A stretch of DNA of 44,023 nt from Singulisphaera sp. GP187 (lineage in GTDB: Bacteria > Planctomycetota > Phycisphaerae > Phycisphaerales > SM1A02): positions 1 to 44,023 of the forward strand of contig CAMBWI010000013.1 of NCBI GenBank assembly GCA_945871445.1, given 5' to 3'. The first letter of the stretch is position 1. Each line of letters starts with the position of its first letter. The notes below the pieces were generated by a model, which did not search any database, was not told the DNA's origin, and worked only from the letters and a program-made list of their open reading frames with translations. Both the position numbers and the translations under genes were made by a program. This document shows, piece after piece, positions 1-44,023 of this stretch.

Positions 1-2
1 CA

Positions 3-464
3 ACCGGAAATGGTTCGACTTACGCATTCAGCTCGAACAACTGGGCGATCGGCGATTACTACCAAGTGAGTGTGTCGACAATTGGATACTCCGGCGTCTC
101 CATCAGTTGGGATCAAACCCGAAGTAGCACTGGTCCCGCGACCTTTGATGCAGTGATGAGTGTTGACGGTGGTGCAAACTGGACGACAATTTTGGCGGGA
201 TACTCAGTCATACAAGCTGGAGTGGCAGGAACTAATACGACCTCTTGGAATTCTACTACTTCGCAGGCTGCCTTTACTCTGACCGCCGTCGCAGGCGCAG
301 CTGCAGACGAACAGGCCAATGTCCTCTTCCGTCTTCGATCAACTGTCACGACTACTGCTGCCGGAACGAATCGTATTGACAATTTCATTATTTCTGCTGT
401 TCCAGCGCCAGGCGCAATTGCACTTCTTGGTCTTGCGGGATTGATCGGTCGTCGTCGCCGCTGA
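3..464 (+). CDS. PEP-CTERM-type sorted surface protein, C-terminal part
   Basis: This is the C-terminal 153 residues of an exported protein. The frame is open to the left edge, so the start lies outside the window and the internal GTG at 66 is not the real start. The visible part is rich in Thr, Ser, Gly and Val, typical of a beta-rich extracellular domain. It ends in a sorting tail: a Pro-Ala-Pro-Gly motif, a hydrophobic stretch (AIALLGLAGLIG) and a terminal run of four Arg. This matches PEP-CTERM/exosortase-type signals, with PAPG in place of the classical PEP, a variant common in Phycisphaerae. The protein is expected to be exported, cleaved and attached at or released from the cell surface. 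Its specific function cannot be told from this fragment. An intrinsic terminator follows about 40 nt after the stop. Confidence 0.85.
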   Translation, partial: TGNGSTYAFSSNNWAIGDYYQVSVSTIGYSGVSISWDQTRSSTGPATFDAVMSVDGGANWTTILAGYSVIQAGVAGTNTTSWNSTTSQAAFTLTAVAGAAADEQANVLFRLRSTVTTTAAGTNRIDNFIISAVPAPGAIALLGLAGLIGRRRR

Positions 465-503
465 AACGCTACGACTTTAGATTTCTGAACAACTATCAAG
501 AAG

Positions 504-532
504 AAAACCCCGACATTTGTCGGGGTTTTTTT
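504..532. terminator. bidirectional intrinsic terminator
   Basis: The arms CCCCGACA (508-515) and TGTCGGGG (518-525) are perfectly complementary over 8 bp. Four A precede them (504-507) and seven T follow (526-532). The A and T tracts on opposite sides allow termination of the rightward sorting-signal gene (stop 464) and of the leftward VWA gene (stop 607). Confidence 0.85.
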
Positions 533-555
533 ATGAAAGTATTCATTGATTCTTT

Positions 556-600
556 TTCGGGGTTATCGATTTCGGGGTTACCGATTTCGGGGTTACCGAT
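556..600. repeat. 15-bp tandem repeat, three copies
   Basis: Three adjacent 15-bp units (556-570, 571-585, 586-600) have the consensus TTCGGGGTTACCGAT; the first has one change (TATC for TACC). They lie just past the stop of the leftward VWA gene. Read leftward in another frame they encode Ser-Val/Ile-Thr-Pro-Lys three times. Confidence 0.9.
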
Positions 601-606
601 AGCGTG

Positions 607-2364
607 TTATCCCAATATAGATCTGCGCCGTTTGACATAGTCCCACACCACGAATCGGTCGAGTTCTTTTCCCGCGACAAAGAAAACGCGCCCGCCAGTC
701 GATTCTGCCATTCGGTGAGCAAACTGCACATCGTCTTCGGTTTGACTCCAACTTGGCAGCAGAAAAATGTTGATCGTGATGCCTGCATCTTTACAGCGCA
801 TCGATTCGCGAATCGTCTCGCGTTCAGTGCGAGGATCTGGCGGATACATCATAAAGAGATTGCTGCCTTCAAAATGCGCTGTTGGCAATCCATCAGTGAT
901 CAGCATGACTTGACGATTTGGCGTGGGTCGTCCGCCAAGCCACTGCCTTGATAATTGCAACGCGCGTTGAATGTTTGTGAAGTGAAGTGGCAGATCCATC
1001 TCGGTGATGTCGGGGTCAGACATATCGGCGCGCAAACGAACAACCGGTTCGTTGATCGTGACGGGCTTGGGCATAATGTTTGGAATTTCTCCAGGTGCGC
1101 GCAATTTCGCAACCGTGTACATTTCGATGAACTGCAGAAAATCTCCGGGATAGTCGCTGCGAATCAGCCCATCAAGCGCAAGCGCCATTCGCTTTGCCTG
1201 CACATATTGACCGCCATAACGCATCGAACCAGACATATCCATAATGACCGCTGTCGCACACTTTGGTTGTTGTCGCGTTTTGTGCACCACAATGTCTTCG
1301 TTTCGCATGCGAACTGGAGTGTTAGGAATGCGCGGCCCATCTGCGGATTCGCGCAGTAATGCATTGACCATGCTTTGCGGAATATCCATCGCCGCTGGAC
1401 TATCGCCAAATTCATACGCGCGCGTCGAAGGAAGTTCGACAGCGCCATCAGGACTCGCAACGCCGTCGTGTCGACCACTACGAGAAGCTTGCAGACTTCC
1501 GAAAATCGTAGACAGAAGCGTTCGTTGATACAGACGCATCGCCTTTGGTGTGACTTGCCATCCACCTTCTGGCGTCTTTGCAAGACCCGCATCTTCTGCG
1601 AGTCGCTGCAGAAGTTCATTCACTCGTTTCTGCGCATCGCGCAGCGAATCGACTTGCTCTTGTGGGGCGAATTGTTCAAGAGCATCCATATCGATAATCG
1701 CAGGCTTTGCATTCTTGAGAGCTTCGCGAAGTTGCCCCAGAAGTCGCTCGATTTCTTCTAGTTCTCCTTTGATTTCCATCGCACGCGGGACATCGAGCGC
1801 TTCTCGACCTGTGAAAGTCCAACGAGCTCCAAGTTGATCGACTTCATATTTTTCGCCCAGCCGTTCCAGCGCGTGCGTCAATGCACGCTGGGGCTTCGAT
1901 CCTTCGGGTAGGCGATACCAGAGTCGTTCCAAATCCCGAAGTTGTTCATCGGCAATCGCACGCGCGATTCTCTTCGCAACTTCCGATTGCTCGCCACGCG
2001 GTACCGCATCTGCAGCGGCATTGATGAACGCACGCGCCGCCGCTTTGACAGCCGGAGCAGGATCGAATGTTTCCAGAATGCGCGCCTTGCGTTGTTCGAG
2101 CAATTCAATGAGCGCATCGATACTGGGACCAAGCCCTTGAATTTGAGATGGATCGATATGAATTGCGTTTGCAAGTTCCTCATCAGTGAAATGGCGCATC
2201 GATCCATGGCCGAGTAAATGTTCGAACGCACCACGCGCGGCTCCGCTCGCATCGGCAGGTTGCGATGTTCCAAATTTCACTGCGTCATAGCCAAGATATG
2301 TATGCACAACACCACCGAGAGGTTGCGGTGGCAGAAGCGATGGAATGTTGTCCTGATCTTCCAC
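607..2364 (-). CDS. VWA-domain protein, partner of the upstream MoxR/ChlI-type ATPase
   Basis: This is a 585-residue protein with a C-terminal von Willebrand factor A domain from about residue 370. The MIDAS motif DMSGSM is at about 376-381 and the second metal-site Asp (ITDG) at about 491. The first 350 residues are mostly helical and charged. Proteins of this kind work with AAA+ ATPases of the MoxR/ChlI class, as in Mg/Co-chelatase I-D pairs, to remodel or metallate other proteins; the substrate here is unknown. The GTG start at 2364 was chosen because it lies 5 nt after the stop of the ATPase gene. An in-frame ATG at 2514 would make the genes overlap by 145 nt and add an atypical Arg/Cys-rich leader. 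Translational coupling to the ATPase is likely. The partner ATPase is certain; the cellular target is not. Confidence 0.82.
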   Translation of the reverse strand: MEDQDNIPSLLPPQPLGGVVHTYLGYDAVKFGTSQPADASGAARGAFEHLLGHGSMRHFTDEELANAIHIDPSQIQGLGPSIDALIELLEQRKARILETFDPAPAVKAAARAFINAAADAVPRGEQSEVAKRIARAIADEQLRDLERLWYRLPEGSKPQRALTHALERLGEKYEVDQLGARWTFTGREALDVPRAMEIKGELEEIERLLGQLREALKNAKPAIIDMDALEQFAPQEQVDSLRDAQKRVNELLQRLAEDAGLAKTPEGGWQVTPKAMRLYQRTLLSTIFGSLQASRSGRHDGVASPDGAVELPSTRAYEFGDSPAAMDIPQSMVNALLRESADGPRIPNTPVRMRNEDIVVHKTRQQPKCATAVIMDMSGSMRYGGQYVQAKRMALALDGLIRSDYPGDFLQFIEMYTVAKLRAPGEIPNIMPKPVTINEPVVRLRADMSDPDITEMDLPLHFTNIQRALQLSRQWLGGRPTPNRQVMLITDGLPTAHFEGSNLFMMYPPDPRTERETIRESMRCKDAGITINIFLLPSWSQTEDDVQFAHRMAESTGGRVFFVAGKELDRFVVWDYVKRRRSILG

Positions 2365-2369
2365 GGGGA

Positions 2370-3821
2370 TTATTTCATCTCGTATGCAGTGCGACCATGC
2401 TTTGTTGTGCGGCTGACTCGGTCTGTTGCCCACAATCCTGCAAGCACGAATTCTGCGCAAGAAGCACGCACGCCCGCATCGCCGCCAGCGTTCACTTCGA
2501 ATGCTTTGTCCCAAGCTTGAGGAACGCTTTTCAGTCGCTCAACATAGTGCGCACTTGGAACGAGTTCTCCTACTTCGATGCGTACACCCTTGGCAAATGC
2601 ATCTGCGATTGCAGGCAATCCGTGCTCTTCGACATATTCCTTGAAGACCACGCCGACTGCTTCTGCAACGATTGCATCGATCACTTGTCGCTCATTCATT
2701 TGATGGCTTCCCATCAGATCAAGTTCGAGTTTTCCAAGCGCAGAGGAATGCAAATGTCCAAGATCGCTGATGCGCGGTACTGCGGGACTCTCGTCAAGTT
2801 GGATCGCGCGTCTGCGTGCGCTCGAAACCATCGTGCGCCAATTGGCAGCACTGAATCGTGCGCTGACTCCAGATGCTTGATCGACGAATTTGCTTTTGCG
2901 TGCGGCGATAGAAATTTCTTCGATCACACGGTCCATAAATGGTGGCACGACCACAGGGAAATTTCCGCCGAGATCCATACCAGCCTCTTGCCGCGTGATT
3001 GCAATGCCCGCATCTCGTTCGCGTGGGTAATGCGTGACAACTGTGCTTCCGATGCGATCCTTCAATTGCGGAATTACTTTTCCTGAACGGTTGTACGTTG
3101 TGGGATTTGCGCTGAAGACCAGCAGGACATCGAGATCGAAACTGACTGGATATCCACGGATTTGCACGTCGCGTTCTTCCAAGATATTGAAAAGCCCAAC
3201 TTGAACAAGTTCGTCAAGATCTGGCAATTCATTCATCGCAAAAATTCCGCGGTGCATTCGTGGGACCAATCCGAAGTGCAGCGCTTCTTCTGCGCCCATA
3301 CTTGTTCCTGCGGCAAGTTTTGAAGGGTCTATTTCGCCGATCAAATCTGCAAACTTTGTTCCAGGCGCAAGTCGTTCTGCATATCGATCACTACGGTGCC
3401 ACCAGGCGATTGGAGTTTTTTCTGGAGTCGAATTGAGCAACATATCGCGGCCAGCGCGTGTAATCGGTTGCTGTGGATCTTCGTGCACTGCGCATCCTGG
3501 AATATCCAGATATGGCAACCATTCATCCAAAAATTTTGGAAGCATTCGCATCAGTCGGCTCTTGCCTTGACCCTTCTCGCCAAGAAAGAGAATGTCATGT
3601 CCCGCAATGATCGCAGTTGCCAGTTCTGGCAATACTGTGTCGTCATAACCCAAGATGCCTGGAAACAAACTCGAAGCGCCTCGCTCGCCAGCAGAAGCCG
3701 CTGCTTTCAATGCATGCTCGAAGTTCGATCTCAGTTCATTTTTCACACTGCGACTCTTCCAGCCAGAAGCGAGAAGTTGTGCGAGAGTTCGAGGAGTTGG
3801 TGATTTGGATTGGAGATTCAT
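2370..3821 (-). CDS. MoxR/Mg-chelatase ChlI-type AAA+ ATPase
   Basis: This is a 483-residue AAA+ ATPase. Walker A is GEKGQGKS at residues 81-88. The Walker B region reads [11 protein letters not shown], with Asn-Glu in place of the common Asp-Glu. It is followed by the sequence [17 protein letters not shown] that characterises the Mg-chelatase/sigma-54-interacting ATPase group, then sensor-type segments (FSANP) and Arg residues (LKDRIGS). Such ATPases form hexameric rings and act with a VWA protein, which is encoded directly downstream. No Shine-Dalgarno site precedes the ATG at 3821. The two genes are the only members of this leftward unit. The substrate is unknown, and neighbouring genes do not point to chlorophyll or cobalamin synthesis. 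Confidence 0.85.
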
Positions 3822-3941
3822 AGGATTCGATTTTCTTGGCTGATGTGCTGATATACCGATACTTCCAACTCGCGGAGGAGTGGGTGGGGAATGCTAGGAC
3901 GATTGCGATCGCATCGTTGAATTTGCTCGTATCGATTGCAT

Positions 3942-3974
3942 AAAAAAAACGACCCCGGCGCAGGCCAGGGTCGT
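3942..3974 (-). terminator. intrinsic terminator of dnaK
   Basis: Reading leftward, ACGACCC (3974-3968) pairs with GGGTCGT (3955-3949) around a GC-rich inner stem. A run of eight T on the minus strand follows (3942-3949 reads as A on the plus strand). It lies about 55 nt after the dnaK stop. Confidence 0.85.
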
Positions 3975-4028
3975 GTCAATTCTGTGTCAATCAGTTGAAG
4001 AATCGGCAAGCGACCTTCATCTTTGATT

Positions 4029-5948
4029 TTACTTTCCGTCCTTCGCTTCATCCTTGACTTCATACTCTGCGTCGATCACATCGTCCTTGCCTTTGGCTCC
4101 ACCTGTTGCACCGTCGCCCGCAGTTGCGCCTTCAGCTTTCGCGCCCTTGTTGGCTTCGTATGCGGCCTTGCCCAGTTCCATCGCAGCATCATTGAGTCCC
4201 TTGACTGCCGCCTCGATCGCAGCGCGGTCATCTTCCTTGACTTTGGATTCGAGATTGGAGATCGCACTTTCAACAGTGCCACGACTTTCAGGAGAAATCT
4301 TGGCGCCATGTTCTTCGAGTGTCTTTTTCGTCGCATAGATCACTTGTTCTGCTTGATTGCGAATATCAACAAGTTCGCGACGCTTCTTGTCGGATCCTGC
4401 GTTTTCTTCCGCTTCGCGTCGCATGCGCTCGACTTCATCCTTGCTCAAACCACTCGAACCCGTGATGCGGATTTCCTGCTTCTTGCCGCTGGACTTGTCT
4501 GTCGCAGTGACATTCATAATTCCGTTGACATCGATTGCGAATTCCACTTCGACTTGCGGCACGCCGCGCGGCGCAGATGGGATTCCCGTAAGATCGAATC
4601 GACCGAGACTTCGATTGTCTGCGGCAAATTCGCGATCTCCTTGGAGAACATGAATCGTTACCGATGACTGATTGTCCGCAGCGGTCGAGAAAACTTCCTT
4701 CTTGCTCGTTGGAATCGTTGTGTTTCGCTCGATGAGTCGTGTCATCACGCCACCAAGCGTTTCAACGCCAAGCGACAGTGGTGTGACGTCGAGCAAGAGC
4801 ACATCCTTAACTTCGCCTTGCAACACGCCGCCTTGAATTGCTGCGCCGACTGCCACGACTTCGTCTGGATTGATACTTCGATCAAGTTCAGTTGTCTGGA
4901 AAATTTCCTTGGCGATCTCCTGCACCTTCGGAATGCGGATTGATCCACCAACCATCACAACATCTTGAACATCCTTTGGATTCAATTTGGCATCCTTGAG
5001 GCATGTCAGGCATGGCCCACGAAGTCGCTCGAAAAGATCCACGCAGAGTTCTTCAAACTTGGCGCGAGTCACAGTGACTTGCAAATGCTTTGGACCATTC
5101 TGGTCCGCTGTGATAAACGGCAAATTGACCGCTGTTTCCATTTGAGTCGACAATTCAATCTTCGCCTTTTCTGCCGCTTCCTTGAGTCGCTGAAGAGCCA
5201 TTGGATCTTTGCGAACATCAATGCCTTCCTTCTTACGGAATTCTTCGCCGACAAAATCGATGAGGCGTTGATCGAAGTCATCGCCACCGAGATGTCCGTC
5301 GCCATTCGATGCAAGAACTTCAAAGACGCCATCACCGACATCGAGAATGGAGATGTCGAAAGTTCCGCCTCCGAGATCGAAGACAGCGATACGCGAATTC
5401 TTGCGCTTTTCCAAACCATACGCCAAAGCGGCAGCGGTGGGTTCGTTGATGATTCGCTCGACTTTGAGTCCAGCAATTTCGCCAGCGTCCTTCGTCGCTT
5501 GACGCTGAGCGTCATTGAAATATGCAGGAACGGTGATCACAGCACGATCAACCTTCTCGCCAAGATATTCCTCTGCAACTCTTTTCAGGTCGCGCAGAAT
5601 CATTGCCGAAATTTCTGGTGGCGTGAAGATCTTGCCGCGAATGTCGACCTTGACCAAATCATCCGGCCCGCCAGTGACTGCGTACGGAACTCTGGTTTGC
5701 TCTTCTTTCACTTCAGAGCCTCTGCGGCCCATAAATCGCTTGATCGAGAAGACCGTGTTCTTGGGATTGGTGATCTGTTGATGTCGCGCAGGCTGACCGA
5801 CAAGCTGTTCACCCTTTTCGGTAAAGCCGATGACGGATGGAGTTGTGCGATTGCCTTGCGAGTTGATGAGAACCTTGGGCTGTCCGCCCTCCATAATTGA
5901 GACGACGGAGTTGGTTGTTCCGAGATCGATTCCGATGATTTTTGACAT
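4029..5948 (-). CDS. dnaK: Molecular chaperone DnaK (Hsp70)
   Basis: This is a 639-residue Hsp70, the normal length for bacterial DnaK. The ATPase domain carries [12 protein letters not shown] at the N-terminus, the [11 protein letters not shown] segment and the phosphate loop [19 protein letters not shown]. The substrate-binding domain includes the [17 protein letters not shown] linker and beta-sandwich start. The tail is Gly/Lys/Asp-rich and ends in the usual DAEYEVKDE-type acidic motif. The start at 5948 was chosen because [10 protein letters not shown] is the canonical N-terminus and AAAGGA lies about 10 nt upstream; the open frame extends 17 codons further. It folds nascent and stress-denatured proteins in the cytoplasm with DnaJ and GrpE, neither of which is adjacent. 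No CIRCE inverted repeat was seen upstream. Confidence 0.97.
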
Positions 5949-5989
5949 AGCGTTGTTTCCTTTCGTTTCTACCCTTTGGGGGGCGAGAA

Positions 5990-6016
5990 TGTATAGCAAA
6001 AACTATGCCAATTCAA
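5990..6016 (-). promoter_or_regulatory. possible sigma-70-like promoter of dnaK
   Basis: On the minus strand TTGAAT (6016-6011) is followed after 15 nt by TGC-TATACA (hexamer 5995-5990), an extended -10 arrangement about 45 nt upstream of the dnaK start. The spacer is short, so this is a weak prediction. Confidence 0.3.
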
Positions 6017-6058
6017 TCTTGGCGAAGTTCTAGGTGGAAAATCGCTATTCTCGCTCGC

Positions 6059-7108
6059 ATGAATCAAGCACCTCCAACCGATATTCGTCTCGCAGTCGCC
6101 GTCGAGGCAATTCTGGCAGGTTTGGGGGCTCTTCGAGTGATTTTGCGAAATCCTCGCGCGCGGGAACCCGTCATTAAGCCCGATGGATCACCAGTAACCG
6201 CCGGCGATCTCGCAGTCCAAATGGCAGTCTGTTCTGTTCTCGCCAAACGGACTCCGCAGTGGATGGTCGTTGGGGAAGAAGGAGAAGCGAGTGTCTTGGG
6301 AGATGCTGGTGCAGAAATTCTCGTTCGTGCGGTTGCAGCAGTTCGCGAGTCAATGGGTTCGGATGCGCCGCGCGATCCAAGTGTCTTCCTTGCAAATCAC
6401 CCGAAGCCTGAAGGATCGACATGGTGGACAGTCGATCCTATTGATGGAACAAAAGGATTTCGCAGCGCGCGACATTACGCACTTTGTTTGGCGCTCATCG
6501 AAAATGAACGCGCGACCGTTGGCGTCTTGAGTTGCCCGACGCTTGTGATGGGGAAAAATTTGCTGGACATTGGATCAGACGAACAATACGGAACGGTTTA
6601 TGCAGCATTGAAAGGACATGGCGCTTGGAAATTTCAGCCAGCGGATGGAGTCACTCAACTCCCAAAGACCGCCGTGCGATTGCATCGACCGAAACACACT
6701 TCGCCAATTTGGCGTGTGTGCGATTCCATCGAAGGCGGTTCTCGAGCAGAACGCATGCGAGGCATTATGTCTGCGACAGGTTTGGCATGGAATTCCATTT
6801 CGCTTGACAGTCAATGCAAATATGCCCTTGTTGCAGAAGGTGTCGCAGATTGTTTTATGCGTGTACCAGCTTCGTATGGCGCAGAAAAAGTCTGGGATCA
6901 CGCGCCAGGCGCTGTGGTTGCGCAAGAGGCGGGGGTGAATGTCAGCGATCTTGCCGGAAAGCCACTTATTTTTGCTGGGGATTCGCTTGACCAGAATGTC
7001 GGCACGCTGGCGTGTGATGAGGAAATTTATTCCAAGATTTGCGCGACCGCATCAACTCATTTGACTCGATCAACAAAGTCAACAGGCGCAAACTCGACAG
7101 GACTTTAA
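6059..7108 (+). CDS. Inositol monophosphatase-superfamily 3'(2'),5'-bisphosphate nucleotidase (HAL2/CysQ-like)
   Basis: This is a 349-residue Mg-dependent, Li-sensitive-type phosphatase. Metal-site motifs are visible in order: SPVTAGD (about 45-50), VVGEEGE (about 71-76), DPIDGTKGF (about 126-134) and WDHAPGA near residue 280. DPIDGTKGF and the WDHAPG motif, followed by EAG and AGKPL, resemble yeast HAL2/plant SAL1 more than plain inositol monophosphatases. These enzymes convert 3'-phosphoadenosine 5'-phosphate, a by-product of sulfate assimilation, to AMP. The ATG at 6059 was chosen over the upstream ATG at 6005, which adds a basic leader lying in the dnaK promoter region. The next gene starts 2 nt after the stop, so the two are probably cotranscribed. 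Confidence 0.85.
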   Translation: MNQAPPTDIRLAVAVEAILAGLGALRVILRNPRAREPVIKPDGSPVTAGDLAVQMAVCSVLAKRTPQWMVVGEEGEASVLGDAGAEILVRAVAAVRESMGSDAPRDPSVFLANHPKPEGSTWWTVDPIDGTKGFRSARHYALCLALIENERATVGVLSCPTLVMGKNLLDIGSDEQYGTVYAALKGHGAWKFQPADGVTQLPKTAVRLHRPKHTSPIWRVCDSIEGGSRAERMRGIMSATGLAWNSISLDSQCKYALVAEGVADCFMRVPASYGAEKVWDHAPGAVVAQEAGVNVSDLAGKPLIFAGDSLDQNVGTLACDEEIYSKICATASTHLTRSTKSTGANSTGL

Positions 7109-7110
7109 AG

Positions 7111-8109
7111 ATGATTTCTTTCAAGCGCATTGTGGGTTGGCTTTGGAGTTCTTTTCTGATTTTGTGTGTGCTCATCGGAATCTCCGTGTCGATTGCTTGG
7201 ATGATTGGCAGAGTGTTGACCGATCGATTCGCAGTCATTCAATCTTTGCATTGGATTCCAACGATCATTGCGCTTGCGATCACTCTTCTCTGTGCGACGA
7301 TATTGATTTGGTCAAGTTGGAAGCGCTGTCGTCGCTTGCTCTGGATGATCGCTTTTTTTCAAGCGGTCGTATTTCTTCTACAGGATTACGCCATCACACG
7401 CACCACGCCTCTCTCAATTGCTGAAAGTGATTCTGCAATTCGCATCGTGCATGTGAACGTGAATTGGCCCGGGGACAATGCCAAGGCGATAGCTCGAAAA
7501 CTTTCGAGCTCCCTTCTCAACTTGTATGGACAGACAGGTCCGGATGTTTTGTTTCTCTCGGAATATGGTCAAATGCTTGGAACCGAGGTCGTTGATATGT
7601 ATTGCCCGAAGGATGCAACAGCGGTTTCAATAGGCCGTTTTGCAGTTGTAAGCCGACTGCAGATCATTGAGGTGATTCCGCTCTATGACGACACGAAGTC
7701 GACGGCTGCATTTGTGCGCTTCGCATCGTGGAAGGGCAATGCATCTTGGGGAGCGCTTTTGATTGATGTGCCGTCCAACCCCGCGATTTACAGATTCAAG
7801 ATGTTGAGCGATTTGCGGTTGCGTCTCGATGCGCTCAAAGCTCCAGTTGCGGACATCGTCGTCGGAGATTTCAACACTGTTCGAGGCGGAGAGGCGATTG
7901 AAACATTTGCGCCAAAGATGCGAGATGCATTTGCCGAGTCTGGCATCGGATATGGCGCAACGTATCCCCGCGTGTTACCGCTTTGGCATATCGATCAAAT
8001 GTTGCTGGGTCCTCGTGTGACTGCCAAGAGTTATGAAGTGATCGATACTGGTGTTGGAAAGCACTGCATGCAGATTGCAACGATTCAAGTAAAAACGCAA
8101 CCAAATTGA
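7111..8109 (+). CDS. Membrane-anchored endonuclease/exonuclease/phosphatase (EEP) family protein
   Basis: This 332-residue protein has three N-terminal hydrophobic segments (about 10-32, 44-64 and 70-88) and then an EEP-fold domain, probably outside the cytoplasmic membrane. Motifs visible are NVNW (substrate/metal Asn), LSEYG (metal Glu), GDFNT (catalytic Asp/Asn) and HIDQML. The C-terminal Asp-His catalytic pair, usually SDH, here reads GKH, so the Asp is replaced by Lys. The family includes DNases, sphingomyelinases and phosphoinositide phosphatases; the substrate cannot be assigned. The ATG at 7111 lies 2 nt after the upstream phosphatase stop, which suggests a two-gene operon. The frame is open further upstream, but those starts lie inside the previous gene. 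Confidence 0.78.
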   Translation: MISFKRIVGWLWSSFLILCVLIGISVSIAWMIGRVLTDRFAVIQSLHWIPTIIALAITLLCATILIWSSWKRCRRLLWMIAFFQAVVFLLQDYAITRTTPLSIAESDSAIRIVHVNVNWPGDNAKAIARKLSSSLLNLYGQTGPDVLFLSEYGQMLGTEVVDMYCPKDATAVSIGRFAVVSRLQIIEVIPLYDDTKSTAAFVRFASWKGNASWGALLIDVPSNPAIYRFKMLSDLRLRLDALKAPVADIVVGDFNTVRGGEAIETFAPKMRDAFAESGIGYGATYPRVLPLWHIDQMLLGPRVTAKSYEVIDTGVGKHCMQIATIQVKTQPN

Positions 8110-8137
8110 AAGAAAGACAAATCCGTGGGGAGCAAAT

Positions 8138-8926
8138 TTATTTATTAAAATTTGTCCAGAGTTTTTCGTAGATTTCTTCAGTTGCGGGATCGTCGACAGA
8201 ATGGGACTGCATTGTATTTCGAAGCAACTTCGAATTATCTGACCAAAATCGAACGGAAATATCACCACGGAGTGTGTTCGTTCCGGTTCTATGGTTGATG
8301 TCAGATTCTTCGCGCATACCGTCGGCGACAAGACAATTGTCTGATGACTGTAGAAACAAAAATCGATGCTGTTGGGTGGCACTGTCCGTATCGCCTCTGA
8401 AATGGTAATTCGAATAGAGACGGACTGGAGAAGACTTCGCATCACCGACAAGCTGGCTGAAGTGGTGATTTCCGTGATGGCATGGACAATACAGACACTG
8501 CATATTGTCTAGGAACATTTTTCCATCGCCAACAAGCAAGCCTAGGCCATCCCATTGTTTTTCTAATTCAGGATTAGACATCGAGCCAGTTGTCAGAGCC
8601 ATCATTTCCCCCGACTTCTCTAAGCCTTCATTATCGAAAATAGTTTCGGGAAGTCGCTCTCCATTTTGAAAAGCATATAAATAGATTGCCAGACCAATCT
8701 GCCGAAGATTCGAACTGCATTGAATTCGATTTGCACTCTCTCGTGCAGCTTTCAAACCCGGCATCATAATGCTTAAAAGAATTGCGATAATGGAAAGCGT
8801 GACGAGCAGTTCAATGATTGTAAAACCGCGAGGAAGAGAAAGTTGGAGAGATCGCAAAGATCGGATCTTGGGGAGACCCAACCAATTTTCTCGGTTCCGA
8901 AGTTTTTCGGATTTTCTCGAGATCAT
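8138..8926 (-). CDS. Prepilin-like protein with type IV pilin/pseudopilin N-terminus
   Basis: This is a 262-residue protein. A basic leader of about 33 residues is followed by RGFTIIELLVTLSIIAILLS, the class III signal: cleavage after Gly, methylated Phe, Glu at +5, and a hydrophobic helix. After the helix come KAARESANRIQCSSNLRQIGLAIYLY and a C-terminal ADGM...H segment. This layout is typical of the large planctomycete 'DUF1559/prepilin-type cleavage-methylation' families, exported and processed by a prepilin peptidase. The ATG at 8926 is preferred because GGAG lies 5 nt upstream; a TTG at 8962 is possible. It converges with the EEP gene, 28 nt apart. Its role (surface protein or pseudopilin) is unknown, and no secretion genes are adjacent. 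Confidence 0.8.
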   Translation of the reverse strand: MISRKSEKLRNRENWLGLPKIRSLRSLQLSLPRGFTIIELLVTLSIIAILLSIMMPGLKAARESANRIQCSSNLRQIGLAIYLYAFQNGERLPETIFDNEGLEKSGEMMALTTGSMSNPELEKQWDGLGLLVGDGKMFLDNMQCLYCPCHHGNHHFSQLVGDAKSSPVRLYSNYHFRGDTDSATQQHRFLFLQSSDNCLVADGMREESDINHRTGTNTLRGDISVRFWSDNSKLLRNTMQSHSVDDPATEEIYEKLWTNFNK

Positions 8927-8977
8927 GGAAACTCCAAACGCAACGTACGGAGCTTTTACCAACCACCTACAATGTTA

Positions 8978-9003
8978 TTGTGACACAGATTTTAAATAAT
9001 GTC
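8978..9003 (+). promoter_or_regulatory. putative ECF-type promoter motif, distal copy
   Basis: TTGTGACA (8978-8985), then 15 nt, then GTC (9001-9003). The spacing and bases match a second site at 9186-9211, and the layout resembles ECF sigma -35/-10 pairs. Prediction rests on the two-copy match only. Confidence 0.3.
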
Positions 9004-9185
9004 GGGTAAATTCCAGATTTTTCTCCTGTAAGGAGCAATACATTTTTTCGATAATATTGAAAAAATCAGAAACAAAGTTTGCATTGGGCCATTTTCGTGT
9101 CACAATACGAGTCGAGAGGAGAAGATGGATCTCTTCTACTGCCGTTTTTGATGGAAAAACGCTGGAAGGAACGCTGAAAAGTTTT

Positions 9186-9211
9186 TTGTGACCTGGTTGG
9201 GATGTTGGGTC
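9186..9211 (+). promoter_or_regulatory. putative ECF-type promoter motif, proximal copy
   Basis: TTGTGACC (9186-9193), 15 nt, GTC (9209-9211). A transcript starting about 8 nt later would have a leader of about 50 nt to the sigma start at 9269. This suggests autoregulation, as is usual for ECF sigma genes. Confidence 0.35.
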
Positions 9212-9268
9212 TTTGAGCCGAGGTTTTAGGCCTAGGTTTTTAGGCATTCTCGACAGGAGGAGATGGGT

Positions 9269-9817
9269 ATGGAAAACGAAGACTGGATATTGATGCAAGA
9301 AGTCGCACAAGGCAAGGAATCTGGCCTGCGGACGCTCTATGACCGTTTCGGAACCCTTGTTTTTCGCAACGCATGTCAGGTATTAGGCTCTGTTTCCGAA
9401 GCCGAAGACGCCACACAAGAGGTCTTTGTCCAAGTTTGGCGTACTGCAGATCGTTATGACCCAACCCGCTCAAAGTTGATTACCTGGGTGATGCTCATTT
9501 CCCGCAGAATGTTTATCGACCGTCTTCGCCGCCGAATGGTCCGTCCACACTCGATTTCTTTGGACGAAGGTCTGCACGATATTGCCTCTGCTGACACTCG
9601 GGACAACGAAATGAAAGAAGGAAGTGCAGCCATCCGCCGGCGCATGAGTGAACTTCCAGAATTGCAGAGAGAAGTGATCGAAAGGGTCTATTTGCAAGGA
9701 TTTTCGCTTCGGGAAGTAGCAGAACAGCGTAATATGCCTGTTGGAACGATAAAAAGTGCTTTGAGCCGTGGTTTGGGAAGACTGCGCGAAAAGTTTGGTA
9801 TGGAACAGTCTGGCTGA
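9269..9817 (+). CDS. ECF-family RNA polymerase sigma factor
   Basis: This 182-residue protein has the two conserved ECF regions. Sigma region 2 runs over about residues 15-85 (LYDRFGTLVFRNACQVLGS, then EDATQEVFVQVWR and the DPTRSKLITWVMLISRRMFID segment). Region 4 covers about 120-178, with a helix-turn-helix (FSLREVAEQRNMPVGTIKSA) followed by the basic recognition helix. It resembles the SigK-like ECF group regulated by RskA-like anti-sigma factors, and such a gene follows. The second ATG at 9269 was preferred over 9263 because the strong AGGAGG site (9255-9260) is then 8 nt away rather than 2. This is one of the strongest Shine-Dalgarno sites in the window. It directs RNA polymerase to a stress or envelope regulon that cannot be identified here. 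Confidence 0.93.
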   Translation: MENEDWILMQEVAQGKESGLRTLYDRFGTLVFRNACQVLGSVSEAEDATQEVFVQVWRTADRYDPTRSKLITWVMLISRRMFIDRLRRRMVRPHSISLDEGLHDIASADTRDNEMKEGSAAIRRRMSELPELQREVIERVYLQGFSLREVAEQRNMPVGTIKSALSRGLGRLREKFGMEQSG

Positions 9818-9958
9818 TTTTGCATTTTCAGAGAATTTGTGTTTGAGGTTGAGGTTTGAGGGAATTGTGCGACAAAAGGGAGTTGCACTGCGTATTGGAT
9901 CATCAGAGGGAACGGTTGGCTTGTTGCCAATCTCCTCAGGAGGACTGTGGTGCCGAGT

Positions 9959-10028
9959 GGCCCGCAGTGGGAAAAAGGGACACGGCGGTGATTGCGCCTC
10001 TCCCGGACTGAGGGTTAAGGGCCCGCAG
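9959..10028 (+). repeat. 10-bp direct repeat in the sigma/anti-sigma spacer
   Basis: GGCCCGCAGT occurs at 9959-9968 and again at 10019-10028, exactly 60 bp apart, within the 233-nt spacer between the sigma and anti-sigma genes. Short hairpins (TTGGC/GCCAA and CTCC/GGAG) lie upstream of it. No gene was recognised in the spacer. Confidence 0.5.
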
Positions 10029-10050
10029 TTTTCTTCTGTCAGAGGTGTGT

Positions 10051-10968
10051 ATGACAACGTATTCGACCAACCGAGATGAAATTTTAGAGCTTGCCCAGTT
10101 AGAGGTACTTGGAGCACTTGAGAGTGCCGATTGTGCCCGACTTGAGCGGCTTTTCAGAGATTCAACCCCAAGCATTCAGCGCGAGGTTATTGATATGCAA
10201 GAGTTTGTCGCAATGCAATCGGCCTTATTGCCAGCAATCGAACCAGAGCGTTCACTCCGACTGCGAGTTTTAGCGTCTGTTGCTCAGGCGGTGGAAGAAA
10301 GCGATTCTGAACTTGTGCCCCTTGCCAAAATAGGAAAAAAGATGCACGGAAATTCCTCTGGATACAAATCGCCGCTTGACGAAACTGCAGGTGGCGAATC
10401 ATTCGCAACGACAGGAATTTCGCAAGCTCTCGGATCGAGTCGCGCAAATCAAATGCGAGTTGCAGAAGACACTCACTGGAGACGATCGGCTATGGTGTGG
10501 CGTGCGGCATGTATCGTCGCTCTTGGTGTACTCATAACTGTTTCAGCTTTCGAAGTATCGAATTCTCGGCAATCTGCGCGCATCAGCGAACTTGCTCTTC
10601 AAAATGCGACTGCAGCAGAATTGAAAGACTTGATCGGCTCAGGAATTGCTGAATTTCTTGATCAACGAAGCATTGTGAAGGGTTTGGTCGGAGTCACGCC
10701 TCGCGACAACGGAGCGGCAATCGTCTCGCTTTCATCAAAGCTCGATTCTGTGTTTGTCATGTGGTTTGACCTTCAGACTGCCCAAAAACTCTCATTGCAA
10801 ATATGGGATGCGGAGAGTGGAACCACAATCGATGTCGGATCATTTTCCGTCGGGCATCGGCTTGGTGGAACTCGAATCAGTTTGATGCCAAATATGGCAA
10901 CTCCCAATTCCAATTGGCGACTGACTGATGAGCGTGGAATTGTGCTGTTTTCCTCGAATCCAAAATAA
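10051..10968 (+). CDS. Putative RskA-like anti-sigma factor
   Basis: This 305-residue protein is placed right after the ECF sigma gene. Residues 1-75 form a helical anti-sigma-like domain (LELAQLEVLGALESADCARLE, an RskA/zinc-less anti-sigma pattern). A linker follows, then a single membrane segment at about 150-170 (VWRAACIVALGVLITVSAF), a short coiled coil and a C-terminal extracytoplasmic domain with the RskA signature of beta segments (VMWFDLQTAQKLSLQIWDA; IDVGSFSV). It would hold the sigma factor at the membrane until regulated proteolysis. The ATG at 10051 has AGAGG 5 nt upstream. The 233-nt gap to the sigma gene is larger than usual for such pairs. The overall assignment is good; the activating signal is unknown. 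Confidence 0.82.
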   Translation: MTTYSTNRDEILELAQLEVLGALESADCARLERLFRDSTPSIQREVIDMQEFVAMQSALLPAIEPERSLRLRVLASVAQAVEESDSELVPLAKIGKKMHGNSSGYKSPLDETAGGESFATTGISQALGSSRANQMRVAEDTHWRRSAMVWRAACIVALGVLITVSAFEVSNSRQSARISELALQNATAAELKDLIGSGIAEFLDQRSIVKGLVGVTPRDNGAAIVSLSSKLDSVFVMWFDLQTAQKLSLQIWDAESGTTIDVGSFSVGHRLGGTRISLMPNMATPNSNWRLTDERGIVLFSSNPK

Positions 10969-10986
10969 AGACCCCTGCGCTAGAAA

Positions 10987-13005
10987 TTAATCTGCGGCGC
11001 GCCTGAGCCATTCTTCTTCGTACTTTGATTTCTCTCGCTCGACGAGAGTTCGATCATCAAGCAAGGTGTTGGTCTTCTTGCGGTCGGCATACACCGCTGG
11101 ATCGCCAAGTTGTTCGTCGATTTTCGCAAGTCGAGCATTCACATTCTGCAAATTGTTTTCCAGTTCTGTTTGGTCAAGACGCGAAAGTGGATTTCTTGGA
11201 TCAGCAGTTCGCTTGATGCGATCGCTCGAAGTGGTTCGAGGTCGAGACGCTTTAGGAACAGTTGACACCTTCAAATTTGTAGTTGCTTTCGATTGAGGCT
11301 TTGCGGAGTCCGTAGTCGCTTTCGCACTTTCTGCGGGTGGGGTTTTTGTACTTTCACCTCGAATTCGCTGTGCATCAAACTCTGCATATGTTCCTTGGAA
11401 GAGCTGCCACTTTCCATCTCCATCGATCGAAAGAATTTGATCGCATGTCGCAGTGAGAAGCGCTCGATCATGGCTAACCAAGATCAGAGTTCCGTCGTAT
11501 CCGCCTTCATCTGGAGGGAGAGAAAGCGCTTGCTCGAGTCGTTCTGCGCTTGGAATATCGAGATGGTTGGACGGTTCGTCCAAGATGAGCAAGTTGTGCG
11601 CGCCAGCGACAAGTCCAGCAAGCACCGCACGCGCGCGTTCGCCACCGGAGAGCGATCCAAGCAGAGATTCTTGGGCTCGACCAGAAAAGAGGAACGCACC
11701 TGCAAGGTCTCGCGCTTCTTGTTCTGAAAGTCGAACTCCATTCGCCCTTGGTGGAACGGTCATTTGTAAATATGTCCAGACTTCCTGAGTCTTGTCCAAA
11801 TGATCGTGCGTTTGTCGATACCACCCAACGGAAAGGCGGGGGCTGCGCTTGAGTACACCCTTGTCTGGTTTTTCATCGCCCATCAAGATTCGTAAAAGCG
11901 TTGTCTTTCCAGTTCCATTGGCACCAACAACGCCAAGCCGATCGCCTGGCTTGAGAGTGATTTCGAAGTCGCGCAAGAGAACGCGTTCGCCAAATGCTTT
12001 CGACACATCGTGCGCCGAGACGACGATGTCGCCAACGCGTTCAGCTCGAGGAAGTTCGAGGCGCATCACGTCAAAATCCACGGGTCTTTCGACCAAATTA
12101 TCGCGCTGAAATCGCTCGAGACGCGTCGCGCGGCCCTTGGCTTGTCGCGCGCGCTGGCCAGCTTTGTATCGAGCGATATACGCCTCTTCTCGCCCGATCT
12201 TGTCCTGTTGCTTTTCGTGAATGCGTTGCTGTGTCAACGCACGTTCGCGTCGCAAGATAGTGAAGTCCGCATAGTTGCCTGGATATTCTCGAATGCTTGC
12301 GTCGTGAATTTCGACAATCCGAGAGACAACGCGATCAAGCAACCAGCGATCATGGCTGACAACGACGACAGCACCAGGGAATTCATCCGCAAGAAAATCT
12401 TCAAGCCATCGACGCCCTTCGATGTCCAAGTGATTCGTAGGTTCGTCGAGCAAAAGAAGATCGGGTTCTTCAAGAAGTAATCGCGCAAGTCCCGCACGCG
12501 CACGCTGCCCTCCAGAAAGTTTGCTAACAAGCGTCGAAAACTGTGCGTCGATAAATCCGAGTCCGTGCAGAACAGCGTCGATTTTATGATCAACCGCATA
12601 TCCACCGCCACGTTCAAATTCTGCATCAAGCGCAGCTTGTCTTGTCAGCAGGCGATCAAGATCATCCGCAGTCGCATGAGAAAGTTGGTCGTAAACCTGT
12701 TCGAGTTCATGGCGAATTTCGCTCAGACGAGTGAACGCGCGCGCCGCAGCTTCTCGCAGTGTGTCGGTGGGCTCGATGGTGGGGTCTTGAGTGAGAAAAC
12801 CAACGCGACATCCTCTCTGCAGGCCGACAGACCCAGCATCGGGCTTCGCTTGTCCTGCAAGCAATCGCATCAATGTGCTCTTGCCGCAACCGTTTCGTCC
12901 GACAAGCCCGATCTTTTCACCAGGTTCGATGGACAGCACCACTCCATCAAGGAGGAGGCGTGTTCCATGTCCAAAGCGGACATTCGTCAACGTGGCAATC
13001 GGCAT
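10987..13005 (-). CDS. ABC-F family ATP-binding protein (Uup-like)
   Basis: This 672-residue cytoplasmic ATPase has two tandem ABC domains and no membrane segments. The first has Walker A GRNGCGKST (about 37-45), signature LSGGQRARAGLA and LLLLDEPTNHLDIE. The second has GANGTGKTT, LSGGERARAVLAG and LLILDEPSNHLDI. Between them is the ABC-F interdomain linker (EKQQDKIGREEAYIARYKAG and basic residues). The last 80 residues form a coiled coil as in Uup. ABC-F proteins act on ribosomes or, for Uup, bind branched DNA and ribosomes; the exact role here is not determinable. The start MPIATLTNVRFGHG is canonical. It converges with the anti-sigma gene with only 18 nt between the stops. Confidence 0.92.
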   Translation of the reverse strand: MPIATLTNVRFGHGTRLLLDGVVLSIEPGEKIGLVGRNGCGKSTLMRLLAGQAKPDAGSVGLQRGCRVGFLTQDPTIEPTDTLREAAARAFTRLSEIRHELEQVYDQLSHATADDLDRLLTRQAALDAEFERGGGYAVDHKIDAVLHGLGFIDAQFSTLVSKLSGGQRARAGLARLLLEEPDLLLLDEPTNHLDIEGRRWLEDFLADEFPGAVVVVSHDRWLLDRVVSRIVEIHDASIREYPGNYADFTILRRERALTQQRIHEKQQDKIGREEAYIARYKAGQRARQAKGRATRLERFQRDNLVERPVDFDVMRLELPRAERVGDIVVSAHDVSKAFGERVLLRDFEITLKPGDRLGVVGANGTGKTTLLRILMGDEKPDKGVLKRSPRLSVGWYRQTHDHLDKTQEVWTYLQMTVPPRANGVRLSEQEARDLAGAFLFSGRAQESLLGSLSGGERARAVLAGLVAGAHNLLILDEPSNHLDIPSAERLEQALSLPPDEGGYDGTLILVSHDRALLTATCDQILSIDGDGKWQLFQGTYAEFDAQRIRGESTKTPPAESAKATTDSAKPQSKATTNLKVSTVPKASRPRTTSSDRIKRTADPRNPLSRLDQTELENNLQNVNARLAKIDEQLGDPAVYADRKKTNTLLDDRTLVEREKSKYEEEWLRRAAD

Positions 13006-13035
13006 TTTCCGATACTACATATATAACCTGTGCAG

Positions 13036-13524
13036 ATGAACTCTTCACTGAATCAATCTGCAAATTGGATCTCGCGCTGGCGAGGATCTCGACTTTTCAT
13101 TATGCCGCTGGTCATTGTTTGCGTTGGGTTATGGATCTCATCCATGCAGGGGCGTTCGGCAACTGCGGAGTCGGAGCGAGTTCATCTTTTTTTGTTGCAG
13201 ATACTTGAAGAAACGGCACTCGACCAGCAGTCGATGACGCGCAGTCTTGATGCGAGCGATCCAATCATTGCGAAAGAGTTTCGCATGCGAATATGCAGGT
13301 CGGCAGGGCAGATGAAATCGGCTGTTCCTTTGATCGAAGTGAAGGGTGGCGATTTTGGCCTTGGTTCGGCTGGAAACGCGACCCATACTGCGCTTGCGTG
13401 TTATCAAGGCGGTGAAGCAATTGCTGTTCGCGTGATCGCAACGCCTGGAGAATCAGATATCAAAGTTGTCGGTGTCTTCGCGCCGAATGCGGCGGAGTTC
13501 AGTTCTCTCCAACTTCCAGATTGA
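13036..13524 (+). CDS. Hypothetical exported or membrane-anchored protein
   Basis: This 162-residue protein has one N-terminal hydrophobic segment at about residues 20-38 (LFIMPLVIVCVGLWISSM) that could be a signal anchor. A soluble domain with a central HTALACYQGGEAIAVRVIA segment and no recognisable family motif follows. The ATG at 13036 was chosen; a GTG at 13030 is also possible, and neither has a clear Shine-Dalgarno site. It starts 30 bp from the divergent ABC-F gene and ends 11 nt before the aminotransferase start, so it is probably cotranscribed with the latter. The function is unknown. Confidence 0.65.
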   Translation: MNSSLNQSANWISRWRGSRLFIMPLVIVCVGLWISSMQGRSATAESERVHLFLLQILEETALDQQSMTRSLDASDPIIAKEFRMRICRSAGQMKSAVPLIEVKGGDFGLGSAGNATHTALACYQGGEAIAVRVIATPGESDIKVVGVFAPNAAEFSSLQLPD

Positions 13525-13535
13525 ATGAGGAATGC

Positions 13536-14474
13536 ATGAAAGTATGGCTCAACGGAAAATTTGTTCCAGCGCAAGAAGCGAAAGTTTCGCTCTTTGATTC
13601 TGGTTTCCAGCACGGGGTGGGAGTTTTTTCATCGATGTGCGCAAAGCATGGCCGAGTATTTCGATTGATGTCGCATATGGAGCGTTTGAAGGCTTCGGCG
13701 GTCGAACTTGGTGCACTCGAAGTTCTGCGAATCGAACCTCTCGCAGATGCTGTCGAAATGACGCTCGCGCAGAACAATATGACGGAGGCTCGCGTGCGGA
13801 TGACTGTGACTGCAGGTGATCTGAAGATGTTGAAATCGCCAGGAGTCGAAGGAGAACCAGCGCGCAATGATCCGACCATCGCAATCGTTGTACAGCCACC
13901 GACTCCATATCCGCAAGAGATTTTTGAACGAGGTGTGCGCGTACGCATCGCCGATGCACGGGTCAATCCGCACGATCCATTTGCGGGGCATAAGACGCTT
14001 TGGTATTGGCCCAGATTGGCGGAGTTGCAACTTGCGGCGGCAGCAGGCTGTTCTGAAGCACTTTTCTTCACGATCAACAACCGAGTCTCTTGTGGAGCTG
14101 TCAGCAATATTTTTGTTGTGCGCAATGGAAGACTTATCACGCCGTGGGCACGCGGTGAAAGCAATGCTGGTATCGCTGCGCCTGTCTTGCCTGGAGTGAC
14201 GCGGGGGGCAGTGATCGAATGCGCACAAGAACGGGGAATATCCGTCGAGCGTGCGGACTTGACGATCGACGATATTTTGGGGGCTGATGAAATCTTCCTG
14301 ACGAATTCCAGTTGGGGGGTTCTGCCAGTTGTTGGCGTCGAAAAGAAAAGTATTGCAAATGGAGTCGTTGGAGAAATATCACAGCGACTTCGTGATGACT
14401 ATTTGCAGTTGGTCGAATCCGAGACTTTGAGTGCTTCGAGCGAGTCGAGCGAAGAATCTAGTTCGGACGAATGA
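13536..14474 (+). CDS. PLP-dependent class IV aminotransferase
   Basis: This 312-residue member of fold-type IV PLP enzymes belongs with the branched-chain and D-amino-acid aminotransferases and aminodeoxychorismate lyase. The N-terminus (MKVWLNGKFVPAQEAKVS, then FDSGFQHGVGVFSSM) is typical. The catalytic Lys is in AGHKTLWYWPRL, and the phosphate-binding region is SNIFVVRNGRLITP with LPGVTRG. At the position that usually holds Glu before the Gly-x-x-Ser-Asn motif the protein has Cys (VSCGAVSN). The last 15 residues are Ser/Glu-rich. Start 13536 has GAGG a few bases upstream. Substrate choice between branched-chain amino acids, D-amino acids and 4-amino-4-deoxychorismate cannot be made from sequence alone; no folate or branched-chain genes are adjacent. 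Confidence 0.85.
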   Translation: MKVWLNGKFVPAQEAKVSLFDSGFQHGVGVFSSMCAKHGRVFRLMSHMERLKASAVELGALEVLRIEPLADAVEMTLAQNNMTEARVRMTVTAGDLKMLKSPGVEGEPARNDPTIAIVVQPPTPYPQEIFERGVRVRIADARVNPHDPFAGHKTLWYWPRLAELQLAAAAGCSEALFFTINNRVSCGAVSNIFVVRNGRLITPWARGESNAGIAAPVLPGVTRGAVIECAQERGISVERADLTIDDILGADEIFLTNSSWGVLPVVGVEKKSIANGVVGEISQRLRDDYLQLVESETLSASSESSEESSSDE

Positions 14475-14829
14475 CTCGAACATTCTCTCTGCCTTCGGAA
14501 TCTCGCTGCGGGATCGAAGGTCGGCCTTGCGCGGCACCATTCAACCAACTCCGAACGATGCGGGTGATTGTCACCAGGAAAGCGATCGCAATGATGATTG
14601 CCACAAAGAGAGCAAGAAAGAAAAAGCCTGCGATGAAAAAGAACGCCACGATCGGAATGATGAGAAGCAGGAAGATGATCGCGCGGAGTTTGGATGGCTT
14701 GAAGGAGATGGACGTCGCGGGTCGATGGACATTGACGGAAGGAGGGAGTTGCACGGCAAGGTTCAGGATAGGGCGGGGTTCGTGAGTAGACGAATTGATC
14801 TGAAAATCCGAGCAAAGTTGAGCGCTCAA
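14458..14829 (-). CDS. Small putative membrane protein
   Basis: This fills the 376-nt gap between the aminotransferase and dnaE on the opposite strand. The 123-residue reading begins at TTG 14829; GTG 14754 is an alternative. It has a soluble N-terminal part, one long hydrophobic region split by Pro (IIFLLLIIPIVAFFF, then AGFFFLALFVAIIIAIAFL), and a basic Arg-rich tail. The hydrophobic run with basic flanks looks like real coding sequence, while the plus-strand reading is a low-complexity Lys/Arg frame. There is no ATG inside the gap (the nearest is at 14880, inside dnaE) and no clear Shine-Dalgarno site. It overlaps the aminotransferase end by 17 nt. The function is unknown and the start is uncertain. 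Confidence 0.5.
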   Translation of the reverse strand: MSAQLCSDFQINSSTHEPRPILNLAVQLPPSVNVHRPATSISFKPSKLRAIIFLLLIIPIVAFFFIAGFFFLALFVAIIIAIAFLVTITRIVRSWLNGAAQGRPSIPQRDSEGRENVRVIRPN

Positions 14830-14850
14830 TTTGCTCGGTGAAACTCTATT

Positions 14851-17800
14851 ATGAAAGAAATGGCGGGCGAGTTCGTTCATCTTCACCTGCACTCCGAATA
14901 TTCGCTGCTCGATGGTGGCAATCGCATCGAAGCACTTGTGAAGCGTGTCAAGCAACTTGGAATGACTGCGGTTGCAGTCACCGATCACGGCAATCTTTTT
15001 GGTGCGATGGAATTTTATGAAATCGCGCGCAAGAATGGGATCAAGCCGATCTTAGGGATCGAGGCGTATGTCGCGCCAGATCACGATGGCAAGGAAGGGG
15101 ATCGTCGAAGTCGAATCGCAACGAAAACTCAAGATGGTGGTTTTCATCTTGTCCTGCTCGCGCAAAATTTGACGGGATGGCGCAACTTGATGAAGTTGTC
15201 GAGTGATTCATTTTTGCAGGGCTTTTATCACCGACCACGCATGGATAAATCTACGTTGACGCAGTGGGGCGAAGGATTGATTGCGATCAATGGACATTTG
15301 GGATCGAGCATCGCGTTTCACTTGACGAACTTTGTCCAAACAGGTCAAGCGAGTCATTGGGCGCTCGCGCTGGATGAAGCGCGTTGGCACGCACGAACAT
15401 TCGCGCCAGATGAACATGGCGAGCCACGATTTTATATCGAACTTCAGCGGCATATTGCAGAGCAAGAACGAATCAATCCACTGCTCAAGAAAATTGCCGC
15501 AGAATTGAATTTGCCGTTAGTGGTTGACAATGACGCGCATTTTCTTTTGGAAAGCGATCACGATTTACACGACACCCTGTGCTGTATTTCGATGGCGAAG
15601 AACAAAGAAGATATGGCTCGAATGCGCTATCCCAAGGAACTTTTCGTCAAGAGTCCCGCAGAAATGGCTGCGACATTTTCGGAGCCAGATGAGCAGGAAG
15701 CGCTTGCAAATACCGTGCGAATCGCTACGCGCTGTTCTGTCGAACTGCCCCATGGAGAAAGTCACGCGCCTGTCGTACGCGTCAAGTCACCCAAAGAAGC
15801 GGCGCGATACAACGGTGGTGATCTGACGGAGTGGTTCAAGGAGTATTGTCAAAAATTCGAGTTGAGTCCATTTGACGGCGCTGGTCATGCTTCGCAAGAT
15901 GCATCAAAGATCGAATGTGATCGCGCATTGTCGATGCTCTGCGAGGCGGGTTTGATTTGGCGCTATGGTCCGCATGGTGTGACGCCAGTCATTCGATCCA
16001 GGTTGGAGCGCGAGTTGCAGATTCTGGCCAACAAATCGATCAGTGCATACTTCTTGATTGTGTGGGACTTTGTCAGTTGGGCTGGTCAGCGCGGAATCCC
16101 AGCCACGGCGCGCGGATCGGGAGTTGGAACGATGGTTGGATATGTCTTAGGTTTGTCGAACGCATGTCCTGAAAAATATGGGTTGCTCTTCGAGCGTTTC
16201 ACAGATCCAGATCGAAGCGAGTATCCCGATATCGATATTGATATTTGTCAAGATGGTCGCGGCATTGTTCTGGATTATGTCCGCAAGAAATATGGGCATG
16301 TTGCTCAGATCATTACATTTGGTCGACTCAAGGCTAAGGCTGCGATCAAGGATGTTGCGCGCACGATGGGCGTGTCAGTTTCCGAGGCGCAGCGATTGTC
16401 AGATCTGATTCCGAGCGAAGTGAATATCACTTTGCAGAAAGCGATCGACCGCGAGCCTGCGCTGCGTGCCGCACGCGATGAAAATCCGCTCATTCGAAAA
16501 GTTCTCGAGCACGCAATGGGGCTCGAAGATCATGCGCGAAATTCAAGCACGCACGCTGCAGGTGTTGTGATTTCGACTCAACCTCTGGAGAGCATCGTTC
16601 CTCTGTGTAGGGCAACAAGTGCCAGCGAGGAAACAATCACGCAGTGGGATGGTCCGACATGTGAGAAAATCGGTTTGCTCAAGATGGATTTTCTGGGACT
16701 GCGAACGCTCTCGACAATCGAATGCGCAAAGAAATTGATCCGAGAATCGCTGACTCCTGCTGCACAGTGGGCAGCCATTGGTCGCTCGGCAGAATTCGAA
16801 TCCAAAGATGGCAAGCGTGGCGCGGATCCGCTTGATCTCGATCGAATTGACTTCGCAGATCAGCGTGTACTTGCTCTCTTCCGTCGCGCCGAAACGGGCG
16901 GTGTTTTTCAATTCGAATCTGGTGGAATGCGCAAGACGCTCGCCGATATGCAGCCCGATCGTTTGGAAGATCTCATCGCGGCGAATGCGCTCTTTCGGCC
17001 AGGTCCGATGGAACTTATTCCCGATTATTGCAAACGCAAGGCAGGTCGTCAGGCAGTGCCGAGCGTTCACGAAGTTGTCGATCGATTGACTGCCGAAACA
17101 TACGGAGTCATGGTCTATCAAGAGCAGATCATGCAAGTTCTGCACCAGCTTGGCGATATTCCGCTGCGTGCTGCGTACACAATTATCAAGGCGATCTCGA
17201 AGAAGAAACAGGATGTGATCAACGCTGCGCGTTCGGACTTCATCCGTGGCGCAGGCGTGCGGGGGCTTGCCACCGATCAAGCGAATGATTTGTTTGATTT
17301 GATTCTGAAATTCGCCGGTTATGGCTTCAACAAGAGTCATTCGACTGGGTATGCAATCATCGCTTTTCAGACTGCGTATTTGAAGACTTACTTCCCTGCG
17401 CATTACATGTCAGCGGTGCTGACATTCGAAAGTCAGGCACAAAAGGTGGAAGATTGGGCGGTCTATCTGGAAGAATGCAAGCGGATTCTCTGGGCGGATA
17501 ACACATCTTCGCATCGACATGCTGGCGTCGAAGTGAAAGGGCCCGACATCAATCTGTCCACGATGGATTTCGCCGTCGTCTTTGGGCCAGACGAACCACG
17601 CGATCACCTGCACGGTCATGTTCGATTCGGATTGCGTGCGATGAAAGGTGTCAGTGATGGAGCAATTGGAGCGATCATCGAAGAACGCAATCGAAGTGGA
17701 CCATACAGAGACATCTTCGACTTATGTGCTCGCGTGAATTTGCGCGCCGTCAATCGATCATCGCTTGAGACGCTCATCAAGGCTGGAGTTCTGGATTCGC

Positions 17801-18819
17801 TTCATGGAACGAATCAACGCTCTGCAGTTCTTGCGTCGTTGGATGACGCACTTCGAGCGGGTCAGGATTTGGCGCGTGATCGCGCGGCGGGTCAGATGTC
17901 TATGTTTTCTGCTCCGGAAGAATCGCCGGCAACTCTTGCGTTCACTCCAGCAGCTTCCACTTCTTCTGGGTCAGTCACCGCTGCATCTTCATCACTCAAA
18001 CTTCGAAAAACAGATCCATGGGATCGGATGACGACTCTCAATTATGAGCGGGAAGCGCTTGGATTTCATGTTTCTGGTCATCCACTTGATGACTGGCGTG
18101 GAGAAATCAACTCGTTCTGCAATTGTGATAGCGACAGACTTGTGGGTGGTGCAGGAGGCGGTGTGATTGTGATTGCAGGACTGATCACGCGAATTCGTCA
18201 GATCATCACACAACGCGGAGCAAGTGCGAATCAACGAATGGCAATTGCGACTCTCGCTGATCGCTCTGGAACTTTCGATGCTGTACTTTTCGCAGAAACA
18301 TATGCGGCATTTGGCGAATTGATTCAAGATGGAAAAGTTGTTCTGTTGTCGGGAACTGTTGATACATCACGATCTGAACCTGGGGTGATCGTTGACAGGG
18401 TTTTCCCAATCGAAGAAGCTTCTGCACATCTGGCAAGTCGAATTGAGATTCGATTGACGGATCCCGCGATTGGCACGTCAACGGAAGAAACGCTGATACC
18501 CACGATTCGAATGTTGGCTGGCGCACTTCGCCAAGCGGCGGGGAGTGTTTTAAGTCTCAAGGGTCGTCCTGTCGAAGTCGCTGTTCTGTTGGAAGTTGAA
18601 GGCGGAGTTGCAACGCTTCTTCCACACGGAGTTCGAGTTGTTGCAGAAGCAGGAGTGCTTCGAAAACTCACCGAGATTGTCGGTTCGGGGCGAGTGATTG
18701 TGCGTGGAGGATGGCTTCCGCCCAAGCGCGAGCGCGAGAATCGTGGTGGGCAGAATCGCAGCGCGAATGGATCAGCAGGTTCATGGAAAAAGTCGACCGA
18801 TATTCCAGCCGGCGCTTGA
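14851..18819 (+). CDS. dnaE: DNA polymerase III alpha subunit
   Basis: This 1322-residue replicative polymerase is slightly longer than E. coli DnaE (1160). The N-terminal PHP domain begins FVHLHLHSEYSLLDGG and keeps TDHGN and NDAHF metal-type residues. The C-family catalytic core includes ATARGSGVGTMVGYVLG and the Asp pair of YPDIDIDICQDGRG. After it come the fingers and beta-binding regions (FNKSHSTGYAIIAFQTAYLKTYFPAHYMS), helix-hairpin-helix segments, an OB-fold region (VIVIAGLITRIRQ) near 1090-1190, and a Gly/Asn/Arg-rich tail. It is the main chromosomal polymerase, acting with the beta clamp and clamp loader. ATG 14851 or 14860 can start the protein; neither has a strong ribosome site. 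The last 39 nt overlap the end of the convergent pdxH. Confidence 0.96.
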   Translation: MKEMAGEFVHLHLHSEYSLLDGGNRIEALVKRVKQLGMTAVAVTDHGNLFGAMEFYEIARKNGIKPILGIEAYVAPDHDGKEGDRRSRIATKTQDGGFHLVLLAQNLTGWRNLMKLSSDSFLQGFYHRPRMDKSTLTQWGEGLIAINGHLGSSIAFHLTNFVQTGQASHWALALDEARWHARTFAPDEHGEPRFYIELQRHIAEQERINPLLKKIAAELNLPLVVDNDAHFLLESDHDLHDTLCCISMAKNKEDMARMRYPKELFVKSPAEMAATFSEPDEQEALANTVRIATRCSVELPHGESHAPVVRVKSPKEAARYNGGDLTEWFKEYCQKFELSPFDGAGHASQDASKIECDRALSMLCEAGLIWRYGPHGVTPVIRSRLERELQILANKSISAYFLIVWDFVSWAGQRGIPATARGSGVGTMVGYVLGLSNACPEKYGLLFERFTDPDRSEYPDIDIDICQDGRGIVLDYVRKKYGHVAQIITFGRLKAKAAIKDVARTMGVSVSEAQRLSDLIPSEVNITLQKAIDREPALRAARDENPLIRKVLEHAMGLEDHARNSSTHAAGVVISTQPLESIVPLCRATSASEETITQWDGPTCEKIGLLKMDFLGLRTLSTIECAKKLIRESLTPAAQWAAIGRSAEFESKDGKRGADPLDLDRIDFADQRVLALFRRAETGGVFQFESGGMRKTLADMQPDRLEDLIAANALFRPGPMELIPDYCKRKAGRQAVPSVHEVVDRLTAETYGVMVYQEQIMQVLHQLGDIPLRAAYTIIKAISKKKQDVINAARSDFIRGAGVRGLATDQANDLFDLILKFAGYGFNKSHSTGYAIIAFQTAYLKTYFPAHYMSAVLTFESQAQKVEDWAVYLEECKRILWADNTSSHRHAGVEVKGPDINLSTMDFAVVFGPDEPRDHLHGHVRFGLRAMKGVSDGAIGAIIEERNRSGPYRDIFDLCARVNLRAVNRSSLETLIKAGVLDSLHGTNQRSAVLASLDDALRAGQDLARDRAAGQMSMFSAPEESPATLAFTPAASTSSGSVTAASSSLKLRKTDPWDRMTTLNYEREALGFHVSGHPLDDWRGEINSFCNCDSDRLVGGAGGGVIVIAGLITRIRQIITQRGASANQRMAIATLADRSGTFDAVLFAETYAAFGELIQDGKVVLLSGTVDTSRSEPGVIVDRVFPIEEASAHLASRIEIRLTDPAIGTSTEETLIPTIRMLAGALRQAAGSVLSLKGRPVEVAVLLEVEGGVATLLPHGVRVVAEAGVLRKLTEIVGSGRVIVRGGWLPPKRERENRGGQNRSANGSAGSWKKSTDIPAGA

Positions 18820-19455
18820 TTTGCGATACACAATTCGCTCGTGCAGACGATGTGTGTCGCCTTGCCAAAATTCGATTGATTCGAGTGCGACGCGATAACC
18901 ACCCCAGTGAGGTGGTCTGGGAACTTCTTTGCCCTCGAAGCGTTTATCCACTTCGCGAATGCGATTTTCGAATGTGGCGCGATCGACAAGCGGTCGACTT
19001 TGATCGCTCGCCCAGGCGCCGATTCGATTCATACGAGGGCGGCTGAAAAAATACGCATCGCTGTGCGCATCACTTGTCGCAGTGACTTTGCCTTCAATTC
19101 GAATCTGACGATCCAAATGATCCCAGTGAAAAAGCAGAGCAGCTTGCGGAGAATGCGACAAATCAAGTCCTTTTCGACTCAGGCGATTTGTAAAAAAGAC
19201 AGCGCCGTGTTCGTCAAAGCCTCTTAACAAAACGATTCGAAGTGACGGAGTGCCGTCAGCATTGACAGTCGCAATTGACATCGCGTTTGGATTTGGAATT
19301 GGAAGTTGGAAAGCTTCGTCGAGCCATCGAATAATTTCAGCGACGGGATTCTTCGGTGGATGCTCGAAGTCCATCAGCACAGGTTGAAATCCCAATTCAA
19401 CAGCAGGACGCTTCTCGAAGCGGATGAAAGGGAAGTCGTCCATAGATTCGCTCAT
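18781..19455 (-). CDS. pdxH: Pyridoxamine 5'-phosphate oxidase
   Basis: This 224-residue FMN enzyme oxidises pyridoxine or pyridoxamine 5'-phosphate to pyridoxal 5'-phosphate, the last step of B6 synthesis and salvage. Family segments are present in order: LRIVLLRGFDEHGAVFFTN, then FHWDHLDRQIRIEG, the FSRPRMNRIGAWASDQS stretch, RPPHWGGYRV, IEFWQG, RLHERIVYR and a terminal WNIGRLFP. The first 30 residues are variable. A second Met at residue 5 is an alternative start. It converges on dnaE with a 39-nt overlap of the coding ends. Its product, PLP, is the cofactor of the class IV aminotransferase upstream, but they are not in one operon. Confidence 0.95.
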   Translation of the reverse strand: MSESMDDFPFIRFEKRPAVELGFQPVLMDFEHPPKNPVAEIIRWLDEAFQLPIPNPNAMSIATVNADGTPSLRIVLLRGFDEHGAVFFTNRLSRKGLDLSHSPQAALLFHWDHLDRQIRIEGKVTATSDAHSDAYFFSRPRMNRIGAWASDQSRPLVDRATFENRIREVDKRFEGKEVPRPPHWGGYRVALESIEFWQGDTHRLHERIVYRKSSAGWNIGRLFP

Positions 19456-19482
19456 AGATGTAAGAGTATGCGAGAGGGGGGA

Positions 19483-20076
19483 TCAGAGTTGTCGAGGGGT
19501 ACGTCGATCGTGAGGTTTGCGGTGCGCAGGACCTTCACGAGCCGAGAGTTTGAGTGCTTCGATTTTCTTTGGATCGTCGAGACCGAAATAAACTTTCCAC
19601 GCTTGAATTTGTTGTTGAGTCAATGGATCGATCTGTGGTCTTGCTTTCGACCCTCGCGCACCAGATCCGCCTCGTGTATTGCGTGGAGCGCGTCCCGCTG
19701 CCGCATGATCGCGCGAGAGGATCTCCAGAAAATCATTCGCTGATATTGTTGGACATCGACGCCGCTTCGCGTGTTTAAGAATCGCTCGATCACTTGTGAC
19801 GACAGTCATACGGCGAGGTGCAGTGCAACCATCGACCATCTGGGCGATCACAGCATCTGCCGAACTGTGACTGCCTGCATAATGAAAAACGACGGATCCA
19901 AGATCGTTGGTCGGACGCCCACGAGCAGGACCATCGCAAACCAAACACGTTGCTTCTCGCTGAAAACGGCTTCCACAGATCAGTTCGGCTAGTCCAGACT
20001 CATCAAGACCCGCAATTTCTGGGGGCAGAATGCCAGTGACGTGTAGGAGATTGTTGACATCAATAATGAGCGGCAT
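19483..20076 (-). CDS. NYN/PIN-like nuclease-fold protein (YacP-like)
   Basis: This 197-residue protein has a NYN fold. The first strand ends in IIDVNNLLH (metal-binding Asp plus Asn), there is a middle VCDG, then SSADAVIAQMVDG and VVTSDRAILKHAKRRRC, the usual acidic positions of the family. NYN-domain proteins such as YacP/Rae1 are RNA-cleaving or RNA-binding; Rae1 acts on mRNA at the ribosome. The C-terminal 70 residues are basic and low-complexity (Arg/Gly/Pro). The ATG at 20076 is preferred to a TTG at 20082. Being divergent to rpsU and close to rsfS supports a ribosome or RNA link, but that is inference. Confidence 0.78.
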   Translation of the reverse strand: MPLIIDVNNLLHVTGILPPEIAGLDESGLAELICGSRFQREATCLVCDGPARGRPTNDLGSVVFHYAGSHSSADAVIAQMVDGCTAPRRMTVVTSDRAILKHAKRRRCPTISANDFLEILSRDHAAAGRAPRNTRGGSGARGSKARPQIDPLTQQQIQAWKVYFGLDDPKKIEALKLSAREGPAHRKPHDRRTPRQL

Positions 20077-20118
20077 TGGCAAATGGTCTGCGGGTACTTT
20101 CCCATGATTGGCCTCGGT

Positions 20119-20147
20119 TTGCTTGGAATGACAAATTATGCTCTAAT
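20119..20147 (+). promoter_or_regulatory. putative sigma-70 promoter of rpsU
   Basis: TTGCTT (20119-20124), 17-nt spacer, TCTAAT (20142-20147; 5 of 6 to TATAAT) with TG one base before it as an extended -10. The expected transcription start near 20154 gives a leader of about 28 nt to the rpsU ATG. Confidence 0.5.
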
Positions 20148-20181
20148 TCAGGACTCACCCCATACAAAGGATTCAAACGCA

Positions 20182-20613
20182 ATGCCAATTCGAGTCAAGA
20201 GCAGAGGAAACGAAACAGCCGAACAGATGCTTCGCCGCTTTAAGAAGTTGTGCGAGCGTGAAGGAATTACCAAAGACCTGAAGCGTCGGCAGTATTACGA
20301 GAAGCCCTCTGAAATCAAGCGTCGCGAAGAAATTCGTGGACCGCAACGAACATTCACCATCCGAACTGATTCTGATCGTGGCTTCGGTTTTAGCAATGGT
20401 GGCGGCGGCGGTTCATCATCTGGTGGAGGCCCACGAGGTCGCTCTGGTGGAGGTGAACGTTCTGGTGGCGGCGGTCGTACTGGCGGCGGTCGTACTGGCG
20501 GCGGTCGAACTGGTGGCGGTCGAACTGGTGGCGGTCGAACTGGTGGCGGTGCTGGTCGCACAGGTGGCGGTGCTGGTCGCACAGGTGGCGGTCGTGCCGG
20601 AAGCGGTCGCTGA
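20182..20613 (+). CDS. rpsU: 30S ribosomal protein bS21 with long Arg-Thr-Gly repeat tail
   Basis: The first 55 or so residues are bS21: MPIRVKSRGNETAEQMLRRF, then KKLCEREGITKDLKRRQYYEKPSE and KRREE. bS21 sits on the small subunit platform near the anti-Shine-Dalgarno sequence and helps initiation. Ordinary bS21 is about 65-70 residues; this protein has 143. Residues from about 73 form a Gly/Ser/Arg-rich tail, then seven Arg-Thr-Gly-Gly-Gly units, and it ends in Gly-Arg. Such tails resemble RGG RNA-binding regions. ATG 20182 was chosen because it is the family start and follows AAAGGA by about 11 nt. A possible extended -10 promoter lies just upstream. rsfS follows after 28 nt. Confidence 0.93.
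   Translation: MPIRVKSRGNETAEQMLRRFKKLCEREGITKDLKRRQYYEKPSEIKRREEIRGPQRTFTIRTDSDRGFGFSNGGGGGSSSGGGPRGRSGGGERSGGGGRTGGGRTGGGRTGGGRTGGGRTGGGAGRTGGGAGRTGGGRAGSGR
20476..20592 (+). repeat. 15-bp coding repeats in the rpsU tail
   Basis: Seven copies of a 15-bp unit (CGTACTGGCGGCGGT type) encode Arg-Thr-Gly-Gly-Gly. Five are in tandem (20476-20550) and two more are separated by 6-bp Ala-Gly spacers (20557-20571, 20578-20592). Units differ at silent sites in blocks, which suggests recent duplication. Confidence 0.92.
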
Positions 20614-20641
20614 TTCGTCAAGCTGATTTTTCTTGCGCGCG

Positions 20642-21034
20642 ATGAGTCGATCAACGATAAAGAGTGATGCCGCACGCACGAAGTCATTCGCGCTTGATGC
20701 TGCAAAATTAATGTCCGAATTGAAATGTTCTGACATCGTCATCCTTGACCTTGTTGGGCGGTCACAGATTTGTGACTACATGTTGATCGCATCTGGAACG
20801 AGCCAACGTCAAATGAAATCTGTCGGCGAAGCAATAGACAAATTGGGCAAGGCTCAGGGTTCGCCAGCATGGCGAACAGATGCTGATAGTGGAACCAGTT
20901 GGATAGTTGTTGATTTCGTCGATGTGGTTGCGCATCTTTTTGAGCCTTCACAGCGCGCTTTTTATGACATTGAAGGTCTTTGGATTGATGCGCCGCGCTT
21001 GGCTTGGCGTGCGTCAGCATCGACGACTCGCTGA
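20642..21034 (+). CDS. rsfS: Ribosomal silencing factor RsfS (Iojap/YbeB family)
   Basis: This 130-residue protein carries the RsfS fold. Recognisable segments are DIVILDLVGRSQICDYMLIA, SGTSQRQMKSVGEAI, the WRTDADSGTSWIVVDFVDVVAH stretch (18 or so residues of the core) and HLFEPSQRAFYDIEGLW. RsfS binds uL14 on the large subunit and blocks subunit joining under starvation. It lies 28 nt downstream of rpsU in the same direction, so both ribosomal factors may share a transcript. ATG 20642 was used; a TTG at 20633 is less likely. In many bacteria rsfS neighbours nadD, which is not seen here. Confidence 0.93.
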   Translation: MSRSTIKSDAARTKSFALDAAKLMSELKCSDIVILDLVGRSQICDYMLIASGTSQRQMKSVGEAIDKLGKAQGSPAWRTDADSGTSWIVVDFVDVVAHLFEPSQRAFYDIEGLWIDAPRLAWRASASTTR

Positions 21035-21083
21035 AGCTCTCTCTTTGAGAGAACTCATATTCGAGAACTGGTAAAATATTGAA

Positions 21084-22325
21084 ATGAAAATTACCTGCTG
21101 CGCTTTCTTGGCGTTGATTCTTTGCAATTTTTCGCTCGTGGCAAAGAGTCAACAAAGCTCCGATGTGACAGCCGCGCAACAATCCGCGCGTTCGACGGAC
21201 AATTCAGCGTCAACTGATCAAGCGCGCGCTGATCGGTCTCGCGAAGTGGTCGTGAATGGTCCAAGTGAAAACAAACTTGCAGGAACTTTTCTGTTGCCTG
21301 CAGGCACATCACCAGCGCGGCGCGTTCCTGCTGTTGTGTTCATCACAGGAAGCGGACTGCAAGACCGAGATGAAACAATCTTTGGTCATAAACCTTTTCG
21401 TGCGATTGCGATGATGCTCGCTCAAGTTGGGATTGCATCAATCCGCTGTGATGACAGAGGATTTGGAAAGTCCACAGGTGATCCTGCGTTGGCGACGACA
21501 TTTGATTTTTTAGAAGACGCACAGGCACAGGTTGCGTGGTTGCGATCTCAGCCCGAAATTGATCCGAAACAAATTGGCGTTGTTGGACATAGTGAAGGTG
21601 GTTTGATTGGTCTGTTGATGTCGCAAGCGCCAGAACCTGCGATGAATTTCGCAGTGCTGCTTGCGCCTCCAGGAATTTCTGGAGGAGAGATTCTTACCGG
21701 GCAATCGGAGGACATGTATACGAATATGAATGTGCAACCGATGCTGAAAGCTTTCGCTTTGGAAAAACATCGTGAGATGATGGATGCAGTCGCTGCGAAT
21801 GCGGACGAGGCAACTTTGACTTTGGCGATGCGCGCATTGGTCGAGGCGCAATTCGATTGCGTGATGAAGGTCAAACCATCAGATGCAACGATCGAGACAA
21901 CGGTCAAGCAAGGTTTGGCGCAGGTCAGCAGTCCGTGGATGCGAACATTCATTTCGATTGATCCATTGCCTGCCATTCGCCGAATTGGCGTGCCGATGTT
22001 GATTCTCTTTGGAGAACGCGATGTACAGGTTTCGCCTGCGCGAAATGTCCCGCCGTTTCAATCAGGGAGTGTGGAAAGCCCGATGAAACCAGAGATTGTG
22101 ATTCTGCCCAAATTGAATCATCTTTTCCAGCCTGCAATCACTGGAATGCCAGATGAATATGCGACGATTAAAGTGGAAATGGATCCGGATGTCTTGAAAA
22201 AGATCGGGGATTGGGTGGTTGCGAAGACGAATTCCCAACCGAATTCCCAACCGAATGGTGCATCGATCGCTGCGCCACTCGCACAGCCATCGGTACCTGT
22301 CGCTTCACCAAAGTCATCGCCATAA
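21084..22325 (+). CDS. Exported alpha/beta hydrolase
   Basis: This is a 413-residue protein. An N-terminal signal peptide (MKITCCAFLALILCNFSLVA) is followed by a low-complexity Ser/Thr/Ala linker and then an alpha/beta hydrolase domain. The oxyanion region is VVFITGSGLQDRDE, the nucleophile elbow GHSEGG, the acid is in LILFGERDVQ and the His in LNHLFQ. It resembles secreted esterases or peptidases of the 'alpha/beta hydrolase, CocE/serine aminopeptidase-like' type; the substrate is not known. The last 40 residues are Ser/Gln/Pro-rich, include a 12-bp duplication (NSQP twice), and lie opposite the end of trmB: the two coding ends overlap by 158 bp. Confidence 0.85.
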   Translation: MKITCCAFLALILCNFSLVAKSQQSSDVTAAQQSARSTDNSASTDQARADRSREVVVNGPSENKLAGTFLLPAGTSPARRVPAVVFITGSGLQDRDETIFGHKPFRAIAMMLAQVGIASIRCDDRGFGKSTGDPALATTFDFLEDAQAQVAWLRSQPEIDPKQIGVVGHSEGGLIGLLMSQAPEPAMNFAVLLAPPGISGGEILTGQSEDMYTNMNVQPMLKAFALEKHREMMDAVAANADEATLTLAMRALVEAQFDCVMKVKPSDATIETTVKQGLAQVSSPWMRTFISIDPLPAIRRIGVPMLILFGERDVQVSPARNVPPFQSGSVESPMKPEIVILPKLNHLFQPAITGMPDEYATIKVEMDPDVLKKIGDWVVAKTNSQPNSQPNGASIAAPLAQPSVPVASPKSSP

Positions 22326-22959
22326 ACGGTCTGCCTTCGCGCGCAAACTTGCGTTCAAAATTTGTTCCAACCATTTCACCTTCTTTGGCAGATTCGGGAG
22401 AAACGAATGGTTTGATGTCGAAGAGATTTGCATTGCGCGTTGCATGATCTTGATACCACTTCCAAAGTTCGACATGATCCGTGACAAGGCGAAGTTCCCC
22501 TCCCATCTTCAGGATTCGATGGAAGTGCAGCAGCGTTTCGTCCTGAATAACGCGACGCTTGTTGTGGCGCGACTTTGGCCAAGGATCGCTGAAGTACAAG
22601 TGAATGACGGTGGCGATTTCGTCGGGCAACCAAAAACGACAGAGCTCGGTTGCGTCTGTATGCAGAACGCGAATATTGTCGAGTTCTCGCCTGCGTACAC
22701 GATCTGCCGCATATCGCCAAAATTCTGCCGTCCATTCGATACCCAGAAAATTTGTGTCGGGTTGGCGAACCGCTTGTTGGACGAGAAATGTTCCTTTGCC
22801 TGTACCGATTTCCATCTCGAAGGAATTTTTTGGTGAGGCGAAAAGATTTCTCGGATCAAAGGGCCCAGCATCATGCGCAGGCAATTGCGCTTGGGTGATG
22901 CCGAAGTTTCCGACATCAAGAGTTTTTCCGCGTGCGGGGTCCATAAAAATCCGAGTCAT
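22168..22959 (-). CDS. trmB: tRNA (guanine-N7-)-methyltransferase TrmB
   Basis: This 263-residue SAM-dependent enzyme makes m7G46 in the tRNA variable loop. SAM-binding EIGTGKGTFLVQQA, FLGIEWT, and the family-specific LYFSDPWPKSRHNKRRV are present, followed by LRLVTDH and TNFERKFAREGRP. Most TrmB proteins end shortly after the last motif, at about residue 220. Here a further 40 residues (Ser/Asn/Pro/His-rich) run antisense to the end of the alpha/beta hydrolase gene. The stop of the following zinc-finger gene (22963) is only 3 nt from this gene's start, so the two are probably cotranscribed leftward. Confidence 0.95.
   Translation of the reverse strand: MTRIFMDPARGKTLDVGNFGITQAQLPAHDAGPFDPRNLFASPKNSFEMEIGTGKGTFLVQQAVRQPDTNFLGIEWTAEFWRYAADRVRRRELDNIRVLHTDATELCRFWLPDEIATVIHLYFSDPWPKSRHNKRRVIQDETLLHFHRILKMGGELRLVTDHVELWKWYQDHATRNANLFDIKPFVSPESAKEGEMVGTNFERKFAREGRPFMAMTLVKRQVPMAVRVAQRSMHHSVGNSVGNSSSQPPNPRSFSRHPDPFPL
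22229..22252. repeat. 12-bp tandem duplication in the hydrolase/trmB overlap
   Basis: GAATTCCCAACC is repeated exactly (22229-22240 and 22241-22252). It adds Asn-Ser-Gln-Pro to the hydrolase tail and a matching repeat (Val-Gly-Asn-Ser) to the TrmB tail, so one event changed both proteins in frame. Confidence 0.85.
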
Positions 22960-22962
22960 ACT

Positions 22963-23322
22963 TTATGCAGCCGATTCGTCCGCTGGTGGCTTCCAATTCG
23001 AATCTGGATCGCGTGTCAATGCCTTCGCCGCCATCTTGATGCATCGCAAGCAGATGATCGCTTGTGGATAGGCAGGACTTTCGAAACAGGGATCGGTTCG
23101 TTCCTCAAGACACATCGTGCATTTGGAAGGTTGACCCTGCGCAGAGTCGTCGCAGCCACCAATATGCACCGCGGAGTATGCGATTCGCAGACAACTACCG
23201 CAGATGCACGAACCGTGATGCCCTTCAATCATCGGCCGATCTATTGTCCACGACGAATGGCAATAGTCGCAGAGGACATCTTCCATTCGAACTGCTTCTA
23301 GATTTGTTCCTTCGCGGCGCAT
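22963..23322 (-). CDS. Small CxxC zinc-ribbon-like protein
   Basis: This 119-residue protein has two Cys clusters. The first reads CDYC...CICGSC and the second CTMC...CLRC, with His residues between, fitting two structural zinc sites. The first half resembles ClpX-type C4 zinc fingers (C..C near the start, C..C about 20 residues later), but the AAA domain is absent. The tail is acidic and disordered. The start at 23322 (ATG) or 23286 (ATG) is uncertain; the frame is open upstream, but that would run into the divergent kinase gene. It is followed after 3 nt by trmB. The function is unknown; a nucleic-acid or protein adaptor is possible. Confidence 0.65.
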   Translation of the reverse strand: MRREGTNLEAVRMEDVLCDYCHSSWTIDRPMIEGHHGSCICGSCLRIAYSAVHIGGCDDSAQGQPSKCTMCLEERTDPCFESPAYPQAIICLRCIKMAAKALTRDPDSNWKPPADESAA

Positions 23323-23364
23323 GGGGAGAGGATAAACGCAGATTCGCTCCGATAGGCTGTACCA

Positions 23365-24948
23365 ATGCCCCTCGGTCCATCGCTTGCCAATAAGTGCCAG
23401 ATTCTCTTCGGAGCAGCAGCGCTGCTGATTTTGGCGGGTGCAATGATCGTTCCATGGGTACGGTTGGAGTGGGTGGTCGAGGACAGTCAGCGTGAAATGT
23501 CTCGGCAATTGGCGGAAACATGGGTTGGCAACGGATTCGCGCTGAATCGAACAGAGGGAATTCCAATTCCAATTCGAGTTGTTCCGATCGAGCAAATCGA
23601 AGATGGAAGTATTGGAGACATCTTTGTGGATCAGGCATATCGCCAATTTCTAGGCGAATCTGGCGAAGATGAATATTTCGCAACACTTCAGACGGAAGGT
23701 GGAATCGTGTATCGATATGCGCGAGCTCTTCGCGAAGCGCAGTGGCGCGCGATTCAAGATCGGCGCTTCGTTGATTTCTCTCCGCGTTCTTCGGAGACTG
23801 CGCTTGGAGATCCGCTTCGTGCTGTGTTGGTCATCGAGCGCACAAGTCCATTTGCATCACGACAGATTCTTTCGAATCGTTGGTACATCATTGCAGGTGG
23901 TCTGATTGCTGTCGTCTTGGCGGTGATTGTGTTCTCATTGATTCTGACCAAGTTGATTTTCTCTCCTGTGCGGCGTTTGCGTGAAAGCGCAGAGAAGGTG
24001 CGCCGAGGTGATCTGACCGTGCGAAGTTCGCTGCGGACTGGCGACGAATTGGAGGAACTCTCTCGCGCATTCGATCAGATGCTTGATGAAGTCATTCAAG
24101 TGCAGCAGTCTCTTCGAGCAATGAATGAATCGCTCGATCTGAAAGTTGTCGAATTGTCCGAGGCAAATGTTGGTTTGTTCGAATCGAATCGATTGAAGAG
24201 CGAGTTCTTGGCGAATGTCTCGCATGAGTTGCGAACGCCCTTGAATTCCATCATCGGATTCGCAGAATTGCTCTCAGAAATCGCGCGGGTTGATCCAAAA
24301 GCGGATCCAAAGCGGGTGCGATACATCAGCAACATCTTGACGAGTGCGCGAATGCTCTTGGACATGATCAACGAACTCTTAGATATGGCGAAGATCGAAG
24401 CAGGGCGGATGTCTGCTTCAGTGGTCTCTTCAAGTATTGCCGACATCATTGAAGGACTTGAAACGATCATGCGTCCGCAGGCAATGGCGAAGCAATTGAA
24501 GTTGGTCGCTACTGTTGCAGCAGACCTTCCCGTGGTTGAAACGGATCCGGGAAAACTGCAGCAGATTCTGTACAACTTTCTTTCGAATGCATTTAAGTTT
24601 TCGCCAACTGGCAGCGAGATACGAATTATTGCCGCAGCCATCAGTATGGATTCTCGCGCAGCAATTCGGATTTCAGTAGTCGATCAAGGACCTGGAGTTC
24701 CATTTGATTTGCAAGACACGATCTTCGAAAAATTTCGACAAGTCGACGCGAGTCATACGAAGTCGCACGGCGGTACTGGACTCGGTCTGGCAATTTGCCG
24801 AGAATTGGCGACGATTCTTGGATGCACTGTGGGCATTCTTTCGGAGCCTGGCCGCGGTGCGACATTCTTTGTTGAAGTCCCGATTTATTTTCGCGTGCGA
24901 GAACGAAAGCCACTCCTTGGAGAGCTTGCGCCCCAAGTCGCTCCCTAA
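23365..24948 (+). CDS. Membrane sensor histidine kinase (HAMP-HisKA-HATPase)
   Basis: This is a 527-residue two-component sensor. A first membrane segment lies at about 12-31, an extracytoplasmic sensor domain at 35-170 and a second membrane segment at 172-198. HAMP covers about 198-250, then comes a short coiled coil. HisKA has the phospho-His at 287 (SHELRTPLNSIIGF). The ATPase has the N box QILYNFLSNAFKFSP, G1 DQGPGVP, F box IFEKFRQVD and G2 GGTGLGLAI. It autophosphorylates in response to an unknown periplasmic signal. No response regulator gene is next to it, so it is an orphan kinase in this window. The start is 42 bp from the divergent zinc-ribbon gene. Confidence 0.94.
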   Translation: MPLGPSLANKCQILFGAAALLILAGAMIVPWVRLEWVVEDSQREMSRQLAETWVGNGFALNRTEGIPIPIRVVPIEQIEDGSIGDIFVDQAYRQFLGESGEDEYFATLQTEGGIVYRYARALREAQWRAIQDRRFVDFSPRSSETALGDPLRAVLVIERTSPFASRQILSNRWYIIAGGLIAVVLAVIVFSLILTKLIFSPVRRLRESAEKVRRGDLTVRSSLRTGDELEELSRAFDQMLDEVIQVQQSLRAMNESLDLKVVELSEANVGLFESNRLKSEFLANVSHELRTPLNSIIGFAELLSEIARVDPKADPKRVRYISNILTSARMLLDMINELLDMAKIEAGRMSASVVSSSIADIIEGLETIMRPQAMAKQLKLVATVAADLPVVETDPGKLQQILYNFLSNAFKFSPTGSEIRIIAAAISMDSRAAIRISVVDQGPGVPFDLQDTIFEKFRQVDASHTKSHGGTGLGLAICRELATILGCTVGILSEPGRGATFFVEVPIYFRVRERKPLLGELAPQVAP

Positions 24949-24956
24949 GTTTCTCT

Positions 24957-25274
24957 TCAAACACAGCGTTGAAGTCGCTCGGTGATCAATCGATCTGCTC
25001 CGGAAATTCGTCTGCGGATTGTGCTCGCATCAATGCGCATCGGGCGTGAGGAGTGTCCCGCAAATTCCGTCGGTGATTCAGCGAGAACTTGCATCACTGC
25101 CAGCGCAACTTGCGATGGCGTGTGCGATCCAGTGGGGGACCACCAATCGTAATCCGACCACGCGAGGGTCAATTCACACATTGGATCGACTTGCCTTGAT
25201 CGCCGAATCTGGAAAATCCAGCACGCGGAGCCTTCGCGCTCTGTGGCGACTTCAAGTTCGAGGTCTGATTGCAT
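24957..25274 (-). CDS. Small hypothetical protein
   Basis: This is a 105-residue soluble protein with no signal peptide or membrane segment and no family I recognise. It has an aromatic segment (LAWSDYDWWSP) and a basic helical C-terminus (MRIDASTIRRRISGADRLI). The composition looks coding rather than shadow: it fills the gap between two plus-strand genes, starts with ATG 25274 and ends 8 nt before the kinase stop on the opposite strand. It overlaps no other confident gene if the permease starts at 25324. The function is unknown. Confidence 0.6.
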   Translation of the reverse strand: MQSDLELEVATEREGSACWIFQIRRSRQVDPMCELTLAWSDYDWWSPTGSHTPSQVALAVMQVLAESPTEFAGHSSRPMRIDASTIRRRISGADRLITERLQRCV

Positions 25275-25323
25275 GCGTGAAAGAATAGCGCCGACAAGCG
25301 AAGAATCTTCTACGCTTCATGCA

Positions 25324-26652
25324 ATGATGTTCCTCTTGGAAACCGTTCGGTTAGGTTTGGGCAATTTGCGCCGGCACGCACTGCGATCCATACTGACTTG
25401 CCTTGGTGTCATCTTGGGTGTTGCTGCTGTGATCGTGGTTGTTTCCATTGGAGAGGGCAACAAGCAATCAGCGCTGCGTGATATCGCCGCGCTTGGTGCA
25501 ACCAACATCATCGTCCGAAGCTCCAAACCGCCAGACGCTGCAAGCACGACTCAAGCGCGAACTTTTTTGTCTCGATATGGAATCACCTACGAAGATGCAC
25601 GCAGATTGAAAGGCGCACTTCCAGATGTCGAGTCAGTCGTTCCGCTGAAGGCAGTCGGAAGCGAAATCAGCAGAGGGCCATTTCGAACGAACAGTCAGTG
25701 TTTCGGAACCTTGCCGATGCTTGCTGAAGTTGCGAATTTGCGCGTCGCTTCTGGCGGTCGTTATTTAACCGATCACGATATCGAAACACAGGCGCCGGTT
25801 GCTGTGCTTGGCGCAGAAACTGCGCGGCAACTTTTTCCGGCGCGCGATGCGGTTGGTCAAGATTTCAGAATCGATCAACAAGTTCTGCGAGTCATCGGCG
25901 TTCTGCAAGAGCAAGGTCTGTCTGGCGGTGCAGGCGGTGCACTGGTTGGTCGTGATCTGAATCGTGACATTCATTTGCCGCTCACGACCGCCGAGCGTCA
26001 ATTCGGTGATGTCATTCAGCGGCGAACATCAGGGTCGTTCACGACAGAAGAGGTTCAGTTGAGCGAGGTCTATGTCACGGCCCCTTCGACGACGGCAGTG
26101 AATCAGATTTCGCAGCGCGTCGAGCGCATCATGGCCACGGGTCATCCAGATATGAACGATGTGCAAATTGTTGTTCCATGGGAATTGCTCGAAAATGCAC
26201 GGCGTGCAATGCTTGTTTGGAATGTGATGCTTGTCGCAATCGCTGCGATCAGTCTATTGGTCGGCGGCATCGGCATTATGAACATTATGCTTGCGAGCGT
26301 GACTGAACGCACTCGCGAGATTGGTATTCGTCGTGCTCTCGGTGCAACGCGTCGACACATCATTCTGCAATTTCTTGTCGAGACGGGTTCGCTTTCTGCT
26401 GTTGGAGGATTACTTGGAATTGTCTTGGGCGTTCTTGCGTCGGTTGGACTTGGCGAGATTGTTCCTGTGATTCAAAAGTGGCAAATGTTTCGCGGTGTAT
26501 TTGGCGGTGGATTTTCGTTGCAGCCGATCGTGACGGGTTGGTCGATCTTTGTCAGCTTTGGAGTTGCGGCGGCGGTTGGATTGATCTTCGGTATGTATCC
26601 CGCAATTATTGCGAGTCGCAAGGATCCAGTCGTCGCGTTGCGACACGATTAG
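25324..26652 (+). CDS. MacB/FtsX-type ABC transporter permease
   Basis: This is a 442-residue inner-membrane protein of the MacB class. An N-terminal membrane helix (AVIVVVSIGEG region, residues 25-45) precedes a periplasmic MacB_PCD domain (about 50-300). Three C-terminal helices follow with the FtsX signature: LLVGGIGIMNIMLASVTERT, then EIGIRRALGATRRHI and, at the end, YPAIIASRKDPVVALRHD. Such permeases power mechanotransmission for lipoprotein, toxin or peptide export with an MacB/LolD-type ATPase. No ATPase or membrane-fusion gene is adjacent, so the partner must be encoded elsewhere. ATG 25324 (or 25327) fits the family start MFLLETVRLG. It ends at the repeat-rich gap. Confidence 0.9.
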   Translation: MMFLLETVRLGLGNLRRHALRSILTCLGVILGVAAVIVVVSIGEGNKQSALRDIAALGATNIIVRSSKPPDAASTTQARTFLSRYGITYEDARRLKGALPDVESVVPLKAVGSEISRGPFRTNSQCFGTLPMLAEVANLRVASGGRYLTDHDIETQAPVAVLGAETARQLFPARDAVGQDFRIDQQVLRVIGVLQEQGLSGGAGGALVGRDLNRDIHLPLTTAERQFGDVIQRRTSGSFTTEEVQLSEVYVTAPSTTAVNQISQRVERIMATGHPDMNDVQIVVPWELLENARRAMLVWNVMLVAIAAISLLVGGIGIMNIMLASVTERTREIGIRRALGATRRHIILQFLVETGSLSAVGGLLGIVLGVLASVGLGEIVPVIQKWQMFRGVFGGGFSLQPIVTGWSIFVSFGVAAAVGLIFGMYPAIIASRKDPVVALRHD

Positions 26653-26672
26653 CAGTGGAGTGAGCGACTGAC

Positions 26673-26708
26673 ACAGCCGCGGGCGCAGCTGCGGACACAG
26701 CCACGGAA
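26673..26708 (+). repeat. 12-bp tandem repeats, left array (3 units)
   Basis: Three 12-bp units related to ACAGCCACGGAT. The last 22 bp of this array (26686-26707) recur exactly in the right array at 26888-26909. Confidence 0.85.
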
Positions 26709-26721
26709 TCGCATCGGTGAG

Positions 26722-26848
26722 CAGCCGTGGAAAGTCCTCTCGGGGCTCAAACAGTCCTCGGCGACCGACACGATCCGGTTTACGAATTTTTTTTGCAAGT
26801 GCCGTCGGCCGCCTGCGGAACTCGCCCGAGAGAACTTTCCAACGGCTG
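26722..26848. repeat. large imperfect palindrome
   Basis: The left arm starts CAGCCGTGGAAAGTCCTCTC (26722) and the right arm ends with the complement, with one extra base (26848). Pairing continues inward to 26769/26801 through GTCCTCGGCGACCGAC-like sequence with small gaps. The 31-nt apex holds eight T (26787-26794). Each arm is about 45-48 nt. Confidence 0.75.
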
Positions 26849-26874
26849 GGAACGCAAGCGGAAATGTGACTGAA

Positions 26875-26946
26875 ACAGCCACGGATACAGCTGCGGACAC
26901 AGCCACGGATACAGTCACGGATACAGCCACGGATACAGTCACGGCT
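26875..26946 (+). repeat. 12-bp tandem repeats, right array (6 units)
   Basis: Six adjacent 12-bp units, consensus ACAGYCACGGAT, with one variant unit (ACAGCTGCGGAC) that matches the middle unit of the left array. Confidence 0.9.
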
Positions 26947-27019
26947 GGGCACGCAAACAGATGTGCGACCGAATTGAAAAACCGTTGAGCGAGAATTTGA
27001 TTCGCCCACGTTGGCAGCG

Positions 27020-27049
27020 GACTGATTTGAGTTCGGGGCCGAATCAGTC
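27020..27049. terminator. hairpin, possible terminator of converging genes
   Basis: GACTGATT (27020-27027) pairs with AATCAGTC (27042-27049); an alternative inner stem TTCGG/CCGAA (27032-27036, 27039-27043) competes. There is no T tract, so intrinsic termination is doubtful. Confidence 0.3.
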
Positions 27050-27110
27050 AGTGGCACAACCAAATTTTCAATGTTGGCACGGTGAGATGTGACTGTCGAT
27101 CCGATGGGTT

Positions 27111-28889
27111 TTAGTTTTTTGGATGCTTGGCACTTGAATTGCGCTGATACACCAATACATCGCCGTTCTTCCAATCAACCCATCCCGAAAAAGTTTCAAC
27201 GAGCGTCCAGTTTTCCAAAAGTATCTGCTTCGCATCAACCACAAGCGATTGCGGATAGAGAACAATCATCCATTCGATTTCAGTTGGAATCTGATCAATT
27301 GCCACTCCTCCAAGTCCAGCGGCTTGAACATCCAAATCTGCAAGAATGCCGTAATAGGCCACCACATTGCTTGGAAGCCCCACGCTCACAATCGAAGTGA
27401 GTGACGGATCTTGATTTCGAATGAATATGACAGCATCACGAATGGGCTGTTTGGGTGGAAGCGATCCAAGCGATTCGCTCCATAGTGCGGCGATGGCGAT
27501 TGCTCCCAATATCAATGCGCGGTTGACGCGTAACGCATTCGCATCCCGTTGCCGAAGAAATCTTGCAACATCAAATGCGCCCAGTGTGATTGCAATCAAA
27601 ATGCCTGGTAAAGCAAAAAGTGCAAAGCGCGCATACATCCAACTTCCGCCTAATTCGGTGGCGATGACAAGAATTGGAAGCCCAATCAATGTTGCAGCAA
27701 GCGGCATCCGCCGAGTGATGTCGCGTCGTGCGCCAAAGACACCAATGAAGAACAGCCCGATTCCGGGAAGTGCTGCGAGTGGAGTCCACGCTCCGCCAAT
27801 TCCCAAGAGAACGTGGATTCCTTCGAGAGAAAATATCGACGGCTCGTTTCCGTCGAGCGCTTGAAATTCTCTGCGAATGCGCAGAAGATCTGGAAGCAGA
27901 GGAGAGAGGAATGTGACCGTTGTGATGCCAGCAAGCGTGATTGCAAGTATCGCTTCGCGACCGCGTTTGCGGTCATTGCTACCAAGACGAGGGCGAATGA
28001 TCAGCCAAGCAGCAATCACACCGTGACTGATTGGAAGAACTACAAAAACCAAATGCGACCATATTCCAAGCGCACACAGAATCGCATATACGACCCACGA
28101 CAGGGGGCTTCCAATTCGTAGCGCTCGAAGAAAAATCCACGACGCGAGCGCAGCGAAGAGGATCATCATCGAATATCCCCGCGCCTCGACTGATTCTAAA
28201 ACCATAATCGGCGCGAGAGCCGCAACCCCACACGCCAACGACATTCGCGCGCGAGTTGGTACGCCTTGCCATAATGCTGTTTCGCGTGCAAGCCCAACGA
28301 TGGCGGCGATTGATGCGATCCCAGCAAGAAACGCAGGCATTCTCAAGATTGGTTCGCTCGATCCTCCAGCGATCGACACCGCGAACGACGACAGGAGTGT
28401 GTGCAGTACATGATTCGATTGCACGAAGTATGTCCCAATGATTGCGCCAGGACCATATTGCGCATAATCAATGAGCGCAGAAATTTCGTCGTACCAAAGA
28501 CTTTCCGAAATTCTCCATAGACGCTCGATCACTCCCACGCTGATTGCACAGAAAAGTGCGAAACGCAATCGAGCAGTTGCGGGTGTCTTGCGTAAAAAAT
28601 CGAGCGAAGCGCTGGAAGTCGATTGAGGTGTATGCCAGTTTTTACGAGCGGATCGCACAAGAATCCAAACAGTGAATGCCCAAACGACCGCAGAGAGAAC
28701 ACACATCACACGAAACAACTCTGCCCCTTGTCGTGTCACTGACCGAACTTCAACCCCAGCGCGAGATGCCAGATATTTATGCGTGAAGAATCGAGCCAGC
28801 AATTCCGTGTCGATCATTGCCAGTGCAGCGAAGGCAAGCGATATCGCAGCGACAACGATTATGACGACAAGAGATGTCGTCTTGCGCAT
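27111..28889 (-). CDS. Membrane glycosyltransferase, GT39/ArnT-like
   Basis: This 592-residue integral membrane protein has about 11-12 hydrophobic segments. After the second segment there is SLWYDEISAL, the acidic pair in the first large loop that is characteristic of GT-C enzymes (PMT/ArnT), and NHVLHTLLSSF further on. GT-C enzymes transfer sugars from polyprenyl-phosphate donors to protein, lipid or glycan on the outer side of the cytoplasmic membrane. Donor and acceptor are unknown. ATG 28889 overlaps the stop of the MFS gene by one base (TGATG); a GTG at 28892 overlaps it by four. Either way the two genes are likely translationally coupled, which suggests a joint envelope function. Confidence 0.82.
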   Translation of the reverse strand: MRKTTSLVVIIVVAAISLAFAALAMIDTELLARFFTHKYLASRAGVEVRSVTRQGAELFRVMCVLSAVVWAFTVWILVRSARKNWHTPQSTSSASLDFLRKTPATARLRFALFCAISVGVIERLWRISESLWYDEISALIDYAQYGPGAIIGTYFVQSNHVLHTLLSSFAVSIAGGSSEPILRMPAFLAGIASIAAIVGLARETALWQGVPTRARMSLACGVAALAPIMVLESVEARGYSMMILFAALASWIFLRALRIGSPLSWVVYAILCALGIWSHLVFVVLPISHGVIAAWLIIRPRLGSNDRKRGREAILAITLAGITTVTFLSPLLPDLLRIRREFQALDGNEPSIFSLEGIHVLLGIGGAWTPLAALPGIGLFFIGVFGARRDITRRMPLAATLIGLPILVIATELGGSWMYARFALFALPGILIAITLGAFDVARFLRQRDANALRVNRALILGAIAIAALWSESLGSLPPKQPIRDAVIFIRNQDPSLTSIVSVGLPSNVVAYYGILADLDVQAAGLGGVAIDQIPTEIEWMIVLYPQSLVVDAKQILLENWTLVETFSGWVDWKNGDVLVYQRNSSAKHPKN

Positions 28890-30256
28890 CACAGAATTGA
28901 TTCCGGCGGTCGATTGAATGATCCATCTTCTTCCATGCTGATCTCTTGGAGATTACTCGGATGGCTACTGTGGTCAGATTCGAACCCTCTGACATCGGGC
29001 ACTGATCGAAGCAGGAAAAGCGCTGCAAGTCGAGCACCTGCAGAAATGAGAAAGAGCAGCGCATACGCCTTTCGGTCATCACCAAGCCAATGGAGAAGCG
29101 AGCCGCCAGCGAGTGATCCGGCCACGAGCGCAAGCGCATTGAGCAGATTGAATGAGGTCAAGATGCTCGTGCGTTCTTCTGGCTTTGATAAATCCAGCAG
29201 CAATAAAAATGTTGCAATTTCATAGCCGGCCCAACAAATTCCAGAGAGAGCCATCAAAATGAAAAGTGTTGAGGTTTCTGGTGGAAGGGCAAACAATGCA
29301 GCGTGTGCGGTCAGGAATCCACTGCTCAAGACGAGCACGAAGCGTGGACCGCGTCTCGATGCAATCGAACCGAAGATTGAAACGGCAACACTCTTGGTTG
29401 CAAAGAGTGTTGCGGCAGCTGCAAAGTATGTTGCGTTGCTGAAACCGATTTCGCCAATGAGATATGACGCAACGAATGGGCTGGAGATTTGTAGCGCCAA
29501 TTGAAAAACAAGCATGAACACCAAGAGTGGCCTCTCTTGACCCATCAGTGGACGAATCAACAGAGTGCGTAGTGGAACAGGAGTGTGCTTCCAAGCACCA
29601 GGTGGTGGTTCGCTTTGTCGAACCAAATATGGAATCGATGCTCCCCGACTGAACAAGCCCAAAGAGAAAATCAATGCGAATGCTGCAAGTTGCCAAGAAA
29701 ATTCTCCTACAACTTTTTGGGCTTGATCAATGTGCTTTGCTGTATCGAAGTGTTCGCCGAAAAATAAGATCGCACCAGCGACGGAGAGTCCGGCGAGAGT
29801 CATCAGTTGGCAGATTCGACTTCGTCGGCCAAAATATTTAGGTCGAATATTCGATGGGATAAGTGCAGCAACCCACGCTGCCCATGCAGGGCCAGCGCCA
29901 ATTGCTGCCCCCCAATACAGGGTAAATGAAGCAAAAATGACCCACGCGGGAAGTGCTCCACGAATTGCGCCATCAATCAGGGGAATGAAACTGAGGCATT
30001 GTGCTACCGCACAGCACAACACCCATTTGCGTGGACTTTTGAGAAATGAAACTCCCCAAGGCGCAAGCAATTGAAGAACGGATCCACAAAGATATGGAAT
30101 GGTGAAGAAGAGTCCAGCGCTGACTTCGCCCACTCCCAGCGCTAGGACGAAGGGGATGAAATACATTTCGCCAACGCCAACCATAAATGAATAGGTTGCA
30201 CCATCACCGGTTGATGCGGCAAGGTCATGCCGCAGTTTTCGTGATCGAGTGTTCAC
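28889..30256 (-). CDS. MFS transporter
   Basis: This is a 455-residue major facilitator with about 12 hydrophobic segments in two halves joined by a cytoplasmic loop near residue 220 (VRQSEPPPGAWKHTPVPL). The loop after segment four reads IPSNIRPKYFGRRSRICQ, a basic MFS loop. The substrate is not assignable. No ATG exists near the N-terminus: TTG 30262 or GTG 30256 must be used and GTG was chosen. The stop overlaps the glycosyltransferase start, so transporter and glycosyltransferase probably form a two-gene unit. It resembles the second MFS gene at 35582-36937 only in general family features. Confidence 0.85.
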   Translation of the reverse strand: MNTRSRKLRHDLAASTGDGATYSFMVGVGEMYFIPFVLALGVGEVSAGLFFTIPYLCGSVLQLLAPWGVSFLKSPRKWVLCCAVAQCLSFIPLIDGAIRGALPAWVIFASFTLYWGAAIGAGPAWAAWVAALIPSNIRPKYFGRRSRICQLMTLAGLSVAGAILFFGEHFDTAKHIDQAQKVVGEFSWQLAAFALIFSLGLFSRGASIPYLVRQSEPPPGAWKHTPVPLRTLLIRPLMGQERPLLVFMLVFQLALQISSPFVASYLIGEIGFSNATYFAAAATLFATKSVAVSIFGSIASRRGPRFVLVLSSGFLTAHAALFALPPETSTLFILMALSGICWAGYEIATFLLLLDLSKPEERTSILTSFNLLNALALVAGSLAGGSLLHWLGDDRKAYALLFLISAGARLAALFLLRSVPDVRGFESDHSSHPSNLQEISMEEDGSFNRPPESIL

Positions 30257-30346
30257 CGCCAATGTGTACCCGAAGAGCAGAATCTACTGTGAGAAACTGT
30301 TCTCGAAAAGTTGCAGCAAAAATGTTTGTCGAGCAAACTAGAAAGG

Positions 30347-31462
30347 TCAGGGTTGTGGACTGCCACCACTGGCGCCACCACCGGCGCCACCACTGGCGCC
30401 ACCACCGACAGAACCACTTGTTGAGGCAGGAGAAAATCCTTGCAGTTGTGAAAACGCCATTGGTACTGTCATCGAAACATATCGTCCTGTTCCCCGTTGC
30501 CGTTCAAGTTTCGAAGGGGGAAGAAAGGAATATCCACCAAGCGCACGGTGGACAAAATCTGGAGCGCGAACGATAAGAGATTCGTATGCGTAGTCGATTG
30601 TTGCCCAATCGTTCTCCCACGCTTCTGGTTCGACGACAGATTTAATAAGTTCGATCAGTCGCTGTCCTTTTGCCGCATCAGTAGCGCGTTCTGGGCTTTC
30701 GCCACCATTTCCAAAGAGGTTGCCGCCGCCACCGCCGCCACCGCCGCCGCCACCGCCACCACCTAAGCCACCACCTCCATTTCCACCTCCTCCGGCGCCA
30801 CCGCCACGACCTTGATTGAATGCAGCGTCGATATTGAAGTCGGGCGCATTGTCAAAGTAAGGGACTTCGTACAGCAAATCTTTGATTGGATAGAGCTTAA
30901 CTTTTCGCGATCCGCGCCGCGATAAATTATCCTTTGTTCCAACTTCAAGAAAGCCTCCGCGAAGTTGCCAAGTGCATGAGGATTCAGTGGAAAGTTCGGC
31001 CAATACCGTTTCAAGGGCATCAAGAGCACAAGCACGTTGAAGTTTTAGCGTGATCAATTCTTCAGGATCCATACCCGACGAATTTTTTTCTGTGAGCCAC
31101 CGCGCAACCATCTGCACTCCAACAATTTCTTGGATGTACTTAAGCGCATCTTTCGCAGGAGTTTCATCAAAGTCGATTGAGATTTCGGTATGAAGCAACG
31201 CAAATAAAATGTCTTGGTCTTCGGTCAGCAGTTCAGCCGTCTTTGTGGAAGTTGTCGCAGGTGGTGCCGTGGTCGCAGGCTTTGCTGTCGCAGGTGGTGC
31301 CGTGGTCGCAGGCTTTGCTGTCGCAGGTGGTATCTGAGCCGCAGGCTTTGCCGTCGTCGCAGGCTTTGCTGCTGTTGCAGGAATTGTTTGCGCGACAACA
31401 AAAGTGCTTGCAGTCGAGCAAGCAACGATTATGGCAAGAATAATTTTATTTCCAATCTGCAC
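30347..31462 (-). CDS. Exported Gly-rich protein with secretin N-terminal (STN)-like region
   Basis: This is a 371-residue exported protein. The signal peptide is about residues 1-24 (IILAIIVACSTASTFVVAQ). A Pro/Ala/Thr/Lys repeat linker (25-78) is encoded by 33-bp DNA repeats. Then comes a domain resembling secretin/TonB short N-terminal regions (DFDETPAKDALKYIQEIVG), followed by KLYPIKDLLYEVPYFDNAP, as seen in planctomycete secretin-like proteins. A poly-Gly tract (about 228-262), an IDYAYESLIVRAPDFVHRAL segment and a Gly/Ser tail complete it. No secretin pore domain is present. GTG 31462 has GGGAG about 8 nt upstream. It may be a periplasmic accessory protein; the function is unproven. Confidence 0.72.
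   Translation of the reverse strand: MQIGNKIILAIIVACSTASTFVVAQTIPATAAKPATTAKPAAQIPPATAKPATTAPPATAKPATTAPPATTSTKTAELLTEDQDILFALLHTEISIDFDETPAKDALKYIQEIVGVQMVARWLTEKNSSGMDPEELITLKLQRACALDALETVLAELSTESSCTWQLRGGFLEVGTKDNLSRRGSRKVKLYPIKDLLYEVPYFDNAPDFNIDAAFNQGRGGGAGGGGNGGGGLGGGGGGGGGGGGGGNLFGNGGESPERATDAAKGQRLIELIKSVVEPEAWENDWATIDYAYESLIVRAPDFVHRALGGYSFLPPSKLERQRGTGRYVSMTVPMAFSQLQGFSPASTSGSVGGGASGGAGGGASGGSPQP
31254..31330. repeat. 33-bp coding tandem repeat
   Basis: Two exact 33-bp units (31254-31286, 31287-31319) plus the first 11 bp of a third encode the Ala-Lys-Pro-Ala-Thr-Thr-Ala-Pro-Pro-Ala-Thr linker of the exported Gly-rich protein. Confidence 0.9.
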
Positions 31463-31508
31463 AGTGACGACTCCCTTTGAAGTGGAGACTTCGATCAGTA
31501 GACCGACG

Positions 31509-33359
31509 CTACTTAGATGATTCTAGCAGGGAATTCAGCATTTTTATCGAAATTACAGATTCTTCAAGACATAAAAGTGCCATTGCATTACCCGCAACCG
31601 CCACTCTGCTGTCCCACGGGGCGGTTCGGATCGCTCCGAGGGTTCGCTGCGGGTTGCGCGACAAGTATGACGACACATCGTCATAAGCCAATTGTCGAAG
31701 AAATCGCACAACACCAATCTGCATAGAGCGCGCCCGATACTGCTCGCCGACTGGAGTCAAATGTGGATCGCTCATCATGAGCGCCAACGCAAATCCTGGA
31801 CGAGCAGTTTGCGCTGTCGCACCTTTGCTTGCATAACCAGAGAGTGAGAACGCACCAACAAGATCAGGAGGCACACGATTGATCGTGGAAGAATCTGCAC
31901 CGTCATGCACACCGATCTGGACATGCGAGAGCGCCGCACGCGCACTGCGTGCGATTGCAGCATGATTCTCTGGCACAGGTCCGAGCTTTTGGTCAGCAAG
32001 CAGAAGCCATCCAAGAATTCCAACAATTTGGCTACGCGAATTTCCATTCCAACATTGGTCGATCGCCTTCACCAATTCCGCATGATCAACCAATGGTTTG
32101 CCAGCAGAATCGAGCGAAGCCAACGCAGCAGCAGCGAGTGATTGTTCAAGTGGATCTCCACGAAGAATCACAGCATTTTTCACATCCGCAGCAACCATCT
32201 TTGCCAACAAGGCTTTCGCATTCTCATACAAAGCAACACCTGCGGGAGATTCTTTCAAATGATCGCCGTGAATTTCCAATTCCAGTGAGGCGAGAACGAT
32301 CCACGCAATAGTCTTTGGATCTGCAAGTGGATCCTTCTCAATTTCAGAAACATCATAAAGTGCCGTGAGAATTCCCAGCGCAACCGTGCGCGCGCGAAGA
32401 GCCTTCTGTTCGTCAGCGGAATTCAATGTTGCATATCGAGCGATTGCAAACGCAGCGAGCGATTGTTCCGTTGGGGCTGCGTTTATGGAATCATCTTTAT
32501 CTTCGGCGGGAAGGTAATCACCGCGTAATCCCAGCGATTGCAATGCGCGTTGTTCGCCTGCTGGCTGCGAATCGGAGCCCTTGCTTGCATGGATCATCGA
32601 TCTTTCAAACCACTTCAGCATCTCATCCGTTGCGCTCTGCGCACATTGCACGCTTTCGCTGGGACTGGGTGTGGGCTCGAGCCGACTTCCACGATTGACA
32701 AACGTTGGCAACATTGTCAATGCAGGTTGCACGATGCGGGTGACTTCGAATGAGTAGAGTCCAACACGCTCGGTGGCCGGAATTTCATTCAGGTCTCGCG
32801 CTGGAAGTCCAAGTTGCATCACAAGCGAAAGCAAGGTCTGATCGGGGGCGGCTGCAGCATTCAGTGCTTGCAAGACCGCTGGATGAGCAGTTGCCCAAGT
32901 GCTTCCACGGCGCACTGCGATCCCATCGAGGGCAGGTTCGATTTCTCGAGAAGCTTCCAGATATGTCCCCCCGATAAGTGGCTCCGGTTTTGAGCCAACT
33001 TCGAGTTCAAGGGTGATTTGCTCCCAATTGATTGCCGTAGGTTCTCCCCCTAATTTGTCCATTCTTTGCCTCGCGTCAGCCAATGCTCTCCCAAGAGCCC
33101 CCCGAATGGGGTCATTTTCCAAAGAATTTCCGACCCCGATAACTCGGCCTTCTTTGCGCAAAATGACCACTGCTGACCAGGTTACTGGCGAAGAAAAACC
33201 TGCGGAATTTGAAGGAATTTCGCCAATATCCACATACTTTCTGCACTCAATCCAAGCATTCAGAACGCTCGCGGCTGGGGGGGGAGTGGTCGCCCCGGCC
33301 AAAAAAATAAATATGGAAAAATGAAAGACTTTTTTGGCAATTGTCCAAATTTGGGGCAT
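31509..33359 (-). CDS. Large exported protein of unknown function, helical-repeat-like
   Basis: This is a 616-residue protein. A hydrophobic N-terminal segment (FHFSIFIFLAGATTPPP) looks like a signal peptide. Residues about 40-170 form a mixed region (WSAVVILRKEGRVIGVG, then DARQRMDKLGG). From about 260 to the end the protein is Ala/Leu-rich with alternating helices (EQSLAAFAIARYATL; EQSLAAAALASLDSAG; FALALMMSDPHLTPVG), similar in style to alpha/alpha toroid or helical-repeat domains. No catalytic motif was recognised. ATG 33359 has no Shine-Dalgarno site, but a 9-bp hairpin lies 17-38 nt upstream. The same leftward direction as the STN-like gene, 46 nt downstream, suggests cotranscription. 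Confidence 0.72.
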   Translation of the reverse strand: MPQIWTIAKKVFHFSIFIFLAGATTPPPAASVLNAWIECRKYVDIGEIPSNSAGFSSPVTWSAVVILRKEGRVIGVGNSLENDPIRGALGRALADARQRMDKLGGEPTAINWEQITLELEVGSKPEPLIGGTYLEASREIEPALDGIAVRRGSTWATAHPAVLQALNAAAAPDQTLLSLVMQLGLPARDLNEIPATERVGLYSFEVTRIVQPALTMLPTFVNRGSRLEPTPSPSESVQCAQSATDEMLKWFERSMIHASKGSDSQPAGEQRALQSLGLRGDYLPAEDKDDSINAAPTEQSLAAFAIARYATLNSADEQKALRARTVALGILTALYDVSEIEKDPLADPKTIAWIVLASLELEIHGDHLKESPAGVALYENAKALLAKMVAADVKNAVILRGDPLEQSLAAAALASLDSAGKPLVDHAELVKAIDQCWNGNSRSQIVGILGWLLLADQKLGPVPENHAAIARSARAALSHVQIGVHDGADSSTINRVPPDLVGAFSLSGYASKGATAQTARPGFALALMMSDPHLTPVGEQYRARSMQIGVVRFLRQLAYDDVSSYLSRNPQRTLGAIRTAPWDSRVAVAGNAMALLCLEESVISIKMLNSLLESSK

Positions 33360-33375
33360 TCTAAAGAGTGTACGG

Positions 33376-33397
33376 GGCAGTCACTCGTGTGACTGCC
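33376..33397. promoter_or_regulatory. 9-bp tetraloop hairpin in the leader of the 33359 gene
   Basis: GGCAGTCAC (33376-33384), loop TCGT, GTGACTGCC (33389-33397), perfect. On the minus strand it lies 17 nt upstream of the ATG and would cover the ribosome-binding region. Confidence 0.7.
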
Positions 33398-33460
33398 TTG
33401 GTAAAGAATAAGAGTGTTGTGATGTTTATACACCGATTAATTCCATACGAGGTAACCAAA

Positions 33461-33478
33461 CAGAAGCTTGCGCTTCTG
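33461..33478. other. 7-bp tetraloop hairpin
   Basis: CAGAAGC (33461-33467), loop TTGC, GCTTCTG (33472-33478), perfect stem. Role unknown. Confidence 0.6.
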
Positions 33479-33572
33479 ACGATTCTTTCATTTTTGGCAA
33501 TCCTCTGATTACAAGCGCCTTTTTCGGCACTGCAACCCCCCCTTGGGGGGCGGCGGGGCGGATGGGGAGACA

Positions 33573-33599
33573 CGCCCGAACACGAAAGTGTTACGGGTG
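33573..33599. other. GAAA-tetraloop hairpin
   Basis: On the plus strand, AACAC (33579-33583), loop GAAA, GTGTT (33588-33592), extended after one bulged A by CCCG/CGGG (33575-33578 / 33594-33597) and two further pairs. A GNRA loop suggests a plus-strand RNA if it is transcribed. Confidence 0.55.
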
Positions 33600-33603
33600 C
33601 CGG

Positions 33604-33646
33604 AAAGCGCGACGGCCTGCGAAATTTCGCAGGCCGTCGTTGCTTT
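33604..33646. terminator. long hairpin, probable bidirectional terminator downstream of rpsA
   Basis: A perfect 30-bp palindrome (33610-33639; left half CGACGGCCTGCGAAA) is extended by AAAGC (33604-33608) pairing with GCTTT (33642-33646). On the plus strand a T-rich tract follows; on the minus strand only CGCTTTCC follows. It lies about 50 nt after the rpsA stop. Confidence 0.65.
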
Positions 33647-33679
33647 TGTAGTAAAAGCTTTTGTAGTAAAAGCTTTTGG
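33642..33679. repeat. 15-bp tandem repeat after rpsA
   Basis: GCTTTTGTAGTAAAA occurs at 33642-33656 and 33657-33671, then the first 7 bases again. The junctions create AAAAGCTTTT palindromes. It is non-coding, between the rpsA stop and the long hairpin. Confidence 0.85.
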
Positions 33680-33694
33680 AATAATCAAAATCGA

Positions 33695-35482
33695 TCAGTC
33701 GAGTTTGATCTTGTTCGTGCCCAAGGCGCCGTGGTCATCCATTCCACCTTTCGTTGGTTTGGATTTCTTCGGCATAATGAATGCGTCATTTTCAGTGGCT
33801 GGAGTTTCATCACGTCCTCCACCAGCACCTGCCGTCCACTGAGCACGCTTCAAGCTGAGCCCGATCTTGCGATCTTCAGTATCAACGCGAAGAATCTTCA
33901 CGTCGACTTCTTGGCCAGCCTTCACGATGTCCATCGGATTTTCAACCTTCTGATCGCTCAGTTCGGAGATGTGCAAGAGACCTTCAAGGCCATCTTCAAG
34001 TTCGACGAAGACGCCGAAGTTGGTGATCTTGGTGATGGTTCCCTTCACAATCAATCCAGGGCGATATGCGCTTGGAATCGCTTCAACCCACGGATCTTCC
34101 GTCAGTTGCTTGACACCAAGTCCAACGCGTTGCTTCTCTTGGTCGACTTCGATGACCACGCACTTGATCTCGTCGCCCTTCTTAAAGGCTTCGTTTGGAT
34201 GCGCAATTTTCTTGGTCCACGACATATCAGAAATATGCAACAGTCCATCGATGCCAGCTTCGATCTCGATAAACGCGCCATAGTTGGCGAGATTTCGGAC
34301 TTTGCCGGTGATGACTGTTCCCAGTGGATAATGTTCTGCGACAAGGTCCCATGGATTCACTTCGCACTGCTTCATGCCGAGCGAGATTTCCAATTTATCC
34401 TTGTTGAAGTCAAGAACAACAACATCGATCTCTTGTTCCGCAGCGACGATCTCGCTTGGATGATTGACGCGTCGAGTCCACGACATTTCGCTGACGTGTA
34501 CAAGTCCTTCGATGCCATCTTCGAGTCGCACAAACGCGCCGTATGACATCAAGCTGACAACAGCGCCGCGTACACGCGCGCCCACAGGATATTTCTTTTC
34601 GATTTCTTCCCATGGACTTGGCTCGCGTTGCTTGAGACCCAAAGCAACCTTCTCGCGTTCACGATCGATATTGAGAACCTTCACTTCGATCTCTTGACCG
34701 ATGCGCACGATTTCGGATGGATGATTGACACGTCCCCAAGACATATCGGTGATGTGCAGAAGTCCGTCGATGCCGCCGAGGTCGATGAATGCGCCGAATT
34801 CAGCGATATTTGTAACAGTTCCCTTGACGATGTCGCCTTCCTTGACCTTGGTCAAGAGATTGCGTCGAGCATCTTCTCGTTCGACTTCGATCAGCTTGCG
34901 ACGGCTGATGACGATGTTGCGTCTTTCGAGATCGATCTTCAATACAGCTGCACGAATCGTGCGACCGACAAAGTCGCCGACATCGCCTGGACGACGAACA
35001 TCAACTTGCGATGCAGGCAAGAAAACTGGAACGCCGATGTCGACCAGAAGTCCGCCCTTGATCTTGCGGAGAACTTTTCCTTCGACAACATCGCCTTCCT
35101 TCTTCGATTGCAGCAATAATTCCCAACCGCGGATGCGATCGGCCTTGCGCTTGGAGAGAACAATGTTTCCGTCTTGATCTTCAATTTCTTCCAAGAGAAC
35201 ATCGACTTGATCGCCGGGCGATACGCCGCCAGCATCATCGAATTCTTCCTTGAGAATTTGTCCTTCGCTTTTCAGTCCGACATCGACGATGACATAGTCG
35301 CCACTGATGGATACGACGCGTCCTTTGATGACGCTATTGGGGGAGCCGATCGAAGCGCCGGCTTTGGTCATGATGGCAGTTAAATTTTCATCGATCGGAC
35401 TTTCGCCAAATGCTTCACGGAGCAAATTTGCGGTGGCGTTCTGATCAAGTGCGATGTCTTCAATTAAGTTGTAATCAACCAT
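33695..35482 (-). CDS. rpsA: 30S ribosomal protein S1
   Basis: This 595-residue protein has six S1 (OB-fold) domains, beginning at about residues 50, 135, 220, 305, 390 and 475. The repeats are visible as GDIVKGTVTNIAEFGAFIDL, then GIDGLLHITDMSWGRVNHPS and so on; the first two are more divergent, as in other S1 proteins, and bind the ribosome. The last four carry the canonical FGAF...GL.H.S motifs and bind mRNA. S1 recruits and unfolds mRNA, which matters in a genome where many genes lack Shine-Dalgarno sites, as here. The ATG at 35482 itself has no such site. A 6-bp hairpin lies 62-84 nt upstream. The tail is Lys-rich. Confidence 0.96.
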   Translation of the reverse strand: MVDYNLIEDIALDQNATANLLREAFGESPIDENLTAIMTKAGASIGSPNSVIKGRVVSISGDYVIVDVGLKSEGQILKEEFDDAGGVSPGDQVDVLLEEIEDQDGNIVLSKRKADRIRGWELLLQSKKEGDVVEGKVLRKIKGGLLVDIGVPVFLPASQVDVRRPGDVGDFVGRTIRAAVLKIDLERRNIVISRRKLIEVEREDARRNLLTKVKEGDIVKGTVTNIAEFGAFIDLGGIDGLLHITDMSWGRVNHPSEIVRIGQEIEVKVLNIDREREKVALGLKQREPSPWEEIEKKYPVGARVRGAVVSLMSYGAFVRLEDGIEGLVHVSEMSWTRRVNHPSEIVAAEQEIDVVVLDFNKDKLEISLGMKQCEVNPWDLVAEHYPLGTVITGKVRNLANYGAFIEIEAGIDGLLHISDMSWTKKIAHPNEAFKKGDEIKCVVIEVDQEKQRVGLGVKQLTEDPWVEAIPSAYRPGLIVKGTITKITNFGVFVELEDGLEGLLHISELSDQKVENPMDIVKAGQEVDVKILRVDTEDRKIGLSLKRAQWTAGAGGGRDETPATENDAFIMPKKSKPTKGGMDDHGALGTNKIKLD

Positions 35483-35543
35483 GGTGGGGGGTGCGTTCCA
35501 AAATGCGCAGAGGGAGCACGTTGCTCGATCTGCAAGGCGAAGT

Positions 35544-35566
35544 GCCTCCGAGACGTTCTCGGTGGC
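35544..35566. other. hairpin between the MFS gene and rpsA
   Basis: CCGAGA (35548-35553), loop CGT, TCTCGG (35557-35562), extended by GCC/GGC beyond a mismatch. It lies after the MFS stop and in the probable rpsA leader; there is no T tract, so an rpsA leader structure is as likely as a terminator. Confidence 0.45.
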
Positions 35567-35581
35567 GGGTCGATGAATATA

Positions 35582-36937
35582 TCAGATTTCTTCGGCTTTT
35601 CGCGGTGGTATGTCTTTTCTCATGGACATGAATCCAATGAGCCCGACCACATTGATCAGGAAACAGAGAAAGAAGAACCACGCACCCCAGCCGGCTTTCG
35701 CCATGGGGTAATACAGCGCAACCGCAAGAAACGGAGCGATTGCGCCTCGAATGCCGTTGAGAGTTACATGGAGGGCCATATATTCGCTGTCGCGGTGGGA
35801 AGGTGCAAAGTCGTGATGCCCCAAATTCCATGCGAGTGATCCTCCGGCGAATCCCAGCCCAAGCAAGACACTTGCAAAGTACATAAGCCAAAGTGAATCG
35901 AGCAGCGTCGCCAACCACATCGCCAATGCGGCAAGCACGAATGTCCAACCGTGGACGGATCGAAATGCGACAACATGATTCTTCGCAAGAAATCGAGACC
36001 AAGCGGGAATCGCCAAGGGCATTACGAGTAATGGAATGACTGTTGTGGCGAGAATGCCTTCTAAATATGAAGTATGAAATTGGTCGTTGAGCACAATGAC
36101 TTGTGGCGGACCGATCATCAGATTTCCAAGTCCAAAGACAGACATCCACCACATGAAGCGCGCATAGAAACGATCCTCGCGTAAAAGTGCCAAGAGTCTG
36201 CGCGGATCGAGTCGCGCGTTGCCTTGCTTTCGCCCATCTTGTTCCGCGCGCTGCAGTCGTCGTTGTCCGCGCAGTCGTACTTTTCTATAGATCGTATTTC
36301 CCGCAAATCCTGCCAGCGCGAGTACGGGATAGAGATATCGAAAACTATCTGGAGCAATATCCAATGACTCACCGATGACAAGTCCCGCAAGAGCAAGGAC
36401 GACAGCTTGCACCATCGCCATTTTTCCTGCGATAAGCGTGCGATTTGCACGCGGATAATTATTGCGCCAGACGGCTGTTCGGATGGTGATGACTCCTGTC
36501 CACGCTGCGCGCGAGATGAAGATCAATGCGGTTAATGCAAAGAGTCCGTACGAATTAATTGGGATGAACGCAACCAACACGACACACATACAAGTGACCA
36601 CTTGCAGTCTGCTGATGAACTGAACTTTTTTACGGCCATGTGCCAGTCCTTCCCAAATGAAACTGGTCAGGTTTGCGATGTTTGGTGCTGCGCTGACAGC
36701 AGCGACTGCAAAATCCAGTTCGGCTGGGCCGATCCCTGGAGCATCTGTAAACATTTTTTTAACGATGATTGCCATCGTTCCGCCTTCGAGCGCACCAAGC
36801 ATCAGAGGCAGCAGAAACCACGAGAAGAGTTCGCGTGCATAATTCGCACGAAGCATCGGCGGCAGTGAACGCGGATGAAATTCAGCGACAAAGTCGTTCA
36901 GTTTTGCGAAGAAGAAGCGAGTTCCAAAAATATGCAC
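35582..36937 (-). CDS. MFS transporter
   Basis: This 451-residue protein has about 12 hydrophobic segments. A soluble basic loop separates two halves near residue 225-245 (RKVRLRGQRRLQRAEQDGRK). The first half has FLLPLMLGALEGGTMAII and the second WWMSVFGLGNLMIGPPQVI. The C-terminus is basic (FMSMRKDIPPRKAEEI). The substrate cannot be inferred. GTG 36937 is used as start; later Met codons are possible, including one near residue 28. It lies upstream of rpsA in the same direction with 99 nt between. No adjoining gene suggests a pathway. Confidence 0.83.
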   Translation of the reverse strand: MHIFGTRFFFAKLNDFVAEFHPRSLPPMLRANYARELFSWFLLPLMLGALEGGTMAIIVKKMFTDAPGIGPAELDFAVAAVSAAPNIANLTSFIWEGLAHGRKKVQFISRLQVVTCMCVVLVAFIPINSYGLFALTALIFISRAAWTGVITIRTAVWRNNYPRANRTLIAGKMAMVQAVVLALAGLVIGESLDIAPDSFRYLYPVLALAGFAGNTIYRKVRLRGQRRLQRAEQDGRKQGNARLDPRRLLALLREDRFYARFMWWMSVFGLGNLMIGPPQVIVLNDQFHTSYLEGILATTVIPLLVMPLAIPAWSRFLAKNHVVAFRSVHGWTFVLAALAMWLATLLDSLWLMYFASVLLGLGFAGGSLAWNLGHHDFAPSHRDSEYMALHVTLNGIRGAIAPFLAVALYYPMAKAGWGAWFFFLCFLINVVGLIGFMSMRKDIPPRKAEEI

Positions 36938-37275
36938 AGGAATGTTTGGTCAAGATCGGTTGCGTCGAAACAGTTTGAGCAAGAGTAGGTAGGAACAGCG
37001 CCAGAGGTGAGTAAAGTGCTACAGTATTCCTGCGACGTCCGGTCCCGCCGGCGGCGATTGGCTGTCAAAGCGCTCGAACCTTGCACGAACCCACGGGATC
37101 GCAGATCTGCGACGAAGATCAAGCCTCCGGCCTTGCGCCGAGTGGAAGATCGGGATCGACGGACTTCGAACCCACCTGCGAGTTGGGTTCGAGCTCACTG
37201 GTCAATTTGTGTCGGCGATCTTCGGATCTCGACCTCGAGCTCGCTCGAACTGCCCGGCGGGACCAGACTTCGCAT
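36938..37275. other. 338-nt spacer with inverted-repeat element
   Basis: No gene was found. Its right two-thirds (37033-37272) is a 240-bp element closed by a 19-bp near-perfect inverted repeat; the left 95 bp, next to the MFS start, should hold its promoter. Plus-strand open frames here look like shadows. Confidence 0.65.
37033..37272. repeat. 240-bp element bounded by 19-bp inverted repeats
   Basis: CGACGTCCGGTCCCGCCGG (37033-37051) pairs with 37254-37272 at 17 of 19 positions. Inside are a 14-bp palindrome (37099-37112, centred on AGATCT), a perfect 9-bp hairpin TCGAACCCA/TGGGTTCGA (37166-37174 / 37184-37192) and a GAAGATCG/CGATCTTC pair (37145-37152 / 37215-37222) that encloses it. The right arm begins 4 nt after the HIT stop. 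It could be a structured RNA, a MITE-like element, or a composite terminator. Confidence 0.6.
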
Positions 37276-37797
37276 TTACAGCACAGCGCTACGAAGCATC
37301 TTCAAACTTTGTTCGAGAGATTCTGGCACGACACGAACTTCTCCAACAGTCGCCATGAAATTTGTATCGCCTCCCCAGCGTGGCACGACATGCACATGCA
37401 AATGTTCCGGCAATCCTGCGCCTGCGGCACGACCTTGATTCAATCCGACATTCACTCCTTGTGGGTGCAGTCCGCGTTCGACAAGGCCAACGGCGATATC
37501 GACAAGCGCCCACAATTGCGCGCGTTGTTCGGCGGAGTAATCCATCAATGTCGGCCGAGGATCGCCCAGTGCAATCAGCACATGCCCATTTGCGTACGGA
37601 TATCGGTTGAGCATGATCAGTCCGTGCGCATTTCGAAAGACAACATGGTGAGCGAGATCATTGTCCTTGTCGTCCCATGCTGCGCGTAGAAAATTTGTTG
37701 GAGTCGAGACGCCTGCAGTGCGGATGTCAGCTTCGCGCGATTCGAGTTCACGCAGATAAGACATTCTCCAAGGTGCCCAAAGATTTCGATTAGCCAT
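37276..37797 (-). CDS. HIT family protein
   Basis: This 173-residue histidine-triad protein belongs to the branch with an LWAPWRMSYL N-terminus. The triad is HLHVHVVPRWGGDTNF near residues 137-153, and GVNVGLNQGRAAGAG precedes it. HIT proteins hydrolyse or phosphorolyse nucleotide-type substrates such as Ap4A or adenylate conjugates; the precise substrate is unknown. ATG 37797 was chosen over an upstream start because MANRNLWAPWRM is the conserved N-terminus. It is the last gene of the leftward ABC operon (46 nt after the permease), followed by the 240-bp element. Confidence 0.92.
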   Translation of the reverse strand: MANRNLWAPWRMSYLRELESREADIRTAGVSTPTNFLRAAWDDKDNDLAHHVVFRNAHGLIMLNRYPYANGHVLIALGDPRPTLMDYSAEQRAQLWALVDIAVGLVERGLHPQGVNVGLNQGRAAGAGLPEHLHVHVVPRWGGDTNFMATVGEVRVVPESLEQSLKMLRSAVL

Positions 37798-37843
37798 AGT
37801 GAACGATGTTAGAAGCACCGTGTCGAAAATGTGGAAAAGGGGA

Positions 37844-39232
37844 TCAGCGTGCGCGCGCCCAGCGCAGCAATTCCATTGGAGTCGGTGGTTTTCCTTGCAT
37901 CAGCACGCCAATGCGGAAGACACGAGATGCGATCCAGACAAGCGCAATCGTCGAGAATCCATTGACTGCAAGCGCGATTCCAATATGCCACGAAGGGATT
38001 GGTTCCACTGCGCCGGTGGAGCGCAAGACCATGACAAATGGACCGATCGGTGGGACGAAACTGGTGATCGTCGCCAACCAACCCGTTGGATTTTCAGAAA
38101 TCGGTAGCCAGAGGAAGAGAGGAATCATCATGACGATCATTGCAGGTTGCACAAGCGATTGAGCTTCGCGAAGATCGCTGACTGCGCTGCCGACCGCGGC
38201 CATGATTGCTGCGACCATAAAATATGCCAGCAAGAACCATAAGAAAAAGAGAATCAAACTTGAAAGCGGCACGATGTCAAGCATCGTCAGGAATGCAAGA
38301 CCTGCGATTCCCGCAGCTCCATAGGTTGAGAGCATCAAGAGGCTGACGAAACCTTGTCCAAGAATTTTTCCTGCGAGAAGTTCTAGTGGACTTGTTGCAG
38401 AGAGCAGCACTTCGATCACCTTGCTTGATTTTTCCTCGATTGTTGTCGTGAGTAATTGATTTGCGCTGGTGAATGCTGCGATCCACATAAGCATCATGAA
38501 GCCGCCGGGGATCAAGAATCGTAATTGGGTATTTTCCTTGGCTTGCACGCCAGCGTTTGTCAGGCGCGCTGTTTCTGTCTGCGGTTCGCGCACGAGTGCC
38601 ATCGCTTTGGCGAGATCAGTTCCTGTTTGTTCGACGCGTGCGACCACGGTTGCTCGGCGCGCGATGCGCGCAAAGAGTGCAGTGGTCTTCGCAGGCGAAT
38701 TGGATGGGACGAGCAGTGAGATATCTATGCCAATTGCAGGATCGGCAGTGAGTAATACTGCGGGAATCTCGATAATTGCAAGCAATTTGCCGCTTTGGAC
38801 TTGTTCCTTGATTTCTTTTAGGTCATCATCGATCGACATACGCAGTACTGTGACATCGACAGTTATTGCAATGTCGGTGAAGTCTTCAAGTGCTGCAAGA
38901 TCTCCGCTCTGTGTTTTTTTCAGCGCATCGCTGACGTCGGCTGCAGATAATCCATTTCCCGCATCACCAGGCTTCTTCAATTGTTGGAATGCATTTTCCA
39001 TTGCTCGAGCAACCGAACCATCGGAGTCCACAACGACAATTGTCCCACGAACTGGAACTTGTTCATTGGAGATCAGCAAAGGCATCACTCCGATGATCAC
39101 AAACATAATCACAGGAAAGATAATGGCGCCCAAAATGAAGCCTTTGGTCAGCACCGTGTGGCGAAACTCGCGCCATGCGATTGTCGCAATGCGCGAAAAG
39201 CGAAAGCCCCTCGATCGATCTGTTGGAATCAC
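37844..39232 (-). CDS. ABC-2 type permease, NatB-like
   Basis: This is a 462-residue membrane subunit. One helix near the N-terminus (ILGAIIFPVIMFVIIGVMP) is followed by a large extracytoplasmic domain (about 55-240). Five or six C-terminal helices include NQLLTTTIEEKSSKVIEVLL, the family signature, and SATSPLELLAGKILGQG. This is the NatB/ABC-2 class, which exports Na+, drugs or other substrates. It pairs with the ATPase upstream: its GTG start (39232) overlaps that gene's stop by 4 nt (GTGA), so the subunits are translationally coupled. The substrate is unknown, and the large external domain may bind it. Confidence 0.9.
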   Translation of the reverse strand: MIPTDRSRGFRFSRIATIAWREFRHTVLTKGFILGAIIFPVIMFVIIGVMPLLISNEQVPVRGTIVVVDSDGSVARAMENAFQQLKKPGDAGNGLSAADVSDALKKTQSGDLAALEDFTDIAITVDVTVLRMSIDDDLKEIKEQVQSGKLLAIIEIPAVLLTADPAIGIDISLLVPSNSPAKTTALFARIARRATVVARVEQTGTDLAKAMALVREPQTETARLTNAGVQAKENTQLRFLIPGGFMMLMWIAAFTSANQLLTTTIEEKSSKVIEVLLSATSPLELLAGKILGQGFVSLLMLSTYGAAGIAGLAFLTMLDIVPLSSLILFFLWFLLAYFMVAAIMAAVGSAVSDLREAQSLVQPAMIVMMIPLFLWLPISENPTGWLATITSFVPPIGPFVMVLRSTGAVEPIPSWHIGIALAVNGFSTIALVWIASRVFRIGVLMQGKPPTPMELLRWARAR

Positions 39233-40206
39233 GCTGCACCTCGAACTGGTTGTCGGGCGTGACCGCCGTGTTCTGTAACCAAGCGCACAAAGACATCGTC
39301 AAGTGAGACACGAGCAATTTCGATTCGTCTGCAGGGCACTGCTGCGAGGGCAAGCGACATTACGGCGTGCAAATCCGTTTGATCATTGACAAGCATCACT
39401 GCTGTGCGACCATCTTCGGCAGTTTGTACGGATTCGATACCAGGGATTGCTTCAAGCGCACTACGAGCGGCATGAATTCCAGCGAGTGGCTCGATCTCGA
39501 CTGCACGTGGCGAGAATCGCTGCGTGACTTCTTGTGTTGTCGAATCGAGGATTTTTTCGCCGCGATTAATCAGGACAACGCGTTCACACAGCTGTTCGGC
39601 TTGTGCCATCTGATGGGTGGAGAGGAAAATCGTTCGTCCTTCACGGTGCAAATCTTGGACGACCGAAATGAGAACGCGTGCATTGACAGGGTCGAGTCCA
39701 GAGAATGGTTCATCGAGCACGATCAGGTCTGGTTCATGCAGAACTGCGCCAATAAATTGAACTTTCTGCTGCATACCCTTGCTGAGTTCTTGACATCGCG
39801 AACGAAAGACGCCTGGAAGTTCGATTCGTTCGAGCCAACTTTCGACACGAGAATTGAGCCCCTGTCTCGGCAGACCCTTGAGTCGTCCAAGATAGAACAG
39901 AAACTCTCCAACACGCATTCGACGATAGAGCCCGCGTTCTTCTGGCAAATATCCAATGCGATCTTTCACGTCTAGAGCATCTCCACCGAGTACGCGAAGT
40001 TCTCCACTGTCTTGGCGAATGAGCGACATGATCATTCGAATTGCCGTGCTCTTGCCGGCGCCATTGGGACCGAGCAAACCAACAAGTGATCCCCGCTCGA
40101 CTTCGAGGTCAAGATGTCGGACAGCTTGAACAGCTCCGAAGCGTTTTGCAACGCCGCGAAGAATCACAGCTGGTTCATTCTTCGAATTCGTAATGGTGGG
40201 ATTCAC
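39229..40206 (-). CDS. ABC transporter ATP-binding protein, NatA-like
   Basis: This is a 325-residue ATPase subunit. Walker A is GPNGAGKST at about 45-53, the Q loop region is YLPEERGLYRRM, the signature ELSKGMQQKVQF, Walker B LIVLDEPFSGLDP, and the H-loop STHQMAQA. The EERGLY motif fits the NatA/drug-exporter DrrA-like family. A 100-residue C-terminal regulatory domain ends at the permease gene. The GTG start at 40206 overlaps the stop of the LolA-like gene (GTGA), and its own stop overlaps the permease start the same way, so three genes are coupled in series. Confidence 0.94.
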   Translation of the reverse strand: MNPTITNSKNEPAVILRGVAKRFGAVQAVRHLDLEVERGSLVGLLGPNGAGKSTAIRMIMSLIRQDSGELRVLGGDALDVKDRIGYLPEERGLYRRMRVGEFLFYLGRLKGLPRQGLNSRVESWLERIELPGVFRSRCQELSKGMQQKVQFIGAVLHEPDLIVLDEPFSGLDPVNARVLISVVQDLHREGRTIFLSTHQMAQAEQLCERVVLINRGEKILDSTTQEVTQRFSPRAVEIEPLAGIHAARSALEAIPGIESVQTAEDGRTAVMLVNDQTDLHAVMSLALAAVPCRRIEIARVSLDDVFVRLVTEHGGHARQPVRGAA

Positions 40207-41108
40207 TTCTTCGCAGGTTTCGCCGGAGTGGTCGGTGTCGAAGGTGTTGTTGGAGTTGCAGGCGCAGGATTCTTTGCCGCATTCACAAGCGCTTGAATTT
40301 CAGGAGGGAGCGCAAAAACAGATGGATCGATTGGAGTGAATTCGACTTGCGTGATCGTCAGTTTTTGCGTCTGGCCCATCAATGAATTCTCTTGGACTTT
40401 CGCAATTTTTCGGCCAGAAAACTCATCAAAATCTTTATAGGTTGTGGTCACATCTAATTCGCCCATCTGTGTCGATACCTTCGCACTCGACCCAACAAGG
40501 AGCCCAGAATCAATGTTGTAAAAGCGTGTTGAAGCATCTTCGCCACACTTCAGCTTGACTTGATAGCAAGGATTTCCTGCAAAGGTTATTTTCCCTTCGA
40601 CAGTTGGAGTATCGCATCCCATCGCTGGATTCAGTTCGGCTTCGATGCTGGATTCGCGAAGAACTCGCGTGAGTTCTTCGGGCGACATGATGCTTGCTCC
40701 GCGCATTGGGTCGATAGACCAACCAGTCGTTCCGTTGACGCCTTGACGAATTTTTCCAAAGCCTGGAATTTCTGTTTCGATAAACAGCATATTTGGATCG
40801 ACAGACTTGGTGATGATTGTTCCTTTGAGAGATTGCGCGGCCATTTCAACTGTTCCAGTTTGGGTTCTGGATGTCTGCATCCGAATGAGGTCTGCACCAC
40901 CACTTGCAGCTATTGCCTTAGAGAAAATTTCCTCTGCGCTTGGGAGTGTTCCTGATGTATCGAGTGTCCCTTTGGTTGGAGCTGGTGGTGGAGCCAGTTT
41001 TGGTTGTGCTGCTGACTGACTAAACGCAACGCTGGAGCATGCGATGAGAGCTACTGCTGTCAAGAGTGCGGGTGCGAATTGGATTGTCGATGTTGTGTGC
41101 TTTTTCAT
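40203..41108 (-). CDS. Exported LolA/LolB-fold-like protein
   Basis: This is a 301-residue exported protein. The signal peptide is residues 1-31 (PALLTAVALIACSSVAFS). A Pro/Ala linker precedes a domain of curved beta-strand style (TQTGTVEMAAQSLKGTIITK; MLFIETEIPGFGKIRQGVNG; KLTITQVEFTPIDPSVFALP). This pattern resembles outer-membrane lipoprotein-sorting (LolA-like) proteins, which have a hydrophobic cavity. The tail is Pro/Thr/Lys-rich. ATG 41108 (MKKHTTST) is used, since the extended frame upstream has no signal peptide. The stop overlaps the ABC ATPase start by 4 nt, tying this protein to the transporter, perhaps as a periplasmic partner; that role is inferred. Confidence 0.75.
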   Translation of the reverse strand: MKKHTTSTIQFAPALLTAVALIACSSVAFSQSAAQPKLAPPPAPTKGTLDTSGTLPSAEEIFSKAIAASGGADLIRMQTSRTQTGTVEMAAQSLKGTIITKSVDPNMLFIETEIPGFGKIRQGVNGTTGWSIDPMRGASIMSPEELTRVLRESSIEAELNPAMGCDTPTVEGKITFAGNPCYQVKLKCGEDASTRFYNIDSGLLVGSSAKVSTQMGELDVTTTYKDFDEFSGRKIAKVQENSLMGQTQKLTITQVEFTPIDPSVFALPPEIQALVNAAKNPAPATPTTPSTPTTPAKPAKK

Positions 41109-41125
41109 TGTGCTTGTAGGCTTTC

Positions 41126-42535
41126 TTATGGGCTTTGGGCTTCGGACGGATTTCGAGTGCGTTCGTGTGAGATCCAATGGAGGGCATCGCGGAGTTCGCA
41201 ATCGGGAGAGGAAGTGTAGTCCGATCGAGTCGGAGCTGTGCCGACCTGTTGGCTGACCCCGATCCCTTCGACTAGGTTGCCAGAAGGTGTGCGAAAGTCG
41301 CCGATTGCATGAAGAAGGACATCGCCATTCTTCAAATTATGCGTTGTTGCGGGCAGCGCCGCACCAGCAGTTGTTTGCCCGAATGGTTGAGCGCGTTTTG
41401 CGTCAAGTAATCCAGCCGCGAAAATCTCGGAGGTGCTTCCAGTATGCCCATCGACAAGGATTGCAACGGGACCTGTAAAAACTCCCACCAAATTTCCATT
41501 TCGATCGACTGTCCGAGGATTGGTTCGAAAGTCCAATTTCATATCTCGGCCGCGCATCGTTCCAAGCGATGTTGGCTCTTGAAGAAAATGTCCTGCGACT
41601 CCTGTTGCCATCAAGCCGAGTCCTCCAGGATTGCCTCGAAGATCGATCACGATTCCATCCGCAGATCGAAATGTGTTCAATGCATCGTCGATTGTTGCGG
41701 AGAGTGCAGTCATCCAAATGGTGAAACTGAGATATCCGATGCGCCCAGTTTTCGATGGATCGCAACCAACACTTTTGATTTCATCTTCACTGAGCCAAAA
41801 CCACTTCGATTCTGCTGAAAATGGCGGAAGATTTCCCATCTTGACCAATTCACCAGGTTGATCTTCGAAGGTGATAATGATTTCGTGCTCTTGTCCATTT
41901 GAATCGACGAAGAGATATTTGGGGCTCATCCCTGGGCGACCGCCGAGGAATGCGCTGACTGCTTGCTCGCGTGCAAGCCGCTCGAGCGATGTTCGCGGTT
42001 GGCCAAATTCTACGATGATTGGTGCAATCGCATCACCTTCGGAAGAAATCAGTTTCCATCCTGTCTTGATGCCAGCAATATTCGCAGGACTCTTGTCTGC
42101 AACGCGGGTGACGATCACATCATCGCCAAGAACTTGCACAGTCAATCCCGACCAACCTCCGGCAGCACCTGGCGAACCTGAAACAGAATTTGGAATGATT
42201 GCAAAGTGACTCTCGCCGAGAGTTTGAAGCATGTCACGCAAGACAGTCCGAAACATTTCAGCGTCGGTTGCCGCTACGGCTCGATTGCGAAATTGCAACC
42301 TGGTTTCATTCCACGAAACGAGATTGATCGAAGGATCTGGATGTGTGTCGCGAATGATGACCCACACTTGATCAAAGACCATTCCATTCAGCAACGCCTG
42401 CGATTCTTCCATAGGGTGGTCTGCTTGCACAATCGGCGAAGTCGTCGGAGTCGACGCCTGAGGGTTTGATTGGCATCCGCAGACGAAAGCCGCCGTGGAG
42501 ATGGCGACCATCCAAGAAAGAAAAGAGCAGTGCAT
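41126..42535 (-). CDS. S41 family peptidase, probable lipoprotein
   Basis: This 469-residue protein starts MHCSFLSWMVAISTAAFVCGC, an exported signal with a lipobox-like VCGC before a Cys, so it is probably a lipoprotein. A PDZ-like region (about 145-200, GGWSGLTVQVLGDDVIVTRV) precedes the S41 core: IVIDLRGNPGGLG, the nucleophile Ser of GHTGSTSEIFA and DAKRAQPFGQTTAG. The usual catalytic Lys of the tail-specific proteases (GKTFGKG) is replaced by Gln-Thr-Thr-Ala-Gly, as in other S41 branches. ATG 42535 was chosen because it begins a signal peptide; the frame runs ten codons further. It lies 17 nt before the LolA-like gene and probably heads the operon. Confidence 0.85.
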   Translation of the reverse strand: MHCSFLSWMVAISTAAFVCGCQSNPQASTPTTSPIVQADHPMEESQALLNGMVFDQVWVIIRDTHPDPSINLVSWNETRLQFRNRAVAATDAEMFRTVLRDMLQTLGESHFAIIPNSVSGSPGAAGGWSGLTVQVLGDDVIVTRVADKSPANIAGIKTGWKLISSEGDAIAPIIVEFGQPRTSLERLAREQAVSAFLGGRPGMSPKYLFVDSNGQEHEIIITFEDQPGELVKMGNLPPFSAESKWFWLSEDEIKSVGCDPSKTGRIGYLSFTIWMTALSATIDDALNTFRSADGIVIDLRGNPGGLGLMATGVAGHFLQEPTSLGTMRGRDMKLDFRTNPRTVDRNGNLVGVFTGPVAILVDGHTGSTSEIFAAGLLDAKRAQPFGQTTAGAALPATTHNLKNGDVLLHAIGDFRTPSGNLVEGIGVSQQVGTAPTRSDYTSSPDCELRDALHWISHERTRNPSEAQSP

Positions 42536-42641
42536 TTGTGGAAGTATCGCACCGAGGGGCATCAAAGGGGATTAATGCGTATCCATCCATATATCCGGAT
42601 GAATGATGGCGCTTTAGTGAAAATGACGATATCCTTGTCCT

Positions 42642-44023
42642 GTGCCTCCAACATTTCTTGGACAACTCGATGTGCGAACGCTGGTCTTTGACGGAGCGAT
42701 GGGGACTTCCATTCACGCCTGCGCTGATTGCACGCCGGCGGATTACATCGGCCGAGACAACTGCACCGACATCTTGGTTCGATCGCGCCCAGACATCATT
42801 CAGCGCATTCACGAAAGTTTCTTGGCGGCAGGAGCTGATGTTGTTGAGACCGACACCTTCGGAACCAACAAACTTGTTGCTGCAGACTTTGACGAAGAGA
42901 TGGTGGGTTGGGTGTATGACTTGAATGTCAAAGCGGCGCAGATCGCTCGCGCTGCATGTGCAAAATATTCCGAACCTGGTCGTCCGCGATTTGTTGCAGG
43001 ATCGATTGGGCCTGGAACGAAACTCATCACGCTCGGTCAAGCATCGTGGCCGGTGATGACGGATTCGTACCGCGAACAAGCCCGAGGGTTGATCGATGGC
43101 GGTGCGGATTGTTTCATGATCGAGACATGCCAAGATCTTTTGCAAATCAAGTGTGCAGTGACTGCGTGTTTGGAAGCACTCGAAGCAGCGGGACGAACCG
43201 TTCGCGATATGCCAATTCTTGTTTCGGTCACGATGGAGACCACTGGCACAATGCTCTTGGGTTCTGACATTAGCGCTGTCGTGAATGCCCTTCGGCCATT
43301 TCCTATTGCGTCTCTTGGTTTGAACTGCGCGACTGGGCCGACCGAGATGACGCCGCATATCGCGCACATTGCCAAGCATTGGAATCGCCCATTTTCGGTG
43401 GTGCCGAATGCTGGCTTGCCGATTCTTGTCGAAGGTCGAACTGAATATCCGCTACGCGCAGAGGACTTTTCAATCGCAATGCGCCGTTTTATAGAGGAAT
43501 TTGGTGCAAACATCGTTGGTGGTTGCTGTGGCACGACGACTGAACATATCGCCGCACTTCGCAAGGCAGTGCCTTGGACTTCGACAAAGCCAAATAGAGC
43601 AATCGAACTGCCGGTTCCAGCGTGTTCGAGTTTGTATACCGAAACGGAATTTCGCCAAGACAATTCCTTCTTGATCGTTGCCGAGCGAACGAACGCAAAT
43701 GGATCGAAAAAATTCAAGACACTTTTGGATGCAGAAGATTGGGATGGGCTTGCGTCGATGGCCAAGGAAGAGCTTCGCGATGGGTCGCACGTCTTGGATG
43801 TCTGCGTCGATTTCGTCGGTCGCGACGGCGTTCGAGATATGTCGGAAACGGTCGCACGATTTGTGCGGCAGGTGAATGCTCCGTTGATGATCGACTCGAC
43901 ACAGGCGGATGTACTCGAGGCTGGATTGCAGCATGCGCCGGGGCGTTGCATTGTCAATTCGATCAATTTGGAGGATGGCGAAGAGCGGATGAATCGCATC
44001 TGTCCACTTTTGAAAAAGTATGG
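42642..44023 (+). CDS. metH: Cobalamin-dependent methionine synthase, N-terminal part (cut by window end)
   Basis: The frame is open to the window end, so at least 460 residues are visible. The homocysteine-binding domain (about 1-320) begins LVFDGAMGTSIHAC, and zinc-binding Cys are present in LGLNCATGP and the NIVGGCCGTTTEHI motif. The folate (pterin) domain follows: ERTNANGSKKFKTLL, then HVLDVCVDFVGRDGV and MIDSTQADVLEAGL. Homocysteine plus pterin domains in one chain identify MetH, which forms methionine from homocysteine and methyl-tetrahydrofolate; the B12 domains lie beyond the window. Only GTG starts are possible: 42642 (V-PPTFLGQLD) or 42672; the former is preferred. The first in-frame stop upstream is at 42624. 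Divergent to the S41 gene, 106 nt apart. Confidence 0.9.
   Translation, partial: MPPTFLGQLDVRTLVFDGAMGTSIHACADCTPADYIGRDNCTDILVRSRPDIIQRIHESFLAAGADVVETDTFGTNKLVAADFDEEMVGWVYDLNVKAAQIARAACAKYSEPGRPRFVAGSIGPGTKLITLGQASWPVMTDSYREQARGLIDGGADCFMIETCQDLLQIKCAVTACLEALEAAGRTVRDMPILVSVTMETTGTMLLGSDISAVVNALRPFPIASLGLNCATGPTEMTPHIAHIAKHWNRPFSVVPNAGLPILVEGRTEYPLRAEDFSIAMRRFIEEFGANIVGGCCGTTTEHIAALRKAVPWTSTKPNRAIELPVPACSSLYTETEFRQDNSFLIVAERTNANGSKKFKTLLDAEDWDGLASMAKEELRDGSHVLDVCVDFVGRDGVRDMSETVARFVRQVNAPLMIDSTQADVLEAGLQHAPGRCIVNSINLEDGEERMNRICPLLKKY

Follow-up and report, generated by a model that had tools for sequence, protein, structure and literature searches.

The palindromic spacer beside a planctomycete HIT gene is very probably a gene for a divergent 6S RNA

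The 6S RNA of Escherichia coli and Bacillus subtilis occupies RNA polymerase, and a short pRNA copied from it refolds and releases it. In proteobacteria, the gene for this RNA sits by ygfA. For B. subtilis 6S-1, an excerpt of PMC8876501 describes a collapse helix in which the freed 3' strand of helix P2 pairs with the distal part of the 5' bubble; the same excerpt describes this release switch for B. subtilis and Aquifex, and names a hairpin in the 3' bubble as the release device of gamma-proteobacteria. Members of the B. thuringiensis group carry two 6S RNAs, according to an excerpt of PMC7726162. Among the Planctomycetota, an excerpt of PMC5673643, citing Wehner et al., states that no 6S RNA was found in Thermogutta terrifontis, and among open-licence papers no title or opening part of an abstract describes 6S RNA in Planctomycetes, Planctomycetota or organisms matching Phycisphaer.

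The window analysed here is a stretch of 44,023 nt from a planctomycete assembly (GCA_945871445.1, contig CAMBWI010000013.1). We assign a probability of roughly 93% to the reading that a palindromic, GC-rich spacer within it is the gene for a divergent 6S RNA, encoded on the + strand at about 37031-37274. These ends are estimated from an outer closing stem, and the assignment draws on the Rfam 6S family RF00013, on a covariance model of related sequences (R2) and on covariation of the outer stem. The RNA would be about 244 nt long, compared with 187 positions in the RF00013 model. It is convergent with the gene for a HIT-domain protein (37276-37818, - strand, Pfam PF01230) and divergent from an MFS transporter gene (35582-36937, - strand, Pfam PF07690).

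A first-pass annotation had pointed to an element rich in GC and TCGA, 4 nt from the HIT stop codon, closed by a 19-bp inverted repeat and enclosing a 9-bp perfect stem, and all of these features were borne out. Between the arms 37033-37051 and 37254-37272, 17 of 19 positions are paired. Across 200 dinucleotide-preserving shuffles of the surrounding 500 bp the best value was 15, and among 175 overlapping 500-bp tiles across the window only the tile at 37000 reaches 17. The helix can be extended to 37031-37051/37254-37274, with 19 of 21 positions paired. The perfect stem is formed by 37072-37080 and 37186-37194, and the HIT gene ends at 37276, 4 nt past 37272. GC content is 0.63 in the element versus 0.51 in the window (0.3% of 240-bp stretches are equally GC-rich), and seven copies of TCGA amount to 29 per kb versus 11 per kb, a density matched by 2% of 240-bp stretches. 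The segment 37020-37290 has a predicted folding energy of -114.2 kcal/mol (z -3.2; 1 of 200 shuffles equally good). Since the predicted fold of the opposite strand is even more stable (-121.1 kcal/mol), folding energy does not decide the strand.

Within the outer stem (5' arm 37031-37051, 3' arm 37254-37274, both placed by pairing and covariation), the single-sequence fold predicts a second, weaker closing stem between 37056-37065 and 37197-37207. The 5' strand of P2 (37072-37080), the presumptive pRNA template, lies beside the central bubble, is paired in 96% of alignment cells and takes its role from the description of P2 in the excerpted PMC8876501. It is followed by the 5' central bubble (37081-37094, from the Rfam alignment, pairing and folds), which contains the putative collapse-helix strand 37086-37093, and by the terminal arm (37095-37173), in which the alignment of relatives reveals the conserved blocks GGGAUCG, CAAGCC and GGAAG. 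The 3' central bubble strand (37166-37174) could form a 9-bp hairpin with 37184-37192, as judged by pairing. The P2 3' strand GGTTCGAGC (37186-37194) belongs to a segment, 37184-37194, defined by pairing and folds, in which it is overlapped by the collapse-helix partner 37184-37191. Two side hairpins are predicted in the 3' half (37211-37233 and 37235-37248) from the fold of the window sequence, and by eye the relatives appear to form hairpins in this region too.

At curated cut-offs, Rfam gave no match anywhere in the window. When the threshold was relaxed to E<=5, a single one of 4227 families matched: RF00013, at 37043-37221 on the + strand, with 26.7 bits and E 0.0011, below the family's cut-off of 46.4 bits, which is an annotation threshold and not a biological feature. 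Across 41 genomes (the window's own and 40 relatives), RF00013 matched at E<=1 in 13 and exceeded the cut-off in three, all from the same order (G040, 69.2 bits; G033, 57.3; G029, 47.3). In a genome of the same family and another genus, G019, the RF00013 match reached 38.5 bits and adjoins HIT as it does in the window. A further link came from alignment A3 and the model R2 built on it, which comprise eight sequences from other families of the order and exclude the window's own family. They are the three sequences over the cut-off, four below it (G031, G039, G037, G028) and G032, which RF00013 does not report and which was first noticed through its similarity to the window. R2 finds the window at 37064-37204 on the + strand with 85.5 bits (E 3e-19) and has no match above 10.9 bits on the opposite strand. 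Because R2 contains no sequence from the window's family, it ties accepted 6S RNAs to this element almost independently of the element itself. The structured-RNA reading of the first-pass annotation, which had mentioned a 6S-like shape as unproven and proposed a covariance search, is thereby upheld in its 6S form, by the sub-threshold RF00013 match, by its over-threshold relatives together with R2, and by the covariation described below. As judged from sequence and covariation, the likeness to 6S RNA is one of homology and goes beyond mere shape.

A second model, R1, was built from 20 sequences and used to follow the RNA more widely; its score at the window is no test, since the window is among those 20. 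R1 matched in 29 of the 41 genomes, at exactly one place each. In a sample of the window's family it gave exactly one match in each of 135 of 151 genomes, covering 91 of the 98 genomes of good quality and 44 of 45 genera. Five of the seven good-quality genomes that yielded no match belong to the window's own genus, which contributes 10 of the 151 sampled. The RNA is thus encoded by one gene per genome and conserved in the lineage, though 8 of the 19 genus genomes lack it. In the same family sample RF00013, applied at E<=0.01 with stricter filters, matched in 28 of 151 genomes and exceeded its cut-off in none; by eye, all 28 sub-threshold matches coincide with places found by R1. In a sample of the phylum, R1 matched in 16 of 195 genomes and RF00013 in 99, with 52 over the cut-off. 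The window itself was not reported by RF00013 in either of these larger searches (195 phylum and 151 family genomes). Given the 99 phylum genomes, 6S RNA is common in Planctomycetota; the novelty here lies in a divergent branch. In another family of the same order, f2, neither R1 nor RF00013 matched in G025, G030, G034, G038, G189, G212 and G216, and R1 did match in the eighth genome listed, G193.

Covariation of the core was measured on alignment A4, in which 58 loci were fitted to the model and 55 distinct rows counted. L085 (an R1 match at a HIT locus), L126 (a match cut by a contig end), weak phylum matches (L175-L177) and repeats of other loci are left out. Over 25 core pairs, 97% of cells hold standard pairs and both sides change in 14 pairs, counts that lean towards the structure as A4 was fitted to the model. 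On each of five measures the observed value was reached by 0 of 500 shuffles, which ignore kinship, and pairing drops from 97% to 22-52% when partners are slid. The outer stem was assessed in the 11 sequences from the genus, which we read as three or four independent lineages. Here, 92% of cells are paired, versus 24-44% when slid, and both-sided change occurs at 10 of 21 pairs. None of 500 shuffles, again ignoring kinship, reached the observed number of paired cells, of cells changed on both sides or the covariation score; the other two measures, the number of both-sided pairs and of further pair types, were reached by 12 and 332 of 500, respectively. Individually, the 11 sequences have 19 to 21 of the 21 positions paired, and in all 11 the longest unbroken helix between the core flanks is the outer stem. 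For G012, the optimum duplex shows this stem out of register, yet its arms pair at 19 of 21 positions. In G019 the corresponding longest helix is 12 bp and has other letters. In the aligned sequences, closing helix, central bubble and terminal arm are thus conserved by compensatory change. Loss of base pairing in relatives, which the first-pass annotation had named as refuting its proposal, is contradicted by this compensatory change and by the 19-21 of 21 positions paired.

The association with HIT extends beyond the window. Among 80 HIT loci, 38 have an R1 match, all 3' of HIT, within about 430 nt in 34 cases and at 1.2-2.1 kb in four; the orientation is convergent in 29 and same-strand in nine. 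The remaining 42 loci are not all true absences, since no more than 3 kb of flank was covered and some contigs stop short of that. In two further genomes of the same family, a 6S match lies 5' of HIT on the same strand (G021:C18:12578-12729 and G022:C6:15700-15845). In the other families of the order, 6S RNA is on a different contig from HIT in all 12 genomes, among the 41 searched, that have an R1 match. Four HIT loci (L080, L103, L104, L061) stem from records with odd titles, naming Bacteroidia, Vicinamibacteraceae, Leptolyngbya and Singulisphaera; these might be misnamed MAGs, and their HIT proteins are 58-90% identical to that of the window. Scans with consensus models found neither a promoter nor a terminator at the element. 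By eye, a -10-like hexamer is present in all 11 genus sequences, as TACAGT 5 nt before the outer stem in seven (37020-37025 in the window, + strand) and as TATCGT 7 nt before it in four. At 6S loci elsewhere in the order, unlike the window, inspection by eye showed a TATAAT box upstream (L048, L049, L054, L056) and a hairpin with a T run downstream (L048, L049, L051, L056).

The positional data bear on the possibility that the element acts on the - strand as a 3'-UTR stabiliser or terminator of the HIT mRNA. The element does end 4 nt beyond the HIT stop, and its - strand folds well. However, R2 finds the conserved sequence on the + strand and not on the - strand, which encodes HIT; in 9 of 38 loci the RNA lies on HIT's own strand; in 12 of 12 genomes from other families it is on another contig altogether; and no terminator was found. 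We therefore regard the mRNA 3' end protector suggested by the first-pass annotation as very improbable. The same annotation's MITE-like insertion deserves next to no credence, even though a compact element with a 19-bp terminal inverted repeat and a GC content above its surroundings is what such a mobile element might look like. Within its own genome, the element has a single match at E<=0.001; five further matches at E<=1 are weak, and of the four listed, all of them short, none is better than E 0.285 and two are the arms matching each other. R1 never found more than one match per genome, relatives carry the RNA at the same junction, and the terminal arms change their sequence yet keep pairing. 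No repeat directly adjoins the element in the flanks inspected, and the pair of TACAG motifs near its ends is no target-site duplication since the right-hand copy is missing in G011. A single copy, which the first-pass annotation had listed among its refuting observations, was indeed found but is expected of 6S RNA.

The assignment to 6S RNA might also be questioned within the class of rod-shaped regulators. Ms1, described in an excerpt of PMC9130861 as structurally related to 6S RNA, binds core polymerase and not the holoenzyme, and the low direct score of the window against the Rfam 6S model would be compatible with a different RNA of this kind sharing the 6S rod. This seems very improbable to us, if a shade less so than the two readings just discussed, because RF00013 is the only Rfam family matching the window and same-order relatives above the RF00013 cut-off provide a strong link. 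Coding sequence was considered as well; among the relatives, the 5' bubble and the apical part vary in length by one to several bases, which speaks against it. We conclude that the spacer is very probably an ordinary element in kind, a divergent but genuine 6S RNA gene.

By analogy with studied 6S RNAs, this RNA would mimic an open promoter and, under nutrient shortage, hold the housekeeping RNA polymerase holoenzyme. Once nutrients return, the 5' bubble and the P2 5' strand would serve the polymerase as template for a short pRNA. This pRNA would begin A/AAGGUUCGAGC, its start probably opposite U37081/U37082, near where the Rfam alignment places it, and would displace the P2 3' strand. The freed strand would then re-pair with the 5' central bubble (37086-37093 with 37184-37191), and the resulting collapse helix would help eject the RNA from the polymerase. 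In the sister group of the same genus, folding models predict that the 3'-bubble hairpin takes the place of the collapse helix.

The strand around GGTTCGAGC (37184-37194) has three possible partners: 37072-37080 in P2 (9 bp), 37086-37093 in the collapse helix (8 bp) and 37166-37174 in the 3' hairpin (9 bp). The collapse helix was scored per sequence and not by alignment columns, as lineages differ by one base in its register. Pairing potential was computed for 49 of the 58 A4 rows, those identical in both segments being dropped, and a helix of 7 bp or more can form in 41 rows for P2, 40 for the collapse helix and 31 for the 3' hairpin. When partners were permuted among rows, ignoring kinship, none of 2000 permutations reached the own pairing for P2 or the collapse helix, and 44 of 2000 did so for the 3' hairpin; letter shuffles reached it in 0 of 200 for all three alike. 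Matched changes are exemplified by GAACCTCAA/TTGAGGTTC (L171), GAACCCCTA/TAGGGGTTC (L154) and AAACCCCAA/TTGGGGTTT (L157).

We also predicted folds of the core, leaving off the outer stem, with the P2 5' strand blocked (55 of 58 A4 rows, identical sequences dropped). With the strand free, P2 leads in 45 of 55 rows and is not preferred in 10. Upon blocking, the main partner of the 3' strand becomes the 5' bubble in 44 of 55 rows, among which is the window with 8.7 expected pairs; the other 11 rows favour the 3'-bubble hairpin. These 11 include all four rows from the sister group within the genus (L071, L072, L073 and L070, from G002, G005, G008 and G010). A collapse helix that would become available once P2 opens is thus supported by pairing potential and by predicted refolding, the latter in 44 of 55 rows with the window among them. 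Either device may therefore be the working one, depending on the lineage.

Of 19 genomes in the genus, 11 carry the RNA and eight lack it (G001, G003, G004, G006, G013, G014, G015, G017; loci L178-L185). HIT and MFS are adjacent on one contig in all eight, 21 to 158 nt apart by tblastn ends; in the 11 genus genomes with 6S RNA and in G019, the corresponding gap measures 312 to 405 nt. Whole-genome searches of the eight, which are 80-96% complete, found no 6S match. A remnant gene was considered and rejected: a search of the eight loci with filters off gave a best match of 12.1 bits (E 0.31), and none of the 32 matches listed fell within a HIT-MFS junction. In G015 (L184, about 2815-2972), the 158-nt gap, the longest among these genomes, holds by eye a short GC-rich palindromic stretch, and no 6S match was found there. 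Trees were built under LG+G4 from five proteins neighbouring the locus. A single clade of the genomes lacking the RNA, a group set by presence and absence after an earlier tree had been seen, was rejected (p-AU 4e-49). G018, which has the RNA, groups with four genomes that do not (100/100 support), in agreement with the earlier tree. Parsimony requires at least three changes on the tree, a count that does not tell gain from loss; counted as losses only on the earlier tree, there would be five.

Taken together, we tentatively propose, at slightly worse than even odds, a composite picture with two parts. In it, the 6S RNA of this family would possess a three-partner strand that combines the Bacillus-type and gamma-proteobacterial release devices, most members relying chiefly on the collapse helix and some on the hairpin. 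In addition, one freshwater genus would have discarded 6S RNA several times independently, leaving sister species with and without it at an otherwise unchanged locus.

Several consequences follow for the study of 6S RNA in this phylum. The standard covariance model is blind to the 6S RNA of a whole family, so that an annotation of 'absent' in this group is unsafe. The locus further offers comparative evidence for a collapse-helix release switch, and the repeated absence in one genus provides matched species pairs for asking when 6S RNA is dispensable.

In comparison with described systems, the element resembles 6S RNA/SsrS (RF00013) in its rod, central bubble, P2-like helix, terminal arm and conserved sequence blocks. 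It differs in that its family stays below the RF00013 cut-off (0 of 151 genomes above it), in its longer outer stem and predicted side hairpins, and in a gene that is often 3' of HIT. The ability of the P2 3' strand to switch to the distal 5' bubble, with 7 bp or more in 40 of 49 rows, is shared with B. subtilis 6S-1; unlike 6S-1, the window would also allow a 9-bp hairpin in the 3' bubble, the gamma-proteobacterial device of the excerpted PMC8876501. As in E. coli 6S RNA, the P2 3' strand may instead join a 3'-bubble hairpin, which could reach 7 bp or more in 31 of 49 rows; here, that hairpin is weaker against permutation (44 of 2000) and preferred by blocked folds in 11 of 55 rows. With Ms1 RNA of Actinobacteria, as excerpted from PMC9130861, the element shares a 6S-like shape, and it is set apart from Ms1 in that the window matches no Rfam family other than 6S RNA.
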